A stretch of 58,426 bases of DNA from Verrucomicrobiota bacterium (GTDB taxonomy: Bacteria > Verrucomicrobiota > Verrucomicrobiia > Limisphaerales > UBA9464). The stretch spans positions 1 to 58,426 of the forward strand of contig CANIZL010000032.1 of assembly GCA_947471985.1 (NCBI GenBank), given 5' to 3'. Shown in pieces: positions 1 to 58,426 of this stretch. The notes beneath the pieces were generated by a model. That model was not told the origin of the DNA and did no database searches. It saw only the letters and a program-made list of their open reading frames with translations. Within the stretch, counting starts at the first letter, position 1; each line of letters begins with the position of its first letter. Both the position numbers and the translations under genes were made by a program.

Positions 1-3000
1 ATCCTGCGCGGTCTCGACGCCAGCAGCGATGTCCGTCCGGGGGAAGTGGTCACCGTCGTGCTCGACGTGAACAATCTCGACGCGAAGGAAGTGGCGGATT
101 CGGTGTTGCCGATGCTTTCCACTGCCGGATCCGTTGCCCCGTTGTCCCGCGGTCGCGGCTTGGTGGTCACCGACCGGCTCGCCAACATCCAACGTGTGCG
201 CACGCTGCTGGCGACGATCGGTTCCGGTCAGACGGCCGAGCGGCAGATGAAAACCTACACGCTCCAGCATGCCTCGGGCGGCATTGTCTCGGACCTGCTT
301 AACCGGACTTTTGGTCTGAGCACGGCGCCCAAGCGTACGACGTTCAATCCGAACACGAAGGCGATGGAGGTTTTACCGCCCGATCCCAACGATTACATTA
401 CCGCCGTTTACGACGAGGCCTCCCGCGTATTGGTCCTGTTTGGACCAAATGAGCGCCTGCAGCTGGCCGATGAACTGATCAGCAAATTCGAGCAGAAGGA
501 CGGCGGCGGCGGGGACGTCCGCATTTATCACCCGACCACCATCAAAGCCGAGGAACTCGCCAACATGATTCGTCAGGCGATCCCGGGTGTGGCGGCGATC
601 AATGAGCCGGCGACCACTTCCTCCACGAAGGCACGAGTCATCGCGGATAGCAGCCAGAACCGGCTCATCGTCGCCGCGCCGCTGCCGGGGCAGTTGGATC
701 AAATCGAGCAACTGGTGAACCGGGTCGACAAGGGCGTGGCGGGTGGCGGAAACGGCCTGGGTGAAAATGGTCTGATACCGAATCGTTCCCAAACGGTACA
801 ACTGACCAAGATCTTCCGTCCACGGGCCACCGCGGCCACCAACGTGGCCAGCATTGTCCGGCAGGCGTTGACCCGGCGGAACAATTCCGGCCAACCCACG
901 ACGACGGCCAGTGTCAGTTATGACTCGGGCAGTCAGAGCGTGGTGGTGACGGGTTCGCCGGGGGATGTTCAAACGGCGACCGAAATTGTCTCGCAGCTCG
1001 AGACGGGCACGGCTCAGCCGACGACGTTGCAGACCCGCTTCATTGATGTGGGTTCCCCGGAGGAAGTTCGGCGCATTCAGCCGTTGGTGGAGCAACTTTA
1101 CCGGAACCAGAGCGCTGATGGCTCGGCCAGCACGGTGGCCCACGCCAAGATTTTGGCGGACACGGAATCCGGCCGCTTGATCGTCACCGCGAGCGAGGAG
1201 CATCTGCTGCGGATAGAAACGCTGGTCCATCAGCTGCGGGCGGATAAACCCCAGACCCAGGCGCGTCACCTCAAGGTCATCGCCCTGAAGAACACCCGGA
1301 CTGAGACCGCGCTGCCTTCCATCCAAAGTCTCGTGACGGAACGGATGGCGGATCGGCGCTTCAGTACGCTGCCCAAGCCGTCCGTCGTTGCCGACGCCCC
1401 CAACAATCGGCTGCTGGTCACGGCGACCGATGAGCAGATGAAGGAGATCGATGATGCAGTGGCCGTGGTGGATGTGGTGCCGAGCCAGTCCCAGCGGGAC
1501 CTCAGCGTCATCGCGCTGCAGGCCAAGACCGCGGCGGAAATCATTCCGCTGGTGAGCCAATTGGCCAGCCAGTTGACCGGTCCCGGACAGTTGGCGCCTT
1601 CGCTCATGGCCGATCCCACGGGGAAACAGATCATCGTGCTCGCTGGCGCCCGGGAAACGGAACGGATCCGGACGTTGGTGAAGCAATTTGATGTATCGGC
1701 GGCAACGGCGGCCCCGCGGCAGTTCCGCGGGATTGAACTGCACGGCCGCACCGCCACGGACTTTACCCCGTTGGTTCAGCAGCTTTACCAGGAGCAGATT
1801 CGCAGTCAGCCGGAACCGCTGGGTGGCCCGGCGACGCTGATCGCGGAGACCAAGAACAATCGCATCATGGTCAGTGGTGGTGTGGCGGAAATCGCCCGCG
1901 TCGAGGCGATCATCCGGCAGTTGGATCCGCTGGACCGGAAGCCGCAGGCGGAAGAAACCCGGGTGATTCGCTTGAAGACGGCCTCGGCTCCCGATCTGCT
2001 CGGGCTCGTTGAAAAGAGCCTCAATGCCCAAACCCAGCAGGTGCGGGTCATGGTGGACGCCCGCAGCAACAGTCTGGTGGTGACCGGTGAGCACGCGGCG
2101 GTGGAGGCGGCCTGGCAGTTGATTCAGGAACTGGATTCGCGGGGCGACGGCGGTACCCGTGAATTGCGGCTCATCGAACTCAAATCCGCCGACGCAGCCA
2201 CGTTGGCGCCCACGCTGACCGGCTACTTTGCCGATGCGATGAAGGATCAACGCGGGGCGAATTATGTCTCCGCGACCAAGATCATCCCCGACACCCTGGC
2301 CAATCGCCTGGTGGTGACGGGCAGCCGCGAGGAGATCGAGCAGATCGTGGCCCTGGTGGCCAAGTTCGATAACACGCCGCAACAAGCACCGGGAGCCCGG
2401 GTCTTCAAACTGACCATGGCGGAAGCCTCCATGATGGCGCCGATCGTTTCGAATGCGATGTTGCGCTTCGATGCCCGGGGGCAGGCGCAACGCCGCGTCA
2501 CGGTGACGGCGGACGAGAAGTCGAATTCATTGATCGTTTCCGGCACCCGGACGGATCTGCAGGATGCGGAATCGGTGATCGAAAAGCTGGATGGCGAATC
2601 CACGCAAAAAGAGCGGGTCCTCAAGGTGTTTGAAGTGAAGGGGGACGCGGACGCCCTGGCGGTGATGGCGCAGAAGATCTTCTCCGCTCAGAATCCGGGC
2701 CGCAATCTGACGAGTCTCCTAAGCATTACTCCGGAGCCCGCTGGTAAACGAATTCTCGTGCTGGCGCCGCCGGCGATGCTGGCCCAAATGGAAACGGTCA
2801 TGGCGACCTTGGACGCCCGGCCGGATCAGGGAGTGCGCGAACTGCATGCCGTCGACCTGAAGAATGGGTCGACCACGGATCTGCTACCCAAGGTGACCCA
2901 GATCTACACCGAGCAGTCCCAAGGCAAGACGCTCAAGCCGGCCACCATCTATCCCGATGCGACCGGAGCGCGGCTTCTGGTGCAGGGCACCGCGGAGCAG

Positions 3001-6000
3001 GCGGCGGCCATTCAACAAATTGTGGATACGGTCGCCAGCCAAACCCGTCCGGCCCGGGAGGTGAAGGTGTTTGAACTGGGCAAACTCGCGGAAGCCCAGC
3101 GCGTCCTGCCGCTGGCCCAACAGCTCTACAAGGATCAACTCGGGAGCGATCCGCAGTTGGGAACACCCGACGCCCAGATGGTTTCCGATGGGAAAACCGG
3201 CCGGGTATTCGTCACGGCGCGAGCGGATCAAATGAAGACGATCGAGGGCGTCTTCGGTCAGTTGCAGGGCGGCGCCGGTGCGGCTCAGGCCGTTCGGGAA
3301 ACCCGCACCCTGGAAGTGGGCACGGCGGCCGACGTGCAACGGCTGCTGCCCTTGCTGCAACAGTTGTATACGGACCACTGGAAGGACCGATTGGAATCCG
3401 ACCCACCGGACGCACAAATCATCGGTGATCCCCGGACGGGGCGGGTGATTGTTTCCGGCAAGCCCGAGCACCTGAAGCAGATCGAGGCGTTTCTGCTGCA
3501 ATTGGGTGGAGGGAAAGCCAAGACCGAAAATCGGCAGACCCGGGTTATCGATCTCACCACGGCCAGCGCGGTGGAACTCGCCACCACGGTTCGGACCCTT
3601 TACCTGGAGGAAGCCAAGGGCCGACTGGGAGGGCAGGTGCCTGACACCTTGGTTACGCCCGATACCGGCGGCAACCGGTTGATCCTTGTGGGTGAGACCA
3701 ACGAACTCACCGCGATCGAGGATATCATTCACAAGCTCGACAAGGGCAGCGCGCAGAGCGCCTCGGCCCGGGTGTTCAAGATCAAGTCGGCGGATCCGGA
3801 GAAGGTGGCGGAAATTCTCACGTCATCGCTCGTTCGCTACGACGCCTACGGTCGCCCGCAAAAACGGGCGACGGTGTCCGTCGATGCCAAGACCCGCACG
3901 CTGATTGTGACCGGCGATCCCAAGGAACTGCAGGGGGTTTCGTTGATCATCGAACAACTGGACCAATCGCTGGGCTCCCAGCCGGAGCGGAAGACCCGGG
4001 TGGTCACGCTGCGGCAGGGAAAGGCTGCCAGCATGTCCACCAAGGTCCGTCAGCTTTATAATGATCGCGTCAAAAGTCAGCCGGAACTGGGCACCTCCGA
4101 TCTCTTGATTTTGGAAGAGACCGAAAGCAATCAACTCATCGTCTCGGGCAATGACGCCCAGTTGCAATTGGTGGATCAATTGGTGAGTGAGTTGCAATCG
4201 GCCCAGGTGATTCGGGCGGCGCGGGAAACCCGCTTATTGGATGTCGGCAGCATTGACGAACTGACCCGGTTGCAGCCGCTGGTGCAGCAGTTGTACATGG
4301 ATCGCGTGAAGGGGCGTGACACCAGTGATCCGGCGGATGCCCAGATCATCAGTGATCCCAAGAACGCCCGGTTCATCGTGACGGGCCGGAGCAATCACAT
4401 TGCGGAAATCGAAGGTATTCTCGCGCAACTCCGGGGACGGGATAGCCAGTTCGAGGCCCGGGAAACCCGCATTTTCGATCTCGCCACGGCGAGTGCGGTG
4501 GAACTTTCCGGCACGGTGCGGACATTGTATCTCGAACAGGCGAAGAACCGGCCCGGCGCGCCCTCCGCGGACACGCTGATCACTCCCGACACGGGCGGTA
4601 ACCGCATCATTGTTACGGGTTCGACCAATGAACTGGCCGCCGTCGAGGATCTGATTCGCAAGCTCGACAAGGTGGGCGTCCAGAGCGCCAGCACCCGTGT
4701 TTTCAAGCTGAAGTCGGCGGATCCGGACAAAGTGGTGGAAATTCTCGGCACTGCCCTCGTGCGGTATGATGCCTACGGCCGTCCCCAGAAACGGGTGAGC
4801 GTGGTGACGGACGCGAAGACCCGGACCATCATTGCCACCGGCGATCCCAAGGAACTGCAGTCGGCTTCCGTGATCATCGAGCAATTGGATACCTCCCTGG
4901 GTACGACCGCCGGTCGCAGCATGCGGGTGCTGACGGCCAAGAATCGTTCGGTCAGCGAGCTGGGCACCAAGGTGCGGCAGATCTTTCTGGATCGCAGCAA
5001 GAGCCAACCGGACCTGAGCGGCACCGAGGCGCTCATTCTGGAGGATCTCCCCAGCAACCAACTCATCATCGCGGGTACGGAAGCCCAGCTCATTGCCATC
5101 GAAGAAATCGCTGTGCTGTTGCAGGCCGGTACGCCGGAAACCGGGCGCACCGTCAAGGTGATTCCCTTGGAGCGGAATACTGCCAGTGGTCTCACCACGA
5201 TGCTTTCCTCGCTCTATGCCAAACAGATCGCCAGCACCGATCCGAGTCAGCGTCTCCTGATTAGCACGGGCGGCAACGAACGCACACTGGTGGTTGAGGC
5301 GCCTGCGGCCATCGTCACCAAGATTGAGGAGTTGGTGAAGTCGCTGGATCAAACGGATGCCAGCAATCAGAACGTCATCCAGACCGTGCGCCTCACCAAG
5401 AGCCGGGCGGAGGATCTGGCCGAGGCCGTCAACCGCACGCTGACCAACCGGCTGTCGCCGGGCGGTGGTCGCCGCGTCAATGTCACTCCGGTGGCGGGTG
5501 CGAACAGTCTGTTGATCAATGGGCCCACCAACGTGGTGCAGGACGTGATGCGCATCATTCGGGAACTCGATCTCGAGGGCAACGGCGCGGGCGACATCGA
5601 GGTCCGCATTTACAAACTGGAGAATGGTACGGCCCGCGAGGCATCCGCGATCCTGCAACAGTTGTTGCAGAATGTAACTCGCAACCTGCGGGGCGGGGGA
5701 GGTGAAGGGACCGGCGAGGGGCGGCGAGTGGCGCCGGCGTCGGTGTCCGTCGATGAACGGTCCAACAGCCTGATCATTTCCGCGACCGCCGCGCATTTTC
5801 GCGTGGTGGAGAAAATTCTGCCCACGCTGGACAAGGTCCCCGAACGGGCCGATCGCGACGTGCAGTTCATCTGGCTGCGCAAGGCCAAGGCCTATGATGT
5901 GTCATCGAAGCTGGAGTCGCTTTTCGAGGATCGTCCCCGCAGCGAACGGCCGGTCATTGAGCCGGACCTGACGGGCAATTCCCTGACGGTCATCGCTCGC

Positions 6001-6243
6001 AAAGGGGATTTGGTGCAGATCCAGGACTTGATTGCGCGCTTGGATGATCAGAGCCGCGAATCCGCCGTGCAGGTGCGCCTGCGCCCGTTGGAGCGGGTGG
6101 CGGCGGATCAGATGGCGCGCATGCTGGAGAGCATCTACCCGCAGATGTCCGGCACGCCGTTGCGCGTGACCGACAAAGTGCCCCCCCCCCCGCCGGAACG
6201 AACGCCCCCACCATGGGTCCCGCCCAAGCCCCGGAGGTCGTGA
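1..6243 (+). CDS. Giant secretin, 5' portion: tandem secretin N-type modules (partial at window start)
   Basis: The frame is open from the first base, so the real start is upstream; the GTG at 46 is internal. About 2,080 residues consist almost entirely of secretin N-type modules (NolW-like fold) of roughly 75-90 residues. Each has a first half like TRVFKLKSADP, a variable loop, and a second half like DARSNSLVVTG followed by an amphipathic helix ending ..LI.EL. I count 26 complete modules and the first half of a 27th. That module is cut by the C tract at 6181-6191; this frame then runs 17 codons into low-complexity Pro/Arg and stops. Its missing half is encoded at once in the next frame, so I read this and the next CDS as one gene. 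Known family role: such modules form periplasmic rings under an outer-membrane secretin pore (type II secretion or pilus type). No pore domain lies in this part. Confidence 0.9.
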   Translation: MLRGLDASSDVRPGEVVTVVLDVNNLDAKEVADSVLPMLSTAGSVAPLSRGRGLVVTDRLANIQRVRTLLATIGSGQTAERQMKTYTLQHASGGIVSDLLNRTFGLSTAPKRTTFNPNTKAMEVLPPDPNDYITAVYDEASRVLVLFGPNERLQLADELISKFEQKDGGGGDVRIYHPTTIKAEELANMIRQAIPGVAAINEPATTSSTKARVIADSSQNRLIVAAPLPGQLDQIEQLVNRVDKGVAGGGNGLGENGLIPNRSQTVQLTKIFRPRATAATNVASIVRQALTRRNNSGQPTTTASVSYDSGSQSVVVTGSPGDVQTATEIVSQLETGTAQPTTLQTRFIDVGSPEEVRRIQPLVEQLYRNQSADGSASTVAHAKILADTESGRLIVTASEEHLLRIETLVHQLRADKPQTQARHLKVIALKNTRTETALPSIQSLVTERMADRRFSTLPKPSVVADAPNNRLLVTATDEQMKEIDDAVAVVDVVPSQSQRDLSVIALQAKTAAEIIPLVSQLASQLTGPGQLAPSLMADPTGKQIIVLAGARETERIRTLVKQFDVSAATAAPRQFRGIELHGRTATDFTPLVQQLYQEQIRSQPEPLGGPATLIAETKNNRIMVSGGVAEIARVEAIIRQLDPLDRKPQAEETRVIRLKTASAPDLLGLVEKSLNAQTQQVRVMVDARSNSLVVTGEHAAVEAAWQLIQELDSRGDGGTRELRLIELKSADAATLAPTLTGYFADAMKDQRGANYVSATKIIPDTLANRLVVTGSREEIEQIVALVAKFDNTPQQAPGARVFKLTMAEASMMAPIVSNAMLRFDARGQAQRRVTVTADEKSNSLIVSGTRTDLQDAESVIEKLDGESTQKERVLKVFEVKGDADALAVMAQKIFSAQNPGRNLTSLLSITPEPAGKRILVLAPPAMLAQMETVMATLDARPDQGVRELHAVDLKNGSTTDLLPKVTQIYTEQSQGKTLKPATIYPDATGARLLVQGTAEQAAAIQQIVDTVASQTRPAREVKVFELGKLAEAQRVLPLAQQLYKDQLGSDPQLGTPDAQMVSDGKTGRVFVTARADQMKTIEGVFGQLQGGAGAAQAVRETRTLEVGTAADVQRLLPLLQQLYTDHWKDRLESDPPDAQIIGDPRTGRVIVSGKPEHLKQIEAFLLQLGGGKAKTENRQTRVIDLTTASAVELATTVRTLYLEEAKGRLGGQVPDTLVTPDTGGNRLILVGETNELTAIEDIIHKLDKGSAQSASARVFKIKSADPEKVAEILTSSLVRYDAYGRPQKRATVSVDAKTRTLIVTGDPKELQGVSLIIEQLDQSLGSQPERKTRVVTLRQGKAASMSTKVRQLYNDRVKSQPELGTSDLLILEETESNQLIVSGNDAQLQLVDQLVSELQSAQVIRAARETRLLDVGSIDELTRLQPLVQQLYMDRVKGRDTSDPADAQIISDPKNARFIVTGRSNHIAEIEGILAQLRGRDSQFEARETRIFDLATASAVELSGTVRTLYLEQAKNRPGAPSADTLITPDTGGNRIIVTGSTNELAAVEDLIRKLDKVGVQSASTRVFKLKSADPDKVVEILGTALVRYDAYGRPQKRVSVVTDAKTRTIIATGDPKELQSASVIIEQLDTSLGTTAGRSMRVLTAKNRSVSELGTKVRQIFLDRSKSQPDLSGTEALILEDLPSNQLIIAGTEAQLIAIEEIAVLLQAGTPETGRTVKVIPLERNTASGLTTMLSSLYAKQIASTDPSQRLLISTGGNERTLVVEAPAAIVTKIEELVKSLDQTDASNQNVIQTVRLTKSRAEDLAEAVNRTLTNRLSPGGGRRVNVTPVAGANSLLINGPTNVVQDVMRIIRELDLEGNGAGDIEVRIYKLENGTAREASAILQQLLQNVTRNLRGGGGEGTGEGRRVAPASVSVDERSNSLIISATAAHFRVVEKILPTLDKVPERADRDVQFIWLRKAKAYDVSSKLESLFEDRPRSERPVIEPDLTGNSLTVIARKGDLVQIQDLIARLDDQSRESAVQVRLRPLERVAADQMARMLESIYPQMSGTPLRVTDKVPPPPPERTPPPWVPPKPRRS
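3295..5130 (+). repeat. Higher-order duplication of a four-module block inside the giant secretin
   Basis: Four consecutive modules at about 3295-4218 are repeated in the same order at about 4221-5130. Matching landmarks are RETRTLEVGTA / RETRLLDVGSI, DTGGNRLIL / DTGGNRIIV, VRYDAYGRPQKR in both copies, VTGDPKELQ / ATGDPKELQ, and SQPELGTSDLLILEE / SQPDLSGTEALILED. The copies are clearly diverged, so this is an old in-frame duplication rather than an assembly artefact. It shows the protein grew by block duplication as well as single-module gain. Confidence 0.8.
6181..6191 (+). other. Run of 11 C at a frame break in the giant secretin gene
   Basis: Eleven C follow the GTG codon at 6178-6180. 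Upstream the secretin frame uses codons starting at positions equal to 1 mod 3; downstream the modules continue in the frame starting at 0 mod 3. One extra C (12 in all), or a -1 slip on the run, gives VPPPPAGTNAPTMGPAQ and then EVVIAVDKAANALILSG, which completes the split module. The run lies in the loop between module halves, where length is tolerated. It may be a sequencing indel, a phase-variable tract, or a slippage site; the sequence alone cannot decide. Confidence 0.85.
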
Positions 6244-9200
6244 TCGCGGTCGATAAGGCGGCCAACGCGCTGATTCTGTCCGGTCCGGCCCAGGAACTCG
6301 ACAATGTGGATCGTTTGGTGAATGAGCTTTCGCTAAGCTTCTCCGGATCGGAATCCGAGTTTCGCCTGTTCCCGATCAAGGATGCCGATCCCCTCGTCGT
6401 GGCCCGGACTCTGACCGAACTGCTGCGCCAGGAAGCGGTGGCCATCCCGGGCCAGCCGGGACAACCGGCCCAGTCGGTTCAGCCCCGGCAACGTATCACC
6501 GTGGTGGCTGAGCCCCGTACCCGGTCGGTGATCGTCCGCGGACGGCCCACGGATTTTGCGTTGATGGAATCGTTGATCCGTCAGCTCGACAATGCCGGTC
6601 AGATTTCCCAATTGGAGTTTCGGGTGGTGCCACTGACAAATTCGGCGCCGACCAAGATCCTGCCCGTCATTCAGCAGATGGTCACGCAGCTGGCCGCCAC
6701 GCGCCCGGGCGAACCGGTCACGGTCGCGGCCGATCCGCGAACACGGGGGATCGTGGTAATCGCGCGGGATCTGATGGCGGCTCAGGTGGAAAAGATGATT
6801 CGTTCGCTGGATGTGCCTTCGGAGAATGTGGAGGCTGAGGTGCGGATCGTGTCGCTGAAGAAGGCCAATGCCGCCCAGCTGGCCACCGTGCTGCAAAACA
6901 TGCTGAAGCCGGCCGCCGCCGGGGAGACGACTCCGGAATCCCGCGAGTTGCAGGAGCAGATCCGCCGCTTGCAGGTGAGCAACGGCAGCGGCACCAACGT
7001 GGTCCTGGATTTGACCCGTCCGATCCGCATTGCCCCGGATCCCACCGCCGGAACGGGTGGCGGCAATCGGATTGTGCTGACGTCCACGCCGGACAACGTC
7101 GCGGCGTTGGCGGCCCTGGTGGAATTAATGGATACCGTCCCGGTGCTGGAGGGCGTGAAGGTGCGATTTCATCACCTCGACTTTGCGGACGCCACGACCA
7201 TTTCCCAGACCTTGATCAACATTTTCACCCAGGGCCGGCGACTGGCCGTGGGGCCGGCGGGGCCGGGCGGCGAACCGGCGGAACAGGGCAAGGCGCTGGT
7301 CAGTCCGCTCAATGTCGCGGTGGATGCCCGCAGCAATACCCTCATCCTGAGCGGCCAGGACGAAAGCCTCGAACTGGCGTTGAAGATGGTGCGGGATCTG
7401 GACCAGGAAATGGATCGCTTCGTTACCGATGTCCGCCTCTTTCGTCTCAAATACGCCTCCGCCACGCGCCTGGTGCCGCTGCTGCAGGCGGCTTTCGCTG
7501 AAGGATCTTCCGTGCCTGGCAGCGAGGGGCTTTCGACTCAGATCACCCGGCTGCGCACGCTCCGGGAGGGCGAACGCGCCCGGATGAACGAGACCCCCAA
7601 GACCCGCGCCGCCCTGACCATCCAGGCGGATGACCAATCGAACATCATCATCGTCGCTGCCCGCAGCGACAACCTGCCGCTGGTCGCCGATGTCATCGAT
7701 CAATTGGATATTCCGTCCGCCTCGGGACTCGAGACCGTCCGGGTTTATCCGCTCGTGCATGCTGATCCCGCCGCCGTGCAAAAGGTGCTGACGGATCTCT
7801 ATACGGGACCGCGCAGTGCCAGCTTGCGGACGGAGGACAAGCCGATCATCACGGTGGATGCCCGGACGGGTTCGCTCATCGTCGCGGGCAATGCCAAGGC
7901 GTTTGGGATCATCGACAGTCTCCTCGCGCAATTGGATCAGAAGTTGCCGTTCGATCTCCGCGACATCGCTTTGTTTCCGTTGGAGCATGCCGATGCGAAT
8001 GTGGTTGCACCCACGCTGCAAAAGCTGATGGACGCGCGGGTGACGCAACGGGCCACCTTGAATCAAGGTCAGGCCGACGCCCTCAAGGTCATCATCATGT
8101 CGGATCAACGGAGCAATTCCCTGCTCATTGGCGGATCGCGGGAGGGCTTTGAACTCGTGCAGACCCTGGCGAAGCAGCTGGATCAGGCGGGCCCGGCGTT
8201 GGGCGGTCGGGTGCGGTTGATTCCGATGCAATTCGCGGATGCCCGGGTCATTGCGGGGACTCTGACGACCCTTTTCGAACAGCGGTACGCTGCTTTGCGC
8301 AATGCCGAGGGTCAGCGCAATAAGCCGGTGATCCTGGCCGACACCCGTAGCAACGCGCTGCTGGTCGCGGCGAATCAGGAAGATAACGGAACCTTGGACG
8401 AACTGCTCAGCCGCCTGGACGCCCGTCAGGAGAATCCCGCCCTGACGCTCACGGTGCTGCCGTTGAAGCACAATGATTCCGCCCGGGTGGCCACGATGGT
8501 CGAAAGCATCTTCGCCGCCCGGTTGCGGGCGCAGGTGCTGCCCGGCCAAGCCCCTCTGCCCAGTGAGCAGATCAAGATCGAACCGGATCCCCTGAACAAC
8601 GCGCTCATCGTTTCCGCCAGCAAGGAGAACCTGGAATTGATCCGCACCCTGATGGATCAACTGGATCAGGAGCCGACTGTCGCCGATGGCGTTTTTGAAC
8701 TCTTCACCCTCCAGTTTGCCGACGCCCAGCGCGTATCGGCGATTCTGAAATCCCTCGTCGATCAAGGACTCTACCGCCCCGGCCGGGCCGCCGGTGCCCC
8801 CGCGCGTAGCAATACGGGACGGGACATCCTTTCGGTCAGCGTGGATCCGCGCAGCAATACGCTGATCGTCAGTGCCAGTCCCGAAAATTTGGTGGTGGTT
8901 CGGGAGGTCATTAAACGCATCGATACCCGCGACATGGCGGCCAATGCCGATGTGCGCCTCTACAACCTTAAGAACGCCCGCGCGAGTACGCTGGCCACGA
9001 CGTTTACCCAGTTCTTTCTGGCCAAGCAGCGTGCGGACGCCATTGCGGTGAATGCGAATCAGCGCAGCGTCCCGGCGACGGTCATTGGTGATGATCGTGT
9101 GAACACGCTGTTGGTCACCGGTGGCCGGGAGGCGTTTGATCTCGTCGACCGCCTGCTGCCGCAACTGGACGGCGATGGGCAATTCTCGTTGCTCAACTTT

Positions 9201-11441
9201 CGGGTGTTCCCGTTGAAAAAGGCGACCGCCGCCAAGCTGCGGGCCACGCTCCAACCCATCTTCGCCAACCGCCCGCCGAAAGTGCGCGGGGAACCAGTGG
9301 ACCCGATCACAATCATCGCTGATCCGTGGGTCAACGCCCTGCTGGTCGGCGCCGCCGTCGAGGACATGAGCACCGTGGCCTCGCTGATTGATCGCCTCGA
9401 CAGTGATCCAGCGGAAACGGGCATCGCAATTCACGTCTTTCCGTTGGCCAAGGCCGATGCCCGCAAGGTGGCGACGACGGTGCAGGGATTGTTCCGGGAA
9501 AACCTGCCCAATCAGGTGTTGCCGATCAATATCACACCGGACGAGCGCATTAATGCGATTGTGGTTTCCTGTGGTGAGGCCGATGCCCGGCGCATTGGTG
9601 AACTGGTGCGCAAACTTGATACGGATCAAGTGGCCCGGGTGAGTGAGATCAAAGTGTTCCCGCTCCGTTACGCGCGTTCCGAGGCGCTGGCGCTGATCCT
9701 CAATACCGCCTTGAACACCCGGCCGGCGGCTCTCAGTGAGCAGTCGCCCACCGCCCAGTCGGTCCTGCAGTTCATCACCCGCTCGGAAGAAGGGCAGGAA
9801 CTCGTCACGGCCGCTTTGAAGGAAGGCGTTCTAATCACTCCGGATCCCCGGATGAATTCCCTGATTGTCTCCGGTCCCGTGGATTACATGGGGCTGCTGG
9901 AGCAGATCATCAACCGGCTCGACGCCAGTTCGCCGCAACTCGCCAAGATCAAGGTCTTCGCTCTGCATAATGCGGACGCCCGGCAGATGGCCGACGTGCT
10001 GACCCAGATGTTTCGCATGACCCAGACCACGGCCACCGCCGGCAATCAGCGATCCATCCAGTACACCTTGATGCGTTCTTCCGTAAACGGTCCGGGAGCC
10101 GATGGCGATCAAGCCATGGGGTCTGTGACGCTCGGCACGGCGGAGCAGGCCGCCCTCACGGTGACCGTGGATCCGCGGACCAACAGTCTGCTGGTGGGCG
10201 GAACCGATCACTACGTGGATCTGGTCTCGCAGCTCATTGACTCGTTGGATTCCAGTGTGGGACACGAGCGTAATTCCGAGGTCATTCGCCTGCGGAATTC
10301 GCAGGCCGGGGATGTGGCGACCGCGATTCGCATGTTCCTCGATCAGGAGCGCCAAAAGATCATCCAGGCCATGGGCGCGGATGCCGGCGCGGCGGTCGCC
10401 CGCACGTTCGAACAGGAAGTCGCCGTGGTCGCCGAGCAGTCCAGCAACACGCTGCTGTTGTCGGCCAACCGGCGCTACTTTGAGGAGATCCGGAACATCA
10501 TCATGGAGCTGGATCAGGCCCAGCCGCAGGTGCTCATCCAGGTGCTGCTCGCGGAGGTGACCCTCGACAGTGCCACCGATCTGGGCATGGAATGGAGCCA
10601 GTCGGGAACGGTGAACGGCAACCCGTATAGCGCCGGCACGGACTTTGGCGTTCCGACGGACAAGGCGAACTTCGGCGGATTTTCCAGTGCCGTGACGGGT
10701 AAGGATTTCAGCTTTCTGCTGCGCGCTCTGAAGGATCAGGGCCGGTTGGAGGTGCTGAGCCGTCCGCAAATCGTCACGGCGGACAACAAGCCGGCGACGA
10801 TCAACATCGGCCAGCGCGTGCCGTTGATCGATCAAAGCCGACTGGATGCCCAGAACAACGTGACCACATCCTACCGGTATGAGGACGTGGGCGTGAACCT
10901 CACGGTGACGCCCAAGATCAGCGCCAACGGGTTTGTGAAGATGGAGATCGGCACCACCAACAGTGCCATTAGCAGCTCCAGTGTGACCTCCACCAAGTCC
11001 TCCGCGGCCCCGATTTATATCATCAACCAGCGCAAGGCGAACACCACGGTCAGTGCGCAAAGCGGGCAAACCATTCTGATCGGTGGACTCATCGCCACGT
11101 CCGATGACAAACGGGTCAAGAAGATGCCGGTGCTGGGCGACATTCCCTACCTGGGCGCCCTGTTCCGGAGCACCTCCGTGAAGCGGGATCGCAAGGAGCT
11201 GCTGATCCTGATGACGCCGCAGGTGATGCTGACGCCCACGAATGGGATCGTGGGTCATGAACTGATTCCCTTGAAAACACCGAGCGAAATCCTGCGCGAT
11301 GAGGCCGATGCCACGTCCATCGGGGAACTCAGGAAACGGGGCGACATTCAGAATCGGCTGCTGGCGCCCAATTTCCCGACGAATGCGCCCGTGCATCGCG
11401 AGCCGTTCTCCTCCCGGGTTAAGTCGCAATGGCTGCAGTAA
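6213..11441 (+). CDS. Giant secretin, 3' portion: 16 further N-type modules and the secretin pore domain
   Basis: This continues the preceding gene in the -1 frame. The ATG at 6213 has no convincing ribosome-binding site and falls inside a split module, so it is probably not a genuine start. After the second half of module 27 come 16 more modules (second halves such as DPRSNTLIVSASPE). The C-terminal secretin domain (about residues 1430-1680) has the family hallmarks LSRPQIVTADNKPA, INIGQRVPLI, YRYEDVGVNLTVTP, GQTILIGGLI and MPVLGDIPYLGALF. Its likely role is a multimeric outer-membrane pore of type II secretion or type IV pilus type, with an extreme periplasmic stalk. A GspD normally has four N domains; about 43 are visible here. 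No other secretion-system genes are in the window. The 3' end overlaps the next gene by 13 nt. Confidence 0.9.
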   Translation: MGPAQAPEVVIAVDKAANALILSGPAQELDNVDRLVNELSLSFSGSESEFRLFPIKDADPLVVARTLTELLRQEAVAIPGQPGQPAQSVQPRQRITVVAEPRTRSVIVRGRPTDFALMESLIRQLDNAGQISQLEFRVVPLTNSAPTKILPVIQQMVTQLAATRPGEPVTVAADPRTRGIVVIARDLMAAQVEKMIRSLDVPSENVEAEVRIVSLKKANAAQLATVLQNMLKPAAAGETTPESRELQEQIRRLQVSNGSGTNVVLDLTRPIRIAPDPTAGTGGGNRIVLTSTPDNVAALAALVELMDTVPVLEGVKVRFHHLDFADATTISQTLINIFTQGRRLAVGPAGPGGEPAEQGKALVSPLNVAVDARSNTLILSGQDESLELALKMVRDLDQEMDRFVTDVRLFRLKYASATRLVPLLQAAFAEGSSVPGSEGLSTQITRLRTLREGERARMNETPKTRAALTIQADDQSNIIIVAARSDNLPLVADVIDQLDIPSASGLETVRVYPLVHADPAAVQKVLTDLYTGPRSASLRTEDKPIITVDARTGSLIVAGNAKAFGIIDSLLAQLDQKLPFDLRDIALFPLEHADANVVAPTLQKLMDARVTQRATLNQGQADALKVIIMSDQRSNSLLIGGSREGFELVQTLAKQLDQAGPALGGRVRLIPMQFADARVIAGTLTTLFEQRYAALRNAEGQRNKPVILADTRSNALLVAANQEDNGTLDELLSRLDARQENPALTLTVLPLKHNDSARVATMVESIFAARLRAQVLPGQAPLPSEQIKIEPDPLNNALIVSASKENLELIRTLMDQLDQEPTVADGVFELFTLQFADAQRVSAILKSLVDQGLYRPGRAAGAPARSNTGRDILSVSVDPRSNTLIVSASPENLVVVREVIKRIDTRDMAANADVRLYNLKNARASTLATTFTQFFLAKQRADAIAVNANQRSVPATVIGDDRVNTLLVTGGREAFDLVDRLLPQLDGDGQFSLLNFRVFPLKKATAAKLRATLQPIFANRPPKVRGEPVDPITIIADPWVNALLVGAAVEDMSTVASLIDRLDSDPAETGIAIHVFPLAKADARKVATTVQGLFRENLPNQVLPINITPDERINAIVVSCGEADARRIGELVRKLDTDQVARVSEIKVFPLRYARSEALALILNTALNTRPAALSEQSPTAQSVLQFITRSEEGQELVTAALKEGVLITPDPRMNSLIVSGPVDYMGLLEQIINRLDASSPQLAKIKVFALHNADARQMADVLTQMFRMTQTTATAGNQRSIQYTLMRSSVNGPGADGDQAMGSVTLGTAEQAALTVTVDPRTNSLLVGGTDHYVDLVSQLIDSLDSSVGHERNSEVIRLRNSQAGDVATAIRMFLDQERQKIIQAMGADAGAAVARTFEQEVAVVAEQSSNTLLLSANRRYFEEIRNIIMELDQAQPQVLIQVLLAEVTLDSATDLGMEWSQSGTVNGNPYSAGTDFGVPTDKANFGGFSSAVTGKDFSFLLRALKDQGRLEVLSRPQIVTADNKPATINIGQRVPLIDQSRLDAQNNVTTSYRYEDVGVNLTVTPKISANGFVKMEIGTTNSAISSSSVTSTKSSAAPIYIINQRKANTTVSAQSGQTILIGGLIATSDDKRVKKMPVLGDIPYLGALFRSTSVKRDRKELLILMTPQVMLTPTNGIVGHELIPLKTPSEILRDEADATSIGELRKRGDIQNRLLAPNFPTNAPVHREPFSSRVKSQWLQ

Positions 11442-11959
11442 CCCCTGGCGTTGTTCCGCCGCGTGGTCGCCAGGCTTTTGGTGCGGTTCTCCTCCTGGCT
11501 TTGGGCGGGGCGGCTTGGCTCGGATGTGCCGCCCCGAAGATTCGGCGCCCGACGGGCGACCGCATCACGGAGCTCCATCTGTTCGGTGTCCCGGTGGCGT
11601 TGGAGCTGAACGGGCGGCCGGGACCGGATGGGCTCGGCGTCCGGATCTATGCCACCGCCGGGCCCGCCGCCCGAGGGATCGCGATTCGCCGCGGGACGCT
11701 GGACATTCTGATGTTTGAAGGTCCGGTGGATCCGGCTTTGATTGCCTCCCTGCCGGCCCAGCAGGTTTGGAGTTTTTCGGCGGCCAATCTGTCGACCTTG
11801 GCGGCGGAAACCTCGCTCGGCATCGGATATCAGCTGGCGCTTCGCTGGGAAAAGGCGCCGCCGCGGGAACCCTTGGTCACAGTGGTGGCGCGTTATCGGA
11901 GTCCCGAGGGGCAGATTTTCTACTCCACTGCGGACGCCATTGCGATTTCGCCGAAGTAG
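11429..11959 (+). CDS. Small envelope protein overlapping the secretin gene (possible lipoprotein)
   Basis: 176 residues, not a family I recognise. The start overlaps the last 13 nt of the secretin gene, so the two are probably co-translated. The N-terminus has a hydrophobic segment, VLLLALGGAAWLGC, ending in Cys33. The three residues before the Cys (W-L-G) match the lipobox poorly, so lipidation is possible but unproven. The rest is a soluble beta-rich-looking domain with no evident catalytic motif. Secretins often depend on a small outer-membrane lipoprotein (pilotin), and position makes this a candidate; that is inference only. A strong hairpin follows 11 nt after the stop. Confidence 0.75.
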   Translation: MAAVTPGVVPPRGRQAFGAVLLLALGGAAWLGCAAPKIRRPTGDRITELHLFGVPVALELNGRPGPDGLGVRIYATAGPAARGIAIRRGTLDILMFEGPVDPALIASLPAQQVWSFSAANLSTLAAETSLGIGYQLALRWEKAPPREPLVTVVARYRSPEGQIFYSTADAIAISPK

Positions 11960-11969
11960 TCCGCACGAA

Positions 11970-11999
11970 AAACGCCCCGGCGGATTGGCCGGGGCGTTT
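11970..11999. terminator. Bidirectional intrinsic terminator between convergent genes
   Basis: A perfect 12-bp stem (AAACGCCCCGGC with GCCGGGGCGTTT) and a 6-nt loop lie between the rightward secretin operon and the leftward GloVer gene. An A run on the left and a T run on the right give a U tail in both directions. Confidence 0.85.
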
Positions 12000-12042
12000 C
12001 TAGATTTTGTCCGGGATAGGATCCGGGCAAGATGGGCCGGAC

Positions 12043-14286
12043 TCAGCGGCGGGGAATGGGGCTGCCGCAGCCGACCACGTCCTGAATGCGGGAGGCTTCG
12101 CCGCGGAGCAGGATCGCTTGGGCGGCCGTGATCTTGCGATCCCGCGCGAGTTCGTTCACCAGGCGAACGAAATTACTCAGGTCATCGCAGGCCTTGCCAG
12201 TGCGATTGCGGTCGAGGTCCCGGAGGACATCAGCCAATTTCTCCGTGAGGTTGGACCGGACGTCCCGGGAAACAGGCAGACCGCCGATCATCTGAATCAA
12301 GGCAACCACCTGATCGCGGGCGCCCTTGACCGTCACGGTGAAACTTTGCGTAACGGTATTGCCGCCCACATCCGTGGCGGTGCAGACCACGGTCGTCGTT
12401 CCGATCGGGAAGGTGCTGCCCGGGGCGGGGAAGCAGCTCACTGTAACCGAACAGTTGTCGGATGCAGAAGGTGTGGTGTAGGTGACCACGGCACCGGTGG
12501 GGCCGGTGGCGTTGATGATCTGGCTGGCGGGACTGGCTCCCAGCACGGGGGGCGTGGTGTCGTGCACACTGACCGATTGGTATTGCTCGGTGGTGTTGCC
12601 GTGCGAGTCCGTAAAGGTCCAGACGATGGTGTAGTCACCTTGGCCAAAGCTGGCCGGAGCCACAGTGGTCGCCGTGAGGACCCCGTCGCACGCATCCGTG
12701 GCGGTCGGGGGCGACGGAAGATCCACCGAACATTGGGACGTTAAAGCGGGCAGCAGTGGCAGGTCGGGGGCCGGGGGCAGGACGTCCACCACCGTGATGA
12801 TTTGCGTTGCGGATGAGGCATTGAGCGCCGCGTCGGTTGCGGTCCATGTGCGGGTGATGCTGCTGACTTGATGCCCCGTGCCGGAGACCGAGCTGTCGGC
12901 AAAAGCGATGCTTGGCGGCGTGCCGCTGTCGTCCGTGGCGGTCGCGGAGCCGGTTACCGACGGATCCAGGGAGGATCCACATTCCACAGTGATGTCTCCG
13001 GGAGCCGTCAGCACGGGAGCGGTGACATCGGCCGTGGTCAGGTCGAGATCCACAGCGAAGAGCGTGCCGGCGCCGGTGTCCCCGCCGGCGATCGACGTGC
13101 CGTAGAGGCGATGGTCGCTGCCGACCGCCAAGGGTCCGCGCAAGTCAGCGGGATCCCCCGCCGTGCCACCCAAGGGCAGGAGCACGGTGAAGCCAGTTCC
13201 ATCCCGTTTGACTTTGAACAGCGTGCCGGCCGCTTGCTCGCCGCCGAGCGAGGCTGCCCCATAAAGAGCACCATCGCTGCCTTCCACGACGCCGCCCCAG
13301 AGGAATCCGCCGGTGACCGCCGAATCGAAGTTCGCCAGCACAGTGAAATTCGAGCCGTCCCGGTTGAGTTTGTAAACCGTCCCGTAGCCGCCCGAACCGC
13401 CGTTATAGGTGGATCCGTACAGCACACCATCGCTGCCTTCGATCACCCCGGCGAGCAACGTTCCGCCATCCGTCGCCGCGGTAAAGGTGTGCAGGGTTTC
13501 AAAGCCGGTGCCGTCCATCTTGATCCGGTACACGGTTCCGTCGCCCTGGCCACCGGTGTAGGCGGTGCCGTACAGGTAATGGTCCTGGCCCTCGATGACG
13601 CCGCCAGCCAGGGTTTGCCCATCATCCGCGGTGGTGAAATTCTTCAGAACTTCAAAGTTGGAGCCGTCCTGATTGATCCGAAACACCGTGCCAAACGAGA
13701 CGGAGTTGTCGCCTTCCGTCGTGCCGTAAAGTTTACCATCACTGCCTTTGATCACCCCGGAGGAGGGGGAGCTTCCATCGGTCGGGCTGGCATTGATGTC
13801 AAAATCACGGAGAATGGAAAACGCCGATCCGTCCTTGGTGAGGCGGTAGAGGGCGCCATCGCCGTGCTGTCCGCCGTTGAACGCCGTTCCATACAGGGCA
13901 CCGTCGTCGCCTTCAATCAATCCGCCGTAGAGGAAACCGCCGTCAGCGGCACCGTCAAAGGAGCGCAACACCGTGTATCCGGTCCCGTCTGGATTGATTT
14001 GGTAAACAGTACCGGCCTGTGAAGTGCCACCAACCGTCGTCGTTCCGTACAACACGCCTCCGGACTCCAGTACGCGGCTTTGGGGCTGACCGCCATCGGT
14101 GGGGGCGTCGGCGAAAGAATGCAGGCGCGTCAGGGTCGGTGTTGCCGCATCGACATTGAGGCAGGCGAGCAGAATGGTGAGGGCTCCCCACGTGGTTGGG
14201 GAGATTTTCCGGGTGGCTGCCGGGATGAGGCTGACGGGTATGGGGTGCGGCGAACCAATCTCGGGTAGGCGGATGGATTGTTTCAT
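12043..14286 (-). CDS. Secreted GloVer-repeat / HYR-domain protein with helical C-terminal tail
   Basis: 747 residues. After a basic N-terminus the segment WGALTILLACLNVDAA looks like a signal peptide. About residues 50-400 hold some eight repeats of the pattern DG.LYGTT..GG..G.GTVY.I..DG..F..L..F, the GloVer repeat typical of verrucomicrobial and cyanobacterial secreted proteins. Then come Ig-like segments with a clear HYR domain (PPVLGASPASQI to TVTVKG, about 570-660). The last 85 residues form a different, helical domain with two Cys, containing LTEKLADVLRDLDRNRTGK. The role is probably an extracellular or surface protein; no enzyme motif is seen. It lies 185 bp downstream of the porin on the same strand, and that gap shows no clear promoter or terminator. 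No PEP-CTERM or similar sorting tail is present. Confidence 0.8.
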   Translation of the reverse strand: MKQSIRLPEIGSPHPIPVSLIPAATRKISPTTWGALTILLACLNVDAATPTLTRLHSFADAPTDGGQPQSRVLESGGVLYGTTTVGGTSQAGTVYQINPDGTGYTVLRSFDGAADGGFLYGGLIEGDDGALYGTAFNGGQHGDGALYRLTKDGSAFSILRDFDINASPTDGSSPSSGVIKGSDGKLYGTTEGDNSVSFGTVFRINQDGSNFEVLKNFTTADDGQTLAGGVIEGQDHYLYGTAYTGGQGDGTVYRIKMDGTGFETLHTFTAATDGGTLLAGVIEGSDGVLYGSTYNGGSGGYGTVYKLNRDGSNFTVLANFDSAVTGGFLWGGVVEGSDGALYGAASLGGEQAAGTLFKVKRDGTGFTVLLPLGGTAGDPADLRGPLAVGSDHRLYGTSIAGGDTGAGTLFAVDLDLTTADVTAPVLTAPGDITVECGSSLDPSVTGSATATDDSGTPPSIAFADSSVSGTGHQVSSITRTWTATDAALNASSATQIITVVDVLPPAPDLPLLPALTSQCSVDLPSPPTATDACDGVLTATTVAPASFGQGDYTIVWTFTDSHGNTTEQYQSVSVHDTTPPVLGASPASQIINATGPTGAVVTYTTPSASDNCSVTVSCFPAPGSTFPIGTTTVVCTATDVGGNTVTQSFTVTVKGARDQVVALIQMIGGLPVSRDVRSNLTEKLADVLRDLDRNRTGKACDDLSNFVRLVNELARDRKITAAQAILLRGEASRIQDVVGCGSPIPRR

Positions 14287-14471
14287 AGGTAGGAGTTTTT
14301 GTAGGTAGAAGTCAGTTCTGCAAGCCTGTGAGGTTGAGCCCGACAGTTCGCTTACGCTGAATTCTTAGAGACGCTATCGGCCCGTACCTCGACGTCAAGG
14401 CCGTTGGGGATATAGTCCCGAAATCAGGCTGTTTTACGCCCGCCCCGGCGCCGTTTCCGCCACCGAAATGT

Positions 14472-15830
14472 CTAAAATTCCCAATGAATCCGGACGCCCA
14501 AAATATGAATCGGCCCGCGGTCGCTATTAAATGCGGGGTTCGCCACAAATTGATAATGCAGGCTGGCGTGTAATTGCTGGGTTATTAGAAAATCGTAATA
14601 AGTTTCAAAGAATTTTTCCCAACCGTAACTCAATCGACCATCGCCGGCCAAAATGCCCAGGCCGCCGGCGGCCAGATAGGTCTGATGGATCCGCGAAATG
14701 CCATTGAGTCCCCCTCCGATACCGAAGGTGTCCGTGGGACGGTGCCAGGCGGTGCCCCGGAGGCTGAGACCGCCGGTGACGGTGCGGTCGACGTCATTGA
14801 AGTGCCAGGCCTCGGTTTCACCGTCGCTCCAACCCAGCCGGGAGAAGGCCCCCAGGTCCCGGGTGATCGCCTGTTCCCAGTTCAATCCGACGCCGAAGTG
14901 GCACCGATACTGCCGCGAGAGCGTGACGTCCGCGGGGCGGGTAGCGTCCGCCAGTGCGTCTGCGTAGCTGCCCATGTTGGCCCGGTTCAGGTAACCCAGT
15001 AAGCGGACCGTGCCTGGGTGATCCCCGGTGGCATAGCGGAATTCGAATTCCGTCACCATGGCCCAGGCTTCCAGCACGGATCCGTCAATGGCCGTCCCGT
15101 TGGATCGTTGCGGTGTTTGGAAAAGCCCGTAACGAATGGCCCACCGGGGCTGATTCAAGTCCAGCGCCAATCCGGTCATGTACCCGAGGGCGTCCGCCGG
15201 GTAGTCCCACGCATTGTTGGCCATGAGCGACCAATCGAGAAACTGCGTTCGCGGATTGTTGGCGTAGGTGTTGTTGTCGAAGAGGTCCTTGGCACTGATT
15301 TTACCGGCAGTGATCGTCAAGCGGGAGACGTCGCGCTTTCCAGCCAGGTTCACCGAGTCGTCGGCCACGGTCTCGGTTTCCCCCCCGAGTCCAATCGTCT
15401 GGCGGAGGAAGGCCCGGACGATGTTGAAATTAGGTTCCTTGTTGCCGACGCGGAAGGCCTCGCCGTTGGGAAAGGCTTCCACGCCCATGGCATTGCCCAA
15501 ACCGTAGCCCTGCCAGCTCATCACGTCAGCGAACAGCTCGCCGCCGCGCCACGGACGAACCCCGCCGGTTAAATCGAAGGAAATTGTTTCCCGTATTTCG
15601 TTGTAATTGCGCAGACTCCGGTCGCCCTCGTAGGGCGCGTTGAAATGTCCGTGGCCCTGCACCACCGCGGTGGACTGGCTGTGCCAGTTCCAGTTGGCTT
15701 CGGGCTCGGCCAGCGCCGGGAGGTTCGATTCGAAAGGGGGCGTTTCCAGCGGCGCGGCGGCGTTGACGGCCACCAAACCGGCCAGTCCGGCGCACAGTCC
15801 GGCGGGCCTTGTCCACAGGTAGAGTTTCAT
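14472..15830 (-). CDS. OprB-family carbohydrate-selective outer-membrane porin
   Basis: 452 residues with a signal peptide (about 1-25, ending VNAAAP). The mature chain has the amphipathic, aromatic-rich strands of a beta barrel and ends in WEF, the usual C-terminal Phe signature. OprB-type features include WNWHSQSTAVVQGH near the start, the central LTITAGKISAKDLFDNN segment, WAIRYGLFQTPQ, and repeated barrel turns such as SRLGWSDGETEAW. The expected role is passive sugar uptake across the outer membrane. Its ATG overlaps the stop of the upstream histidine kinase by 4 nt (ATGA), so the two are translationally coupled. Confidence 0.85.
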   Translation of the reverse strand: MKLYLWTRPAGLCAGLAGLVAVNAAAPLETPPFESNLPALAEPEANWNWHSQSTAVVQGHGHFNAPYEGDRSLRNYNEIRETISFDLTGGVRPWRGGELFADVMSWQGYGLGNAMGVEAFPNGEAFRVGNKEPNFNIVRAFLRQTIGLGGETETVADDSVNLAGKRDVSRLTITAGKISAKDLFDNNTYANNPRTQFLDWSLMANNAWDYPADALGYMTGLALDLNQPRWAIRYGLFQTPQRSNGTAIDGSVLEAWAMVTEFEFRYATGDHPGTVRLLGYLNRANMGSYADALADATRPADVTLSRQYRCHFGVGLNWEQAITRDLGAFSRLGWSDGETEAWHFNDVDRTVTGGLSLRGTAWHRPTDTFGIGGGLNGISRIHQTYLAAGGLGILAGDGRLSYGWEKFFETYYDFLITQQLHASLHYQFVANPAFNSDRGPIHILGVRIHWEF

Positions 15831-17587
15831 GGGTGAACCGGCAGGAGAATCGTAAAGGTGGCACCGCGACCCGGTTGGGATTTGACGCGGACGACGCCCT
15901 GATGGGCATCGACCACCCGGGAAACAATGGCCATCCCGATGCCGGTCCCCTTGGCCTTGGTGCTGCTCAAAAGGGACGTGAAAACCCGCCGGCTTTGCTC
16001 ATTGGACATGCCCACACCGTTGTCGCGGAACCGGACGATGACGTGGGTTGCCGGTTGCTCGGGCATCCCGGCTCGCTGGAAGGGCAGGGCGCGGAGGCGG
16101 ATCACGAGGCGTCCACCGCCGGGCATCGCTTCGATGGCGTTCAAGGCCAGATTGAGGAAGGCCTGCTCCAATTGGGTGGAATCGCCCGGAACCAGAGGCA
16201 GGTGGGCGGCGCACTGCTTCACCAGAACCACGCCACTGGCGCGCAGTTTGGCGCGGAGCAGCAAGCCCATGTCGTCGATCAACACATCCAGATTCACGGG
16301 TACCAACTTGGGCTCGGTCGTGCGGGCAAAATCGAGGACCCGGTCGACGATCCGGTTCAAGTGATCCATTTTTTCTCCGAGCAGCCGGAAGTCCATGCCC
16401 CGCGGATCGGGGGCCGCAAATTCCGGATTCAGGGAGTGATGCAGCATTTTCATCACGGTGAGCGGATTGCGGATCTCGTGGGCGATTTCCGCGGCCAACA
16501 GACCGAGGGCACTGAGGCGTTCGCTTTGTCGCAGCTCGTCCTCCATGGCGAGCACGCGTTCGTAAAGTCGGGCCCGTTCCAACGCCAGCGCCGACAACTC
16601 CGCGTAAGCCGCGAGCGTGCGGACTTCTTCGTCGGGAAACGTGTGGGGTTCCGCGGTGTACACGTTGAGGGTACCGATGGCGCGCGTTTGGAAGAGCAGC
16701 GGGACCGACAGCAGTGAAACCAGGCCTTCGCGGCGGGCGACGGCGACATTTTGGTAGCGTCCGCTGATCTGGACGTTCTCGAGCTGGAGCGGTTTGCGGC
16801 GGCGGACGACAATGCCGAGCAGGCTTTCGGCGACGCTAAGCCGGGGTTTGTCCACATAGGCCTTGCCGGCGCCGTGCTGGGCCCGGAGGTCCAGCCATTC
16901 GCCACTGCCGTCGAGCAGCATCAAGGAACACATCTGTGCGCGCATCAGGGCGGCCGCCTCGCGGACCACCGCCGCGAGTGCGTCGTCGAGGCTGGTGGCG
17001 GAATTGATGATTTGGCCAACTTTGACGAGGGATTCCAGCAGGTTGGCCCGCTGCCGGGCGGATTCGTAGAGCCAGGTATTGGCGATGGCGGGAGCCGCCA
17101 GGGCGGCCAGATCCACCATCAGGGATTCATGGTCGGCGGAGAAGGCATCGGGGTGATCCGCGTCGAGATTGATGACCCCGCGGACCTCACCGTCGGCGAG
17201 GAGGGGCACGGCCAGTTCCGAGCAGACACCGGTGCGCAGGGCGAAGTACCGGCGATCCCGTGAGACTTCACCCGTGCGCACGGGGCGGCCGGTGCGGGCA
17301 ACCCAGCCGGTCAGTCCTTCGCCGATGCGCAGGCGCAGCTGGGACGCGTCTCCCGCGAGTCCGACGGCGGCTTCAATTTCGAGAAATCCCGTGGTGGGGT
17401 TGACCAGGCAAACGGTGCCGGATTGAGCGGGGAGCAGCTGCATGGCTTCGGCGAGCAACCGGCGCAAGGCTTCCCGGGGTTCGATGGTGGAATGCAGCTG
17501 CTGACTGACGCGGGCAAGGGTTTCCAGGCGCTGCACCCGGGCGGTGAGTTCGCCGAGGGTAGGGGGAGTCGATGCGAGATCCGTCAT
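15827..17587 (-). CDS. Soluble two-GAF sensor histidine kinase
   Basis: 586 residues with no membrane segment, so cytosolic. A short coiled N-terminus (ARVQRLETLARVSQQL) leads into two GAF domains (about 30-180 and 195-345). A HisKA domain follows with the phospho-acceptor His near residue 370 in AAEIAHEIRNPLTVM. The ATPase has an N box (LNLALNAIEAMPGGG), G1 (FRDNGVGMS) and G2 (GTGIGMAIVSRV). It should autophosphorylate in response to a small molecule, light or redox cue bound by a GAF domain. No response regulator is adjacent. It sits 41 nt after the LptF/G permease and overlaps the OprB porin by 4 nt, an unusual pairing. Confidence 0.9.
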   Translation of the reverse strand: MTDLASTPPTLGELTARVQRLETLARVSQQLHSTIEPREALRRLLAEAMQLLPAQSGTVCLVNPTTGFLEIEAAVGLAGDASQLRLRIGEGLTGWVARTGRPVRTGEVSRDRRYFALRTGVCSELAVPLLADGEVRGVINLDADHPDAFSADHESLMVDLAALAAPAIANTWLYESARQRANLLESLVKVGQIINSATSLDDALAAVVREAAALMRAQMCSLMLLDGSGEWLDLRAQHGAGKAYVDKPRLSVAESLLGIVVRRRKPLQLENVQISGRYQNVAVARREGLVSLLSVPLLFQTRAIGTLNVYTAEPHTFPDEEVRTLAAYAELSALALERARLYERVLAMEDELRQSERLSALGLLAAEIAHEIRNPLTVMKMLHHSLNPEFAAPDPRGMDFRLLGEKMDHLNRIVDRVLDFARTTEPKLVPVNLDVLIDDMGLLLRAKLRASGVVLVKQCAAHLPLVPGDSTQLEQAFLNLALNAIEAMPGGGRLVIRLRALPFQRAGMPEQPATHVIVRFRDNGVGMSNEQSRRVFTSLLSSTKAKGTGIGMAIVSRVVDAHQGVVRVKSQPGRGATFTILLPVHP

Positions 17588-17628
17588 GGGCGTTTATCGG
17601 TGACCGGCCGGTGGGTGTTGGTGCGGCC

Positions 17629-19143
17629 TCATCGGATGCGGGTGGTGAGCGCAATGCCCAGGATGGCGAACAGGATGTTCGGCAGCCACGCGGCCAGGAC
17701 GGCCGACAACTGACCACTTTGACCAAGGGCGAAGCCGACGCGTTGCAGGACAAAGAAGCCGAAGGCCAGGCCCAAACTTCCGGCCACGCCATAGAACACG
17801 TTGCGCCGCCCGGTGGTCACTCCGAAGGGAATGGCAATCAAGACCACCACGAGGCAGGTCCAGGGAGCCGCCAGGCGGGCTTGCAACTGCGTGTCCAGCC
17901 AGGCGCCCAGGGCTGTGGGCACTTGCGGATGGAGTCGCCGGTAATTGCGAATCTCCGCGACGCTGAGATTGGGGCCCTTGAGCGCCTTCTTTTGATTCAA
18001 CTGTCCGATGCGAATCTCTGAACGAAGCATCTCCGGATTCTCTTCCAGTTCCGGCAGGGCCAGTTGGGGCAGCGGTTCGGCGGTGGTTAGCGGATAGAAG
18101 TCGGTGGGACTGCGGTACAGGACGTCCGTGACCTTTTCAAAGACCCAACGCCCGGATTCCCAACGTCCGCTGTCCGAGTAGGTAATGCGGATCGCCCCGG
18201 GAGCCAAGGGTACCTGGGCGCGCACCCCGAGCAGATCTTGCGAAACTGGATCGTAGCCGGCGGCGTGCCAGAGGGTGCCGGCTTCATTGGTGAGGGCGGG
18301 GACGATCAGGTTGGTCCGCCACGCGAGATTCGTGACCACGGTGAGGTTGGTGCGGAGCCCGGCGGCGTTGGTGATCGCCACTGTGAAACTGTGGGGCACG
18401 AGCCACGGATCGTGCGGCCAGCGCAGGACGTCGTCCGGCCGGGCGGGTAGGGAGGGGAATTCGGTGCTGGAGGCGCGACGACGCAACGGATCCCGATCGG
18501 TGGCATTGCGGCCGAGGATTTCGGTGACATTGGAAGCCCGCCAGGCCCCGTTGGTCCAACGCAGGCGGGCGGCGGTGAATTCCCAGGGAGTGTCCCGGGG
18601 AAGCCATTGGCGCACGCGCGGATTGCGCAGTTCGGCGGTCCTCAGATTGAAAGCGCCGATGCTCCAGTGGCGCTGCGGGCTTTGGAAATTCAGGCGTTCG
18701 CGCCACTGCTGCCGATTGACCTCATCCGGGCGATCGCGGGAGAGTAGCAGTCGTTCCTGTCGCTCCTTGCCGTCCGGCGCGAGGTGTTCGTTCAGGACAT
18801 AGAGTCCGGCGGAAGCTAAAGTGCCCAGGAGCAGATACGGCAGCATCAACCGCCACAGGGAGCAGCCGGCGGCCCGCATGGCGGTGAGTTCGTGATGCTT
18901 GGAAAGGTGCGTCAGGGTGTACAGCAGGGCCAGCAGCAGCCCCACGGGCAGAATGGTGTTGAGTTGTTCGGGCAGGCCCGCCCAGACGTAGGCGGCGACA
19001 TCACCCGCGGTGAGGTGGTGCTGTTGGAATTCGCCCAATTCGCCGAGCAGGTTGAACGCGGTCCAAAAAATCAGGAAACCGCCCAGGCAGGCTCCCAGGG
19101 GCACGAGCAACTCCCGCAGGAGATAGCGGTCGAGCAAGCGCAT
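17629..19143 (-). CDS. LptF/LptG-family permease (lipopolysaccharide export)
   Basis: 504 residues. I chose the ATG at 19143 (MRLLDRYLLRELLVP), which begins the family's typical N-terminus; the longer frame would run through coaE. Three membrane helices (about 10-110, with AMRAAGCSLWRLMLPYL, the conserved cytoplasmic coupling region) precede a long periplasmic beta-jellyroll-like region (about 120-400), and three helices close the protein (WTCLVVVLIAIPFGVTTGRR onward). Known role: with LptB and LptC it extracts LPS from the inner membrane. Only one of the F/G pair is in the window. It begins 10 nt after coaE and is followed by the histidine kinase. Confidence 0.88.
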   Translation of the reverse strand: MRLLDRYLLRELLVPLGACLGGFLIFWTAFNLLGELGEFQQHHLTAGDVAAYVWAGLPEQLNTILPVGLLLALLYTLTHLSKHHELTAMRAAGCSLWRLMLPYLLLGTLASAGLYVLNEHLAPDGKERQERLLLSRDRPDEVNRQQWRERLNFQSPQRHWSIGAFNLRTAELRNPRVRQWLPRDTPWEFTAARLRWTNGAWRASNVTEILGRNATDRDPLRRRASSTEFPSLPARPDDVLRWPHDPWLVPHSFTVAITNAAGLRTNLTVVTNLAWRTNLIVPALTNEAGTLWHAAGYDPVSQDLLGVRAQVPLAPGAIRITYSDSGRWESGRWVFEKVTDVLYRSPTDFYPLTTAEPLPQLALPELEENPEMLRSEIRIGQLNQKKALKGPNLSVAEIRNYRRLHPQVPTALGAWLDTQLQARLAAPWTCLVVVLIAIPFGVTTGRRNVFYGVAGSLGLAFGFFVLQRVGFALGQSGQLSAVLAAWLPNILFAILGIALTTRIR

Positions 19144-19153
19144 GCGCAGTATC

Positions 19154-19768
19154 CTAGATGTCGTGAGCGGGGTTGAACAGCGAAGGCCGGAGTCCCAGCA
19201 CCAGCTCCCACTGGGCCGCGTGAGCCGCCAGCGAACCCTCCGTCCAGATGACGCGGTGGGCCCGCCGCATTTTTTCCGGCACGGCCAGTTGCGCGGTGGT
19301 GCGCCGGTGGATCTCGGCCTCATCCCAGCCCCGCGCCCGCAGGCGAACGCCTTGTGTCGCGGGCGTGCAGGCGATGCAGATCAGGGTGTGGAATTCCGTC
19401 TCATAAGCATTCTCAAAAAGCAGGGGAATGATGACGGCCGCACGAGGAACGCCCGCGGCCTGCCATGCCGTCACCTGAGCTTGCCAAGCGGCCCGGATGC
19501 GGGGATGCAGGAGTGCGTTTAGTTGGGCCAGGTCGGCCGGATTCGCAAATACCCGCCGGCCCAGGGCCGCTCGGCACAAGGCCCCGGAGGCATCCTGAAA
19601 TTCCGGACCAAAAACCCGCAGCACTTCCAGCAAACCGGGAGTGCCGGGAGCAACGACGTCCCGCGCCAGTTGATCGGAATCCACCACGGGTATCCCCAAC
19701 CGGCGCAGGATTTCGCCCGCGGCGGATTTCCCCATCCCGATGCCGCCCGTGATGCCGAAGAGTTCCAT
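19154..19768 (-). CDS. coaE: Dephospho-CoA kinase
   Basis: 204 residues, normal length for the family. The start at 19768 puts MELFGITGGIGMGKS at the N-terminus, with the P-loop GGIGMGKS. Further CoaE hallmarks are IPVVDSDQLARDVV (substrate Asp), LNALLHPRIRAAW, IPLLFENAYE and the lid-like ARGWDEAEIHRR. It phosphorylates the 3' hydroxyl of dephospho-CoA, the last step of CoA synthesis. It is first in the leftward run coaE - LptF/G - kinase - porin and diverges from the GT2 gene across a 122-bp gap that must hold both promoters. Confidence 0.95.
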   Translation of the reverse strand: MELFGITGGIGMGKSAAGEILRRLGIPVVDSDQLARDVVAPGTPGLLEVLRVFGPEFQDASGALCRAALGRRVFANPADLAQLNALLHPRIRAAWQAQVTAWQAAGVPRAAVIIPLLFENAYETEFHTLICIACTPATQGVRLRARGWDEAEIHRRTTAQLAVPEKMRRAHRVIWTEGSLAAHAAQWELVLGLRPSLFNPAHDI

Positions 19769-19890
19769 GACCGACGTTGCGCAACAAAGGGGAACGACCG
19801 CCGGGACGCCAAGGAGATGTGGCGTGCGATCGATTCGGACGGTTTGCGGCCTTGCCCGGCCCGCTTCCACCGACTAAACCCGCCGGGCGC

Positions 19891-21075
19891 ATGCCGGAAA
19901 ATATCGAACTTACCATCGTGATGCCCTGCCTCAACGAGGCGGAGACTCTGGCCACGTGTATCCGCAAGGCCCATGCCGGCATGAAGGCGGCCGGGGTCCG
20001 TGGCGAGGTGCTCATTGCCGACAACGGTTCCACGGATGGTTCCATTGATATTGCCCTCGCGGAAGGCGCCCGGGTGGAGCATGTGAGGGCCAAAGGTTAC
20101 GGCAACGCGCTACGGGGGGGATTTGCCGCGGCCCAAGGGCGCTGGCTGATGATGGGGGATTCGGACGATTCCTATGATTTCTCCTCCATCCAAGGGTTCG
20201 TGCAGAAATTGCGGGAAGGTTGCGAACTGGTGATGGGGTGTCGGTTGCCCAGTGGCGGTGGCACGATCGCTCCCGGCGCCATGCCCTGGAAAAACCGCTG
20301 GCTGGGAAACCCGGTGCTGTCGTTTATCGGCCGCCTCTTTTTCAAAACACCCATCCACGACTTCCACTGCGGCATGCGGGCCTTCACCGTGGAAGGTTAT
20401 CGGAAGCTCGACCTGCAGACCACGGGCATGGAGTTCGCCTCGGAGATGGTGATGAAGGCCCAATTGAAGGGGCTGCGCGTCGCCGAGGTGCCCATCACCT
20501 TGCATCCGGACGGACGTTCCCGGCCGCCGCACTTGAAGCCCTGGCGGGATGGCTGGCGGCACTTGCGGTTCATGCTCATTTATTCGCCCAAATGGTTGTT
20601 CCTGGTGCCGGGCTTGGTTTTGGGGGCGATCGGTACGTTGGTGATGGCCCTGATTCTCTTCGGGGCGAATCAGCTCGGCGGTGTTACCTTGGACGTGGGT
20701 TCCCTGGTGATCGCGAGCATGAGCATGATTCTCGGCTATCAACTCGTGGCGCAGGCGTTTTACTCCAAGGTCTTCGCCGTCGGCGAAGGCCTGCTGCCCA
20801 ATGATCCGGGGTTTGCCGGGTTGTTCCAGAAATGGAATCTGGAAAAGGGCTGTGTGCTGGGAGCGCTGATGACCCTGGCGGGTTTGGGCATCCTGGTCTG
20901 GTCCGCCTGGCTGTGGAAAGGCGCGAATTTCGGGCCGCTGGATTACAGTGCGAATCTACGACGCCTGATTCCCGGTGCTACCGTCACCATTCTGGGATTG
21001 CAGACTATTTTCAGCAGTTTCCACCTCAGCGTTCTGGGATTGAAGACGCTGGGACGCAAGCCGACGGGGACGTGA
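19891..21075 (+). CDS. Membrane-anchored GT2 glycosyltransferase (DPM1/GtrB-like)
   Basis: 394 residues. The start at 19891 gives MPENIELTIVMPCLNEAE, the usual family N-terminus; the open frame upstream is not protein-like. The GT-A domain shows ADNGSTDGS and the metal-binding GDSDDSYDF, then a conserved FHCGMRAF segment. Four hydrophobic helices follow (about 220-390), as in polyprenyl-phosphate sugar transferases. Likely reaction: sugar transfer from a nucleotide sugar to a lipid phosphate at the inner membrane. The exact sugar and acceptor cannot be read from sequence. It stands alone, divergent from coaE. Confidence 0.85.
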   Translation: MPENIELTIVMPCLNEAETLATCIRKAHAGMKAAGVRGEVLIADNGSTDGSIDIALAEGARVEHVRAKGYGNALRGGFAAAQGRWLMMGDSDDSYDFSSIQGFVQKLREGCELVMGCRLPSGGGTIAPGAMPWKNRWLGNPVLSFIGRLFFKTPIHDFHCGMRAFTVEGYRKLDLQTTGMEFASEMVMKAQLKGLRVAEVPITLHPDGRSRPPHLKPWRDGWRHLRFMLIYSPKWLFLVPGLVLGAIGTLVMALILFGANQLGGVTLDVGSLVIASMSMILGYQLVAQAFYSKVFAVGEGLLPNDPGFAGLFQKWNLEKGCVLGALMTLAGLGILVWSAWLWKGANFGPLDYSANLRRLIPGATVTILGLQTIFSSFHLSVLGLKTLGRKPTGT

Positions 21076-21160
21076 CCCGGCGGGCGGGGGGCTGGATTGG
21101 GCTGGACGGCCGGCGCGGGGTTCTCCGGGGAGGGAGATCCAGTTGTCCCCGCATTTCGGC

Positions 21161-21961
21161 TCAGGACGTGGCGCCCCAGAAAATCGCCGCGCCGACCAGG
21201 AGCACCACCACACCCAGAACGACCCACGCGAGGGTCGAGGTCCGGTATTTGATTTCCGGGGTGGCGGCGATGATCGCCTGATATTCCGCGGAGAGGACGA
21301 ATCGGCCCTTCCGGGAAAACAACAGATAGAGGATGTAGCCGTTGATGAGGGTGCCAAAGGGTATCGCCAGCAATCCGAGGCCCGAGATCAAGCCAACGGG
21401 AGCCCGCGCCAGCGGACGCAGGCGCCGCAGTAGATAGCCGGCCCAACATTGCCCGCCGCCCAGCGCCAGCATCAGGGCCCCGAGAAGCGCTTGGGAGATG
21501 TTCTTTGGGGCGCCGCTCGAAGTCATCGCCAGGGGGGTAACGACGCCGATGATGCCGGCGACAGCGGTCACGGTGCCGCCGATCAGGAACAGCATCCCCA
21601 CGGATCGCAGCGACGCCTCATGGGCCAGATGCTGGGTTCGCAATTGAGCGGCCGCCGAATTTGTGGTGACGCCTTCGCGGACCTTTTCCAGAACGATCGG
21701 TTTGCAGGCGGCACAGACCGGACTGCCGCCCAAATGGATTAATTGATCGGGCGGGAAGACCCCTTTGCAGTGGGCGCAGGTGGTGCCACTGGCGGTGGGA
21801 CGTTCGGCCGTCAGCGCTTGGGAATACGGGATCCAGTCGGCCATGCCCTCCTGCCAGACGAGGGTGGCCGGCGTTATCACGCCTTCGGCGATTTTTCGGG
21901 AAAGTTCCGCTGCGTCGATAGGTCCCGCGGGGCTGCCGTTGAGAACATAGTGCCAAATCAT
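21161..21961 (-). CDS. GYF_2 (DUF4339) / zinc-ribbon membrane protein, copy 1
   Basis: 266 residues. Residues 1-50 (WHYVLNGSPAGPIDAAEL ... LVWQEGMADWIPY) form a GYF_2 domain. A treble-clef or ribbon follows, CAHC..21..CAAC. The C-terminal half has four hydrophobic segments, including LISGLGLLAIPFGTLINGY. The GYF_2 domain probably faces the cytoplasm as a peptide-binding module; the function is unknown. It is closely paralogous to the gene 81 bp upstream (same domain order, near-identical KVREGVTTNSAA and RSLRPLA-type segments), so this is a tandem duplication. There are no catalytic motifs. Confidence 0.8.
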   Translation of the reverse strand: MIWHYVLNGSPAGPIDAAELSRKIAEGVITPATLVWQEGMADWIPYSQALTAERPTASGTTCAHCKGVFPPDQLIHLGGSPVCAACKPIVLEKVREGVTTNSAAAQLRTQHLAHEASLRSVGMLFLIGGTVTAVAGIIGVVTPLAMTSSGAPKNISQALLGALMLALGGGQCWAGYLLRRLRPLARAPVGLISGLGLLAIPFGTLINGYILYLLFSRKGRFVLSAEYQAIIAATPEIKYRTSTLAWVVLGVVVLLVGAAIFWGATS

Positions 21962-22042
21962 GGGCGGGGGTGAGTTCCGGCGTCCAGTTTCGGTTCGCGG
22001 GCCGCCGGGTCAATGGCCACGGTGCCCCGACCTGGGCAGTCG

Positions 22043-22864
22043 TCACCCTCCAAAGATCGTACTTGCACCGATGGCACCCACGATAAAGACGAGAACCAAG
22101 CCAAGGAGGATCCAGATGACGATGGAGGTCCGGTACTTGATCTCCGGAGTGGCGGCGACGATGGCTTGGTATTCGGGAGAGAGGATGAATCGTCCTTTCT
22201 TCGAGAAGAGCAGGTAGAGGATGTAGCCGTTGATCAGGGTGCCCAAGGGAATGGCCAGCAATCCCAAGGCCGAGATGATGCCCACCGGGATTCGGGCCAG
22301 GGGGCGAAGCCGGCGGAGATGGAAACCACAGGCAGCTTGCAGGCCGCCCACGACCAGCAGCACGAGACCAATCGTGGCTGCGATCAGCACGGGCTGATTG
22401 GATTGGGCTAGATTTGGGTTGCCCATCAAGCGTAGGGCCCCGATCAGCATCAGCAGGCCGCCGAGACTGGTGAGGATCCCGCCGACCAGGTACAAGACTC
22501 CGACGGAACGTAGTGAGGCCTCATGTCCCAGGTGCTGGGTTCGCAATTGCACCGCTGCAGAATTCGTGGTGACGCCTTCGCGTACCTTTTCCAGTGCGAT
22601 CGGCTTGCAGGCGGGACAGACCGGGCTGCCGCCCAATTGGATCAATTGATCGGGCGGGAAGCTCCCATTGCAGTGGGTGCAGGTGGTGCCCCCGGCGGTG
22701 GGAAGTTCGGCCGCCCGTGTTTCGGAATACGGGATCCAGTCGGTCATTCCCTCCCGCCAGACGAGGGTGGCCGGCGTGATCACGCCTTCGGCGACCTTTT
22801 GGGAGAGCTCGGTTGCGTCGATGGGGCCGGCGGGGCTGCCGTTGAGAACGTAGTGCCAGGTCAT
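22043..22864 (-). CDS. GYF_2 (DUF4339) / zinc-ribbon membrane protein, copy 2
   Basis: 273 residues with the same architecture as its downstream neighbour: GYF_2 (1-50), zinc ribbon CTHC..CPAC (about 62-86), then four membrane segments. It differs mainly in the first membrane loop. The region upstream of both starts is also similar: both carry GCCGGGTCAATGGCCAC or a close variant about 50 nt from the ATG. The duplication therefore carried its promoter, and a shared TTGACC box there (leftward strand) may be the -35. Function unknown. Confidence 0.8.
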   Translation of the reverse strand: MTWHYVLNGSPAGPIDATELSQKVAEGVITPATLVWREGMTDWIPYSETRAAELPTAGGTTCTHCNGSFPPDQLIQLGGSPVCPACKPIALEKVREGVTTNSAAVQLRTQHLGHEASLRSVGVLYLVGGILTSLGGLLMLIGALRLMGNPNLAQSNQPVLIAATIGLVLLVVGGLQAACGFHLRRLRPLARIPVGIISALGLLAIPLGTLINGYILYLLFSKKGRFILSPEYQAIVAATPEIKYRTSIVIWILLGLVLVFIVGAIGASTIFGG

Positions 22865-22946
22865 GGTCCGTGGAGAATTTGCGGCACCAGACTCGGTTCA
22901 AGGGCGGCCGGGTCAATGGCCACCGTGAGGTGGCACCCAAGCAAAT

Positions 22947-22966
22947 CGCCCGCCAAAGGGCGGGCG
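22947..22966 (-). terminator. Hairpin after the ferredoxin gene
   Basis: CGCCCGCC / GGCGGGCG form an 8-bp stem with a 4-nt loop, about 30 bp past the ferredoxin stop. The leftward tail (GATTTGC) is only weakly U-rich, so termination may be inefficient. Confidence 0.45.
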
Positions 22967-22995
22967 CGTGTCAACCGATGGTTGGGAAGATCCGA

Positions 22996-23229
22996 TCAGG
23001 TACCGAAGTTGCCGATCGCTTCCACCGGGCAGCCTTCCATGGCTTCCTTGCAGGCGGATTCTTCGTCCGCGGATTCCGGTTGCTTCTTCACGTAGGAGTA
23101 GCCGCCGTCATCGTAACGGGTGAAGTTGGCCGGCGCGGTCTCCCGGCAGAGATCGCAGTCGATGCATTGATTATCGACGAAATACTTTCCGGTGACGTTT
23201 TGTTCGTAGCGGTTTGCAAGATCAGCCAT
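22996..23229 (-). CDS. Single-cluster [4Fe-4S] ferredoxin
   Basis: 77 residues, the usual size for a monocluster ferredoxin. The start at 23229 gives MADLANRYEQNVTGKYFVDN. Cys22, 25 and 28 (CIDCDLC) and Cys67 in EGCPVEAIG are the expected ligands; Cys60 is additional. The family carries electrons in the cytoplasm; no partner enzyme is adjacent. The frame stays open upstream to 23448 with a Pro-rich sequence unlike ferredoxin, so the shorter start is preferred. No Shine-Dalgarno is visible. Confidence 0.88.
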   Translation of the reverse strand: MADLANRYEQNVTGKYFVDNQCIDCDLCRETAPANFTRYDDGGYSYVKKQPESADEESACKEAMEGCPVEAIGNFGT

Positions 23230-23531
23230 AACTAGAATTTCAGTTCGTCGGATAGATGGGGGCTGGTGCCGGTGCGGGCAAGGGTGAATTCGGCGGACCG
23301 TGCTTCCTGGCCTTGCGGGGGGCGGCTTCTGCGGGACGGTTCCTTCCTGATTGGGGCGTTCTTCGCCGGAACCGGCTGGCTTCGGAGTATTGGATTCGGC
23401 CGGGCCGTCGGGCTCATCGCTGTTGAGTCCGACGGGCTGAACCACCACCGGTCGGGGTGGTGCCTGAATTTGGGCGGAAAATCGAGTTGCCCGTTTCCTT
23501 CGGGGCTTCCACTCTGGCGACCGCTTTCGGC
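23230..23531. other. Region between ferredoxin and tRNA-Ser without a supported gene
   Basis: Both strands have open frames, but their products are Pro/Arg-rich and unlike known proteins. The leftward promoter of the ferredoxin should lie here. I see no convincing hairpin, riboswitch or repeat. Confidence 0.5.
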
Positions 23532-23622
<91 letters not shown>

Positions 23623-24237
23623 ATTTTTGTCCATCATGCGCCGATGGATGCAGTCTGCGAAAATGACGCCAGCGAAAGTTGCCGGCGAAAATCGGCAAAG
23701 CGTTAGGCGGAACCGCCACCCCAGGCTCCCCGCTCAAGACCGGACCGACTTTGCCTTGGCCCCCCTCAGTAGCCAGCGGCCCGACCTTGGACCGCACAGA
23801 ACAGCGCGATGGCCATGGCCAGCCCCAGCACCAGCGTCGCAAGGAGCGGTGCCGGTGTGGCCAGATGCCCCCGAATGGCTTTGACGACTTGAGTTCCCAT
23901 ATTCGCAATCAACCCGACGGCCGACCTCACTGCACGAACCGAGCCAATCTCACCGATGACAGATGGGCCGGGTTGCGGTTGGGGCGATTGCTGAGTTCTG
24001 GTTGAGTGCGCTGAAGTCGGTTTCCCGGCGGGCGTCTCCACGGTGTACGGGCAGGCGAGTGCATCAGAATCCTGTTCGGGTGCCCTGGTGTCGCTGGGGT
24101 GACGTTGGAGGAACGTTTCTATGAAGTCAGGCTAGCGTCGACGGCTCGACGGACCATGGGAGGATATCCGACCTTGACCGGATGGAGGAATTTACCGCCC
24201 CGGGGTTTTCCGTTGCCCGGCTCCGTACGGCCGCCAT
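23623..24237. other. Low-information stretch between tRNA-Ser and rmuC
   Basis: About 615 bp with only one weak gene candidate (listed separately) and a short repeat of the rmuC start region near 24087-24119. No terminator, promoter or mobile-element end is clear. Confidence 0.4.
23766..24041 (-). CDS. Possible small single-pass membrane protein
   Basis: 91 residues from a GTG start. A polar, Gln/Pro-rich first half is followed by one clear hydrophobic helix near the C-terminus (LLATLVLGLAMAIALFCAV). That pattern is plausible for a tail-anchored protein. There is no recognisable family and no ribosome-binding site, and several overlapping frames are also open, so this is tentative. Confidence 0.3.
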   Translation of the reverse strand: METPAGKPTSAHSTRTQQSPQPQPGPSVIGEIGSVRAVRSAVGLIANMGTQVVKAIRGHLATPAPLLATLVLGLAMAIALFCAVQGRAAGY

Positions 24238-25770
24238 GTGTCTGGGGTGACGTTAGCAGAACGATTTCTCCTGGCCGGGCTGGCCCTGGTGGTTGGGCTG
24301 GTGTCCGGGTGGATCTTACGTTCGCTGCGTCGGGCAGCTCCGGACAGCCGGTTGGAGGATGAACTCCGGCAGCAGGCGGCCCGCCGCGGGCAGGAATTGG
24401 AGACTGTTCGGCAGCAGCTGTCCCTGGCCGTCGGAGCCCGGGCGTCGGCCGAGGCGTCCCGGGCCGCCGCCGAACAGCTCGCCGGCGCCCGCGCCCAAAC
24501 GCTTTCGCAACTGGAAGGCCAGGTGGCGGTCCTGCAGGAACGTCTGGCGACCGAAGGGGCAGCGTTGGCCACGGCCCGCGCGGAAGTAGGCAAGGGCGTG
24601 GCGCTGCTGGCGGAACAGCGCCGCTTCCACTTGGATAACGAACGGGAAATGCGGGAAAAACAGGACGCCGCCCTGAGTGAACTCCGCCGCACCGGGGAAC
24701 AATCCGTAGCCGCCTTGCGCGAACAGTTCAAAGCCATCGCCGCCGATGCCTTGTCCGCCAACAATCCGGAATTTCTCCGGCTGGCGTCCGCCCGGTTTGA
24801 GCAATTGCAGGCCCAGTCAGCGGGGGATCTCGACCGTCGACAGGAATCGGTCGCGGCCCTGGTCAAACCCCTGGCGGATCAACTGGCCGCCTATCAGCAG
24901 CGCCTGCAGCAGGCCGAAGCGGCCCAACAGAACGCCCTCGGGCAGGTGCGCGAACATCTGACGGCCCTGGCGCAGCGCAGCGACGTTCTCTCCGGAGAAA
25001 CCCAGCGTCTGCGCGTGGTGCTGAGTTCCAACCAGGCGCGCGGCCGTTGGGGCGAGGAAACACTGCGGCGGGTGGTGGAGTCGGCCGGTCTCAGCGCGCA
25101 TTGCGATTTCGAACTGCAGGTGCAGGACGCTGACAAACGTCCCGACCTGCTGATCCGCCTCCCGGGCGATCGGGTGATTCTCATCGATGCCAAGGTGCCG
25201 GATCTTGATTTTTTGGGCGCACTGGCATCGGTGGATGAATCAACCCGTGCCGAAGCGTTGGCGGCGCACGCCCGGAAGATGCGGGACACCATCAAGGCGC
25301 TGGCGGACCGGGATTATCCGCGTCGATTCCCCCAGGCCCTCGATCACGTGGTCCTGTTCGTGCCGGCGGAGAGCCTGTTCAGCGCGGCGCTGGAAGGGGA
25401 TCGCGAATTGCTGCTCTGGGCGGCGGAGCGGCGGATTCTGCTGGCGACGCCGGCGTCGCTGATCGCGCTGTTGCGGACGGTTTCCGTCACCTGGCAACAA
25501 CACGAGCAATCCGTCAATGCCCGCGAAATTGCGGCCGCCGCGCAGGTGCTTTTTGAACGGGTGCAGAAGTTTACCGAACATTTTGGCGAGATCCGCGACC
25601 ATCTGCACAAGGCGGGGGCGGCGTATGATCGTTCGGTGGGCAGTTACGAACGTCTCGTCCGCCCGGCCGGGGAACGTCTTGCCCGTTTGGGGGGTGGGGG
25701 AACGGAGACCGGTCTGCCCGAAATTCCGCCCTTGGACAGCCAACTCCGATTGCCCAACGCCCGGCCCTGA
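24238..25770 (+). CDS. rmuC: RmuC-family protein
   Basis: 510 residues from a GTG start. An N-terminal membrane helix (LLAGLALVVGLVSGWIL) is followed by a long Ala/Gln/Glu-rich coiled coil (about 35-250). The RmuC domain (about 260-470) contains SNQARGRWGEETLRRVVE, DKRPDLLIRLPGDRVILIDA with a nuclease-like D..V..DAK arrangement, and LFVPAESLFSAAL. The family limits DNA inversion/recombination in E. coli and is nuclease-related; the biochemical role is not settled. There is no obvious Shine-Dalgarno, and the second in-frame GTG at 24247 is an alternative start. Confidence 0.9.
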   Translation: MSGVTLAERFLLAGLALVVGLVSGWILRSLRRAAPDSRLEDELRQQAARRGQELETVRQQLSLAVGARASAEASRAAAEQLAGARAQTLSQLEGQVAVLQERLATEGAALATARAEVGKGVALLAEQRRFHLDNEREMREKQDAALSELRRTGEQSVAALREQFKAIAADALSANNPEFLRLASARFEQLQAQSAGDLDRRQESVAALVKPLADQLAAYQQRLQQAEAAQQNALGQVREHLTALAQRSDVLSGETQRLRVVLSSNQARGRWGEETLRRVVESAGLSAHCDFELQVQDADKRPDLLIRLPGDRVILIDAKVPDLDFLGALASVDESTRAEALAAHARKMRDTIKALADRDYPRRFPQALDHVVLFVPAESLFSAALEGDRELLLWAAERRILLATPASLIALLRTVSVTWQQHEQSVNAREIAAAAQVLFERVQKFTEHFGEIRDHLHKAGAAYDRSVGSYERLVRPAGERLARLGGGGTETGLPEIPPLDSQLRLPNARP

Positions 25771-25784
25771 CGCCAAGCTTTCCC

Positions 25785-25809
25785 GTCGCCCCGGGGCGAC
25801 CGTCTTTTT
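25785..25809 (+). terminator. Palindromic hairpin with T run between rmuC and lgt
   Basis: The 16-nt perfect palindrome GTCGCCCCGGGGCGAC (25785-25800) can form a 6-bp stem with a CCGG loop, followed by CGTCTTTTT. It ends 4 nt before the lgt ATG, so it either terminates rmuC or sits in the lgt leader. Confidence 0.45.
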
Positions 25810-25812
25810 ATC

Positions 25813-26634
25813 ATGTTTCGCTCGTTCCAGATCGGCAGTCTGACCATCCACACCTTTGGCATCCTGGTGGGGATGGGATTCATCGCCGGCATCAGCCTCG
25901 CGGCGCGCCGGGCAAAGTCGGCCGGCCTCAATCCGGATCGTCTGTATGAACTCGCCTTTCCCTGGCTGCTGGTCAGCGGCCTGATCGGTGCGCGGTTGCT
26001 GTACGTGCTGACCAATTGGAAGACGGAATTTGCGCAGGGGCCCTGGACGGATGCCTTCGCGATCTGGCGTGGCGGGCTGGTTTTCTACGGGGGGCTGGGG
26101 CTGGCCACGGTGGTGGCGTTGATCCGCATTTGGATGCTCAAATTACCGCTGTGGCGGGTGACGGACTGTCTGGCGCCGGGATTGGCGCTCGGCCACGTCT
26201 TCGGCCGGCTGGGTTGTCTGATCAACGGCTGTTGCTACGGACAGGCCTGTTCGCTGCCGTGGGCGATTTCGTACCCGCATGAATTTACGGCAGAGCATCA
26301 GCCCATTTACCCGCTGAATCCGGTCCATCCGACGCAGGTTTATGAAGCCGGCTTGAACCTGTTGCTGGCGGCGGGCCTCAATTGGTTTCATGGGCGACGG
26401 CGCTTTGATGGTCAGGTGACGGCCCTGTATCTGATCGTCTACGCGGGCATCCGCTTTTTCGTCGAGCTGTTCCGCGGGGACTACACCTATGTGTCGCACC
26501 CGTTGTCGGGGGTTTTCACTCCGGGTCAAACGGCCAGTGGGGTGGTTCTGGCCCTGGGTCTCGGCCTGTATTTCTATTGCCGCTCCACGCAGCCCCGGAT
26601 TCCGCCCGGCGCACCGGTGCCGGTGGGCGCTTGA
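25813..26634 (+). CDS. lgt: Prolipoprotein diacylglyceryl transferase
   Basis: 273 residues, typical length, about seven membrane helices. Key family segments are FGILVGMGFIAG near the start, WRGGLVFYGGL (about 85-95) and the signature GHVFGRLGCLINGCCYG (127-143), followed by HPTQVYEAGLNL and RFFVELFRGD near the end. It transfers diacylglycerol from phosphatidylglycerol to the lipobox Cys, the first step of lipoprotein maturation. It has candidate substrates in this window, such as the lipoprotein at 28709. It lies 42 bp after rmuC. Confidence 0.95.
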   Translation: MFRSFQIGSLTIHTFGILVGMGFIAGISLAARRAKSAGLNPDRLYELAFPWLLVSGLIGARLLYVLTNWKTEFAQGPWTDAFAIWRGGLVFYGGLGLATVVALIRIWMLKLPLWRVTDCLAPGLALGHVFGRLGCLINGCCYGQACSLPWAISYPHEFTAEHQPIYPLNPVHPTQVYEAGLNLLLAAGLNWFHGRRRFDGQVTALYLIVYAGIRFFVELFRGDYTYVSHPLSGVFTPGQTASGVVLALGLGLYFYCRSTQPRIPPGAPVPVGA

Positions 26635-26716
26635 GACTTCGATGGCGGCCGGATTGCGGCGGCGATTTCCTTGGCCGCGTCGGATACGCTCCGTAGGGTC
26701 CCCCCACTTCAGCGGC

Positions 26717-27496
26717 ATGAAAGTTGTCATCTTATGCGGTGGGTTGGGGACGCGGCTTCGGGAAGAAACCGAGTACCGGCCCAAGCCCATGGTTCCCGTC
26801 GGGGGACGTCCGATGCTGTGGCACATCATGAAGCTCTACGCCCAGCGCGGCTTCACGGAGTTCATCCTGTGCCTGGGTTACAAGGGCGAGGTCATCAAGG
26901 ACTACTTCCGGAATTACCTGTGGAATACGAGTGATGTCACGCTGCGTTTGGGGAAGCAGCCGGCCATCAAGTACCACACCACGCCGGACGAGGAAGGCTG
27001 GACCGTCACCCTGCTGGATACCGGGGCGGAGACCCAGACCGGAGGGCGGCTGCGACGGGCCTTGCCGCACATCGGGGAGGAGGATTTTTTCTTCACGTAC
27101 GGGGATGCAGTGACGGATGTCGATCTGGCGGCCACTCTGGAGTTTCATAAACGTCACGGGGCGGTCGCCACTCTGACGGCTGTCCGCCCCACCGGCCGTT
27201 TTGGCGAATTGGCCATGGACGGCCAGACGATCACGGCGTTTCAGGAGAAACCGGAACAGGAGCAGGCTTACATCAACGGCGGGTTCATGGTCCTGAACCG
27301 CCGGGTGGCCGAGTATCTGGGCACGGATGATCGTACGGTTTTCGAGCGGGCACCGATGGAAGCGCTCGCGGCGCAGGGGCAGTTGAAGGCGTTCTGCCAC
27401 GATGGTTTCTGGCAGTGCATGGACACGTACCGGGAACAACAACTGTTGGACCGGATGTGGAACGAAGGACGCGCGCCCTGGAAGGTCTGGCCTTAA
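26717..27496 (+). CDS. rfbF: Glucose-1-phosphate cytidylyltransferase
   Basis: 259 residues, matching RfbF length. The ATG at 26717 gives MKVVILCGGLGTRLREET with the nucleotidyltransferase signature, then the KPMVPVGGRPMLWHIM substrate motif, GYKGEVIKDYF, FTYGDAVTDVD (metal Asp) and GGFMVLNRRV. It makes CDP-glucose from CTP and glucose-1-phosphate for CDP-dideoxyhexoses or related surface sugars. The usual partner rfbG (CDP-glucose 4,6-dehydratase) is not adjacent; the next gene is a TPR protein. The longer frame to 26489 overlaps lgt and is rejected as start. Confidence 0.93.
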   Translation: MKVVILCGGLGTRLREETEYRPKPMVPVGGRPMLWHIMKLYAQRGFTEFILCLGYKGEVIKDYFRNYLWNTSDVTLRLGKQPAIKYHTTPDEEGWTVTLLDTGAETQTGGRLRRALPHIGEEDFFFTYGDAVTDVDLAATLEFHKRHGAVATLTAVRPTGRFGELAMDGQTITAFQEKPEQEQAYINGGFMVLNRRVAEYLGTDDRTVFERAPMEALAAQGQLKAFCHDGFWQCMDTYREQQLLDRMWNEGRAPWKVWP

Positions 27497-27611
27497 TGAA
27501 GCTGAGATCCGGCGGTCGCCATTGCCCGAGGGCGCGGGTTTCGTCCCAACTCTTTGGTAAACCGATTGCCCCGCCACATCGGTTCAAGTAAGTAAGGCTT
27601 GGATTTTGCAA

Positions 27612-28553
27612 ATGAAACCGGTGGTCAAGGCCATTCTCTACGTCGCCTTCATTCTGATGGCGGTGATGTCTCTGCAACGGGTGCGGATCGAATCGGCGCG
27701 CTCGTCGGTCAACGAGCGGCGCTTCGCGAGTGCGGACGATCCGCGGGATCGGGAACCGGCGGTGACGGACGTCGCCAGTGCCACCAATGGGGCCGCGGCG
27801 GCGGAAACCAATGTTGTGGTCGCATCCGCCACCAACGTGCTGGCAGCTGCCGGTTCCACGAATCTGGCGGCGGGGGCGGGAGCAACGGCCGCGGGTCGAT
27901 CTCCGGCGGCCGGCCGTCCCGCTCCAGCGCAGGGCTCGTCCCTGGGATTCTGGATCGCGGTGTTTGTCGTCGGCGTGTTGGGTTTCGCCGGGGTGGTGGG
28001 ATGGGATGTGACCCAGTGGTTCGCCACCCGGGCGAATCGCGCTCTGGGCGTGGAGGTGCAGGCGCCGGAAGACAAGGCGCCCGAGTACGACGCTGCGGAG
28101 CAGGAATGGGCGAAGGGGAACCATCTGGATGCGATCACGTTGATGCGCGAGTACCTGGCCCGGAACCCCAGTGAACAATACGTCGCCCTGCGCATCGCGG
28201 AGATTTACGAAAAGGACCTCGGTAACTACCTCGCCGCCGCGCTGGAGTACGAAGAGGTCCTGAACAAAAAACTGCCCCGGGAAAAGTGGGGTTGGACGGC
28301 CTTGCGTCTGTCCAATCTGTACTCGGGTCGATTGAACCAGCCGGACCGGGCCGTGGCGACGCTGGAGCGGGTGATCCGCGATTATCCGGAGACTGCCGCG
28401 GCGAAAAAGGCCCGGGAACGCTTGGGCATCCCGGAGCCCACCGAGGAACCCGTCGGGGAGATGGACGTGAATCCGGTGGGCACCCAAACGGTTGCCGGCT
28501 CGGAGACCCCCGAGTCTTCCGCCCTGCCCAGCGGTTTTCGGCGTAAGAAATAG
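27612..28553 (+). CDS. TPR-containing membrane protein
   Basis: 313 residues. The ATG at 27612 (MKPVVKAILYVAFILMA) is preferred over the TTG two codons upstream. There are two membrane helices (about 5-20 and 110-130), joined by a low-complexity Ala/Thr/Asn linker. The C-terminal part (about 160-280) has TPR-like helices (EWAKGNHLDAITLMREYLAR, GWTALRLSNLYSGRL, AVATLERVIRDYP). It ends in a short disordered tail with FRRKK. It is probably a scaffold at the inner membrane. Neighbours give no functional hint. Confidence 0.75.
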   Translation: MKPVVKAILYVAFILMAVMSLQRVRIESARSSVNERRFASADDPRDREPAVTDVASATNGAAAAETNVVVASATNVLAAAGSTNLAAGAGATAAGRSPAAGRPAPAQGSSLGFWIAVFVVGVLGFAGVVGWDVTQWFATRANRALGVEVQAPEDKAPEYDAAEQEWAKGNHLDAITLMREYLARNPSEQYVALRIAEIYEKDLGNYLAAALEYEEVLNKKLPREKWGWTALRLSNLYSGRLNQPDRAVATLERVIRDYPETAAAKKARERLGIPEPTEEPVGEMDVNPVGTQTVAGSETPESSALPSGFRRKK

Positions 28554-28708
28554 GCTCACCGGCCGGACCCGAGCCCAGGCGGACAAAGGCGGGAAGTGCC
28601 GCGGGCGTGGGTCTCTGTAGGCATTCGTGGAATGCGCCGGCGCCGGCCTGCATTTTGATTCGTCAGCGTGCCGGCGGTTGCCCAGATTGACGGACCCTAT
28701 TTTCTAAA

Positions 28709-30175
28709 ATGCTCATGAAGCGAATCGCGTGGTTGGGATCGGTGATGGTGGCAGGCGTGGCCGCCAGTTGGCTGGTGTCGTGCAGTTCCGGTCCCCAGGG
28801 CGCCCCGGCCGCGGCGTCGGTCGCCCGTTGGCGGTTCGCCGGCGCGGCACAATTGCAGGCGCAGACGGCGGCCCCGGCGTTGGCGGCCTTGTTGAACGGC
28901 ACAAATTCGACTCCGACCGCGGACCGATTGGCGACCAATCTGGTGCGGGTCTTATGGCAGCGACTCGGACGACCGGACGCCGCGGGGGCATCGGCCGCGC
29001 TGGCCCCGCTCGTACGGGATGTCCTCCGCTATGAGTCGGCGGGGGAAGTAACGGCCACGGGCTGGCGGCTCACCGTGAAACTTCCAGCCGAGCGTTGGCC
29101 GACGTGGCAGCAGGCGAAGGATTCCCTGGCGGCTTTGTCCGCCACCCCGGCCGGGTCCATTCTGGCCTACACGAATGGGTGGCTGACCGCGGGTGCGGGT
29201 GCTGTGGGGGGAACCGGGTGGTTGTCTCTGACCAACGGTGCGGTGCTGGCCGCGGAGGGTGACTTGGCCCGCATTTTTGACGGTTCGCCCGCGCAGTGGC
29301 CCCGGACGCGGGTGGGCGCCACTTTGGAGGCCGGTCGCGTATTAACCCGGGCGGCCCTGGATTTTTCGACGCCGCCGTTCGGCGCGGTGCCGGATTGGAA
29401 ACTCCCGGAACGGATGGCACACGGGCCGTTCAGCCAGTTTGTGGCGATGCGTGGCATTGCTGAATTCGGCGCCCGGCTCCCGTGGTGGCGCGATGCCTTT
29501 GGCGGTCAGCCACCCGATCAACTGTTCGCCTGGTCTCAGCCGGAAGTTCCGTTTCGGAACTGGGTCGCAGTGCCCACCAAGGATCCCTTGGGCGACGTCG
29601 ATCGCTGGTTTGACCTGGCCGGTAAGGTCTTCGGGGCGGGGGCTGGCCGGGCGGGACGCCCGGTGATGCCTACCAATCGGACCGCGTTCGCGGTACTGGA
29701 CACGCTGAAAGGACTGGAGCCGGTGGTGACTCAAGTGAAACAGGGGGATCAAGCCTTTCTGCTGGCGTCACTCTTCCCGGCGGATCGGACGACCAATTCG
29801 ATTTCCGCCAGTCTGCGCCAACGATTGGCGGAAAAAGATCTCGTTTTTCAGGATGCGGAATTTACCCCGGAAGCGATCGATCACTGGAACGTCCTGTTCC
29901 AAGTAAACCAGATCCTTTTATCCCGGATGCCCAACGCCCGAAATGCCCGGGCTCATTCCTGGATGATCGACAACCGGACGGTGCTCGGTGATTCCGAAAC
30001 GGTCATTCACCGGACCACTCCGACGCATTTTGTGCTCGAACGTAAATCCTCGGCGGGTCTCACGGGGATGGAACTGGTCTTGCTCACCCGTTGGTTGGAT
30101 GGGACCGACAACCAGTTGCGTCGCGTGGGACTGCCGCCGCTCCCGACGGATTCCCCGCGGCCTCCGAAGCCCTAG
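28709..30175 (+). CDS. Large hypothetical lipoprotein
   Basis: 488 residues. The N-terminus MLMKRIAWLGSVMVAG leads to a good lipobox, LVSC (Cys25). The rest is a soluble domain of about 460 residues that I do not recognise. It is rich in Ala, Trp and Thr-Asn, with a polar loop near FVAMRGIAEFGARLPWW. Similar proteins occur as conserved hypotheticals in Verrucomicrobiota, as far as I recall. It should be lipidated by Lgt, which is encoded 2 kb upstream. It is followed after 36 bp by pdxJ. Confidence 0.7.
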   Translation: MLMKRIAWLGSVMVAGVAASWLVSCSSGPQGAPAAASVARWRFAGAAQLQAQTAAPALAALLNGTNSTPTADRLATNLVRVLWQRLGRPDAAGASAALAPLVRDVLRYESAGEVTATGWRLTVKLPAERWPTWQQAKDSLAALSATPAGSILAYTNGWLTAGAGAVGGTGWLSLTNGAVLAAEGDLARIFDGSPAQWPRTRVGATLEAGRVLTRAALDFSTPPFGAVPDWKLPERMAHGPFSQFVAMRGIAEFGARLPWWRDAFGGQPPDQLFAWSQPEVPFRNWVAVPTKDPLGDVDRWFDLAGKVFGAGAGRAGRPVMPTNRTAFAVLDTLKGLEPVVTQVKQGDQAFLLASLFPADRTTNSISASLRQRLAEKDLVFQDAEFTPEAIDHWNVLFQVNQILLSRMPNARNARAHSWMIDNRTVLGDSETVIHRTTPTHFVLERKSSAGLTGMELVLLTRWLDGTDNQLRRVGLPPLPTDSPRPPKP

Positions 30176-30211
30176 GGCGCCGGAGACGGATCAACCACTC
30201 TGCCTGCCGAC

Positions 30212-30952
30212 ATGCTGAAACTGGGCGTCAACATCGATCACGTAGCCACCTTGCGCGAAGCCCGCTACCGCGGGCAGGCGGGCGGTGAACCGGATCCGGT
30301 AAAAGCGGCACTGATCGCCGAAGGTGCCGGGGCTTTGGGGATCACCGCACATCTGCGAGAAGACCGGCGGCACCTGCAAGACGCGGACCTTTTCGGGTTG
30401 CGGAAGGCGGTGACCACACGGCTCAACCTGGAAATGGCCCTCGTGCCCGAGATCCTGGAGATCGCCCTGCGGGTGCGGCCGGATGTGGTTTGCCTCGTGC
30501 CGGAAAGTCGGGCGGAGATTACGACCGAAGGGGGGCTGGATGTTGCCGGGCAATTGGACCGGGTTCGCTTTTATCGCGAAAAACTCAACGCGGCCGGGAT
30601 TGAGGTCAGCCTGTTCGTCGATCCGGAGCCCGCGCAGATTGCGGCGTCCCACGAGGTGGGTGCTCAATTTATCGAGCTGCATACCGGGGCGTATGCCCAT
30701 CAGTATCACCGGAAGCAGGCGCGCAACGACGAGATTCAACGCCTCAGCGCGGCCGCACGTCAGGCGCATGGACTGGGCCTCCTGGTGAACGCCGGCCATG
30801 GGCTCAATACGGAGAACCTTCCGTTGATCCATCTCGTGCCCCACCTCATCGAACTCAATATCGGTCATCACCTGGTGAGCCGAAGCATTGAGATCGGCTT
30901 GGCCGGTGCAGTTCGCGAAATGTTGGCAGCGATGGCTGGTTATCCTGGCTGA
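30212..30952 (+). CDS. pdxJ: Pyridoxine 5'-phosphate synthase
   Basis: 246 residues, normal length. MLKLGVNIDHVATLREAR (substrate-binding N-terminus), DPVKAALIAEGAGALGITAH, the catalytic LREDRRH and NLEMAL segments, VCLVPE, ELHTGAYA and LLVNAGHGLN all match PdxJ. It condenses 1-deoxyxylulose-5-phosphate with 1-amino-3-oxoacetone phosphate to give pyridoxine 5'-phosphate in the cytoplasm. acpS follows after 25 bp, the same pdxJ-acpS order as in E. coli. Confidence 0.96.
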   Translation: MLKLGVNIDHVATLREARYRGQAGGEPDPVKAALIAEGAGALGITAHLREDRRHLQDADLFGLRKAVTTRLNLEMALVPEILEIALRVRPDVVCLVPESRAEITTEGGLDVAGQLDRVRFYREKLNAAGIEVSLFVDPEPAQIAASHEVGAQFIELHTGAYAHQYHRKQARNDEIQRLSAAARQAHGLGLLVNAGHGLNTENLPLIHLVPHLIELNIGHHLVSRSIEIGLAGAVREMLAAMAGYPG

Positions 30953-30977
30953 GCGGTCCGGCCGCGCGGCCAGTTTT

Positions 30978-31355
30978 ATGATTCTCGGCATCGGGGTGGA
31001 TATCATTGAAGTGTCGCGCATTCGCGATGCCTACGCGCGCTTGGGGGACCGGTTTCTCCGGCGCATCCTGCTCGATTCGGAAATCGCCTACTGCCTGGCT
31101 CACTCAGACCCCGCGCCCCACTTGGCCGCCCGTTTTGCGGCGAAGGAGGCCGTCAGCAAGGCCTTCGGCACCGGCATTGGGGCGGAACTCGGCTGGGTCG
31201 ACATGGAGGTCGTGAAACAACCGGGGGGTGCCCCGCGGATGCTGTTTCACGGAGTGGGGCGCGACCTGATGGAACGTCGAGGGGCGACGGCCCTGCACCT
31301 CAGTTTGAGTCACACGGCCCAATACGCCGTCGCTCAGGCTATTCTGGAAAGTTGA
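30978..31355 (+). CDS. acpS: Holo-[acyl-carrier-protein] synthase
   Basis: 125 residues. The start at 30978 gives MILGIGVDIIEVSRIRDAY, the standard AcpS N-terminus with the metal-binding Asp. The second motif, RFAAKEAVSKAFGTGIG, carries the catalytic KE pair. It transfers 4'-phosphopantetheine from CoA to apo-ACP, linking with coaE in this window. The longer frame that overlaps pdxJ is rejected. A GC-rich hairpin begins right after the stop. Confidence 0.95.
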   Translation: MILGIGVDIIEVSRIRDAYARLGDRFLRRILLDSEIAYCLAHSDPAPHLAARFAAKEAVSKAFGTGIGAELGWVDMEVVKQPGGAPRMLFHGVGRDLMERRGATALHLSLSHTAQYAVAQAILES

Positions 31356-31390
31356 GCCTGCCCCCCACGCCGACCCGGCGGGGGGCAGGC
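31356..31390. terminator. GC-rich hairpin between convergent acpS and sigma factor genes
   Basis: GCCTGCCCCCC and GGGGGGCAGGC pair over 11 bp around a 13-nt loop. There is no T tract on either side, so it may block or pause transcription from both directions without being a classic terminator. Confidence 0.5.
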
Positions 31391-31404
31391 CCGCTGCGAT
31401 GGCG

Positions 31405-32454
31405 TCAGCCGGCGACCGGCACCTGTTCGGCCTCGTACTCTTCGATTTTGGCGCGGAGTTTGGCGAGGGCGAGGTTCTGCAATTGACGAATCCGTTCGCG
31501 GGTCACCCCGAAATCCCGGCCAATTTCGTCCAAGGTCTTTTCCGCGCCGCCGGAGAGTCCAAAGCGCTCGTCCAGAATGGCCCTTTCCCGCGGTTCCAGA
31601 ATCGGCAGGAACCGTTGGAGCAAGGCGTGACTGCCCCGGGTGGCCAGGTCCGTGTACGGATCTGCGGTGCGTTCATCGGGGACCAACTCACCCAGCAGAC
31701 TCGAATCGGCGTCCCCCAACGGCTCGTCCAAGGACACCGTCCGCAGGGACGCCCGCTGCCACAGGTTGACTTTGCGGACCGACACTTTCAGACGTTCCGC
31801 CAGCTCGGCATCGGTCGCCTCCCGGCCGAACTCCTCCTGCAGTTCCATCGCCATCCGCCGCAAGGTCCGGATCTTGTCGACGAGGTGAACGGGGAGGCGA
31901 ATGGTCTTGGACTGGTTGGCGATGGCCCGTTTGATGGACTGCTTGATCCACCAAGATCCATACGTCGACAGCTTGCCTCCCTTGGCGGGGTCGAACTTCT
32001 CCACGGCCCGCATCAGGCCCGTGTTGCCCTCATTGATCAAATCCAGCAGGGGCAGGCCCAAGCCATCGTAGTCCCGGGCGATTTTTACGACCAATCGAAG
32101 ATTGGCGCGGATCATGTGTTCGCGGGCGATGGGGTCACCCTTTTTGATCCGGGCGGCCAGAACGATCTCTTCTTCCACGGTCAGCAGTGGCACCTCCACC
32201 GCTTCGCGCATGTAGAGGGTCAGGGCGGATTTCGCTTCCCCTGATTCGTAAGCCTCGCGGGCCGCGGGGATCCGGGCGACGACCGGGATGCCCAACCAAT
32301 CTGTCGTGATCTCCGGAGGCGGCGCGGTCGGCTGTGTCGCCGGCCGGTGCGGGAAGTTCCCGCGTCGTCGTGAATCCAAAACCGCCCGGCCCGCGGGCGT
32401 GATCGGCAAGGCGGCAGATTTACTGGGGCGCGACCGGCGGGGGCTGGGTTTCAT
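31405..32454 (-). CDS. Sigma-70 family RNA polymerase sigma factor (RpoD/SigA-like, short form)
   Basis: 349 residues with the ATG at 32454 (MKPSPRRSRPSKSAALP). After a basic, disordered N-terminus come region 1.2 (YMREAVEVPLLTVEEEI), region 2 (MIRANLRLVVKIARDY, LLDLINEGNTGLMRAVEKFD, YGSWWIKQSIKRAI), region 3 (ATDAELAERLKVSV) and region 4 (LDERFGLSGGAEKTLDEIG, VTRERIRQLQNLALAKLR). It lacks the long region 1.1 and non-conserved insert of a housekeeping sigma, so it is probably an alternative group 2 factor. It diverges from a MerR-B12 regulator, and 11-bp direct repeats lie 37-69 nt upstream of its start, suggesting control by that regulator. Confidence 0.9.
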   Translation of the reverse strand: MKPSPRRSRPSKSAALPITPAGRAVLDSRRRGNFPHRPATQPTAPPPEITTDWLGIPVVARIPAAREAYESGEAKSALTLYMREAVEVPLLTVEEEIVLAARIKKGDPIAREHMIRANLRLVVKIARDYDGLGLPLLDLINEGNTGLMRAVEKFDPAKGGKLSTYGSWWIKQSIKRAIANQSKTIRLPVHLVDKIRTLRRMAMELQEEFGREATDAELAERLKVSVRKVNLWQRASLRTVSLDEPLGDADSSLLGELVPDERTADPYTDLATRGSHALLQRFLPILEPRERAILDERFGLSGGAEKTLDEIGRDFGVTRERIRQLQNLALAKLRAKIEEYEAEQVPVAG

Positions 32455-32490
32455 AACCTTTGTTTCGAAGTAAGACGACCGTGTTTGTAG

Positions 32491-32523
32491 TTGTCTAAGT
32501 TTTGACTGACATCTGTCGATAGG
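32491..32523. promoter_or_regulatory. Three tandem 11-bp imperfect direct repeats upstream of the sigma gene
   Basis: TTGTCTAAGTT, TTGACTGACAT and CTGTCGATAGG follow one another without a gap and share T-G at positions 2-3 and C at position 5. The array covers -37 to -69 from the sigma ATG. Known CarH operators are built of 11-bp direct repeats, each bound by one MerR-type domain of the tetramer; that parallel is the basis for calling this an operator. Confidence 0.5.
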
Positions 32524-32638
32524 TCTGGTGATTAGAAAGTCAACTGTTGTTCTTGTTTTTACGGTGAACGGCATAATCGTTGCCCGATCGGCGGATACGC
32601 GGGTGTTTTCGGACTCGGTGGCGTCGAGATTTGTTGGT

Positions 32639-32649
32639 TTGTCTAAGTT
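32639..32649. promoter_or_regulatory. Second exact copy of the TTGTCTAAGTT box at the regulator start codon
   Basis: An 11/11 match to the box at 32491, ending immediately before the regulator's ATG. Similar bases also precede both copies (TTTGTAG, and TTTGTTGGT for the second). It suggests autoregulation by blocking the start region. Confidence 0.5.
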
Positions 32650-33594
32650 ATGCCTATTAAGCGTTCGGTGGCGGGGGATTTGCCTCATTCCATGCGGATT
32701 GTCGCCAAGCGGACCGGGCTGAGTCCGCATGTGATTCGGATCTGGGAGAAGCGGTACCGGACCGTCACTCCCCAGCGAACGGCGACGAACCGCCGGCTGT
32801 ACTCCACGGCGGATGTGGAGCGTTTGACGTTGCTGCGCCAAGCCACCGAGGCCGGGCACGGCATCGGGATGATTGCGCAGTTGCCGACCAGTCAATTGGA
32901 GATGCTGGTTTCGCACGATGGGCCCGCGGGGGATGCCCCGCAGTCGCCGGTCACCTCGGAGGTGACTCCTTCCGGCTTGGTGGAGGCGGTTTTTGGGGCG
33001 GTTTTGGCGATGGACCCCGAGGCGATCGAGCGAATTCTGGACCGTGGCTCAGTGGCGCTGGGGCACATACGGTTGTTGAACGACGTGGTGGTCCCCTTGT
33101 TGACTCGGATTGGCGTCGCGTGGCAATCGGGCGAGTTGTCCGTGGCGCATGAGCACATCGCATCGGCCGCCATCCGCACGTATCTGGGGCATCTGGCGCG
33201 CCCGGCGGCCTTGCATCCGGGGGCCCCGGCCATCCTGGTAACCACCCCGGCGGGGCAAATGCACGAAGTGGGTGCGGCCTTGGTGGCTGCCGCTGCGGCC
33301 CAGCAGGGATGGCGGGTGGTCTATGCGGGGGCCGCCATGCCCGCCACGGAAATTGCCGCGGCGGCGATACAGAACCGGGTCCGGGCGGTCGCCCTGAGCA
33401 TCGTGTATCCGGCCGATGATCCCGGATTGGGTGCGGAGTTGTTGCGCTTGCGCCGGGTATTGCCGGTGGAAATTGTCATGATGGTGGGCGGCCGGGCGGC
33501 CGGTGGATATCATCAGGAATTGCAATCCATCCGGGCCGTTTGGGCGCCGTCGCTGGGGGCTTTTCTCGAGGAATTAATCCGGCTCCGGCAATGA
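32650..33594 (+). CDS. CarH/LitR-like MerR-family regulator with cobalamin-binding domain
   Basis: 314 residues. The N-terminal MerR helix-turn-helix (about 13-80) has SMRIVAKRTGLSPHVIRIWEKRY and RRLYSTADVERL. The C-terminal part is the B12 module: a helical bundle with the W-x9-EH motif (Trp158, Glu168, His169), then a B12 Rossmann domain whose His205 in GQMHEVGA is the expected cobalt ligand. In Thermus CarH the residue after the Trp is His132, which caps cobalt after photolysis; here it is Gln159. No Shine-Dalgarno precedes the ATG. The gene overlaps cbiX by ATGA, so a B12 sensor and a corrin-ring metal chelatase are co-translated. It is a likely repressor of the divergent sigma gene. Confidence 0.85.
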   Translation: MPIKRSVAGDLPHSMRIVAKRTGLSPHVIRIWEKRYRTVTPQRTATNRRLYSTADVERLTLLRQATEAGHGIGMIAQLPTSQLEMLVSHDGPAGDAPQSPVTSEVTPSGLVEAVFGAVLAMDPEAIERILDRGSVALGHIRLLNDVVVPLLTRIGVAWQSGELSVAHEHIASAAIRTYLGHLARPAALHPGAPAILVTTPAGQMHEVGAALVAAAAAQQGWRVVYAGAAMPATEIAAAAIQNRVRAVALSIVYPADDPGLGAELLRLRRVLPVEIVMMVGGRAAGGYHQELQSIRAVWAPSLGAFLEELIRLRQ

Positions 33595-34451
33595 ACTTCG
33601 CTGCCCCGGGCTCGGAGTTTGGCGATGCCGCGCTGCTGCTGGTGGGGCACGGCTCCACGCTCAATGGCGAGTCGTCGGGTCCGACGCATCGGCAGGCCGG
33701 GCGATTGCGACAGGCGGGGATTTTTCGGGAGGTGGCGACGTGTTTCTGGAAGGAGCAGCCCGTCATCAGCGCCGCCTTGCGGGGCCTGTTCAGCCCGCGG
33801 ATTTTCGTGGTGCCGCTGTTCATCAGTGACGGCTATTTTACTGAGGAAGTCATTCCCCGGGAACTAGGCATGCTTCGTTCGTCGGAGGCCGGGTGGCCGC
33901 GCCTGCAGCGTCGGGGGGAGCAAACGCTTCACTACTGCGGTCCGGCGGGGACCCATGCGAGCATGGCGACCGTCATTCTAAACCGGGCCGCGGCTATACT
34001 GGCGGACCATCCCGGACCGGCGGGGCCGGTGACGCCGAGCGAATGCTCTTTGTTCGTCGCCGGCCATGGCACCAGTAACAACGAGAATTCCCGGAAAGCC
34101 ATCGAGGCCCAGGTGGAGCGGATTGCCCGCCGGGGAATCTATCAGGATGTGCACGCCGTGTTCATGGAAGAGGCCCCGCAGATCGAGTCCGCCTACGAAC
34201 TGGCCCAGACCCGGAATCTGGTGGTGGTGCCGTTTTTCATGGCGGAAGGCCTGCATAGTCAGGAAGACATTCCGGTGCTTTTGGGGGAATCTACGGAACG
34301 GGTGCAAGCACGGCTGTTGAAGGGGGAGTCTCCCTGGCAGAATCCGACCTGGCACCGGGACCGGCGGGTCTGGTACGGCCGTTGCATCGGCGACGAACCA
34401 GGGCTGGCCGACGTGATTCTGGAGCGGGTGCGGGAATCGGCGCGCGCGTGA
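33591..34451 (+). CDS. cbiX: Two-domain CbiX/SirB-type cobaltochelatase
   Basis: 286 residues, two repeats of the CbiX fold. Each has the metal-site His: LLLVGHGSTLN (His20) and SLFVAGHGTSNN (about 159). Matching second-site segments are VPLFISDGYFTEEVIPREL and VPFFMAEGLHSQEDIPVLL. The family inserts cobalt or iron into sirohydrochlorin; which metal cannot be told from sequence, but coupling to a cobalamin-binding regulator favours cobalt. The start overlaps the regulator's stop (ATGA). A hairpin with a T run follows about 90 bp after the stop. Confidence 0.85.
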   Translation: MNFAAPGSEFGDAALLLVGHGSTLNGESSGPTHRQAGRLRQAGIFREVATCFWKEQPVISAALRGLFSPRIFVVPLFISDGYFTEEVIPRELGMLRSSEAGWPRLQRRGEQTLHYCGPAGTHASMATVILNRAAAILADHPGPAGPVTPSECSLFVAGHGTSNNENSRKAIEAQVERIARRGIYQDVHAVFMEEAPQIESAYELAQTRNLVVVPFFMAEGLHSQEDIPVLLGESTERVQARLLKGESPWQNPTWHRDRRVWYGRCIGDEPGLADVILERVRESARA

Positions 34452-34540
34452 GCCCGTGCCCTGCGGACGGACGAGGCGTGCCACGGACTTCTGAAGCCGC
34501 CGGGCTCCCCGGAGTGCGCGGTGAAATGGAGGGATTCGGC

Positions 34541-34565
34541 TCCCCGACGGCGGGGAAATCTTTTT
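34541..34565 (+). terminator. Intrinsic terminator after cbiX
   Basis: TCCCCG / CGGGGA form a 6-bp stem with an ACGG loop, followed by AATCTTTTT. It separates the regulator-cbiX transcript from the leucine leader. Confidence 0.6.
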
Positions 34566-34600
34566 GCTGCAACGCCCGTTTTCTCCTAGAGCTAGGACCA

Positions 34601-34672
34601 ATGACGGTTCTGTTCGCCCGACTTTCGTTGAACGCGCTGCTGCTTGGCAGCGCGGCGAAGGGGCGTGCCTGA
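34601..34672 (+). CDS. leuL: Leucine-rich leader peptide (attenuation control of leuA)
   Basis: 23 codons, MTVLFARLSLNALLLGSAAK then GRA and stop. Six of the 23 residues are Leu, including three in a row (CTG CTG CTT, 34637-34645). An AGGA lies 3 nt before the ATG, a short but possible spacing. It sits directly before a strong terminator and the leuA start. The pattern is that of a branched-chain attenuation leader: ribosome stalling at the Leu codons reports leucyl-tRNA supply. It is too short for normal gene finders. Confidence 0.75.
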   Translation: MTVLFARLSLNALLLGSAAKGRA

Positions 34673-34703
34673 GCGTCAGAAGCTCTTTTGGCCCCACCGC
34701 CGC
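34652..34703 (+). promoter_or_regulatory. Predicted antiterminator pairing in the leuA leader
   Basis: GCGGCG (34652-34657) pairs with CGCCGC (34698-34703), and GGGGC (34660-34664) with GCCCC (34691-34695), across an AA/AC internal loop. The 3' arm is the same sequence as the terminator's 5' arm, so the two structures exclude each other. A ribosome reaching the leader stop codon would mask the 5' arm; one stalled on the Leu triplet would leave most of it free. Confidence 0.6.
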
Positions 34704-34729
34704 AGACCGGCGTTGGGGCTTTGTTTTTT
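34691..34729 (+). terminator. Attenuator terminator upstream of leuA
   Basis: GCCCCACCGCCG (34691-34702) and CGGCGTTGGGGC (34708-34719) form a 12-bp stem with one C-T mismatch and a CAGAC loop, followed by TTTGTTTTTT. It lies 52 nt before the leuA ATG and 18 nt after the leader-peptide stop, the place expected of an attenuator. Confidence 0.8.
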
Positions 34730-34780
34730 CTCCCTCCGGTCCGTGGCAGGGGCCTCACCGAAACACTAATCGACACGAAC

Positions 34781-36448
34781 ATGCTGCAGAACGCTGCGAA
34801 GAAGTACCGGCCGTTTCCGCCGGTGAACCTGCCGGATCGGCGCTGGCCGAGCCGCACCCTGACCCACGCCCCCATCTGGTGCAGTGTGGATCTTCGCGAC
34901 GGCAATCAGGCCCTCGCGATGCCCATGAACGTCGCCCAGAAACTGGAGCTGTTTCGCACCCTCGTGAACTGCGGGTTCAAGGAGATCGAAGTGGGCTTCC
35001 CCTCGGCGTCCAATACCGAGTTCGCCTTCAATCGACGGCTCATCGAGGATCGGTTGATTCCCGACGACGTCACCATCCAGGTTCTGGTTCAGGCCCGCGA
35101 GGATCTGATCGAGCGCACCTTTGAATCCCTGGTGGGGGCGAAGAAGGTGATCATCCACTTGTACAACTCCACGTCGCCCGCCCAGCGCCGCGTGGTGTTC
35201 GGTAAATCCAAGGAGGAGATTGTTGAGATCGCCCGCCGGGGCGCGCAGTGGATCCAGGACCGGGTGCCGCGCCTGACGGCGGGCGGCACGGACGTGCGCC
35301 TGCAGTATTCGCCGGAGAGCTTCAGCGGCACCGAGGTGGAGTTTGCCAAGGAGATCTCCGAGGCGGTGATGGACGTCTGGCAGCCCACGCCCGCCCGGAA
35401 GATGATCCTCAATCTGCCCGACACCGTCGAGGTGGCGACGCCGAATCTGTACGCGGACCAGATCGAGTGGATGATCCGCAATATTCGGAATCGCGACAGC
35501 CTGATCATCAGCCTGCACACGCACAACGATCGCGGCACGGGCGTGGCGGCGACGGAAATGGGCTTGCTGGCCGGGGCCGACCGGGTGGAAGGCACATTGT
35601 TCGGCAATGGCGAACGCACCGGGAACCTGGACGTCGTCACCGTGGCGTTGAACCTCTACATGCACGGCATTGATCCGCGGCTGAATTTTTCGGACCTCGG
35701 CGCCGTGCGGGAGGTGTACGAACGCTGCACCGGCATGACGGTTCCGCCCCGCCAGCCGTACGCGGGGGAGCTGGTGTTTACCGCCTTCAGCGGTTCGCAC
35801 CAGGATGCCATCAAGAAGGGACTCGTGGAATGGGGCCTGGGCGGGTGCGCGCACTGGGATGTTCCGTACCTGGCCATTGATCCGGCGGATCTCGGACGCG
35901 AGTACCGCGAGGTCATCCGGGTAAACAGCCAATCCGGCAAGGGCGGGGTGGCCTACCTTCTAGAGAGCGAATTCGGTATTGAATTGCCGAAAGACATGCA
36001 GCGGGAATTCGGACCGTTGGCGAACGACCGAGTGGATGCTCTGGGCCGGGAGGTGAAGGGCGAGGAACTCCGGGCGATGTTCTGGTCCGAGTACGTGGAA
36101 CGTCAGTTGCCGTGGGCTCTGTTGCATTTCCACGCGGACGGAGTGAATGGGGTTTTTCGTTGTCGCGCGACCGTCCACCGGGCGGGGCAGGAATTGCCGC
36201 TGAACGGTGAAGGCAACGGCCCGATCGCGGCCTTTGTGAACGGGCTGGTGCTGGCCGGAGTGCCGCGCTTCGAGGTGGGGTACTACAAGGAGCATGCCCT
36301 TGGTTCCGGCGACGGCGCGGCGGCGATCGCGTACATTCAATTGAAACTCGCCGACGGGCGGACGCGCTGGGGCGCGGGGGTTGATACCAACATCGAACAC
36401 GCCAGCATCCGGGCGGTGCTGAGCGCTCTGAACCGCAGCGGCCTCTGA
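34781..36448 (+). CDS. leuA: 2-isopropylmalate synthase (long LeuA2 type)
   Basis: 555 residues. The start at 34781 gives MLQNAAKKYRPFPPVNLPDR, the N-terminus typical of the actinobacterial/yeast-like class. The catalytic barrel has WCSVDLRDGNQAL, KEIEVGFPSAS, SPESFSGTE, HTHNDRGTGVAATEM (metal His pair) and LFGNGERTGN. The C-terminal third (about 420-555) is the LeuA allosteric dimer domain, usually feedback-inhibited by leucine. It condenses acetyl-CoA with 2-oxoisovalerate, committing carbon to leucine. Expression appears to be set by the leader peptide and attenuator just upstream. No other leu genes are adjacent. The frame upstream of 34781 runs through the terminator and is not coding. 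Confidence 0.95.
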   Translation: MLQNAAKKYRPFPPVNLPDRRWPSRTLTHAPIWCSVDLRDGNQALAMPMNVAQKLELFRTLVNCGFKEIEVGFPSASNTEFAFNRRLIEDRLIPDDVTIQVLVQAREDLIERTFESLVGAKKVIIHLYNSTSPAQRRVVFGKSKEEIVEIARRGAQWIQDRVPRLTAGGTDVRLQYSPESFSGTEVEFAKEISEAVMDVWQPTPARKMILNLPDTVEVATPNLYADQIEWMIRNIRNRDSLIISLHTHNDRGTGVAATEMGLLAGADRVEGTLFGNGERTGNLDVVTVALNLYMHGIDPRLNFSDLGAVREVYERCTGMTVPPRQPYAGELVFTAFSGSHQDAIKKGLVEWGLGGCAHWDVPYLAIDPADLGREYREVIRVNSQSGKGGVAYLLESEFGIELPKDMQREFGPLANDRVDALGREVKGEELRAMFWSEYVERQLPWALLHFHADGVNGVFRCRATVHRAGQELPLNGEGNGPIAAFVNGLVLAGVPRFEVGYYKEHALGSGDGAAAIAYIQLKLADGRTRWGAGVDTNIEHASIRAVLSALNRSGL

Positions 36449-36575
36449 GGGGCGGTTGCCGGGCCGTTGCCCGCGGGGGGCGTACTTCGCCAATCCCGCG
36501 GGCCGGCCGGCGGAACTGGTTCTCGCCGGGGCCGTGAAGGAGAAACCCGCGAAGATTCGCGGCCCCGGCCCGGTA

Positions 36576-38348
36576 TCAGTCGCGGACCGTGAACAGATCC
36601 GGGGCCACGGCCCGGGCCAATTGATGGGTGGCCGCCGAAATTTCGGCGGCATTTTCACATTCCAGCACGGCGGTGGCGAGCGCGCGCGCTTCGTTGAGTT
36701 TGAGCCGTCGCAGGAGAAATTTCACCTGGGGCACGGAGCGCGGTGTGGCGCTGAGTTCAGTGACACCCAGGCCCAGCAGCAGCGGGATCATGGCCGGTTC
36801 ACCGGCCATCTCCCCGCAGACACCGACCCAGCGCCCGTGCCGGCGGGCTGCCTCCACGGTCAGGGCAATCAACTTGATAATCGCCGGATGGGTGGGGGCA
36901 TACAGGTGGGCCACCCGCTCGTTCAGCCGATCCACGGCCAGCGTGTAGCCGGTGAGGTCGTTGGTGCCGAGGCTGAAAAAATCACAGTACCGCGCCAGGT
37001 GATCGGCCACCAAGGCGGCACTGGGGACTTCGATCATCACCCCGATCTCGAGCTTCGCGGCGAAGGCTTGGCCTTCCTGTCGCAATTCCGCCTTGCACTC
37101 CTCCACCAAGGCATTGGCTGCCTGCAACTCCTCCACGCACGAGATCATGGGGTATAGCAGCTTGACGGTACCGTGGGCGCTGGCCCGGAGAATCGCCCGC
37201 AATTGCGTCCGGAAAAGATCCCGGCGCGTCAGGCTGATGCGGATGGCGCGCCACCCCAGGAAGGGGTTGGGTTCGCCATTCAGGGAGATCTCCGCGGGCA
37301 TCTTGTCGCCGCCCAGATCCAGGGTCCGGATGATGACGGGGTCGGGGGCGCAGCCTTCCGTGACCTGACGGTACGCCGCGTATTGTTCTTCCTCGTCGGG
37401 AATCTGGTGGCGATTGAGAAAGAGAAATTCGGTGCGGAACAGCCCCACCCCATTGGCTCCCGACTCGCGCACGGCCGGCAAGTCGGCAGGACTTTCAATG
37501 TTGGCCGCCAGGATGACGCCCTGTCCATCCAGCGTGACTGCGGGTTGATCGCGGAGTTCCCGGAGCTTTTTCGCGAGAGCGACGTGACGTTCCTGCAGCT
37601 GACCGTAAGCGAACAGCGTTTGATCCGTGGGTGCGCTGATCAGAATGCCGCCGTGACCATCCAGCAGCGCGTAATCCCCCGAGTGCAGTCGCTGGGTGAT
37701 GTCGCCAAGGCCCACCACGGCCGGGATTCCCAATTTTCGCGCCATAATGGCGGTGTGGCTGGTGCGCCCACCCTGGTCCGTGGCGAATCCCACCACCAAC
37801 CGGGGATTGAGCTGGGCGGTCGTACTGGGGGAAAGATCATGGGCCACCACCACGCAGGGCTCGGTCAAGGAGGACAGGACATCCTCCCCGGAAACTCCCA
37901 TCAGTTGATCGATCACCCGGCCTCCGATGTCCCGGAGATCTGCTGCGCGTTCGCGGAGATAGTCGTCTTCCGCGGCCGCCAGGGCGCTGGCGAATTTTTC
38001 CGCCACCGTGTGGAAGGCATAGACGGCGTCCGTGTTTTGCACGCGGATCAGTTTGTGAACCTCCCCCAGCAGGTTGGCGTCTTCGAGGACGAGCAGATGG
38101 GCTTCGAAAATGCCGGCTTCGGTCTGCCCCATCGCCGCGGCGACGCGGTTGTGAATTCCCTTCAGCGTCTGCCGGGTGGCGGCCAAGGCGTCATTGAGCC
38201 GCTTGAGTTCGTCGGGTACGGCTTCGGGGGCGATGGTGGTCCGTTCGATCTTCCGGTCGGTCCGTCCCAGGACAAGCACGCGGCCATGCGCGATCCCACC
38301 GGAGACCGCGATTCCTCGGAATACCTGCTCGCCCGTAGTGCTCAACAC
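36576..38348 (-). CDS. ptsI: Phosphoenolpyruvate-protein phosphotransferase (PTS enzyme I)
   Basis: 590 residues, the size of a plain EI without a GAF domain. The N-terminal part includes FRGIAVSGGIAHGRV and the HPr-binding helices (30-145). The phospho-His198 lies in GGRTSHTAIMAR. The PEP barrel shows GVGLFRTEFLFLNR, LDLGGDKMP, FFSLGTNDLTGYTLA and the active Cys in GVCGEMAGE. It passes phosphate from PEP to HPr. No HPr, EII or sugar-specific PTS gene is visible, so it may serve a regulatory PTS. It converges with leuA; the gap between them holds GC-rich inverted repeats without a T tract. Confidence 0.93.
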   Translation of the reverse strand: MLSTTGEQVFRGIAVSGGIAHGRVLVLGRTDRKIERTTIAPEAVPDELKRLNDALAATRQTLKGIHNRVAAAMGQTEAGIFEAHLLVLEDANLLGEVHKLIRVQNTDAVYAFHTVAEKFASALAAAEDDYLRERAADLRDIGGRVIDQLMGVSGEDVLSSLTEPCVVVAHDLSPSTTAQLNPRLVVGFATDQGGRTSHTAIMARKLGIPAVVGLGDITQRLHSGDYALLDGHGGILISAPTDQTLFAYGQLQERHVALAKKLRELRDQPAVTLDGQGVILAANIESPADLPAVRESGANGVGLFRTEFLFLNRHQIPDEEEQYAAYRQVTEGCAPDPVIIRTLDLGGDKMPAEISLNGEPNPFLGWRAIRISLTRRDLFRTQLRAILRASAHGTVKLLYPMISCVEELQAANALVEECKAELRQEGQAFAAKLEIGVMIEVPSAALVADHLARYCDFFSLGTNDLTGYTLAVDRLNERVAHLYAPTHPAIIKLIALTVEAARRHGRWVGVCGEMAGEPAMIPLLLGLGVTELSATPRSVPQVKFLLRRLKLNEARALATAVLECENAAEISAATHQLARAVAPDLFTVRD

Positions 38349-38423
38349 CCGCGGAGCTTAGCGGGGCCGCGGCGATTGAACAGCGCCGCTATGAAAATGA
38401 CGGAATTGGCCCGGGGCGAGGGC

Positions 38424-39953
38424 TCAGGACGCCTGATGGGCGTATTCGGGCAGGGGCCGCGCCAGCAGGCGTTGATGGAAGGCCAGCATCAGGGCGCCCG
38501 GGAGAGCGAAGGAGGTCAGGGCGAAATCCGCCGAACCATCGAGCACGCAAAAATAGAAGGTGCTGGTCAGCCACAGACACGCAATCAGGCCGCACATCCG
38601 TTCAAAACGATCATGCATTCCGTAGTGGCGGAAGCGGCGCAGAATCTGCAGCGCCACCCGCGTACCACCCCAAAGCATGAGGGCAAAACAGAGGGTTCCA
38701 GGCATTCCGGTATTGACGGCGATACCGACCAATCCGTTGTAAAAACGGCCGATTTTAATGTTTTCCACGACCGTGGGGTCGTAGCCGAGCACTTCCCGGG
38801 GCAGGTTGGGGGCGTATTGCAGTCCGCGGCCGGCGAGCCAAAAGCGGGGCATCAGTTCGAAGGCGACATTTCGCATCACGTAGCGGCCGTCCAGGGTGTT
38901 CTTCCCGTCCTGGGCGGCGAGAGCATCCAGTTCGATGCCGGGCAAGGCGGACAAAGCGCGTTGGGCGGCGAGCGGGAGTTCCTTGGCGAAGGCATACGCC
39001 AGCAGCAGGCTGCAACCGAGCACCAGACTGGCAATCGTGATCCGCAGGGGGTTCCAGATTCGTTCGGTCCAGGACATCAACAGGGTGGTCATGCCCAGCA
39101 GCGACAGCAATCCCCGGTGTCCGCCCAGCAGACCCATCGCCAAAAGGATGCCGAAAAGCATGAGCCAACCGGCGCCTCGAAAGGAAACCAACCGGCGTAA
39201 CGGGATGGCGACCATCAGCAGATAGGCCCCGTTGAGTGCGATGCGGGCAAAGGATTGAAAACGACGGATACCGCCGCCTTGCGCCATGCTTTCGAAACCA
39301 AAGGCGTCGGTCGAGAGATCGAAGAAATAAAGGACCGGATAGAAAGCCGGACCGGCCGCGAAGGCAAAATCGGACACAAGGTAGGTGGCCCCCAGAAGGA
39401 ATTGGGCCGTACAAATCCGCACCAGCGCCTTTTCCGAAGGAGCCACGGCGAGGAAGACGAAGGGCAGAACACCGGAAAAAACCTGCTGCAGATAGTAGCG
39501 GCCGCCCGTGTTGGAATCGCCCATCGAACCGCCAAAGATCGCGAAACCGACACCGCGGTAGCGCATCAGGATCAAGAGTACGAGTACGAATCCCGCGGCC
39601 CCCAGCAGCATGCTGCGATAGCGTTTCAGCGCAGCGCCGTACCCCGGCGCCTGACGTCGAAGCGCGAGCATGAGGATCAACCCGGTCCACCCCAGCACGG
39701 ATCCCAATTCCCAAAGTTGGGGTCGCCCGGGAAAGAAGGGCACCAACAATCCGGCCCCAAACATCACGCCGGTCAGCCAGACCGAAATGTGGGCGTGGTA
39801 GGGCAGGGTAATCAGCCAACCGGTGGCGCCCGCGAGCAGGATCAGGGCGCTGATGTCGGTGGCGATCAGCAGCCCGGACATGGCTGCGAGTCCGAGCAGC
39901 AATACCCAGACCATTGCCTGCGTCACATTGTGGCGTGCTTCCAGAGCCGTCAT
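38424..39953 (-). CDS. O-antigen ligase / Wzy-like polytopic membrane protein
   Basis: 509 residues from the ATG at 39953 (MTALEARHNVTQAMVW). A GTG at 40070 would add 39 residues of polar, unlikely sequence. There are about 11-12 hydrophobic helices, and a soluble periplasmic stretch of about 90 residues (ELPLAAQRALSALPG to GFYNG-type region) sits between late helices. An Arg-rich loop follows SFARIALNGAYLL and GGHRGLLSLLG. That layout is typical of WaaL/Wzy-type enzymes, which join or polymerise polysaccharide on a lipid carrier, but the sequences diverge too much for a firm call. It lies 75 bp upstream of ptsI on the same strand. Confidence 0.65.
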   Translation of the reverse strand: MTALEARHNVTQAMVWVLLLGLAAMSGLLIATDISALILLAGATGWLITLPYHAHISVWLTGVMFGAGLLVPFFPGRPQLWELGSVLGWTGLILMLALRRQAPGYGAALKRYRSMLLGAAGFVLVLLILMRYRGVGFAIFGGSMGDSNTGGRYYLQQVFSGVLPFVFLAVAPSEKALVRICTAQFLLGATYLVSDFAFAAGPAFYPVLYFFDLSTDAFGFESMAQGGGIRRFQSFARIALNGAYLLMVAIPLRRLVSFRGAGWLMLFGILLAMGLLGGHRGLLSLLGMTTLLMSWTERIWNPLRITIASLVLGCSLLLAYAFAKELPLAAQRALSALPGIELDALAAQDGKNTLDGRYVMRNVAFELMPRFWLAGRGLQYAPNLPREVLGYDPTVVENIKIGRFYNGLVGIAVNTGMPGTLCFALMLWGGTRVALQILRRFRHYGMHDRFERMCGLIACLWLTSTFYFCVLDGSADFALTSFALPGALMLAFHQRLLARPLPEYAHQAS

Positions 39954-40184
39954 TTGTACAGTGTTGGGGAATAGCGCATCGCCCGGACGAAGCAATTCCT
40001 TGGACCAACGATCGCTGTCCCGGTGAACGGACGGCGGTCGTTCAAGAGCGTCGAATCTCCCGCCGGACACCCGAAGCGGTTCCCCCCCATCGAGGGCCCC
40101 GGCGGGTTTTAAGAATCCCGATCCATCCTTGCCGGTCCGGGGAATCGCCGTATCCGTTCCGGGTCACCTCCAGCCCGATTTCTT

Positions 40185-41663
40185 ATGATGCCCTGGCTAT
40201 TTGCGGTTTCCCGTCGCGTGCTCCGTCGGGCTGCCGGGTTCCCGCCGGCCCTCGCCTTGGCCCTCGCCGCGGAATCCCCCGAGCCATTGAAGTGGACGGC
40301 CCAGCAGGATCACCGGAACATGATGGAGCAGTTGGGCATCACGCGGCTACGCCCCGGCCCCAGCGGTAACCCCAGCGCCACCAACGCGGCCAATTACGAT
40401 CCCGCCAAGGCCAATCCCTTTCCGGATCTGCCGGATCTCCTGGTGACCAGGAACGGTCAGACGGTTGACCGGGCCGAACAGTGGTGGCGGGTGCGGCGGC
40501 CGGAGATCGTGGAAGACTTCGAGCGCGAGGTTTTCGGCCGCGTGCCGAAGTCCGTTCCGCGGGTGAACTGGAAGGTCATAACGAATGCGACCGATCGAGT
40601 GGTGGGCGCCCTGCCCGTCGTGGCCAAACAACTCGTGGGCACCGTGGACAATTCCGCCTGCCCCAGCATCCAGGTCGCTCTCCAGTTGACCCTGGTCACA
40701 CCGGCGCATGCCCGGGGACCGGTGCCGGTCCTGATGATGTTCGGCGGCGCTTTTGGCGGTAATGGATTTCCCCGTCGCGCCGGTGAACCCGCCCCCACGA
40801 ACCGATTCGCTGCCTTTGGCGGTGGCACGAACGCCGGGCCGTCCTCGACGGAGATGCTCATCGCCGCGGGCTGGGGCTATGCGACTCTCAATCCCCACAG
40901 CATTCAGGCGGACTCGGGCGCGGGATTGACGCAGGGCATCATTGGGCTCGTCAATCGGGGCCAGGCGCGATCGCCCGAGGACTGGGGTGCGCTGCGGGCC
41001 TGGGCTTGGGGCGCGTCACGGGCCTTGGATTATCTGGAAACCGATTCGACGGTGGAGGCGAAACGGGTCGGCATTGAAGGCGTTTCCCGCTTCGGTAAAG
41101 CCGCGCTGGTCACCCTGGCGTTTGATTCACGATTCGCCGTGGGACTCATCGGTTCTTCCGGCGAGGGCGGAGCGAAGTTGCATCGGCGGAACTTTGGGGA
41201 GGCCGTCGAGAATCTAACCGGCTCGGGGGAGTACCACTGGATGGCCGGCAACTTTTTGAAATACGGCGCGGCGGCGGCCGGCTTCGGCAGCAAGAATGCC
41301 GGTGATCTGCCGGTGGACGCCCATGCGCTGATCGCCCTCTGCGCGCCGCGGCCGACCTTTATCAGTTACGGCATTCCCGCGCGCGGCGATGCCCAATGGC
41401 TGGATCAGCCGGGCAGCTATATGGCGACGGTTGCCGCGGGCTCCGTCTTCCGCTTGTTGGGGGCGAGGGATATCGGTGAGAAACAGGACTATCGCAGCGC
41501 GCAGATGCCGCCGGTAAACACCGGTCTGCTGGACGGGGAACTGGCCTGGCGTCAACACGACGGCGGGCACGAAGACCGTTCCAACCTGAAATACTTTATC
41601 GAATGGGCGAGCCGGCTGCTGAAGCATCCGTTGCCGGAGGAAAATTCGAACCCGAAAAAATAA
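40185..41663 (+). CDS. CE15 glucuronoyl esterase
   Basis: 492 residues with a signal peptide (about 1-30, AALALALAAESP-like). The alpha/beta-hydrolase shows the CE15 nucleophile motif GVSRFGKAAL (Ser301), the following SSGEGGAKLHRRNFGE segment, and the His region WRQHDGGHEDRSN (His458/462). N-terminal features such as WWRVRRPEIVEDFEREVFGR and PVLMMFGGAFGGNG also match. The family cleaves ester bonds between lignin alcohols and glucuronoxylan side chains, so this points to plant biomass use. No other xylan genes are near. It starts at ATGATG; the second ATG may be used. The gene stands alone. Confidence 0.88.
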   Translation: MMPWLFAVSRRVLRRAAGFPPALALALAAESPEPLKWTAQQDHRNMMEQLGITRLRPGPSGNPSATNAANYDPAKANPFPDLPDLLVTRNGQTVDRAEQWWRVRRPEIVEDFEREVFGRVPKSVPRVNWKVITNATDRVVGALPVVAKQLVGTVDNSACPSIQVALQLTLVTPAHARGPVPVLMMFGGAFGGNGFPRRAGEPAPTNRFAAFGGGTNAGPSSTEMLIAAGWGYATLNPHSIQADSGAGLTQGIIGLVNRGQARSPEDWGALRAWAWGASRALDYLETDSTVEAKRVGIEGVSRFGKAALVTLAFDSRFAVGLIGSSGEGGAKLHRRNFGEAVENLTGSGEYHWMAGNFLKYGAAAAGFGSKNAGDLPVDAHALIALCAPRPTFISYGIPARGDAQWLDQPGSYMATVAAGSVFRLLGARDIGEKQDYRSAQMPPVNTGLLDGELAWRQHDGGHEDRSNLKYFIEWASRLLKHPLPEENSNPKK

Positions 41664-41667
41664 TGAA

Positions 41668-41695
41668 GCGCCCGGGTGACTGGGTCGCCGGGCGC
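41668..41695. terminator. Hairpin after the glucuronoyl esterase
   Basis: GCGCCCGG / CCGGGCGC pair over 8 bp with a 12-nt loop, 5 nt after the stop. There is no T run, so termination is uncertain. Confidence 0.35.
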
Positions 41696-41756
41696 GGCCG
41701 TTGATTTCAATGATGCCAATCGCCGGCCCGGCACGGAATCTACCACCCGTACTTGA

Positions 41757-42323
41757 ATGAACGATCCTTCCTACACCCAACTTCCTGCCAATCTGCCGGT
41801 GCCCCAGGACGATGGTGCCGGCGGGCACTTGCTCGGCCAATGCTTACCGGATATCCCGCTGCCCTCCACCTCGGGCCTGGCGGTAAACGTCCGACAGCAA
41901 AAGGGAGTGGTGGTGATTTATGTCTATCCACTGACGGGCCGGCCGGGTGTCGCGCTCCCGGACGGTTGGGATGCGATTCCCGGGGCGCGGGGCTGTACGC
42001 CGGAATCCTGCGGCTTCCGCGATCACTATCGGGAGATTCAGCGGGCCGGGGCCGAGGTCTTCGGCCTCAGTACGCAATCCACCGATTATCAAAGCGAGGT
42101 CCGGGACCGACTTCGTCTGCCCTTTGATCTCCTCAGTGATGAACGCTTCGCGTTCACAGACGCCTTGAATCTACCGACCTTCGAGGCGGCCTCCTTGCGT
42201 TTGCTCCGTCGGCTGACGCTGATCGCCGTTGAGGGAGTGATTGAGCGCGTTTTTTATCCCATTTTTCCACCCGATCAACACGCGGGTGAGGTGGTCGCCT
42301 ATTTGCAAGGGCGCAGTTTCTGA
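41757..42323 (+). CDS. PrxQ/BCP-like peroxiredoxin
   Basis: 188 residues. A thioredoxin-fold core carries GCTPESCGFRD, the BCP/PrxQ pattern. Cys80 is the peroxidatic residue and Cys85, five residues on, the likely resolving one. VVVIYVYPLTGRPG precedes it and VFGLSTQSTDYQSEV follows. It would reduce hydroperoxides in the cytoplasm using thioredoxin. No signal peptide is seen. It lies 84 bp upstream of a secreted TPR-redoxin protein on the same strand, and thiol-redox genes continue at 48.3 kb. Confidence 0.85.
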   Translation: MNDPSYTQLPANLPVPQDDGAGGHLLGQCLPDIPLPSTSGLAVNVRQQKGVVVIYVYPLTGRPGVALPDGWDAIPGARGCTPESCGFRDHYREIQRAGAEVFGLSTQSTDYQSEVRDRLRLPFDLLSDERFAFTDALNLPTFEAASLRLLRRLTLIAVEGVIERVFYPIFPPDQHAGEVVAYLQGRSF

Positions 42324-42406
42324 AGCCGGCGAGGATTACACTTTCTGAGTATCGGGGAACAATCGGTGCTTGGAGATGGACCTTTGGGTCGTGTAGCCTT
42401 GGCCGC

Positions 42407-44635
42407 ATGCACTCTTTCCGAGGGACATTTTTGGCGGTCGCCCTGGCCCTATTTCCAGGAGCGGTGGGTATCGGTCGGGCCGATGATGAACCTGGTCATT
42501 CGCGCCATGGCACGGCCTTTGATTCCGGACTGCGACAGCGACCCACGAAAATGGAAGGGATTGGTCACACCCATTTTCCGATCACCACCCGGGTGCCGGA
42601 GGTGCAGGAGTGGTTTGATCAGGGCAACACCCTGCTGCATTCCTTCTGGTTTGAAGAGGCCGAGCGAACGTTTCGTTGGTGTCTCAAGCTCGACCCGGAG
42701 TGTGCCATGGCGTACTGGAGTCTGGCCCGCTGCGGCTTGAACTGGTTCGCCCGCGGCCCGCTGGATACGCCCGAGCAGAAGCGCTATTTCGATTTTCTCA
42801 GTGAAGCCAGTCGCCGCAAAGGCTCGGTGAGTCCGCGGGAGCGGGCCTATATCGAGGCTTGGGAAGCGTCCTTCACGGGGGAAGCCTTCACGATGGACGG
42901 TCGGGAACGGGCGGGCCTTCTCAGCCGGCGCCTGCAGGATCTCGTGTTGAAGTATCCCGACGACGTGGAAGCCAAGGCGCTCTTCGCGCTTTTTTCCATC
43001 AGTCCCACGCAGTCGTACAGTACGGAACTGGTGATTCAGCAGGTGCTGGCGAAGGAGCCGGATCATCCGGGGGCGCATCATTACCGCATTCACAACTGGG
43101 ATGGCTCCGTGCCGGAGCAGGGATTGCCGAGTTGCCTTCGCTACGGGTTGGTGGCGCCGAATATCGGGCACGCGGACCACATGCCGGGGCATAATTATAC
43201 CAAGATGGGACTGTGGCATGAGGCGGCACGCTCCATGGACAGCGCCACCCGGGTCGAACTTCGTTATATGTCCCAGCAGTTGGCGCTGCCCTTTGAGACC
43301 TGGAACTACGCGCACAACCGGAACTACCTTTGCTATATTCAAGAACAACTCGGGTTGCCCGATGCGGCCCTGCAGGGCGCCCGGGATCTGCTGGCGGCGC
43401 CGCGCGATCCGGAGGCGAACAAGGATAACAACTATGGCGCCTTCGATCAGGGCATGGTGGCGCTGGTGCGCACGCTGTTGAAGTACGAGCGCTGGGACGA
43501 GTTGCTCAGCCCCACCAATTCGGTGGCCGTGCCGTGGCGTGACTTGCCGAACGAAAAGGATTTTCGCGCCTATGCGGAGACCCTGGCCTACACCGGCAAA
43601 GGGGATTTGATCAAGGCGCGGGGACGCCTGCAGGACTTGAAGACCGGAATCCGGCAACGGAAGGAATCGGAAGCGGGCTGGGCCATTGGATTGAAATCCG
43701 CCGAGGGACTTCTGTTGGCGGCCGAAGGCAATTTGCTGGATGCCACGCGACTGCTGACGGACGCCGCCGCGGTGGAGAAAAAGCAGCGGGATGCCGGTGG
43801 GTATCCGAACGATCCGCCCCACCAGCCCTGGCCGGTGAACCGCGTATTGGGTGATGTTTATCTGAATCGGGGAGAGGCGCGTCTGGCCATCGAGGCCTAC
43901 CAGCGGGCACTGGTTCAGGAACCGTATGATGGGTTCACCTTGTCCGGTCTGGCACGGGCGCATTTCGCCAATGGGGATCGGGAACTGGCGACGCAGGATT
44001 ATGGTCGCCTGCTTTATGTCTGGTCGGGAGCCAACACGAATCTGAAATGGCTGGCGTCCGCGGCCGCGTTGGGCTTGCCGGCCCAGCCCGTGGCGCCGTC
44101 GCTCGCTCCGGAACGTCCCTACCGGCCGGACGCTCTGGCACAGCTGGGACCGCTGAATTGGGAACCTTACTCCGCGCCGAAACTGGACTGCCTGGATATC
44201 GACGGAAAGCCGGTGAATCTTGAGCAATTCCGCGGCTCGAATGTCCTCCTGGTTTTCTACCTAAACGACGAGTGTGTGCATTGCGTCGAGCAGTTGAAGA
44301 CGATCAATGCGCGGGCGGATGATTGGAGCAATGAGCACACGGTGGTGTTGGGGGTGAGCAGTGTGAGTCCGGAGAAAAACAAATCCTCGGTGAAACTGGG
44401 CAAGCTGCCGATGCGGCTGCTCTCCGATCATGACCACGAAAACGCCCGGCGCTATGCCTCTTACGATGACTTCGAGGAGTTGGAACTGCATTCCACGGTG
44501 CTCATCGACGCCCAGGGACGGGTTCACTGGAAACGTACCGGGGGCAAGCCCTTCGCGGATGTGGAGTTTCTGATGCAATCCATCAAACGCATGAACAAAG
44601 GGACGCCGGAGGCCCCGAAAAAGGAAGGGAATTAG
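42407..44635 (+). CDS. Secreted TPR protein with C-terminal redoxin domain
   Basis: 742 residues with a signal peptide (FLAVALALFPGAVGIGRA, about 1-25). TPR-like helical repeats fill about 60-570 (LDPECAMAYWSLARCGL, VNRVLGDVYLNRGEARLAIE, GFTLSGLARAHFANGDREL). A conserved His-rich stretch, GHADHMPGHNYTKMG, sits among them. The last 150 residues are an AhpC/TSA-type thioredoxin fold with a CVHC motif after FYLNDE and the cis-Pro-like region before LIDAQGRVHWKR. It is likely a periplasmic or exported thiol-redox protein. The TPR-redoxin combination is known in Bacteroidetes/PVC-type genomes; the substrate is unknown. Confidence 0.8.
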   Translation: MHSFRGTFLAVALALFPGAVGIGRADDEPGHSRHGTAFDSGLRQRPTKMEGIGHTHFPITTRVPEVQEWFDQGNTLLHSFWFEEAERTFRWCLKLDPECAMAYWSLARCGLNWFARGPLDTPEQKRYFDFLSEASRRKGSVSPRERAYIEAWEASFTGEAFTMDGRERAGLLSRRLQDLVLKYPDDVEAKALFALFSISPTQSYSTELVIQQVLAKEPDHPGAHHYRIHNWDGSVPEQGLPSCLRYGLVAPNIGHADHMPGHNYTKMGLWHEAARSMDSATRVELRYMSQQLALPFETWNYAHNRNYLCYIQEQLGLPDAALQGARDLLAAPRDPEANKDNNYGAFDQGMVALVRTLLKYERWDELLSPTNSVAVPWRDLPNEKDFRAYAETLAYTGKGDLIKARGRLQDLKTGIRQRKESEAGWAIGLKSAEGLLLAAEGNLLDATRLLTDAAAVEKKQRDAGGYPNDPPHQPWPVNRVLGDVYLNRGEARLAIEAYQRALVQEPYDGFTLSGLARAHFANGDRELATQDYGRLLYVWSGANTNLKWLASAAALGLPAQPVAPSLAPERPYRPDALAQLGPLNWEPYSAPKLDCLDIDGKPVNLEQFRGSNVLLVFYLNDECVHCVEQLKTINARADDWSNEHTVVLGVSSVSPEKNKSSVKLGKLPMRLLSDHDHENARRYASYDDFEELELHSTVLIDAQGRVHWKRTGGKPFADVEFLMQSIKRMNKGTPEAPKKEGN

Positions 44636-44702
44636 CCCGATTCACTGAATTCCTGGTCGGTCAGAAGGCGAAGAGATCGGGAGGATTGCGGCGGCCGAGC
44701 CA

Positions 44703-45521
44703 TCAATCCTTCGAGGATAACGCCGTGCCGATGACGGGCATGGCCTTCCCCGGGCGGGTCGTCCGTTGCCGTTCGAGGCGATCCTTCCGAGGGGAATCCC
44801 AGGTGGATTCCAGCTGGAGCGGGGCAACCGGGGCCGTGCAGCACGGTGCCCCCGGGGTATAGGTCAGCCGGACTTTCCCGGGCGATACGTCGATTTCGGT
44901 GTAGCTGACCGTCGCGGCCTCCGGGCGGTGCATGCAGATGGAGTTCGGACCGCACTCGGGCGCGTGCGATCGATGAAACCGTCGGAGCCAGTCCCCGGTG
45001 CCGACGGATTTTTGGTCGAGAGCCGCCCCAAAAGTCCGCCCCCGGATGCGCTGCGCAGCGGGTTCATCAAACCCCGAGGAAATCCAAATTCCGGTCCGCC
45101 ACGGGTGCACACGGTGCTGCAGTTGCCGCCGATCCCAGCACCACTCGACTACGGCCCGGGCTTCCGGGAAGACGCCGATCAGGCGAAAGGGATTTACCTC
45201 CGCGAGCGTCCTTCGAGTGAGGGCTTGGGTCACTTCATCGGAGGTGTTTAACGGGAGCGCCATCGGGACAATTTCGCCCCGACTGACCGCTTTCCCCACG
45301 ACCCGGTGCGGCACGGAGTACCAGTTCAAAAGAGCATAGGCGATGCCCGAATCATTGACGCCGATCCACGTGCCGCCGCTGGGTTCGGAGGGATAAAGGG
45401 CGAAGCGATTCCCGATGCGGTGGGCGGCCGCGGGGATCGCGTCCACCCGGCTCCGTTGTTCGTCCCGGTTCATGCCGAGAACGTAACCGGTGCGACGCGC
45501 AATGATGGTGGCGGTGCACAT
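44703..45521 (-). CDS. NRDE-family (TANGO2-like) protein
   Basis: 272 residues. The start at 45521 gives MCTATIIARRTGYVLGMNRDE: Cys2, exposed after Met removal, is the presumed nucleophile of this Ntn-hydrolase-like family, and NRDE (18-21) is its name motif. SGGTWIGVNDSGIAYALLNW is also conserved. The biochemical role is unresolved in bacteria. It is last in a leftward operon, 5 nt after the VTT/ATP-grasp gene. The longer frame that overlaps that gene is rejected. Confidence 0.85.
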   Translation of the reverse strand: MCTATIIARRTGYVLGMNRDEQRSRVDAIPAAAHRIGNRFALYPSEPSGGTWIGVNDSGIAYALLNWYSVPHRVVGKAVSRGEIVPMALPLNTSDEVTQALTRRTLAEVNPFRLIGVFPEARAVVEWCWDRRQLQHRVHPWRTGIWISSGFDEPAAQRIRGRTFGAALDQKSVGTGDWLRRFHRSHAPECGPNSICMHRPEAATVSYTEIDVSPGKVRLTYTPGAPCCTAPVAPLQLESTWDSPRKDRLERQRTTRPGKAMPVIGTALSSKD

Positions 45522-45526
45522 GGGGA

Positions 45527-47188
45527 TCAGTCGGCGGGCGGGTAGGTGGCGATTTGTGCGTTGGTGGCCCGCCACGTGTGCCAGAGCTCGGTCGGTCGGG
45601 TGGTGGTGGCACCCCGTTGACGGTTCGCCGCGCCGATCGCGAAAACCAGTTCCCACTGTTGGAAAAGGGTGCGGTACGCCGCCACCAACGAATTGCGGCT
45701 GTCGTAGATGCTCGTCGCCTCGGAGGCCGCACCGTTGAGTTCGATGATTTGAAAATCCTTCCCGGCCCGTAAAGTGGACTCGGATTCATAGCGGATGTCG
45801 TAGCGGCCAATGTAAAAACCGGTGAGTCGCGTGGAGATGGCGTCGATGCTTCGTTCCAGGTCCTCGGTCCACAGACGTGCGCCGTCCTGAAAAATGCAGC
45901 CCTGGGCATGATTGCCCGCCTCGACGAGCTTCTGGGAGATCCCCGCAGGCAGGACTTCAGCACGCCGTTCGCCCAGCCGTTGAAAATACTTGTCGGCCAC
46001 AAAGCGGGCCCGGGGATCACGCCAGATCAGTTCTTCCAGGCTATGAATTCCATCGCCGGTGACGGTGGGGAAAATCTTTTCGGTGATCGCGAAGATGCGC
46101 CCGCGAGGTTCGTGGGGAAACCGATAGTAAAAGACCCCGATCTCGTGCGGGCCCGGTGCGTAGCGTTGGACGATGAGTGGCGCGGTCGTGGACGCCAGAT
46201 ACGCGTAGGTCTGATCCGGGGAACGAATGAGTTTTACTCCGACGCCACGCTGGCCCACGTCGGGTTTGAGAATGAAGGGATAATCGATTTTCTCCGTGGC
46301 GCAGAGCTGACGCAGGGAGGCCAGTCGTTCAAGCGTGGTCGCGCCTTCGATCCGATGGGCTGCGGCGGTGAATTCCGGGCTGGTGGCCAGAAGATCGCGG
46401 AGGGTGGCAATTTTGGATTCACCCACAATGCCACCGGAAAAAATGCCGGGATTGGCGGCGGTCGGGACGGTGAAACCGCGGTATCGCACCGCCAACCGAA
46501 GATAGTTGAGAACGACCGGCAGGTAGAACAGCGAAGCGGGCCAGAACTCCCAACGTGTCCAGCGTCCCGCCGCGGCGGCGGCCCGGCGGCGGAAATCCTG
46601 CTGAAAGAGCCGCAGGCTGAGGCGCAGGGCGACGGTCAGAATCAATACGAGGGCGATCAGCACCCAAGCGTGGGAGTTCCAACGTTGGAGCGCGCTCGAC
46701 AGTGCCGGACCGCCGACGCGGGCGAGGAGGAAAATGCCCGTCGTCCAGACGGCGACCGCCGTGCCGGTGGCCAGCAGAAATCGTCCGAATGGCAGGCGGA
46801 GAAATCCCGCCGCCAGATACGTGGGCAGGCGGGTCCCTGGAACAAAACGACTGCTGAACAACAACCAGATGCCGTGTTGGGAAAACCAGTTCTCGCTGCG
46901 GGCGACGGCGGTCGGATTGAAAAAACGCTTGGCCCATCGGTGTTGCAGCAGCGGCCGGCCCAGCCCTCGGGCGAGCAGATACAGGAGCGCATCCCCCAGC
47001 CAGATACCGAGGAAGACACCGGTCCATGCCAGGTGCCAGGGCAGGCGGCCCGCCGCCGACAGAAGGGCGGCTCCAATCGTCGGCACGTCTTCCTGCACCA
47101 AGGTCAGCAGTCCCAGAATCAGGGCCTGGGTCCCGGGCGTCGCATCGGTCCACCCGGTGGGCAGCCAAAGTGGGGCTGGGTCGGTCAT
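45527..47188 (-). CDS. Fusion of a DedA/VTT membrane domain and an ATP-grasp ligase
   Basis: 553 residues. Residues about 10-200 form a VTT (SNARE-associated/DedA) membrane domain, with the re-entrant signature RFVPGTRLPTYLAAGFL. A membrane segment and linker lead to a cytosolic ATP-grasp domain (about 270-510): nucleotide loop FILKPDVGQRGVGV, IVQRYAPGPHEIG, and Mg-binding FYIGRYDIRYE with IIELNGAASE. VTT proteins move lipids or lipid carriers; ATP-grasp enzymes join a carboxylate to an amine or thiol. The fusion suggests a membrane-tethered ligase acting on a lipid-linked or small-molecule substrate. Its ATG overlaps the DinB stop (ATGA). Confidence 0.85.
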   Translation of the reverse strand: MTDPAPLWLPTGWTDATPGTQALILGLLTLVQEDVPTIGAALLSAAGRLPWHLAWTGVFLGIWLGDALLYLLARGLGRPLLQHRWAKRFFNPTAVARSENWFSQHGIWLLFSSRFVPGTRLPTYLAAGFLRLPFGRFLLATGTAVAVWTTGIFLLARVGGPALSSALQRWNSHAWVLIALVLILTVALRLSLRLFQQDFRRRAAAAAGRWTRWEFWPASLFYLPVVLNYLRLAVRYRGFTVPTAANPGIFSGGIVGESKIATLRDLLATSPEFTAAAHRIEGATTLERLASLRQLCATEKIDYPFILKPDVGQRGVGVKLIRSPDQTYAYLASTTAPLIVQRYAPGPHEIGVFYYRFPHEPRGRIFAITEKIFPTVTGDGIHSLEELIWRDPRARFVADKYFQRLGERRAEVLPAGISQKLVEAGNHAQGCIFQDGARLWTEDLERSIDAISTRLTGFYIGRYDIRYESESTLRAGKDFQIIELNGAASEATSIYDSRNSLVAAYRTLFQQWELVFAIGAANRQRGATTTRPTELWHTWRATNAQIATYPPAD

Positions 47189-47808
47189 GCGGCGGTGCCG
47201 GGCGTGGTGGAATTCCGATGCCGCCGGGTCGAGGGTGCCAGTCCAAAATGTTCCGGCAGCGGCCCATTCGTCAGCTGGGAGAGGACGGCCATCAGAGCGT
47301 AGTGATGGATCGCATGCGTGATGGCGTAGACCAATTCGCGGCCCAGGGTGGAATGGGTCACCGGCGCATTCCCTGCGGCGTAACTGACCTCGCAGCGGGT
47401 CTGGACCGGTGCTTCAAGACACTCAAGCGGCAGCTGCTCCAGTTGGGCGCGCAGGCGCTGCGTCGCGGCCAGGGCAAACTCCGGGTGCAATTCAATCCGC
47501 ACATCCCGTTCCCGCTGATCGTAGTCGACCTTCTGCCCTTCGAGATCTCGCAATAGGCTGGTGAAGTGGTCCAGGCAGTGCCGGTAATGTCCGCCCATCG
47601 AGGCATCGAACGCTTGCGGCACCCGTTGCTGGTATGTTTCGGCGGACACCGTTAGGAGCAGGATTTCACCTTGGGCGAGAATGGCTGTCGCGGCGTCGAT
47701 AATCCGTCGGGCATCCTCGTGGCAACGTGGCTCGATCACCTCGTTGCTTCGACGTACGGCGTTTGCCTGGGCCGGGACTTCTTCAGGGGTGATTTGGCTG
47801 GACATCAT
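47185..47808 (-). CDS. DinB-superfamily four-helix protein
   Basis: 207 residues, beginning at the ATGATG at 47808/47805. A four-helix bundle carries the metal-type His positions, GGHYRHCLDHFTSLL and YAITHAIHHYALMAVL. The DinB superfamily includes damage-inducible proteins of unknown role and metal-dependent thiol S-transferases (bacillithiol/mycothiol type). With an ATP-grasp ligase, DoxX and redoxins beside it, a thiol-related role is attractive but unproven. It overlaps the downstream fusion gene by 4 nt and starts 22 nt after DoxX. Confidence 0.8.
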   Translation of the reverse strand: MMSSQITPEEVPAQANAVRRSNEVIEPRCHEDARRIIDAATAILAQGEILLLTVSAETYQQRVPQAFDASMGGHYRHCLDHFTSLLRDLEGQKVDYDQRERDVRIELHPEFALAATQRLRAQLEQLPLECLEAPVQTRCEVSYAAGNAPVTHSTLGRELVYAITHAIHHYALMAVLSQLTNGPLPEHFGLAPSTRRHRNSTTPGTAA

Positions 47809-47830
47809 GGGGCGTGTGGGAGGGGCCGGT

Positions 47831-48313
47831 TCAGTGCCGACAGCCTTCGGTGGTACAACCCCCATCCGGCTGAGGACTAAGGAATGCGCCGATGACGGGG
47901 ATCTGGTGCCGGCGCAGAAGCAGGATGCCGAAACTGCAGGCCAGCACCAGAACGGCGAGGGCGAACAATAAACCGCCGTCATTCTGCACTTCGATCCCAA
48001 GTCGGGTCAGATGGCTGCCGATGGCGCCGGTCATTACCCCAAGGGCGATCAGGGCGCCCAAGGTTACCGTGTGGGGCACGAGCAACAGCACCACCGCGAC
48101 CAATTCAGTAAGCCCGGCGGCGATGCGTCCCCACGGCTCCACGCCGAGAGTGGTGAAGATATAGCGGGATTCCGGTGCACCGCTGAATTTGAAGAACAGC
48201 GTCTGCGCCAGAATGCCAGCGGCGATGAGTTGGAGGAACCAGCTGGCGATGGTTTTAAGTTTGCAGGAAGGCATGGCAGGAGGGGTGTGGGAGTTTTCCT
48301 GGAGGTCATTCAC
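47831..48313 (-). CDS. DoxX-family membrane protein
   Basis: 160 residues from the GTG at 48313, which overlaps the upstream stop (GTGA) and has AAGGA 9-10 nt ahead; a TTG at 48331 is less likely. There are four membrane helices (SWFLQLIAAGILAQTLFFKF, ELVAVVLLLVPHTVTLGALI, ALGVMTGAIGSHLTRLG, LLFALAVLVLACSFGILLL) and a short tail with two Cys (CTTEGC). DoxX proteins are linked to thiosulfate oxidation or to thiol stress responses. It is the second gene of the leftward redox operon. Confidence 0.85.
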   Translation of the reverse strand: MNDLQENSHTPPAMPSCKLKTIASWFLQLIAAGILAQTLFFKFSGAPESRYIFTTLGVEPWGRIAAGLTELVAVVLLLVPHTVTLGALIALGVMTGAIGSHLTRLGIEVQNDGGLLFALAVLVLACSFGILLLRRHQIPVIGAFLSPQPDGGCTTEGCRH

Positions 48314-49272
48314 CGGAAAATTTCCTTCCAATGCGCATCGGCCCGTTGGGTTTGATTCGCCTCATCCCGGTTCCAGTCCTTGATGGCGTTGGCATAGAAC
48401 GCCTTGAAAAACAGGAAGAGCCGGCCGTTGGTGACTTTAAAATTGGTCGGGTCGATCTCGACCTTCTCACCCTTGGCCATCGCCGTGGCGCACCAGCCTC
48501 CGTAGGTCGGCAGATACCGATCGGGAGCTTGGAGAAACGCCTTCCGGTGGTCTTCCGAGGCGAAGTAATAAGTGACGCCCCGATGGGAGGTGCTGATCGT
48601 TTTCTGACCCTTGAGCGCTTTGTTTTCGGTCAGGTATCCGACCGGGTCATATCCGCTCAACGCCAAATGGTCCGGGCCGAGGTTGTAGTGGGGCAATCCC
48701 ACGGACGGTTTGGACTTCAATTCGGCGAGCTTGGCGGTGAATTGTTCGTACGAATAGCGGTCCGTGTTGTCCCGCCCCAGGTAGCGAAATACTTCACGGC
48801 CCGCGGGATTCAGGAGCACCAGCGCGGGATAGTGCACGGTTTGTCCGTGGAACTTAAAGCCGCCGGGAATGCCGTACTGGTCGGCCAGTTTGGCCTCCGG
48901 ATCGCGGAAGATGGAGAGATCCGCGAAATCATCCCCGCGATTCGCCGCGTCGGACCATTTCTTGATCGCCTCCGAGTCGTCGGGTTTGAGGAAGACGTGC
49001 ACAACGTCGGTGACGTCCTTGGACTTCACCGCGTAATCCCGCGTGTGCTTCAGGCAGTAGGGGCATTCGGTCTGAAGCAGAAAATGCAGGGCGACATATT
49101 TTCCCCGGGCTTCGGACAGCTTGAAGTGTTGGCCAGTGGCCGGGGCCTCCACGGTGAAATCAGCGGGAGGCGCGGCGTTGAGTCGCGAAAGGGGAGCGAA
49201 GAGCGTCATACCGGCGGCAAGGGCCAGGAGACTCCGGAGGAATCGGGAGGCGGGCAGACAGGGGGATTTCAT
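48310..49272 (-). CDS. Secreted redoxin-YHS domain fusion
   Basis: 320 residues. The start at 49272 (MKSPCLPASRFLRSLLALAAG) begins a signal peptide ending near LNAAPP. Residues about 35-175 are an AhpC/TSA-type thioredoxin fold with CPYC in LLQTECPYCLKH. Residues about 195-300 are a YHS domain (LALSGYDPVGYLTENKALKG ... YGGWCATAMA), a small domain often involved in metal binding. The pair suggests a periplasmic thiol-redox function linked to copper or another metal. It heads an operon running to NRDE and overlaps DoxX by GTGA. The longer frame upstream is not protein-like. Confidence 0.85.
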   Translation of the reverse strand: MKSPCLPASRFLRSLLALAAGMTLFAPLSRLNAAPPADFTVEAPATGQHFKLSEARGKYVALHFLLQTECPYCLKHTRDYAVKSKDVTDVVHVFLKPDDSEAIKKWSDAANRGDDFADLSIFRDPEAKLADQYGIPGGFKFHGQTVHYPALVLLNPAGREVFRYLGRDNTDRYSYEQFTAKLAELKSKPSVGLPHYNLGPDHLALSGYDPVGYLTENKALKGQKTISTSHRGVTYYFASEDHRKAFLQAPDRYLPTYGGWCATAMAKGEKVEIDPTNFKVTNGRLFLFFKAFYANAIKDWNRDEANQTQRADAHWKEIFR

Positions 49273-49388
49273 AAAATCGTGATGCGGTTCAAAAAAGTTT
49301 CGGGTGCGGTAATCTGACGGGGATTTGTCCCGGAATCGTCCGCGGCTGTGGGTGGGTCGGAGCCGGTGGAAAAACCTTACCAAAAACT

Positions 49389-50219
49389 TTACGACGAAAG
49401 AGCGGACGCTGCCTTCGATGCCGGTACCGCGGGTGGTTGGTCGGCTCGTGAAGTGGCGGCGTGCGGGTCGCACTCCCGCAGGCGCACGACGGCGGACCGA
49501 AGTTCCTGCGCGAGTTGTTTGCGATCGGCGCCGGTCGCGGACATTTCAGCGAAACGCAGTCGCGCTCCCAGCTTTTGTTTGCGCAGAAGATTCAGCAGAT
49601 GCGGGACGAGGGTCATGTCCCGCCAGTAACAGACTTCATCCGCCACGCTGCCGTCGCTGACGGTGTAGGCGATGTGCCCGACCGATAAATCGTGCGGTGA
49701 CCCGACGGCGGCTTCCAGTAGGGACGATTTGAAGGGCAACACGTCGCGGCCGTCGGACGTCGTCCCTTCCGGGAAAAGTACGACGAGCATGCCGGCGTCC
49801 AGGGCGGCACGGATTTCCCCGGCCACGCGGGCCGCCGCCGAGCGCGCTTCGCGTTGCAGATAGAGGGTTCCCGCCCGGGACGCGAACCAGCCGAACACCG
49901 GCCAGCCGCGGACTTCTAGTTTGGCCACGAAGATGCAGGGGGTGGTGGCGCTGAGGACCAGGATGTCGAGGTAGCTGAGGTGATTGCAGACCAGCAGACC
50001 CCGAGTCGGCATCGGCCCGTGGACTTCGTGTTCGAGCGAAAAGACGCGCAAAACCCGGCGACAAACGTGTTGCAACCAACGGGCCCGCGGGGACGGGGCG
50101 AGTGTCCCGCCGTGTCTCACCGAAAGCGCCGCGAACCGGAGTGCAGAGTAGCCAAGTTCCCCGGCCAATCGGGCACAGCGACCCATTACGCGAAGGGGGT
50201 GTCGAGGGGCGTCGTTCAT
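49389..50219 (-). CDS. olsA: PlsC-type acyltransferase, probable lyso-ornithine lipid acyltransferase
   Basis: 276 residues, start at 50219 overlapping the olsB stop (ATGA). The catalytic HX4D box is NHLSYLD (His80, Asp85) and the acyl-acceptor motif is LFPEGTTSDG (148-156). A hydrophobic or amphipathic N-terminal part anchors it at the inner membrane. Alone it could be any lysophospholipid acyltransferase. Coupling to an OlsB-type N-acyltransferase makes the second, ester-forming step of ornithine lipid synthesis the best reading. The C-terminus is a short polar tail. Confidence 0.75.
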   Translation of the reverse strand: MNDAPRHPLRVMGRCARLAGELGYSALRFAALSVRHGGTLAPSPRARWLQHVCRRVLRVFSLEHEVHGPMPTRGLLVCNHLSYLDILVLSATTPCIFVAKLEVRGWPVFGWFASRAGTLYLQREARSAAARVAGEIRAALDAGMLVVLFPEGTTSDGRDVLPFKSSLLEAAVGSPHDLSVGHIAYTVSDGSVADEVCYWRDMTLVPHLLNLLRKQKLGARLRFAEMSATGADRKQLAQELRSAVVRLRECDPHAATSRADQPPAVPASKAASALSS

Positions 50220-50992
50220 GCCGGGGATCCGCCGAGAAAACGCGCCCGCACCAGGGACGGCAAGGCCTCCAGATCGAGCAGGGTGAGGAAATCGATGGTG
50301 CCAAATTGCCGATCCAGTGCGGGGGGTCCGCAGATTCGGGCACCCACCGTGAGGTAGGCCTGGAGTAGTTTCGGGATTCGTGGTGACTCTTCCGCCAGGC
50401 GATCGAGGGGGCATTCAAAAGCCGGCCTCGGGCGCGTGCGCCAAGGGGCTTCACTCAGGTGCTGGCGGTAAAGATGAGCATAGGCCGAGGCCCCTACCGC
50501 CGGATCGATCGAGGTGAGGGAGCTGCAACCACAGAGGTACCTTCCGCCGCGGTCCTCCGCGTAACGGGCGATGCCCTTCCAAAGAAGCCCGAGCACCACG
50601 AGATTGCGATGCTCCCGATGGACACACGCCCGGCCCAATTCGATCAACTGGTTCCGCAGGGGTTCGAACGGGCCGAAATCAAATTCCTGCTCGCTGTAGT
50701 AGCCGCGGTTTTCCGCCGCGGTTCGGCCGGTCTGCATCCGATAAGTCCCCACGACGGTATCCGTCGGTGCATGGACGACGAGCAGATGATCGCACACTGC
50801 GTCGAAGGGGTCCGCGTCCAGTCCCGTCGCGCGGGATTCCGGCAACCCTTCGTTGAGTTCCAGGTTGAAGACGGCGTAACGCAGGGCCTGAGCGGCGCGG
50901 ACGTCGTCGGCACCACGCGCGAGATGGGTGGTGTAGGTGGACTCGGATCGGACCTGCAACCGGGCGGGGGCGGGGAGGGGAGGGAGGCGCAT
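50216..50992 (-). CDS. olsB: OlsB-type N-acyltransferase (ornithine lipid synthesis)
   Basis: 258 residues of the GNAT/hemolysin-like acyltransferase family. Recognisable segments: AAQALRYAVFNLELNEGLPE, DPFDAVCDHLLVVH, VVGTYRMQTG, YYSEQEFDFGPF, ELGRACVHREHRN and GLLWKGIARY. It would transfer a 3-hydroxyacyl group from ACP to the alpha amine of ornithine, giving lyso-ornithine lipid, which OlsA then completes. Such phosphorus-free lipids often replace phospholipids under phosphate limitation. No Pho box was recognised upstream. Confidence 0.75.
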   Translation of the reverse strand: MRLPPLPAPARLQVRSESTYTTHLARGADDVRAAQALRYAVFNLELNEGLPESRATGLDADPFDAVCDHLLVVHAPTDTVVGTYRMQTGRTAAENRGYYSEQEFDFGPFEPLRNQLIELGRACVHREHRNLVVLGLLWKGIARYAEDRGGRYLCGCSSLTSIDPAVGASAYAHLYRQHLSEAPWRTRPRPAFECPLDRLAEESPRIPKLLQAYLTVGARICGPPALDRQFGTIDFLTLLDLEALPSLVRARFLGGSPA

Positions 50993-51070
50993 GAATTTCC
51001 GGCGGACAAATCAGCCGCCGGCCCTCATTCGTCGTCTCCCGGGAGGAAACCTTACACCCGCCGGAGCGAA

Positions 51071-51376
51071 TTATTTCGCGGCTTCCCGCAGGGCCCGTTC
51101 GCAGCGTTGGCGGGCCGCGGGGGAAAGGGTAACCGATGGCGTCGCGTCCCCGCCGTGGGGATGTGCCTGAACGAGTTCACGGAGTCGGAGGATTTGATCG
51201 CCATAGCGACGGCACCGTTGGCACAAAGCTCTATGAAGGCGCACTCCGAGCCGCGGCAGGAACGGCAGCGGGTGATCCAAAGCCTGGGACTGAAGCCGCG
51301 CCGCCTCCCGACAGTTGGGCGAAAGCGCACGCAGGTTAATGAGCAGTGCTCGGGCCGGTTGGACGAGTGGGGGCAT
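51071..51376 (-). CDS. Zinc-binding anti-sigma-like protein, copy 2
   Basis: 101 residues, start at 51376. It shares a core with the gene just upstream: SPNCREAARLQSQALDHPLPF followed by RLHRALCQRC, which is the H-x3-C-x2-C zinc anti-sigma (ZAS) motif. It lacks a membrane helix. Such proteins hold ECF sigma factors and release them when zinc or thiol status changes. It lies 28 bp after copy 1. Confidence 0.7.
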   Translation of the reverse strand: MPPLVQPARALLINLRALSPNCREAARLQSQALDHPLPFLPRLGVRLHRALCQRCRRYGDQILRLRELVQAHPHGGDATPSVTLSPAARQRCERALREAAK

Positions 51377-51404
51377 GGCGGTGGGCGCGTTGGGGTGCGA
51401 AGGC

Positions 51405-51713
51405 CTAATGCCGGGATTCCTCGCGCAGACGCTGGAGAATGCGTTCGCGGGCTTCCGGCGATAATCCTCGCGGGGCCGGGGTTCCCGGCGCATCCGCCAA
51501 ACCGGGCGCCGCGTGGTGCAGAAGCCGGAGATGCTTCTCATAGCGCAGGCACCAGACGCAGATCAGATGGTGAAGGCGCATGCGCCACCGCAACCGGAAG
51601 GGGAGTGGTTGCTCCAGGGAACGGGACGCCAGGCGAGACATTTCCGCACAGTTCGGCGTGTGATTCCAGACCCAGACCACCCAGCGCATTTTTAAGGATT
51701 GAAGCCACTTCAT
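51405..51713 (-). CDS. Zinc-binding anti-sigma-like protein, copy 1
   Basis: 102 residues. The ATG at 51713 follows AAAGGA by 5-6 nt and begins 1 nt after the ECF sigma stop. The ZAS motif is RLHHLICVWC (H-x3-C-x2-C), preceded by TPNCAEMSRLASRSLEQPLPF. No transmembrane segment follows, so it should be a soluble anti-sigma factor. Its core is paralogous to the next gene. Tight coupling makes the upstream ECF factor its most likely partner. Confidence 0.8.
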   Translation of the reverse strand: MKWLQSLKMRWVVWVWNHTPNCAEMSRLASRSLEQPLPFRLRWRMRLHHLICVWCLRYEKHLRLLHHAAPGLADAPGTPAPRGLSPEARERILQRLREESRH

Positions 51714-51714
51714 C

Positions 51715-52350
51715 TCAATCCTTTCTCCCAAACCAGTGGGTTTCAAGGCATCGCCGCAAGGCCATGCGGGCGCGGTGCAGCATCACCCAGAGATTGCTCT
51801 CGGTAATGTTCAGCGTTTCGCAAATCTCCCCGCTTTTCACGCCGTCGACTTCGCGCAGGGTGAAGACCGTCGCGATGGTCCGCGGCAGCTTGCTGGAGCA
51901 GTCGCGATAAACCTGCCAGAAGGCGGCACTGTCGAGATTGGCCCCGGGCCCCGTCGACCATTCCATGGGGCCCAGGTCATGGTCGGGTTGGTGAATCCAG
52001 CCGTCCTTGAACAGGCCATCCGGGATGAAACACTCCTTTTCCTCATCCTGGTAGAACTCCAGATCGGTGAACGAGGATTCGCGGCTGGCCTTGCGGTAGT
52101 AGTCGAGAATCTTGTTTTTCAGGATTCCCACCAGCCAGCTCTTTTCGGCGCTGCGCCCGGCGAACGTTCCGGCGCCCTTGAGCGCCGCCAAAAAAGTTTC
52201 CTGTACCATGTCCTCGGCCCGCGCCGGATGGCGCAGTCGGGAGAGGGCAAATTGATACAGGTGATCGCCATGCTCCGCCACCCAGCGCTCGGGGTCCGAG
52301 AGCCGCGACGGCGCCGGGTTGGTTTCTGCCACGACAGGATCTACTTCCAC
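51715..52350 (-). CDS. ECF sigma factor
   Basis: 211 residues from a GTG at 52350. Region 2 (about 28-95) has HLYQFALSRLRHPARAEDMV, QETFLAALKGAGTFAG and KSWLVGILKNKILDYYRK. Region 4 (about 140-200) has LPRTIATVFTLREVDGVKSG, EICETLNITESNLWVMLHRA and RMALRRCLE. A 45-residue acidic/aromatic linker between them (FTDLEFYQDEEKECFIPDGL) is longer than usual. It is followed directly by two ZAS anti-sigma paralogs, suggesting a thiol- or zinc-responsive regulon. No ECF-type promoter is clear upstream. Confidence 0.9.
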   Translation of the reverse strand: MEVDPVVAETNPAPSRLSDPERWVAEHGDHLYQFALSRLRHPARAEDMVQETFLAALKGAGTFAGRSAEKSWLVGILKNKILDYYRKASRESSFTDLEFYQDEEKECFIPDGLFKDGWIHQPDHDLGPMEWSTGPGANLDSAAFWQVYRDCSSKLPRTIATVFTLREVDGVKSGEICETLNITESNLWVMLHRARMALRRCLETHWFGRKD

Positions 52351-52500
52351 AATGCTAGACGTTGATGCGCTTTCTCGGTCAGGCCTGAACCCGAGGGGAG
52401 GACCAGCCGATTATCGGTTATGTCGCCCCGGGAACCGAAACCTGACAACATTTCTTCGCGCCGGCGACGTCCGCCCGTCCCGGCATGAGTCAGCCAGCCA

Positions 52501-53502
52501 TCAACCCAGCACGGTTCCCTCCAGGAAGGGCTGGCCCGCGGCAAATTGCCGCAAGTTGGTGGTGGTCACCCGGGCAATTTCCCCCAGCGCCTCCGCCGTA
52601 AGAAATCCCTGATGCGAGGTGATCAGCACGTTGGGAAAGGTCAGCAAGCGGGCGAGGTCGTCATCCTGCAGGATTTCGCCCGAAAGATCCTCAAAGAAAA
52701 TACCCTCCTCCTCTTCGTAAACGTCCAGGGCAACGCCCCCGAGCCGCCCGGACTTCAACGCCTCGGTCAGTGCCTGGGTGTCGACGAGTCCGCCCCGGCT
52801 CGTGTTGAGCAGGTAGGCCCCCGGCCGCATTTGCCCCAGCGTTTGGGTGTTGATCAGGTGGTGCGACTGCGGTGTGAGTGGCAGATGCAGCGAGACAATG
52901 CGGCTGGCCGAGAGCAGCGTGCCGAAATCCGTGTAGCGGACGCCCTCCGCCGCGGCCCACTCCGGCGCCGGAAATGGATCAAACGCCAGAACCTCCGAGC
53001 CAAATCCACGAAGAATCCGGGCGACGATTCGGCCAATGCGGCCCGTTCCGACGACGCCGACCGTCTGACCGTGGAGATCGAAGCCCACGAGGCCACTCAG
53101 GGAGAAGTTGTGTTCCCGGACGCGATTGTAGGCGCGGTGGATCTTGCGATTGAGTGACAACAGCAGGGCGAGGGTATGTTCAGCGACCGCGTGGGGCGAG
53201 TAGGCGGGCACACGGACGACGGCGAGTCCCAGGGATTTGGCCGCAGGCAGGTCGATCTGATTGAACCCCGCGCAGCGCAGCGCGATGAGGCGGACGCCCG
53301 CCTGATGCAGCCGTTGCAGACAGGGTGCATCCAGCCGGTCATTCACGAAGGCGCAGACCGCGGTGGCTCCTTCCGCGGTGCCGGCCGTATCCTGGTTGAG
53401 CCGGAACTCATGGAACCGCAGTTGAAGTTGATCCGCGCCGGGCGCGCGCTCGAAGTACTCGCGGTCGTAGGGTTTCGTATCGTAAAAGGCGACGGGAATC
53501 AT
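52501..53502 (-). CDS. ldhA: D-lactate dehydrogenase (2-hydroxyacid dehydrogenase)
   Basis: 333 residues. The Rossmann motif is GVVGTGRIG (149-157). Catalytic residues of the D-2-hydroxyacid family are visible: Arg236 in LLNTSRGGLVD, an acidic residue in LDVYEEEEGIFFED, and His297 in ITSHQGFLT. RCAGFNQIDL and VPAYSPHAVAEHT are characteristic of LdhA. It interconverts pyruvate and D-lactate with NADH, pointing to fermentative capacity. AAAGGAG lies about 10 nt before the ATG, one of the few strong ribosome-binding sites in the window. Confidence 0.93.
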   Translation of the reverse strand: MIPVAFYDTKPYDREYFERAPGADQLQLRFHEFRLNQDTAGTAEGATAVCAFVNDRLDAPCLQRLHQAGVRLIALRCAGFNQIDLPAAKSLGLAVVRVPAYSPHAVAEHTLALLLSLNRKIHRAYNRVREHNFSLSGLVGFDLHGQTVGVVGTGRIGRIVARILRGFGSEVLAFDPFPAPEWAAAEGVRYTDFGTLLSASRIVSLHLPLTPQSHHLINTQTLGQMRPGAYLLNTSRGGLVDTQALTEALKSGRLGGVALDVYEEEEGIFFEDLSGEILQDDDLARLLTFPNVLITSHQGFLTAEALGEIARVTTTNLRQFAAGQPFLEGTVLG

Positions 53503-53843
53503 AGGGCTACACTCCTTTCGTTTCAGTGCGCATCCCTGGTGGGACCGATTGCGTTCGCACCGAATTCATTTGGGAATCGTGACGAATCGCCGGCGGATTG
53601 ACCATGGGGTGAATTTCGGCTCCGGAGGTGGTGAGGCCTCGTCCGGAGCCCCAAAAAGGAAAAAAGTATTAGCGCCGCGCCCGACTTTTTGCCGTCGCCA
53701 AGGAAGGATTCGTCCGGCACGCTGCCTTGATTTCGCGTGAGCGACAACGTCGACCGACCACGTGCCGACGGGACGCGCGGAAGTGTTCGCTCCGCAGTAG
53801 AACGGCGGAACGTAGCAGGGCAGGGGCCAACAGATCTATCTTC
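53503..53843. other. Divergent intergenic region between ldhA and the binding-protein gene
   Basis: It holds the ldhA ribosome-binding site at its left edge and should contain both promoters. A 9-bp inverted repeat, GGCTCCGGA / TCCGGAGCC (53618-53626 and 53642-53650), with a 15-nt loop lies in the middle. It has no T run, so it is a possible operator rather than a terminator. An A-rich stretch follows at 53651-53668. No supported gene. Confidence 0.5.
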
Positions 53844-55505
53844 ATGAGGTTAAAAGTCGGTGATGATCAGTATCCTAAGGGTACCGGGCGGCGTTGGGCG
53901 CCCCCCGTTGTTTCCCTGGCTGCGGGGATTCTCGGCCTGTTCCTCGGGGGCAGCGCCCCGGTTGCGGCGGCCGACGATTCCCCCCGACGCGGCGGAATCC
54001 TGCGAGTCGCCCGTCCGAACGACCCCCAATCCATCAATCCGGCCGTCTGTTACGACATTGAGTCGTTGTTGATCACCCGCCTGATTTTTCAGGGATTGGT
54101 GGATTTCGATGAGCAGCAGAAGATCGTTCCCAAACAGGCGACGGACTGGGTGATTTCCGCGGATCGGAAAACCTACACGTTTCACCTCCGCCCCGGCGTG
54201 CGGTTTGCCAACGGACGCGAGGTGGTGGCGGCGGATTACGTCTATTCCCTGCAACGGGTCCTGGATCTGAAGAATCAGTCCCCGGGTGAAGCGTTTTTCA
54301 ATGGGATCGTCGGAACCCAGGAATTTCAGCAGGGCAAGGCCCGATCGGTTAGCGGACTGCGGGCGCCGGAAAAATACACGTTGGAAATTGAACTCGGAGC
54401 CCCGGATTTTGCTTTTGAATTCAAGCTGGCGATGACTTTTGCCTGCGTAGTGCCGCGGGAGGCCCTTGAGGCTCAAGGCAGCCAATTCTGGCTGCACGCG
54501 TTTGGCACCGGTCCCTATCAATTAAAGGATTGGACGCGCGGGGTGAAGATGACCTTGGAGCGGAGCCCGCAGGTCAATCAGTCGGATGAGGGCTATTTTG
54601 ATCGGATCGAAGTGATGATCGGCGGGGACCGGGCTCTGCACACCATGATGCTGGAGCGTGGGGAAATGGACTTTGTTTATCTCGTCCAGGTCCCCGACAT
54701 CGTCCGGCTTTCGCGGGGGCAACAGTCGCGCGAGGGCCTCCAGGTCATCAGCCAGGCGTTCACGGATTTTCTGTACTTAAATACCGAAATGCCGCCCTTC
54801 GATCAACTCAAGGTGCGGCAGGCGGTGGCCCAGGCCATCGACACAAAGCGTCTGGCTTCGCTGACGGCGCATACCGCGGAGGCGCCCCGGGGCATTCTTC
54901 CTCCGCTGATGTTGGGATTCAATCCCGACCCCAAAGGATTTGCCTTCAATCCGGAGCGGGCGCGCCAACTCCTCCAGGAGGCGGGCCACAAGGAACCCTT
55001 CAGTTTCGATCTGTGGTATAGCGAGGATGATCCGCGCACGGGGAGAATCGTCGGGGCGATTGAAAGCGATCTGCGGGCCGTGGGGATCACCGCGAATTTG
55101 CGCCGGGTGACGCTGGCCACCCTGCTGACGGGGATGCAGACGCGCAAAAAGGTGACCGGCGGATGCCTCGGTTGGGGCCAGGACTACCCGGATCCCAGCA
55201 ATTTTCTGGACGTGCTGTTCAACGGGGCGCATCTCGTCGATTACGGCGGCAATAATTTTGCCTATTATAACAATGCCGAGGTGAATCAACGCCTCGGGGA
55301 GGCGGAGCGGGTGGCGCTTCCCGCCGAGCGTTATCGCCGATATCAGGAAATTGAAAAATTGATCCTGCAGGACGCGCCGATGGTGCCGCTGGGGCACTCC
55401 GGGATTCCCGTGTTGGTTTCCCCAGCCGTTGGCGGCTTCCGGCCCCATCCGGTCTGGTCGGTGCAGATCGAACATTGGTGGTTGCGGGAGCCGCTCAAGA
55501 AGTGA
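53844..55505 (+). CDS. Family 5 (DppA/OppA-type) solute-binding protein
   Basis: 553 residues. The start at 53844 (MRLKVGDDQYPKGTGRRW) gives a signal peptide with VVSLAAGILGLFLGGSAPVA and cleavage near AADD. No lipobox Cys is present, so it is soluble or weakly anchored. The SBP_bac_5 fold shows RRGGILRVARPNDPQSINPA, YTFHLRPGVRFANGREVVAA, VRQAVAQAIDTKRLA and GCLGWGQDYPDPSNFLDVLF. It binds oligopeptides or similar solutes for an ABC importer. No permease or ATPase gene is adjacent. The longer frame to 53727 is Arg-rich and rejected. Confidence 0.9.
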   Translation: MRLKVGDDQYPKGTGRRWAPPVVSLAAGILGLFLGGSAPVAAADDSPRRGGILRVARPNDPQSINPAVCYDIESLLITRLIFQGLVDFDEQQKIVPKQATDWVISADRKTYTFHLRPGVRFANGREVVAADYVYSLQRVLDLKNQSPGEAFFNGIVGTQEFQQGKARSVSGLRAPEKYTLEIELGAPDFAFEFKLAMTFACVVPREALEAQGSQFWLHAFGTGPYQLKDWTRGVKMTLERSPQVNQSDEGYFDRIEVMIGGDRALHTMMLERGEMDFVYLVQVPDIVRLSRGQQSREGLQVISQAFTDFLYLNTEMPPFDQLKVRQAVAQAIDTKRLASLTAHTAEAPRGILPPLMLGFNPDPKGFAFNPERARQLLQEAGHKEPFSFDLWYSEDDPRTGRIVGAIESDLRAVGITANLRRVTLATLLTGMQTRKKVTGGCLGWGQDYPDPSNFLDVLFNGAHLVDYGGNNFAYYNNAEVNQRLGEAERVALPAERYRRYQEIEKLILQDAPMVPLGHSGIPVLVSPAVGGFRPHPVWSVQIEHWWLREPLKK

Positions 55506-55581
55506 CGGCCGCACGGTGGTGTGGAATTTCAACGTGCGACGGCAGTGTTCCGGGATCGCCCCTGGTGCCGCGTTGGCGGAC

Positions 55582-56658
55582 TCAGAAGACCCACGGGCCC
55601 AGCGAAATCATGAACCGCTGCCAGCGAATCCACGGGGCCGAGGTCTGGCTGTTGGTGAGGGCCCGGCGGGCCTGACGCCAGGCGCTGGAGCGTCGTGAGT
55701 AGGAACCGCCCCGCTGAAAACCGTCGATCTGGCGCAATCGCCGCTCCGCCCGGGCCAGTTCGCGGATGTAGTGGGCGTAAATGCCGCGACGGACCGTGGC
55801 GTTCAAACGCCGGTGGTGATAACGCCAGACGTGCAGTTCATAGAGCCAGCGATGGACCCGCCGGAGTCCACTGAAATGAAACAAGATCAGCGGAACGCCG
55901 GCCACCCGCACCTGCCCGTCCACTGTCGTGAGCGGATGATTGCGCAGGTTCCACGGAGCCACGCCACCGCCGGGATGCTGGAGGACGACGACTCCGCGAT
56001 ATCGTTCCGGCCATTCGGTGAGATACCCCTGATCCCCGTAGAGCGTGCCCTCCTGGCGATCATGGCACCACGTCAGGCATTGCTCCCGCCAGCGTTTCAG
56101 GCAGGCAAGTCCCTCGGCGCTCCGACGGAAAATCAGGAAACCGACATTGAACCGGGTGATGAAGCGATGGTCGCCCGGCTCCCGGTGGAGGTAACGCTGT
56201 TCGATGATCAGGATCGAGCCGTCGCCCAATTCGTCGTAAATGGGCGCCAGAGAACTGAAAAAGAGCTGGTCCGAATCTAGGTAGGTGATCATCGGGATTT
56301 GGGAATCCCGTTGGAGGACGTGCAGCAAGAGTGCGGGGCCGCAGGTCCAGAAATACTCCACGGGGAGGCGGGTGGATTTGACGGAAAGAAGCTCGGGATC
56401 CGCCGACTCCAATTCGGGCAGGGTGATCAACCGCACCTCCGGCAGGCCTAACCGGTTCAGAACTTGTGCTGTCCGGGTATCGAGGCACAGCACCCAGAGG
56501 ACAAACGACGGGCAGTGCCGGACGAGCGACGCATGGAGTGCCAGCCCGCGCGCCAGAAAGTTGGCGTCAAAGTACGTGACGAAATGCCGGGCCCCGGGCG
56601 GAGTGGCCAGGTGGCCGGAGGGCGGGCCGGTTTCAACGCGGCCCGGGTCAGAATTCAG
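55582..56658 (-). CDS. GT-A-like glycosyltransferase with non-canonical start
   Basis: The only ATG/GTG/TTG start is a GTG at 56493, but it lies inside the conserved fold. The frame upstream reads HFVTYFDANFLARGLALHAS and LVRHCPSFVLWVLCLD, clearly the first strand and helix of the domain. The frame is open back to 56674, and a CTG at 56658 overlaps the stop of the terpene cyclase gene (CTGA), so I extend it there (358 residues). Later motifs are YLDSDQLFFSS (metal-binding DxD-like), RFNVGFLIFRRS and GDQGYLTEWPE, with a basic C-terminus. It probably transfers a sugar onto a product of the adjacent UbiA/terpene cyclase genes; donor and acceptor are unknown. An N-terminal frameshift in the assembly is the alternative to a CTG start. 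Confidence 0.7.
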   Translation of the reverse strand: MNSDPGRVETGPPSGHLATPPGARHFVTYFDANFLARGLALHASLVRHCPSFVLWVLCLDTRTAQVLNRLGLPEVRLITLPELESADPELLSVKSTRLPVEYFWTCGPALLLHVLQRDSQIPMITYLDSDQLFFSSLAPIYDELGDGSILIIEQRYLHREPGDHRFITRFNVGFLIFRRSAEGLACLKRWREQCLTWCHDRQEGTLYGDQGYLTEWPERYRGVVVLQHPGGGVAPWNLRNHPLTTVDGQVRVAGVPLILFHFSGLRRVHRWLYELHVWRYHHRRLNATVRRGIYAHYIRELARAERRLRQIDGFQRGGSYSRRSSAWRQARRALTNSQTSAPWIRWQRFMISLGPWVF

Positions 56659-57305
56659 ATGCGTGTCCAGGGATTAATGCCTTCCATCCGGGCCTGGCGG
56701 AGGTAAAGCCAGATGTACCCGAGGTCGCAGACAGTAAACGCCACGCAGATCAGGGCCAGAAAGGACGACTTGGGTGTCTGCAGATACTGCATGGGGATTA
56801 CGGCCAGTGAGCCGATAAAGCGGGTCAGCGCGATGTAGAGGGACTGCCCCTCCACGCTGCCCCGCTTTGCGAGCAACGAGATCATTGTAATGCTGATCAG
56901 TATTTGCGCACCCCAGCCAGAGTAGTTGCCATCCCAGTCCTTTAGTTCGCGGGTCAGGGTGAGGACCCCGAGGAAAGCGGTGATAAGCGACAAACCCAGC
57001 ACCGGTAGAAACCAGGACTTCGGGAGCGCTTTGGGGAATTCAGCGCGGCCGTATCGGAAATATTGCCAGAGGATGATCACATCGATCCCGCCCCAGACCA
57101 TGTTGACGTAGTTCATGGGTGCGGGTTGCGGATGCACGAAACCAAAGATGAATTCCCAACTGATGTTCAGACACAAGGGCGCCAACGGCATGGCGTGCGC
57201 CCGGTCCAAGGCGGCCCGCCGGATAAGCAGGAGATAACAGGCGGCCCAAAAAAGTCCGGAGACACATCCGGAGGTCATTGAGATGTTGTTTTCCAGTGCA
57301 GTCAT
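56655..57305 (-). CDS. Pyr4/PaxB-type transmembrane terpene cyclase
   Basis: 216 residues, seven predicted membrane helices, AAGG about 5 nt before the ATG. The helix-2 motif LCLNISWEFIFGFV carries the Glu, and helix 7 (FTVCDLGYIWLYL) the Asp, that correspond to the two acidic residues needed for protonation in the fungal Pyr4 family. NYVNMVWGGIDVIILWQYF (helix 3) is also family-like. These small integral-membrane enzymes cyclise prenylated or epoxidised substrates. It follows a UbiA-like prenyltransferase by 18 bp and overlaps the glycosyltransferase, so the three probably work in sequence at the membrane. The substrate is unknown; a non-enzymatic membrane protein is the alternative. Confidence 0.65.
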   Translation of the reverse strand: MTALENNISMTSGCVSGLFWAACYLLLIRRAALDRAHAMPLAPLCLNISWEFIFGFVHPQPAPMNYVNMVWGGIDVIILWQYFRYGRAEFPKALPKSWFLPVLGLSLITAFLGVLTLTRELKDWDGNYSGWGAQILISITMISLLAKRGSVEGQSLYIALTRFIGSLAVIPMQYLQTPKSSFLALICVAFTVCDLGYIWLYLRQARMEGINPWTRI

Positions 57306-57323
57306 GGTGCCTTGGCGAATGAA

Positions 57324-58190
57324 TTAGAGGGCTGACAGGGCCGCCGCCACCAGCACGCTGGGCAGCCAGAGCACAAATTCAAAGTCCGCCCAGACTTCTC
57401 CGATGTGCCCCAGGTCGATTTGCCCGGACTTTCCGCCCTGCAGGAGATAGGTGGCGTAAACTCGGGTGGAGTGCAGCGCCGCCGCTGGGGTTGGCAGCCA
57501 GTTCAACGCGATGGAAAGAACCAACCAAAGGGCCGTCGCCAGGCTCACGCCCTGCAATAGCCGGAACGTTGGGCCAGTACCCAAAGCCAGTGGGAGAGTG
57601 GGCACGCCGTCCACCTGATCGCGCTCCAGATCCTTGAAATCGCAAAAGACTGTATTCACAAAAATGGCAAGGAACATGAACCCGGCGAACCCGGCATGCT
57701 CGCCCCAGCTGCCCGTGTGATGAAAAACCAGCGCAAAGGATATGAGCCAAGCCCAGAAGGCCGCCGTGTAGACCGCCTTCAGTCCGGGAATCTCCTTAAG
57801 CCGGATCGCCGACCACTTTCCCACCGTGCGACGGGGAATGACCGGCACGCAGTAGATGACCACGGCGAGCGGAAAGGAAAGCAGCATCAGCATCGCACTG
57901 AGACCGGATTGCCAGCCGGCAATTCCCAACGCGAGCAGATAGGCCGCCGCTCCGAAGCCGGCCGCGCGGTGACGTGACGCGGCTAGCAGCTTGCTGCGGT
58001 CGGAGGCCAAGCCATCCTCGCATGTGTCCACTTCCGATAGATGGTCGATTAGATAGCTGGAGTACGCGCAAAGGGCTGCCGCGAACGCTGCCCAGAGCGT
58101 CAATCGTCCTGTGACGAGCAACGAGACGGTCGCTACCGGACTTGCCGCCACCAGCGGGAGCAGCAGCCCGAGCCGCGCAGTCTTGAGCAC
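57324..58190 (-). CDS. UbiA-superfamily prenyltransferase-like protein
   Basis: 288 residues from a GTG at 58190, about eight to nine membrane helices. The second Asp-rich motif is canonical: FCDFKDLERDQVDGVPTLP. The first is unusual: YLIDHLSEVDTCED followed by ASRHR replaces the standard NDxxDxxxD, as in a divergent UbiA branch. UbiA enzymes attach a prenyl chain to an aromatic or other acceptor using Mg-diphosphate. Activity is likely but the degenerate first motif leaves doubt. It is first of the trio with the terpene cyclase and glycosyltransferase. No epoxidase or aromatic-acid gene is in view. Confidence 0.8.
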   Translation of the reverse strand: MLKTARLGLLLPLVAASPVATVSLLVTGRLTLWAAFAAALCAYSSYLIDHLSEVDTCEDGLASDRSKLLAASRHRAAGFGAAAYLLALGIAGWQSGLSAMLMLLSFPLAVVIYCVPVIPRRTVGKWSAIRLKEIPGLKAVYTAAFWAWLISFALVFHHTGSWGEHAGFAGFMFLAIFVNTVFCDFKDLERDQVDGVPTLPLALGTGPTFRLLQGVSLATALWLVLSIALNWLPTPAAALHSTRVYATYLLQGGKSGQIDLGHIGEVWADFEFVLWLPSVLVAAALSAL

Positions 58191-58298
58191 GAAGCCCTGC
58201 AGAACGGCGCTCCAGCGGTGGGATTTGGATCCGTGGTGGCGGCCGGCGGAACCGGTGTTCCAGGAACTCGGCGCGGTGGAAGCTGTCGTGCGCTAAAG

Positions 58299-58324
58299 TG
58301 GTCCCCAATCGTTGGACCATTTTT
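58299..58324 (+). terminator. Small hairpin with T run upstream of the UbiA operon
   Basis: TGGTCC / GGACCA pair over 6 bp with a 9-nt loop, followed by TTTTT. No rightward gene ends here, so it may instead be an operator or a leader structure for the rightward gene at 58340. Confidence 0.35.
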
Positions 58325-58339
58325 CCCTGAAATTAAGTT

Positions 58340-58426
58340 ATGGTTTGGGGTCTGAAGAAAGGTGGTTTTGGTGTCAGTTTTTTCAGTGACATCAGCATGG
58401 GGGAACCATTCGCCAGCGTCCAGCCC
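58340..58426 (+). CDS. Possible start of a rightward gene cut by the window end
   Basis: An ATG at 58340 opens a frame to the last base: 29 codons, MVWGLKKGGFGVSFFSDISM and on. It diverges from the UbiA operon and the composition is protein-like, but there is no Shine-Dalgarno and too little sequence to name a family. Confidence 0.3.
   Translation, partial: MVWGLKKGGFGVSFFSDISMGEPFASVQP

Follow-up and report, generated by a model that had tools for sequence, protein, structure and literature searches.

A neighbouring pair of genes for a UbiA-family prenyltransferase and a Pyr4-like putative terpene cyclase in a Verrucomicrobiota genome

Two adjacent genes of a Verrucomicrobiota bacterium probably act one after the other: the product of the first would link a small molecule to a terpene chain, which the product of the second would fold into rings. 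On balance, we regard these UbiA and Pyr4-like genes as a two-gene prenylate-then-cyclise module, to which a GT8-like glycosyltransferase gene is adjacent by position only. The window, that is the whole stretch of DNA analysed (58,426 nucleotides), is the complete contig, and its last readable position, 58426, lies 236 bp upstream of the UbiA gene. All three ORFs are carried by the minus strand, where the initial annotation had placed them:

57324..58190, minus strand: UbiA-family membrane prenyltransferase gene (PF01040 match; GTG start as listed)
57306..57323, minus strand: gap of 18 bp between the UbiA stop and the cyclase start (sequence)
56655..57305, minus strand: Pyr4-like seven-helix membrane protein of 216 aa, putative terpene cyclase (PF25129 match, AlphaFold model, orthologue in locus L019)
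57234..57236, minus strand: Tyr24 codon (27 residues to Glu51, as from Y33 to E60 in DmtA1; column at least 90% conserved)
57153..57155, minus strand: Glu51 codon, an acid of the family, equated with E60 of DmtA1 (family alignment; DmtA1 mutants, PMC6173783)
56724..56726, minus strand: Asp194 codon, the other acid of the family, equated with D214 of DmtA1 (family alignment; PMC6173783)
55582..56658, minus strand: GT8-like glycosyltransferase gene, whose probable start, a CTG, overlaps the stop of the cyclase gene (sequence, homologues, model)

The UbiA–cyclase junction measures exactly 18 bp, as first annotated, and the two genes may well be co-transcribed. The start codon of the UbiA gene is uncertain, its frame being open as far as 58292. 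Of the enzymes that a meroterpenoid biosynthetic gene cluster brings together, the contig holds the prenyltransferase and the putative cyclase; a scan of five neighbours on the side of the pair that can be read found no prenyl synthase, epoxidase or acceptor-making gene. A PADLOC search gave no match. Here and below, neighbouring genes were identified by eye from their sequence except where a Pfam, NCBIfam or HMMER match is given.

By sequence, the protein of 216 residues can be placed in the Pyr4-type family with confidence, in line with its first assignment. It matches PF25129 (Pyr4-TMTC) with an E-value of 5.2e-31 and a score of 108.5 bits, where the curated cut-off is 27, and its AlphaFold model consists of seven long helices (pLDDT 96.2); length and predicted helices thus lie within the range of the family, seven transmembrane helices in about 200–250 aa. 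The assignment was to be abandoned if the two acidic residues were absent on alignment. Both are present: in a family alignment of 62 rows, the column of Glu51 holds Glu in 60 and that of Asp194 holds Asp in 56, and the Tyr24 column is conserved in at least 90% of the aligned rows. The three residues were equated with those of the Streptomyces drimentine cyclase DmtA1, for which E60, D214, Y33 and D94 mutants are published (PMC6173783), by family conservation and spacing, without a direct alignment to DmtA1. As far as the published description goes, DmtA1 is likewise a seven-helix membrane cyclase with Glu, Asp and Tyr counterparts, but its partner prenyltransferase is phytoene-synthase-like rather than UbiA, and it has an extra acid, D94, for which no counterpart was placed in the window protein (PMC6173783). 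Sequence searches of the PDB returned no relative among solved structures. Glu and Asp alone do not prove a cyclase, because relatives with no detected UbiA neighbour keep the same acids.

Members of the UbiA superfamily carry two Asp-rich stretches, of the NDxxDxxxD and DxxDxxxD types. The window UbiA protein matches PF01040 (E 6.6e-13, 49 bits against a cut-off of 34.2), and its second stretch, D184FKD187LERD191, fits the DxxDxxxD pattern; the first is unusual (YLID49HLSE53VD55), with Ser instead of Asn upstream. The protein is deeply divergent and of its own lineage. Neither its sequence, run against 195 genomes of the order, nor its profile, run against 387 genomes of the phylum, found any genome but its own. 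As the genome holds four further PF01040 genes, the window UbiA may have a role other than quinone or haem synthesis.

The two genes adjoin in one other genome that we found, the Verrucomicrobiaceae MAG UBA7681 (locus L019), in the same order, with 66% identity for the UbiA protein and 68% for the Pyr4-like protein. As listed, the ORFs of this second pair share 11 bp; with the aligned Met at 7101 as the start, 19 bp would separate them. The pair is under purifying selection (dN 0.22 and 0.25 versus dS 1.7 and 1.9, with dS near saturation). No glycosyltransferase gene lies beside the UBA7681 pair, and no epoxidase was seen by eye in the 16.7 kb around it; an oxygenase-like gene of the fatty-acid/sterol hydroxylase type (by eye) is located about 7 kb downstream. 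A search for the trio in other genomes, as initially suggested, thus yielded one further locus with the pair only. Occurrence in just two genomes counts against a prenylate-then-cyclise module. The scan of named genomes, which requires one of two short peptide patterns, yielded 36 loci and this one pair beyond the window; in 11 of the 36 loci, the sequence that flanks the match is shorter than 2.5 kb on one side. Given the pattern dependence and the short flanks, the absence of further pairs is weak evidence.

The functional link between UbiA and cyclase that had been suggested gains from the conserved UBA7681 pair and from actinobacterial loci with Pyr4-like genes, 8 of the 20 fetched having a UbiA gene nearby, from more than one UbiA lineage. 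In the tree, seven of these eight UbiA-linked actinobacterial Pyr4-like proteins stand apart from the window protein, which groups among relatives from Bacteroidota, Chloroflexota, cyanobacteria and archaea. A joint group of the UbiA-linked proteins is not excluded by the AU test (p 0.097), and one or several origins of the linkage are both compatible with the data. The tree left out L105, a short protein with two partial matches that overlap, the fragments L052 and L053, and L048, which is the same gene as L094. After UBA7681, the closest relatives are mostly lone genes that keep the same Glu and Asp, and no UbiA gene was found beside the relatives from Bacteroidota, Chloroflexota, cyanobacteria and archaea with nine UbiA queries against ORFs of at least 150 aa. 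Of 148 Nostocales searched for a tolypodiol-type cyclase, one gave a match, and this was the known lone gene.

The initial annotation knew of no described pathway with this layout, a statement that has to be narrowed since its UbiA plus Pyr4-type core is published for zigC/zigF (PMC13307353) and mosC/mosB (PMC11109268). According to the available part of the zig report, deletion of the UbiA-like prenyltransferase ZigC of Micromonospora zingiberis abolishes the products, and cyclisation by the Pyr4-like ZigF was shown in cell-free extract (PMC13307353). This bacterial combination of enzymes resembles that of the window, but zig, which was compared by description and not by sequence, is a large cluster with P450s, a prenyl synthase and acceptor-making enzymes (PMC13307353). 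In Neoarthrinium moseri, MosC, also UbiA-like, is proposed to farnesylate 4-hydroxybenzoate, with cyclisation by the Pyr4-family MosB to follow, mosB, mosC and mosD being sufficient for the product in the account consulted (PMC11109268). The mos system shares the two enzyme families with the window, but it is fungal and described with FAD-dependent oxygenases (PMC11109268), none of which were seen beside the window pair.

In the prenylate-then-cyclise scheme that we infer from the families, their residues and the recurring pair, UbiA would join a prenyl diphosphate, its chain length being conjectural, to an acceptor from ordinary metabolism, perhaps a precursor of quinones or an aromatic acid, for example 4-hydroxybenzoate. 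The Pyr4-like protein would then protonate the chain via Glu51, with Asp194 and Tyr24 helping, and the rings would close. DmtA1 is reported to protonate a C=C bond without an epoxide (PMC6173783); as no epoxidase was seen in the scanned surroundings of either pair, such double-bond protonation is more likely than epoxide protonation.

The main alternative, which we consider unlikely but still worth weighing, sees no cyclase in the Pyr4-like protein: with a SWEET/KDEL-receptor fold, it would be a transporter or a receptor and would carry, for example, the UbiA product or substrate. Its predicted model aligns with the KDEL receptor over 181 residues at 3.7 Å with Z 14.2, although all-helical models without a clear match reach a best Z of about 14; cystinosin (13.4) and SWEET (11.7) follow. 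The first 16 rows of the structural ranking are all KDEL receptor, cystinosin or SWEET (Z 14.2 to 8.9), followed by the unrelated row 17 (6.5). Foldseek alone gave no match at E < 0.001. Besides this likeness, most relatives lack a detected UbiA neighbour, and relatives adjoin hybrid histidine kinases, TonB receptors and dihaem cytochromes. Against a transporter or receptor, published proven cyclases belong to the same named family with the same Glu, Asp and Tyr, a common fold shows no function, and the UbiA partnership recurs.

The fold likeness may instead bear on descent. A 3+1+3 arrangement spans the whole length of the model, as in the SWEET/PQ-loop/KDEL-receptor (TOG) superfamily (PMC7176098); the members described there are transporters and receptors, not enzymes, and have no significant sequence match to the window protein, in which there may be a weak internal repeat like theirs. 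Comparison of its two halves gave P 0.004 and 0.005, in register, and comparison with six PQ-loop sequences gave P 0.009 over 29 columns and 0.027 over 67, with probability scores below 10%; controls gave P 0.23–0.33 for reversed halves and 0.14–0.61 for seven UbiA segments. The PQ-loop set comprises six of seven loci found, without L143 (no ORF found) and with L145 although it is below the family cut-off. In a SWEET-type reading, Asp194 would be the twin-half counterpart of the near-invariant Asp75. We tentatively suggest, as a proposal short of an even chance, that Pyr4-type cyclases are a branch of this superfamily, a small transporter or receptor fold that was doubled within the chain and turned enzyme. 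On this view, the many relatives that stand alone in bacteria and archaea would have retained an earlier role, non-cyclase or housekeeping, and one lineage of them would have been recruited by a UbiA gene to give the window pair. The actinobacterial locus L105 encodes an apparent half-size member, in which helices 1–2 lead directly into the Asp194 helix, and its discovery raised our estimate slightly. We found no published link between terpene cyclases and PQ-loop proteins, but most subscription papers were outside the search and one may be in print. If true, the transporter-like fold would supply an origin for the Pyr4-like family.

A three-gene pathway, in which the prenyl product, once cyclised, would receive a sugar from the glycosyltransferase as initially proposed, is a special case of the two-gene module, so that their probabilities overlap, and we hold it to be rather improbable. 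The genes share one strand with tight junctions and a possible CTGA overlap, and Streptomyces has glycosylated sesquiterpenes of the drimane type (olindenones, PMC12453296), their cyclase being unidentified in the portion of that report available. The annotated overlap stands only if the CTG at 56658 is the start, as there is no regular start codon there: the frame has no ATG, GTG or TTG from the upstream stop to the GTG at 56493, which as a start would cut off a conserved N-terminal strand. The full-length protein has no Pfam or NCBIfam match; its model (pLDDT only 68) resembles GT8 enzymes (best Foldseek match LgtC, 1.0e-9), and D128 and D130, spaced as in the DxD motif of GT-A-fold enzymes of the LgtC/glycogenin kind, are invariant in five of five sequences. 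Two paralogues elsewhere in its own genome are 52 and 45% identical, one of which touches PF01501 (GT8) at 0.029, below the cut-off. Homologues occur in 12 of the 58 genomes searched (own included), several beside sugar-cluster genes of the aminotransferase/epimerase type (by eye), and none of the 11 other genomes has a match to the window cyclase. With its absence beside the UBA7681 pair, its homologues in relatives without the cyclase and an overlap that needs CTG, the supported unit is two genes and not the trio; the glycosyltransferase is probably a bystander outside the conserved unit.

We give little credence to a UbiA protein that is itself a class I terpene synthase, the two membrane proteins being successive cyclases on a free terpene: UbiA-fold terpene synthases have been described (PMC9835599, as far as its accessible text goes) and no acceptor-making gene was seen beside the pair, but the PF01040 match is generic and fits either activity. 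That unrelated genes merely share a strand by chance is least probable of all, for although the pair is seen in two genomes only and the glycosyltransferase resembles such a neighbour, UBA7681 keeps order and near-contact at 66–68% identity.

Bacterial Pyr4-like cyclases were charted only recently and, in the account consulted, mostly in Actinomycetota (PMC13307353). As a minimal pair from outside this phylum, with a UbiA lineage of its own, the UbiA and Pyr4-like genes of the window offer a compact system for probing the role of the many lone Pyr4-like genes. Separately, Pyr4-like paralogues without the second acid adjoin paired RoxA-like dihaem cytochromes in three phyla, as if the same fold had been put to a second use.

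The trio lies at one end of contig G000:C32, which at 58,426 bp is the window in its entirety, and reads as follows:

58190-57324, minus strand: UbiA-family gene (Pfam PF01040, 6.6e-13)
18 bp, minus strand: intergenic gap between the UbiA gene and the 216-residue gene (from the sequence)
57305-56655, minus strand: Pyr4-like membrane protein of 216 residues (Pfam PF25129, 5.2e-31, 108.5 bits, cut-off 27)
3' end at 55582, minus strand: glycosyltransferase gene, the full-length protein having no Pfam or NCBIfam match

The second gene encodes a Pyr4-family protein. The initial annotation had described a Pyr4-type homolog with two acids, which is borne out by the match to PF25129 (Pyr4-like transmembrane terpene cyclases; family cut-off 27 bits) and by the position of Glu51 and Asp194 in conserved family columns; an NCBIfam search of the UbiA and Pyr4-like proteins gave nothing decisive. 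The family alignment comprises 62 rows for 61 ORFs (locus L105 contributes two rows; L048 and L094 are the same gene). At the Glu51 position 60 rows have Glu and two are gapped; at the Asp194 position 56 have Asp, five have His or Asn and one is gapped. Tyr24 and Glu51 are 27 residues apart, as are Y33 and E60 of the Streptomyces drimentine cyclase DmtA1. In the available text of the DmtA1 study, E60 and Y33 are essential, D214A is almost inactive, D214N is partially active and D94 is an additional acid important by mutation (PMC6173783); no counterpart of D94 could be placed in the window protein. Glu and Asp alone are insufficient to identify a cyclase because lone relatives retain both acids.

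Scanning the named-genome collection yielded 36 loci with Pyr4-like genes. At one of them, L019 in Verrucomicrobiaceae bacterium UBA7681, a Pyr4-like protein 68% identical to that of the window directly follows a UbiA protein of 66% identity, the ORFs overlapping by 11 bp as listed; a start at the aligned Met would leave 19 bp between them. Purifying selection acts on both genes: for the two pairs of orthologues, dN is 0.22 and 0.25 and dS, close to saturation, 1.7 and 1.9. The L019 pair is flanked upstream by a globin gene and downstream by a convergent histidine kinase gene. Of the trio that was to be sought in other genomes, the UbiA/Pyr4-like pair thus recurs in UBA7681, but no glycosyltransferase gene lies beside it. 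The window-type UbiA turned up in a single genome, the own one, among 195 searched in the order and again among 387 in the phylum; PF25129 turned up in four of the 387 (own genome included). We regard the gene pair as real and a role in prenylation and cyclisation as somewhat probable.

A UbiA gene followed by a Pyr4-type cyclase gene is of a known kind, given the precedents zig (Micromonospora) and mos (Neoarthrinium moseri), and the earlier statement that no described pathway has this layout does not hold for the core. Cyclisation by ZigF is demonstrated and UbiA-like ZigC is needed for products (PMC13307353); fungal mosB, mosC and mosD are enough to yield a product whose origin was traced back to 4-hydroxybenzoate (PMC11109268). 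Kakumu and Helfrich, as far as the accessible text goes, list 1,107 bacterial Pyr4-like cyclase candidates, 264 of them with terpenoid neighbours, of which Actinomycetota make up 69% (PMC13307353). What the window adds is a minimal UbiA/Pyr4-like pair in a different phylum.

A neighbour check with nine UbiA queries detected UbiA genes near the Pyr4-like genes of the window, of L019 and of eight of 20 actinobacterial loci (drawn from a search with PF25129 in 19 of 250 genomes), and near none in the 35 other named-genome loci, L011, L013 and L014. Lone Pyr4-like genes are not all without terpenoid neighbours, since in the Anaerolineales MAG locus L034 an ORF ~1.4 kb away matches a polyprenyl-synthase query (7e-7). 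In a tree of 58 rows the window and UBA7681 Pyr4-like proteins form a 100/100 pair, around which relatives from Bacteroidota, Chloroflexota, cyanobacteria, Methanoperedens and others branch without resolution. Seven of the eight UbiA-linked actinobacterial proteins cluster in another group, together with RoxA-linked proteins. A constraint joining the window pair to these seven is not rejected (AU p 0.097), so that independent UbiA recruitment is not demonstrated. Among the UbiA proteins the groups are distinct and well supported, the window's forming one of its own, and the deeper branches are weak. At L138 (G000:C80, 4994-10149), a further own-genome UbiA-family gene shares its strand, by eye, with MFS transporter, P450 and sulfotransferase-like genes, possibly a second small-molecule cluster.

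Membership of the third gene in the unit is doubtful. We left the glycosyltransferase out of the conserved unit because it is absent beside the UBA7681 pair, its homologues occur without the cyclase, the neighbourhoods of several of them look like sugar clusters and its low-confidence model is GT8-like. Of the 58 genomes searched, 12 carry homologues (the own genome among them, with two further copies of 52 and 45% identity); in the remaining 11, nothing matched the window cyclase. Several of their neighbourhoods, read by eye, resemble surface-sugar clusters with aminotransferase, epimerase and methyltransferase genes. The low-confidence model (pLDDT 68.4) best matches the GT8 enzymes LgtC (1.0e-9) and glycogenin.

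The 18-bp UbiA-cyclase junction of the initial annotation is present in the sequence (57324 to 57305), whereas its overlapping cyclase-glycosyltransferase junction depends wholly on a rare start codon. From 56673 onward the glycosyltransferase can be read without a stop, but the first ATG, GTG or TTG comes at 56493, a position within the conserved N-terminal part; the likeliest start is CTG 56658, which would share CTGA with the cyclase stop. For UbiA the frame stays open as far as 58292, and the UBA7681 orthologue has 33 extra N-terminal residues relative to the window protein from its GTG start. Beyond the glycosyltransferase, the next gene encodes a solute-binding protein (PF00496; opposite strand, convergent), and none of the five neighbours scanned (49-55.5 kb) is an oxygenase, prenyl synthase or aromatic-acid gene. 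On the minus strand lie a sigma-factor gene (51715-52350; PF04542/PF08281), followed by a small cysteine-containing ORF seen by eye (51405-51746), and a GNAT-type gene (50216-50992; PF13444) with a weak, below-cut-off FeeM match.

The second own-genome Pyr4-like gene, on C105, has His in place of the second acid; in its locus (L011, 9980-15986) it adjoins a TonB receptor gene and two genes for RoxA-like dihaem cytochromes c. Tandem Pyr4-like genes beside homologues of the same two cytochromes occur at L049 (761-5436) and L054 (8108-12977), one in a Gemmatimonadetes and one in an Acidobacteriota MAG, with Asn or His as second acid; all five Pyr4-like genes with His or Asn there lie beside the cytochrome genes of these three loci. 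In two relatives, at L013 (G001:C289, 9042-11795) and L014 (G015:C19, 783-3539), a Pyr4-like domain is fused in one frame to a TonB-dependent receptor that is TOL_0244-like, under that model's cut-off, and homologous to the receptor at C105; an MPAB/Lcp-like gene (PF09995) adjoins the fusion. The RoxA-linked paralogues look like a second use of the same fold. In two same-phylum MAGs (L015, G183:C8, 5840-8453; L017, G377:C427, 5654-8267) a Pyr4-like gene lies directly 3' of a hybrid histidine kinase gene (HisKA, receiver and Hpt domains). In a Lentisphaeria MAG (L016, G406:C222, 4456-6624) it adjoins a divergent xylose-isomerase-like TIM-barrel gene (PF01261 slightly under cut-off), which we take to resemble EboE of the ebo operon.

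The window Pyr4-like protein is modelled with seven helices (AlphaFold2, 38 aligned sequences, mean pLDDT 96.2), and the model may resemble the SWEET/KDEL-receptor fold. The 16 best VIA-align rows belong to the KDEL receptor (Z 14.2 over 181 residues at 3.7 A), to cystinosin (13.4) and to SWEET (11.7); the row after them has a Z of 6.5. One superfamily on top, over the whole length and far above the rest, speaks for the resemblance; against it stand Foldseek alone, with no match below 0.001 (best 2.8e-3), and the fact that a best Z of 14 is typical when an all-helical model has no clear match. Aligned with each other, the first and second halves of the Pyr4-like profile are in register (P 0.004, with a low probability score), Asp75 pairing with Asp194, compared with P 0.23-0.33 for reversed halves and 0.14-0.61 for seven UbiA segments. 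Six bacterial PQ-loop proteins gave P 0.009 and 0.027. A literature search for a terpene cyclase-PQ-loop connection found nothing on the subject, and the word "terpene" is absent from the TOG superfamily paper (PMC7176098). A short actinobacterial protein (L105, G811:C22, 6647-7303) has two matches to the family profile, its Pyr4-like helices 1-2 leading directly into a third helix that fits helix 3 as well as helix 7, the one with Asp194; it may be a half-size member, as would result from collapse of the repeat into a single half, or equally a decayed gene.
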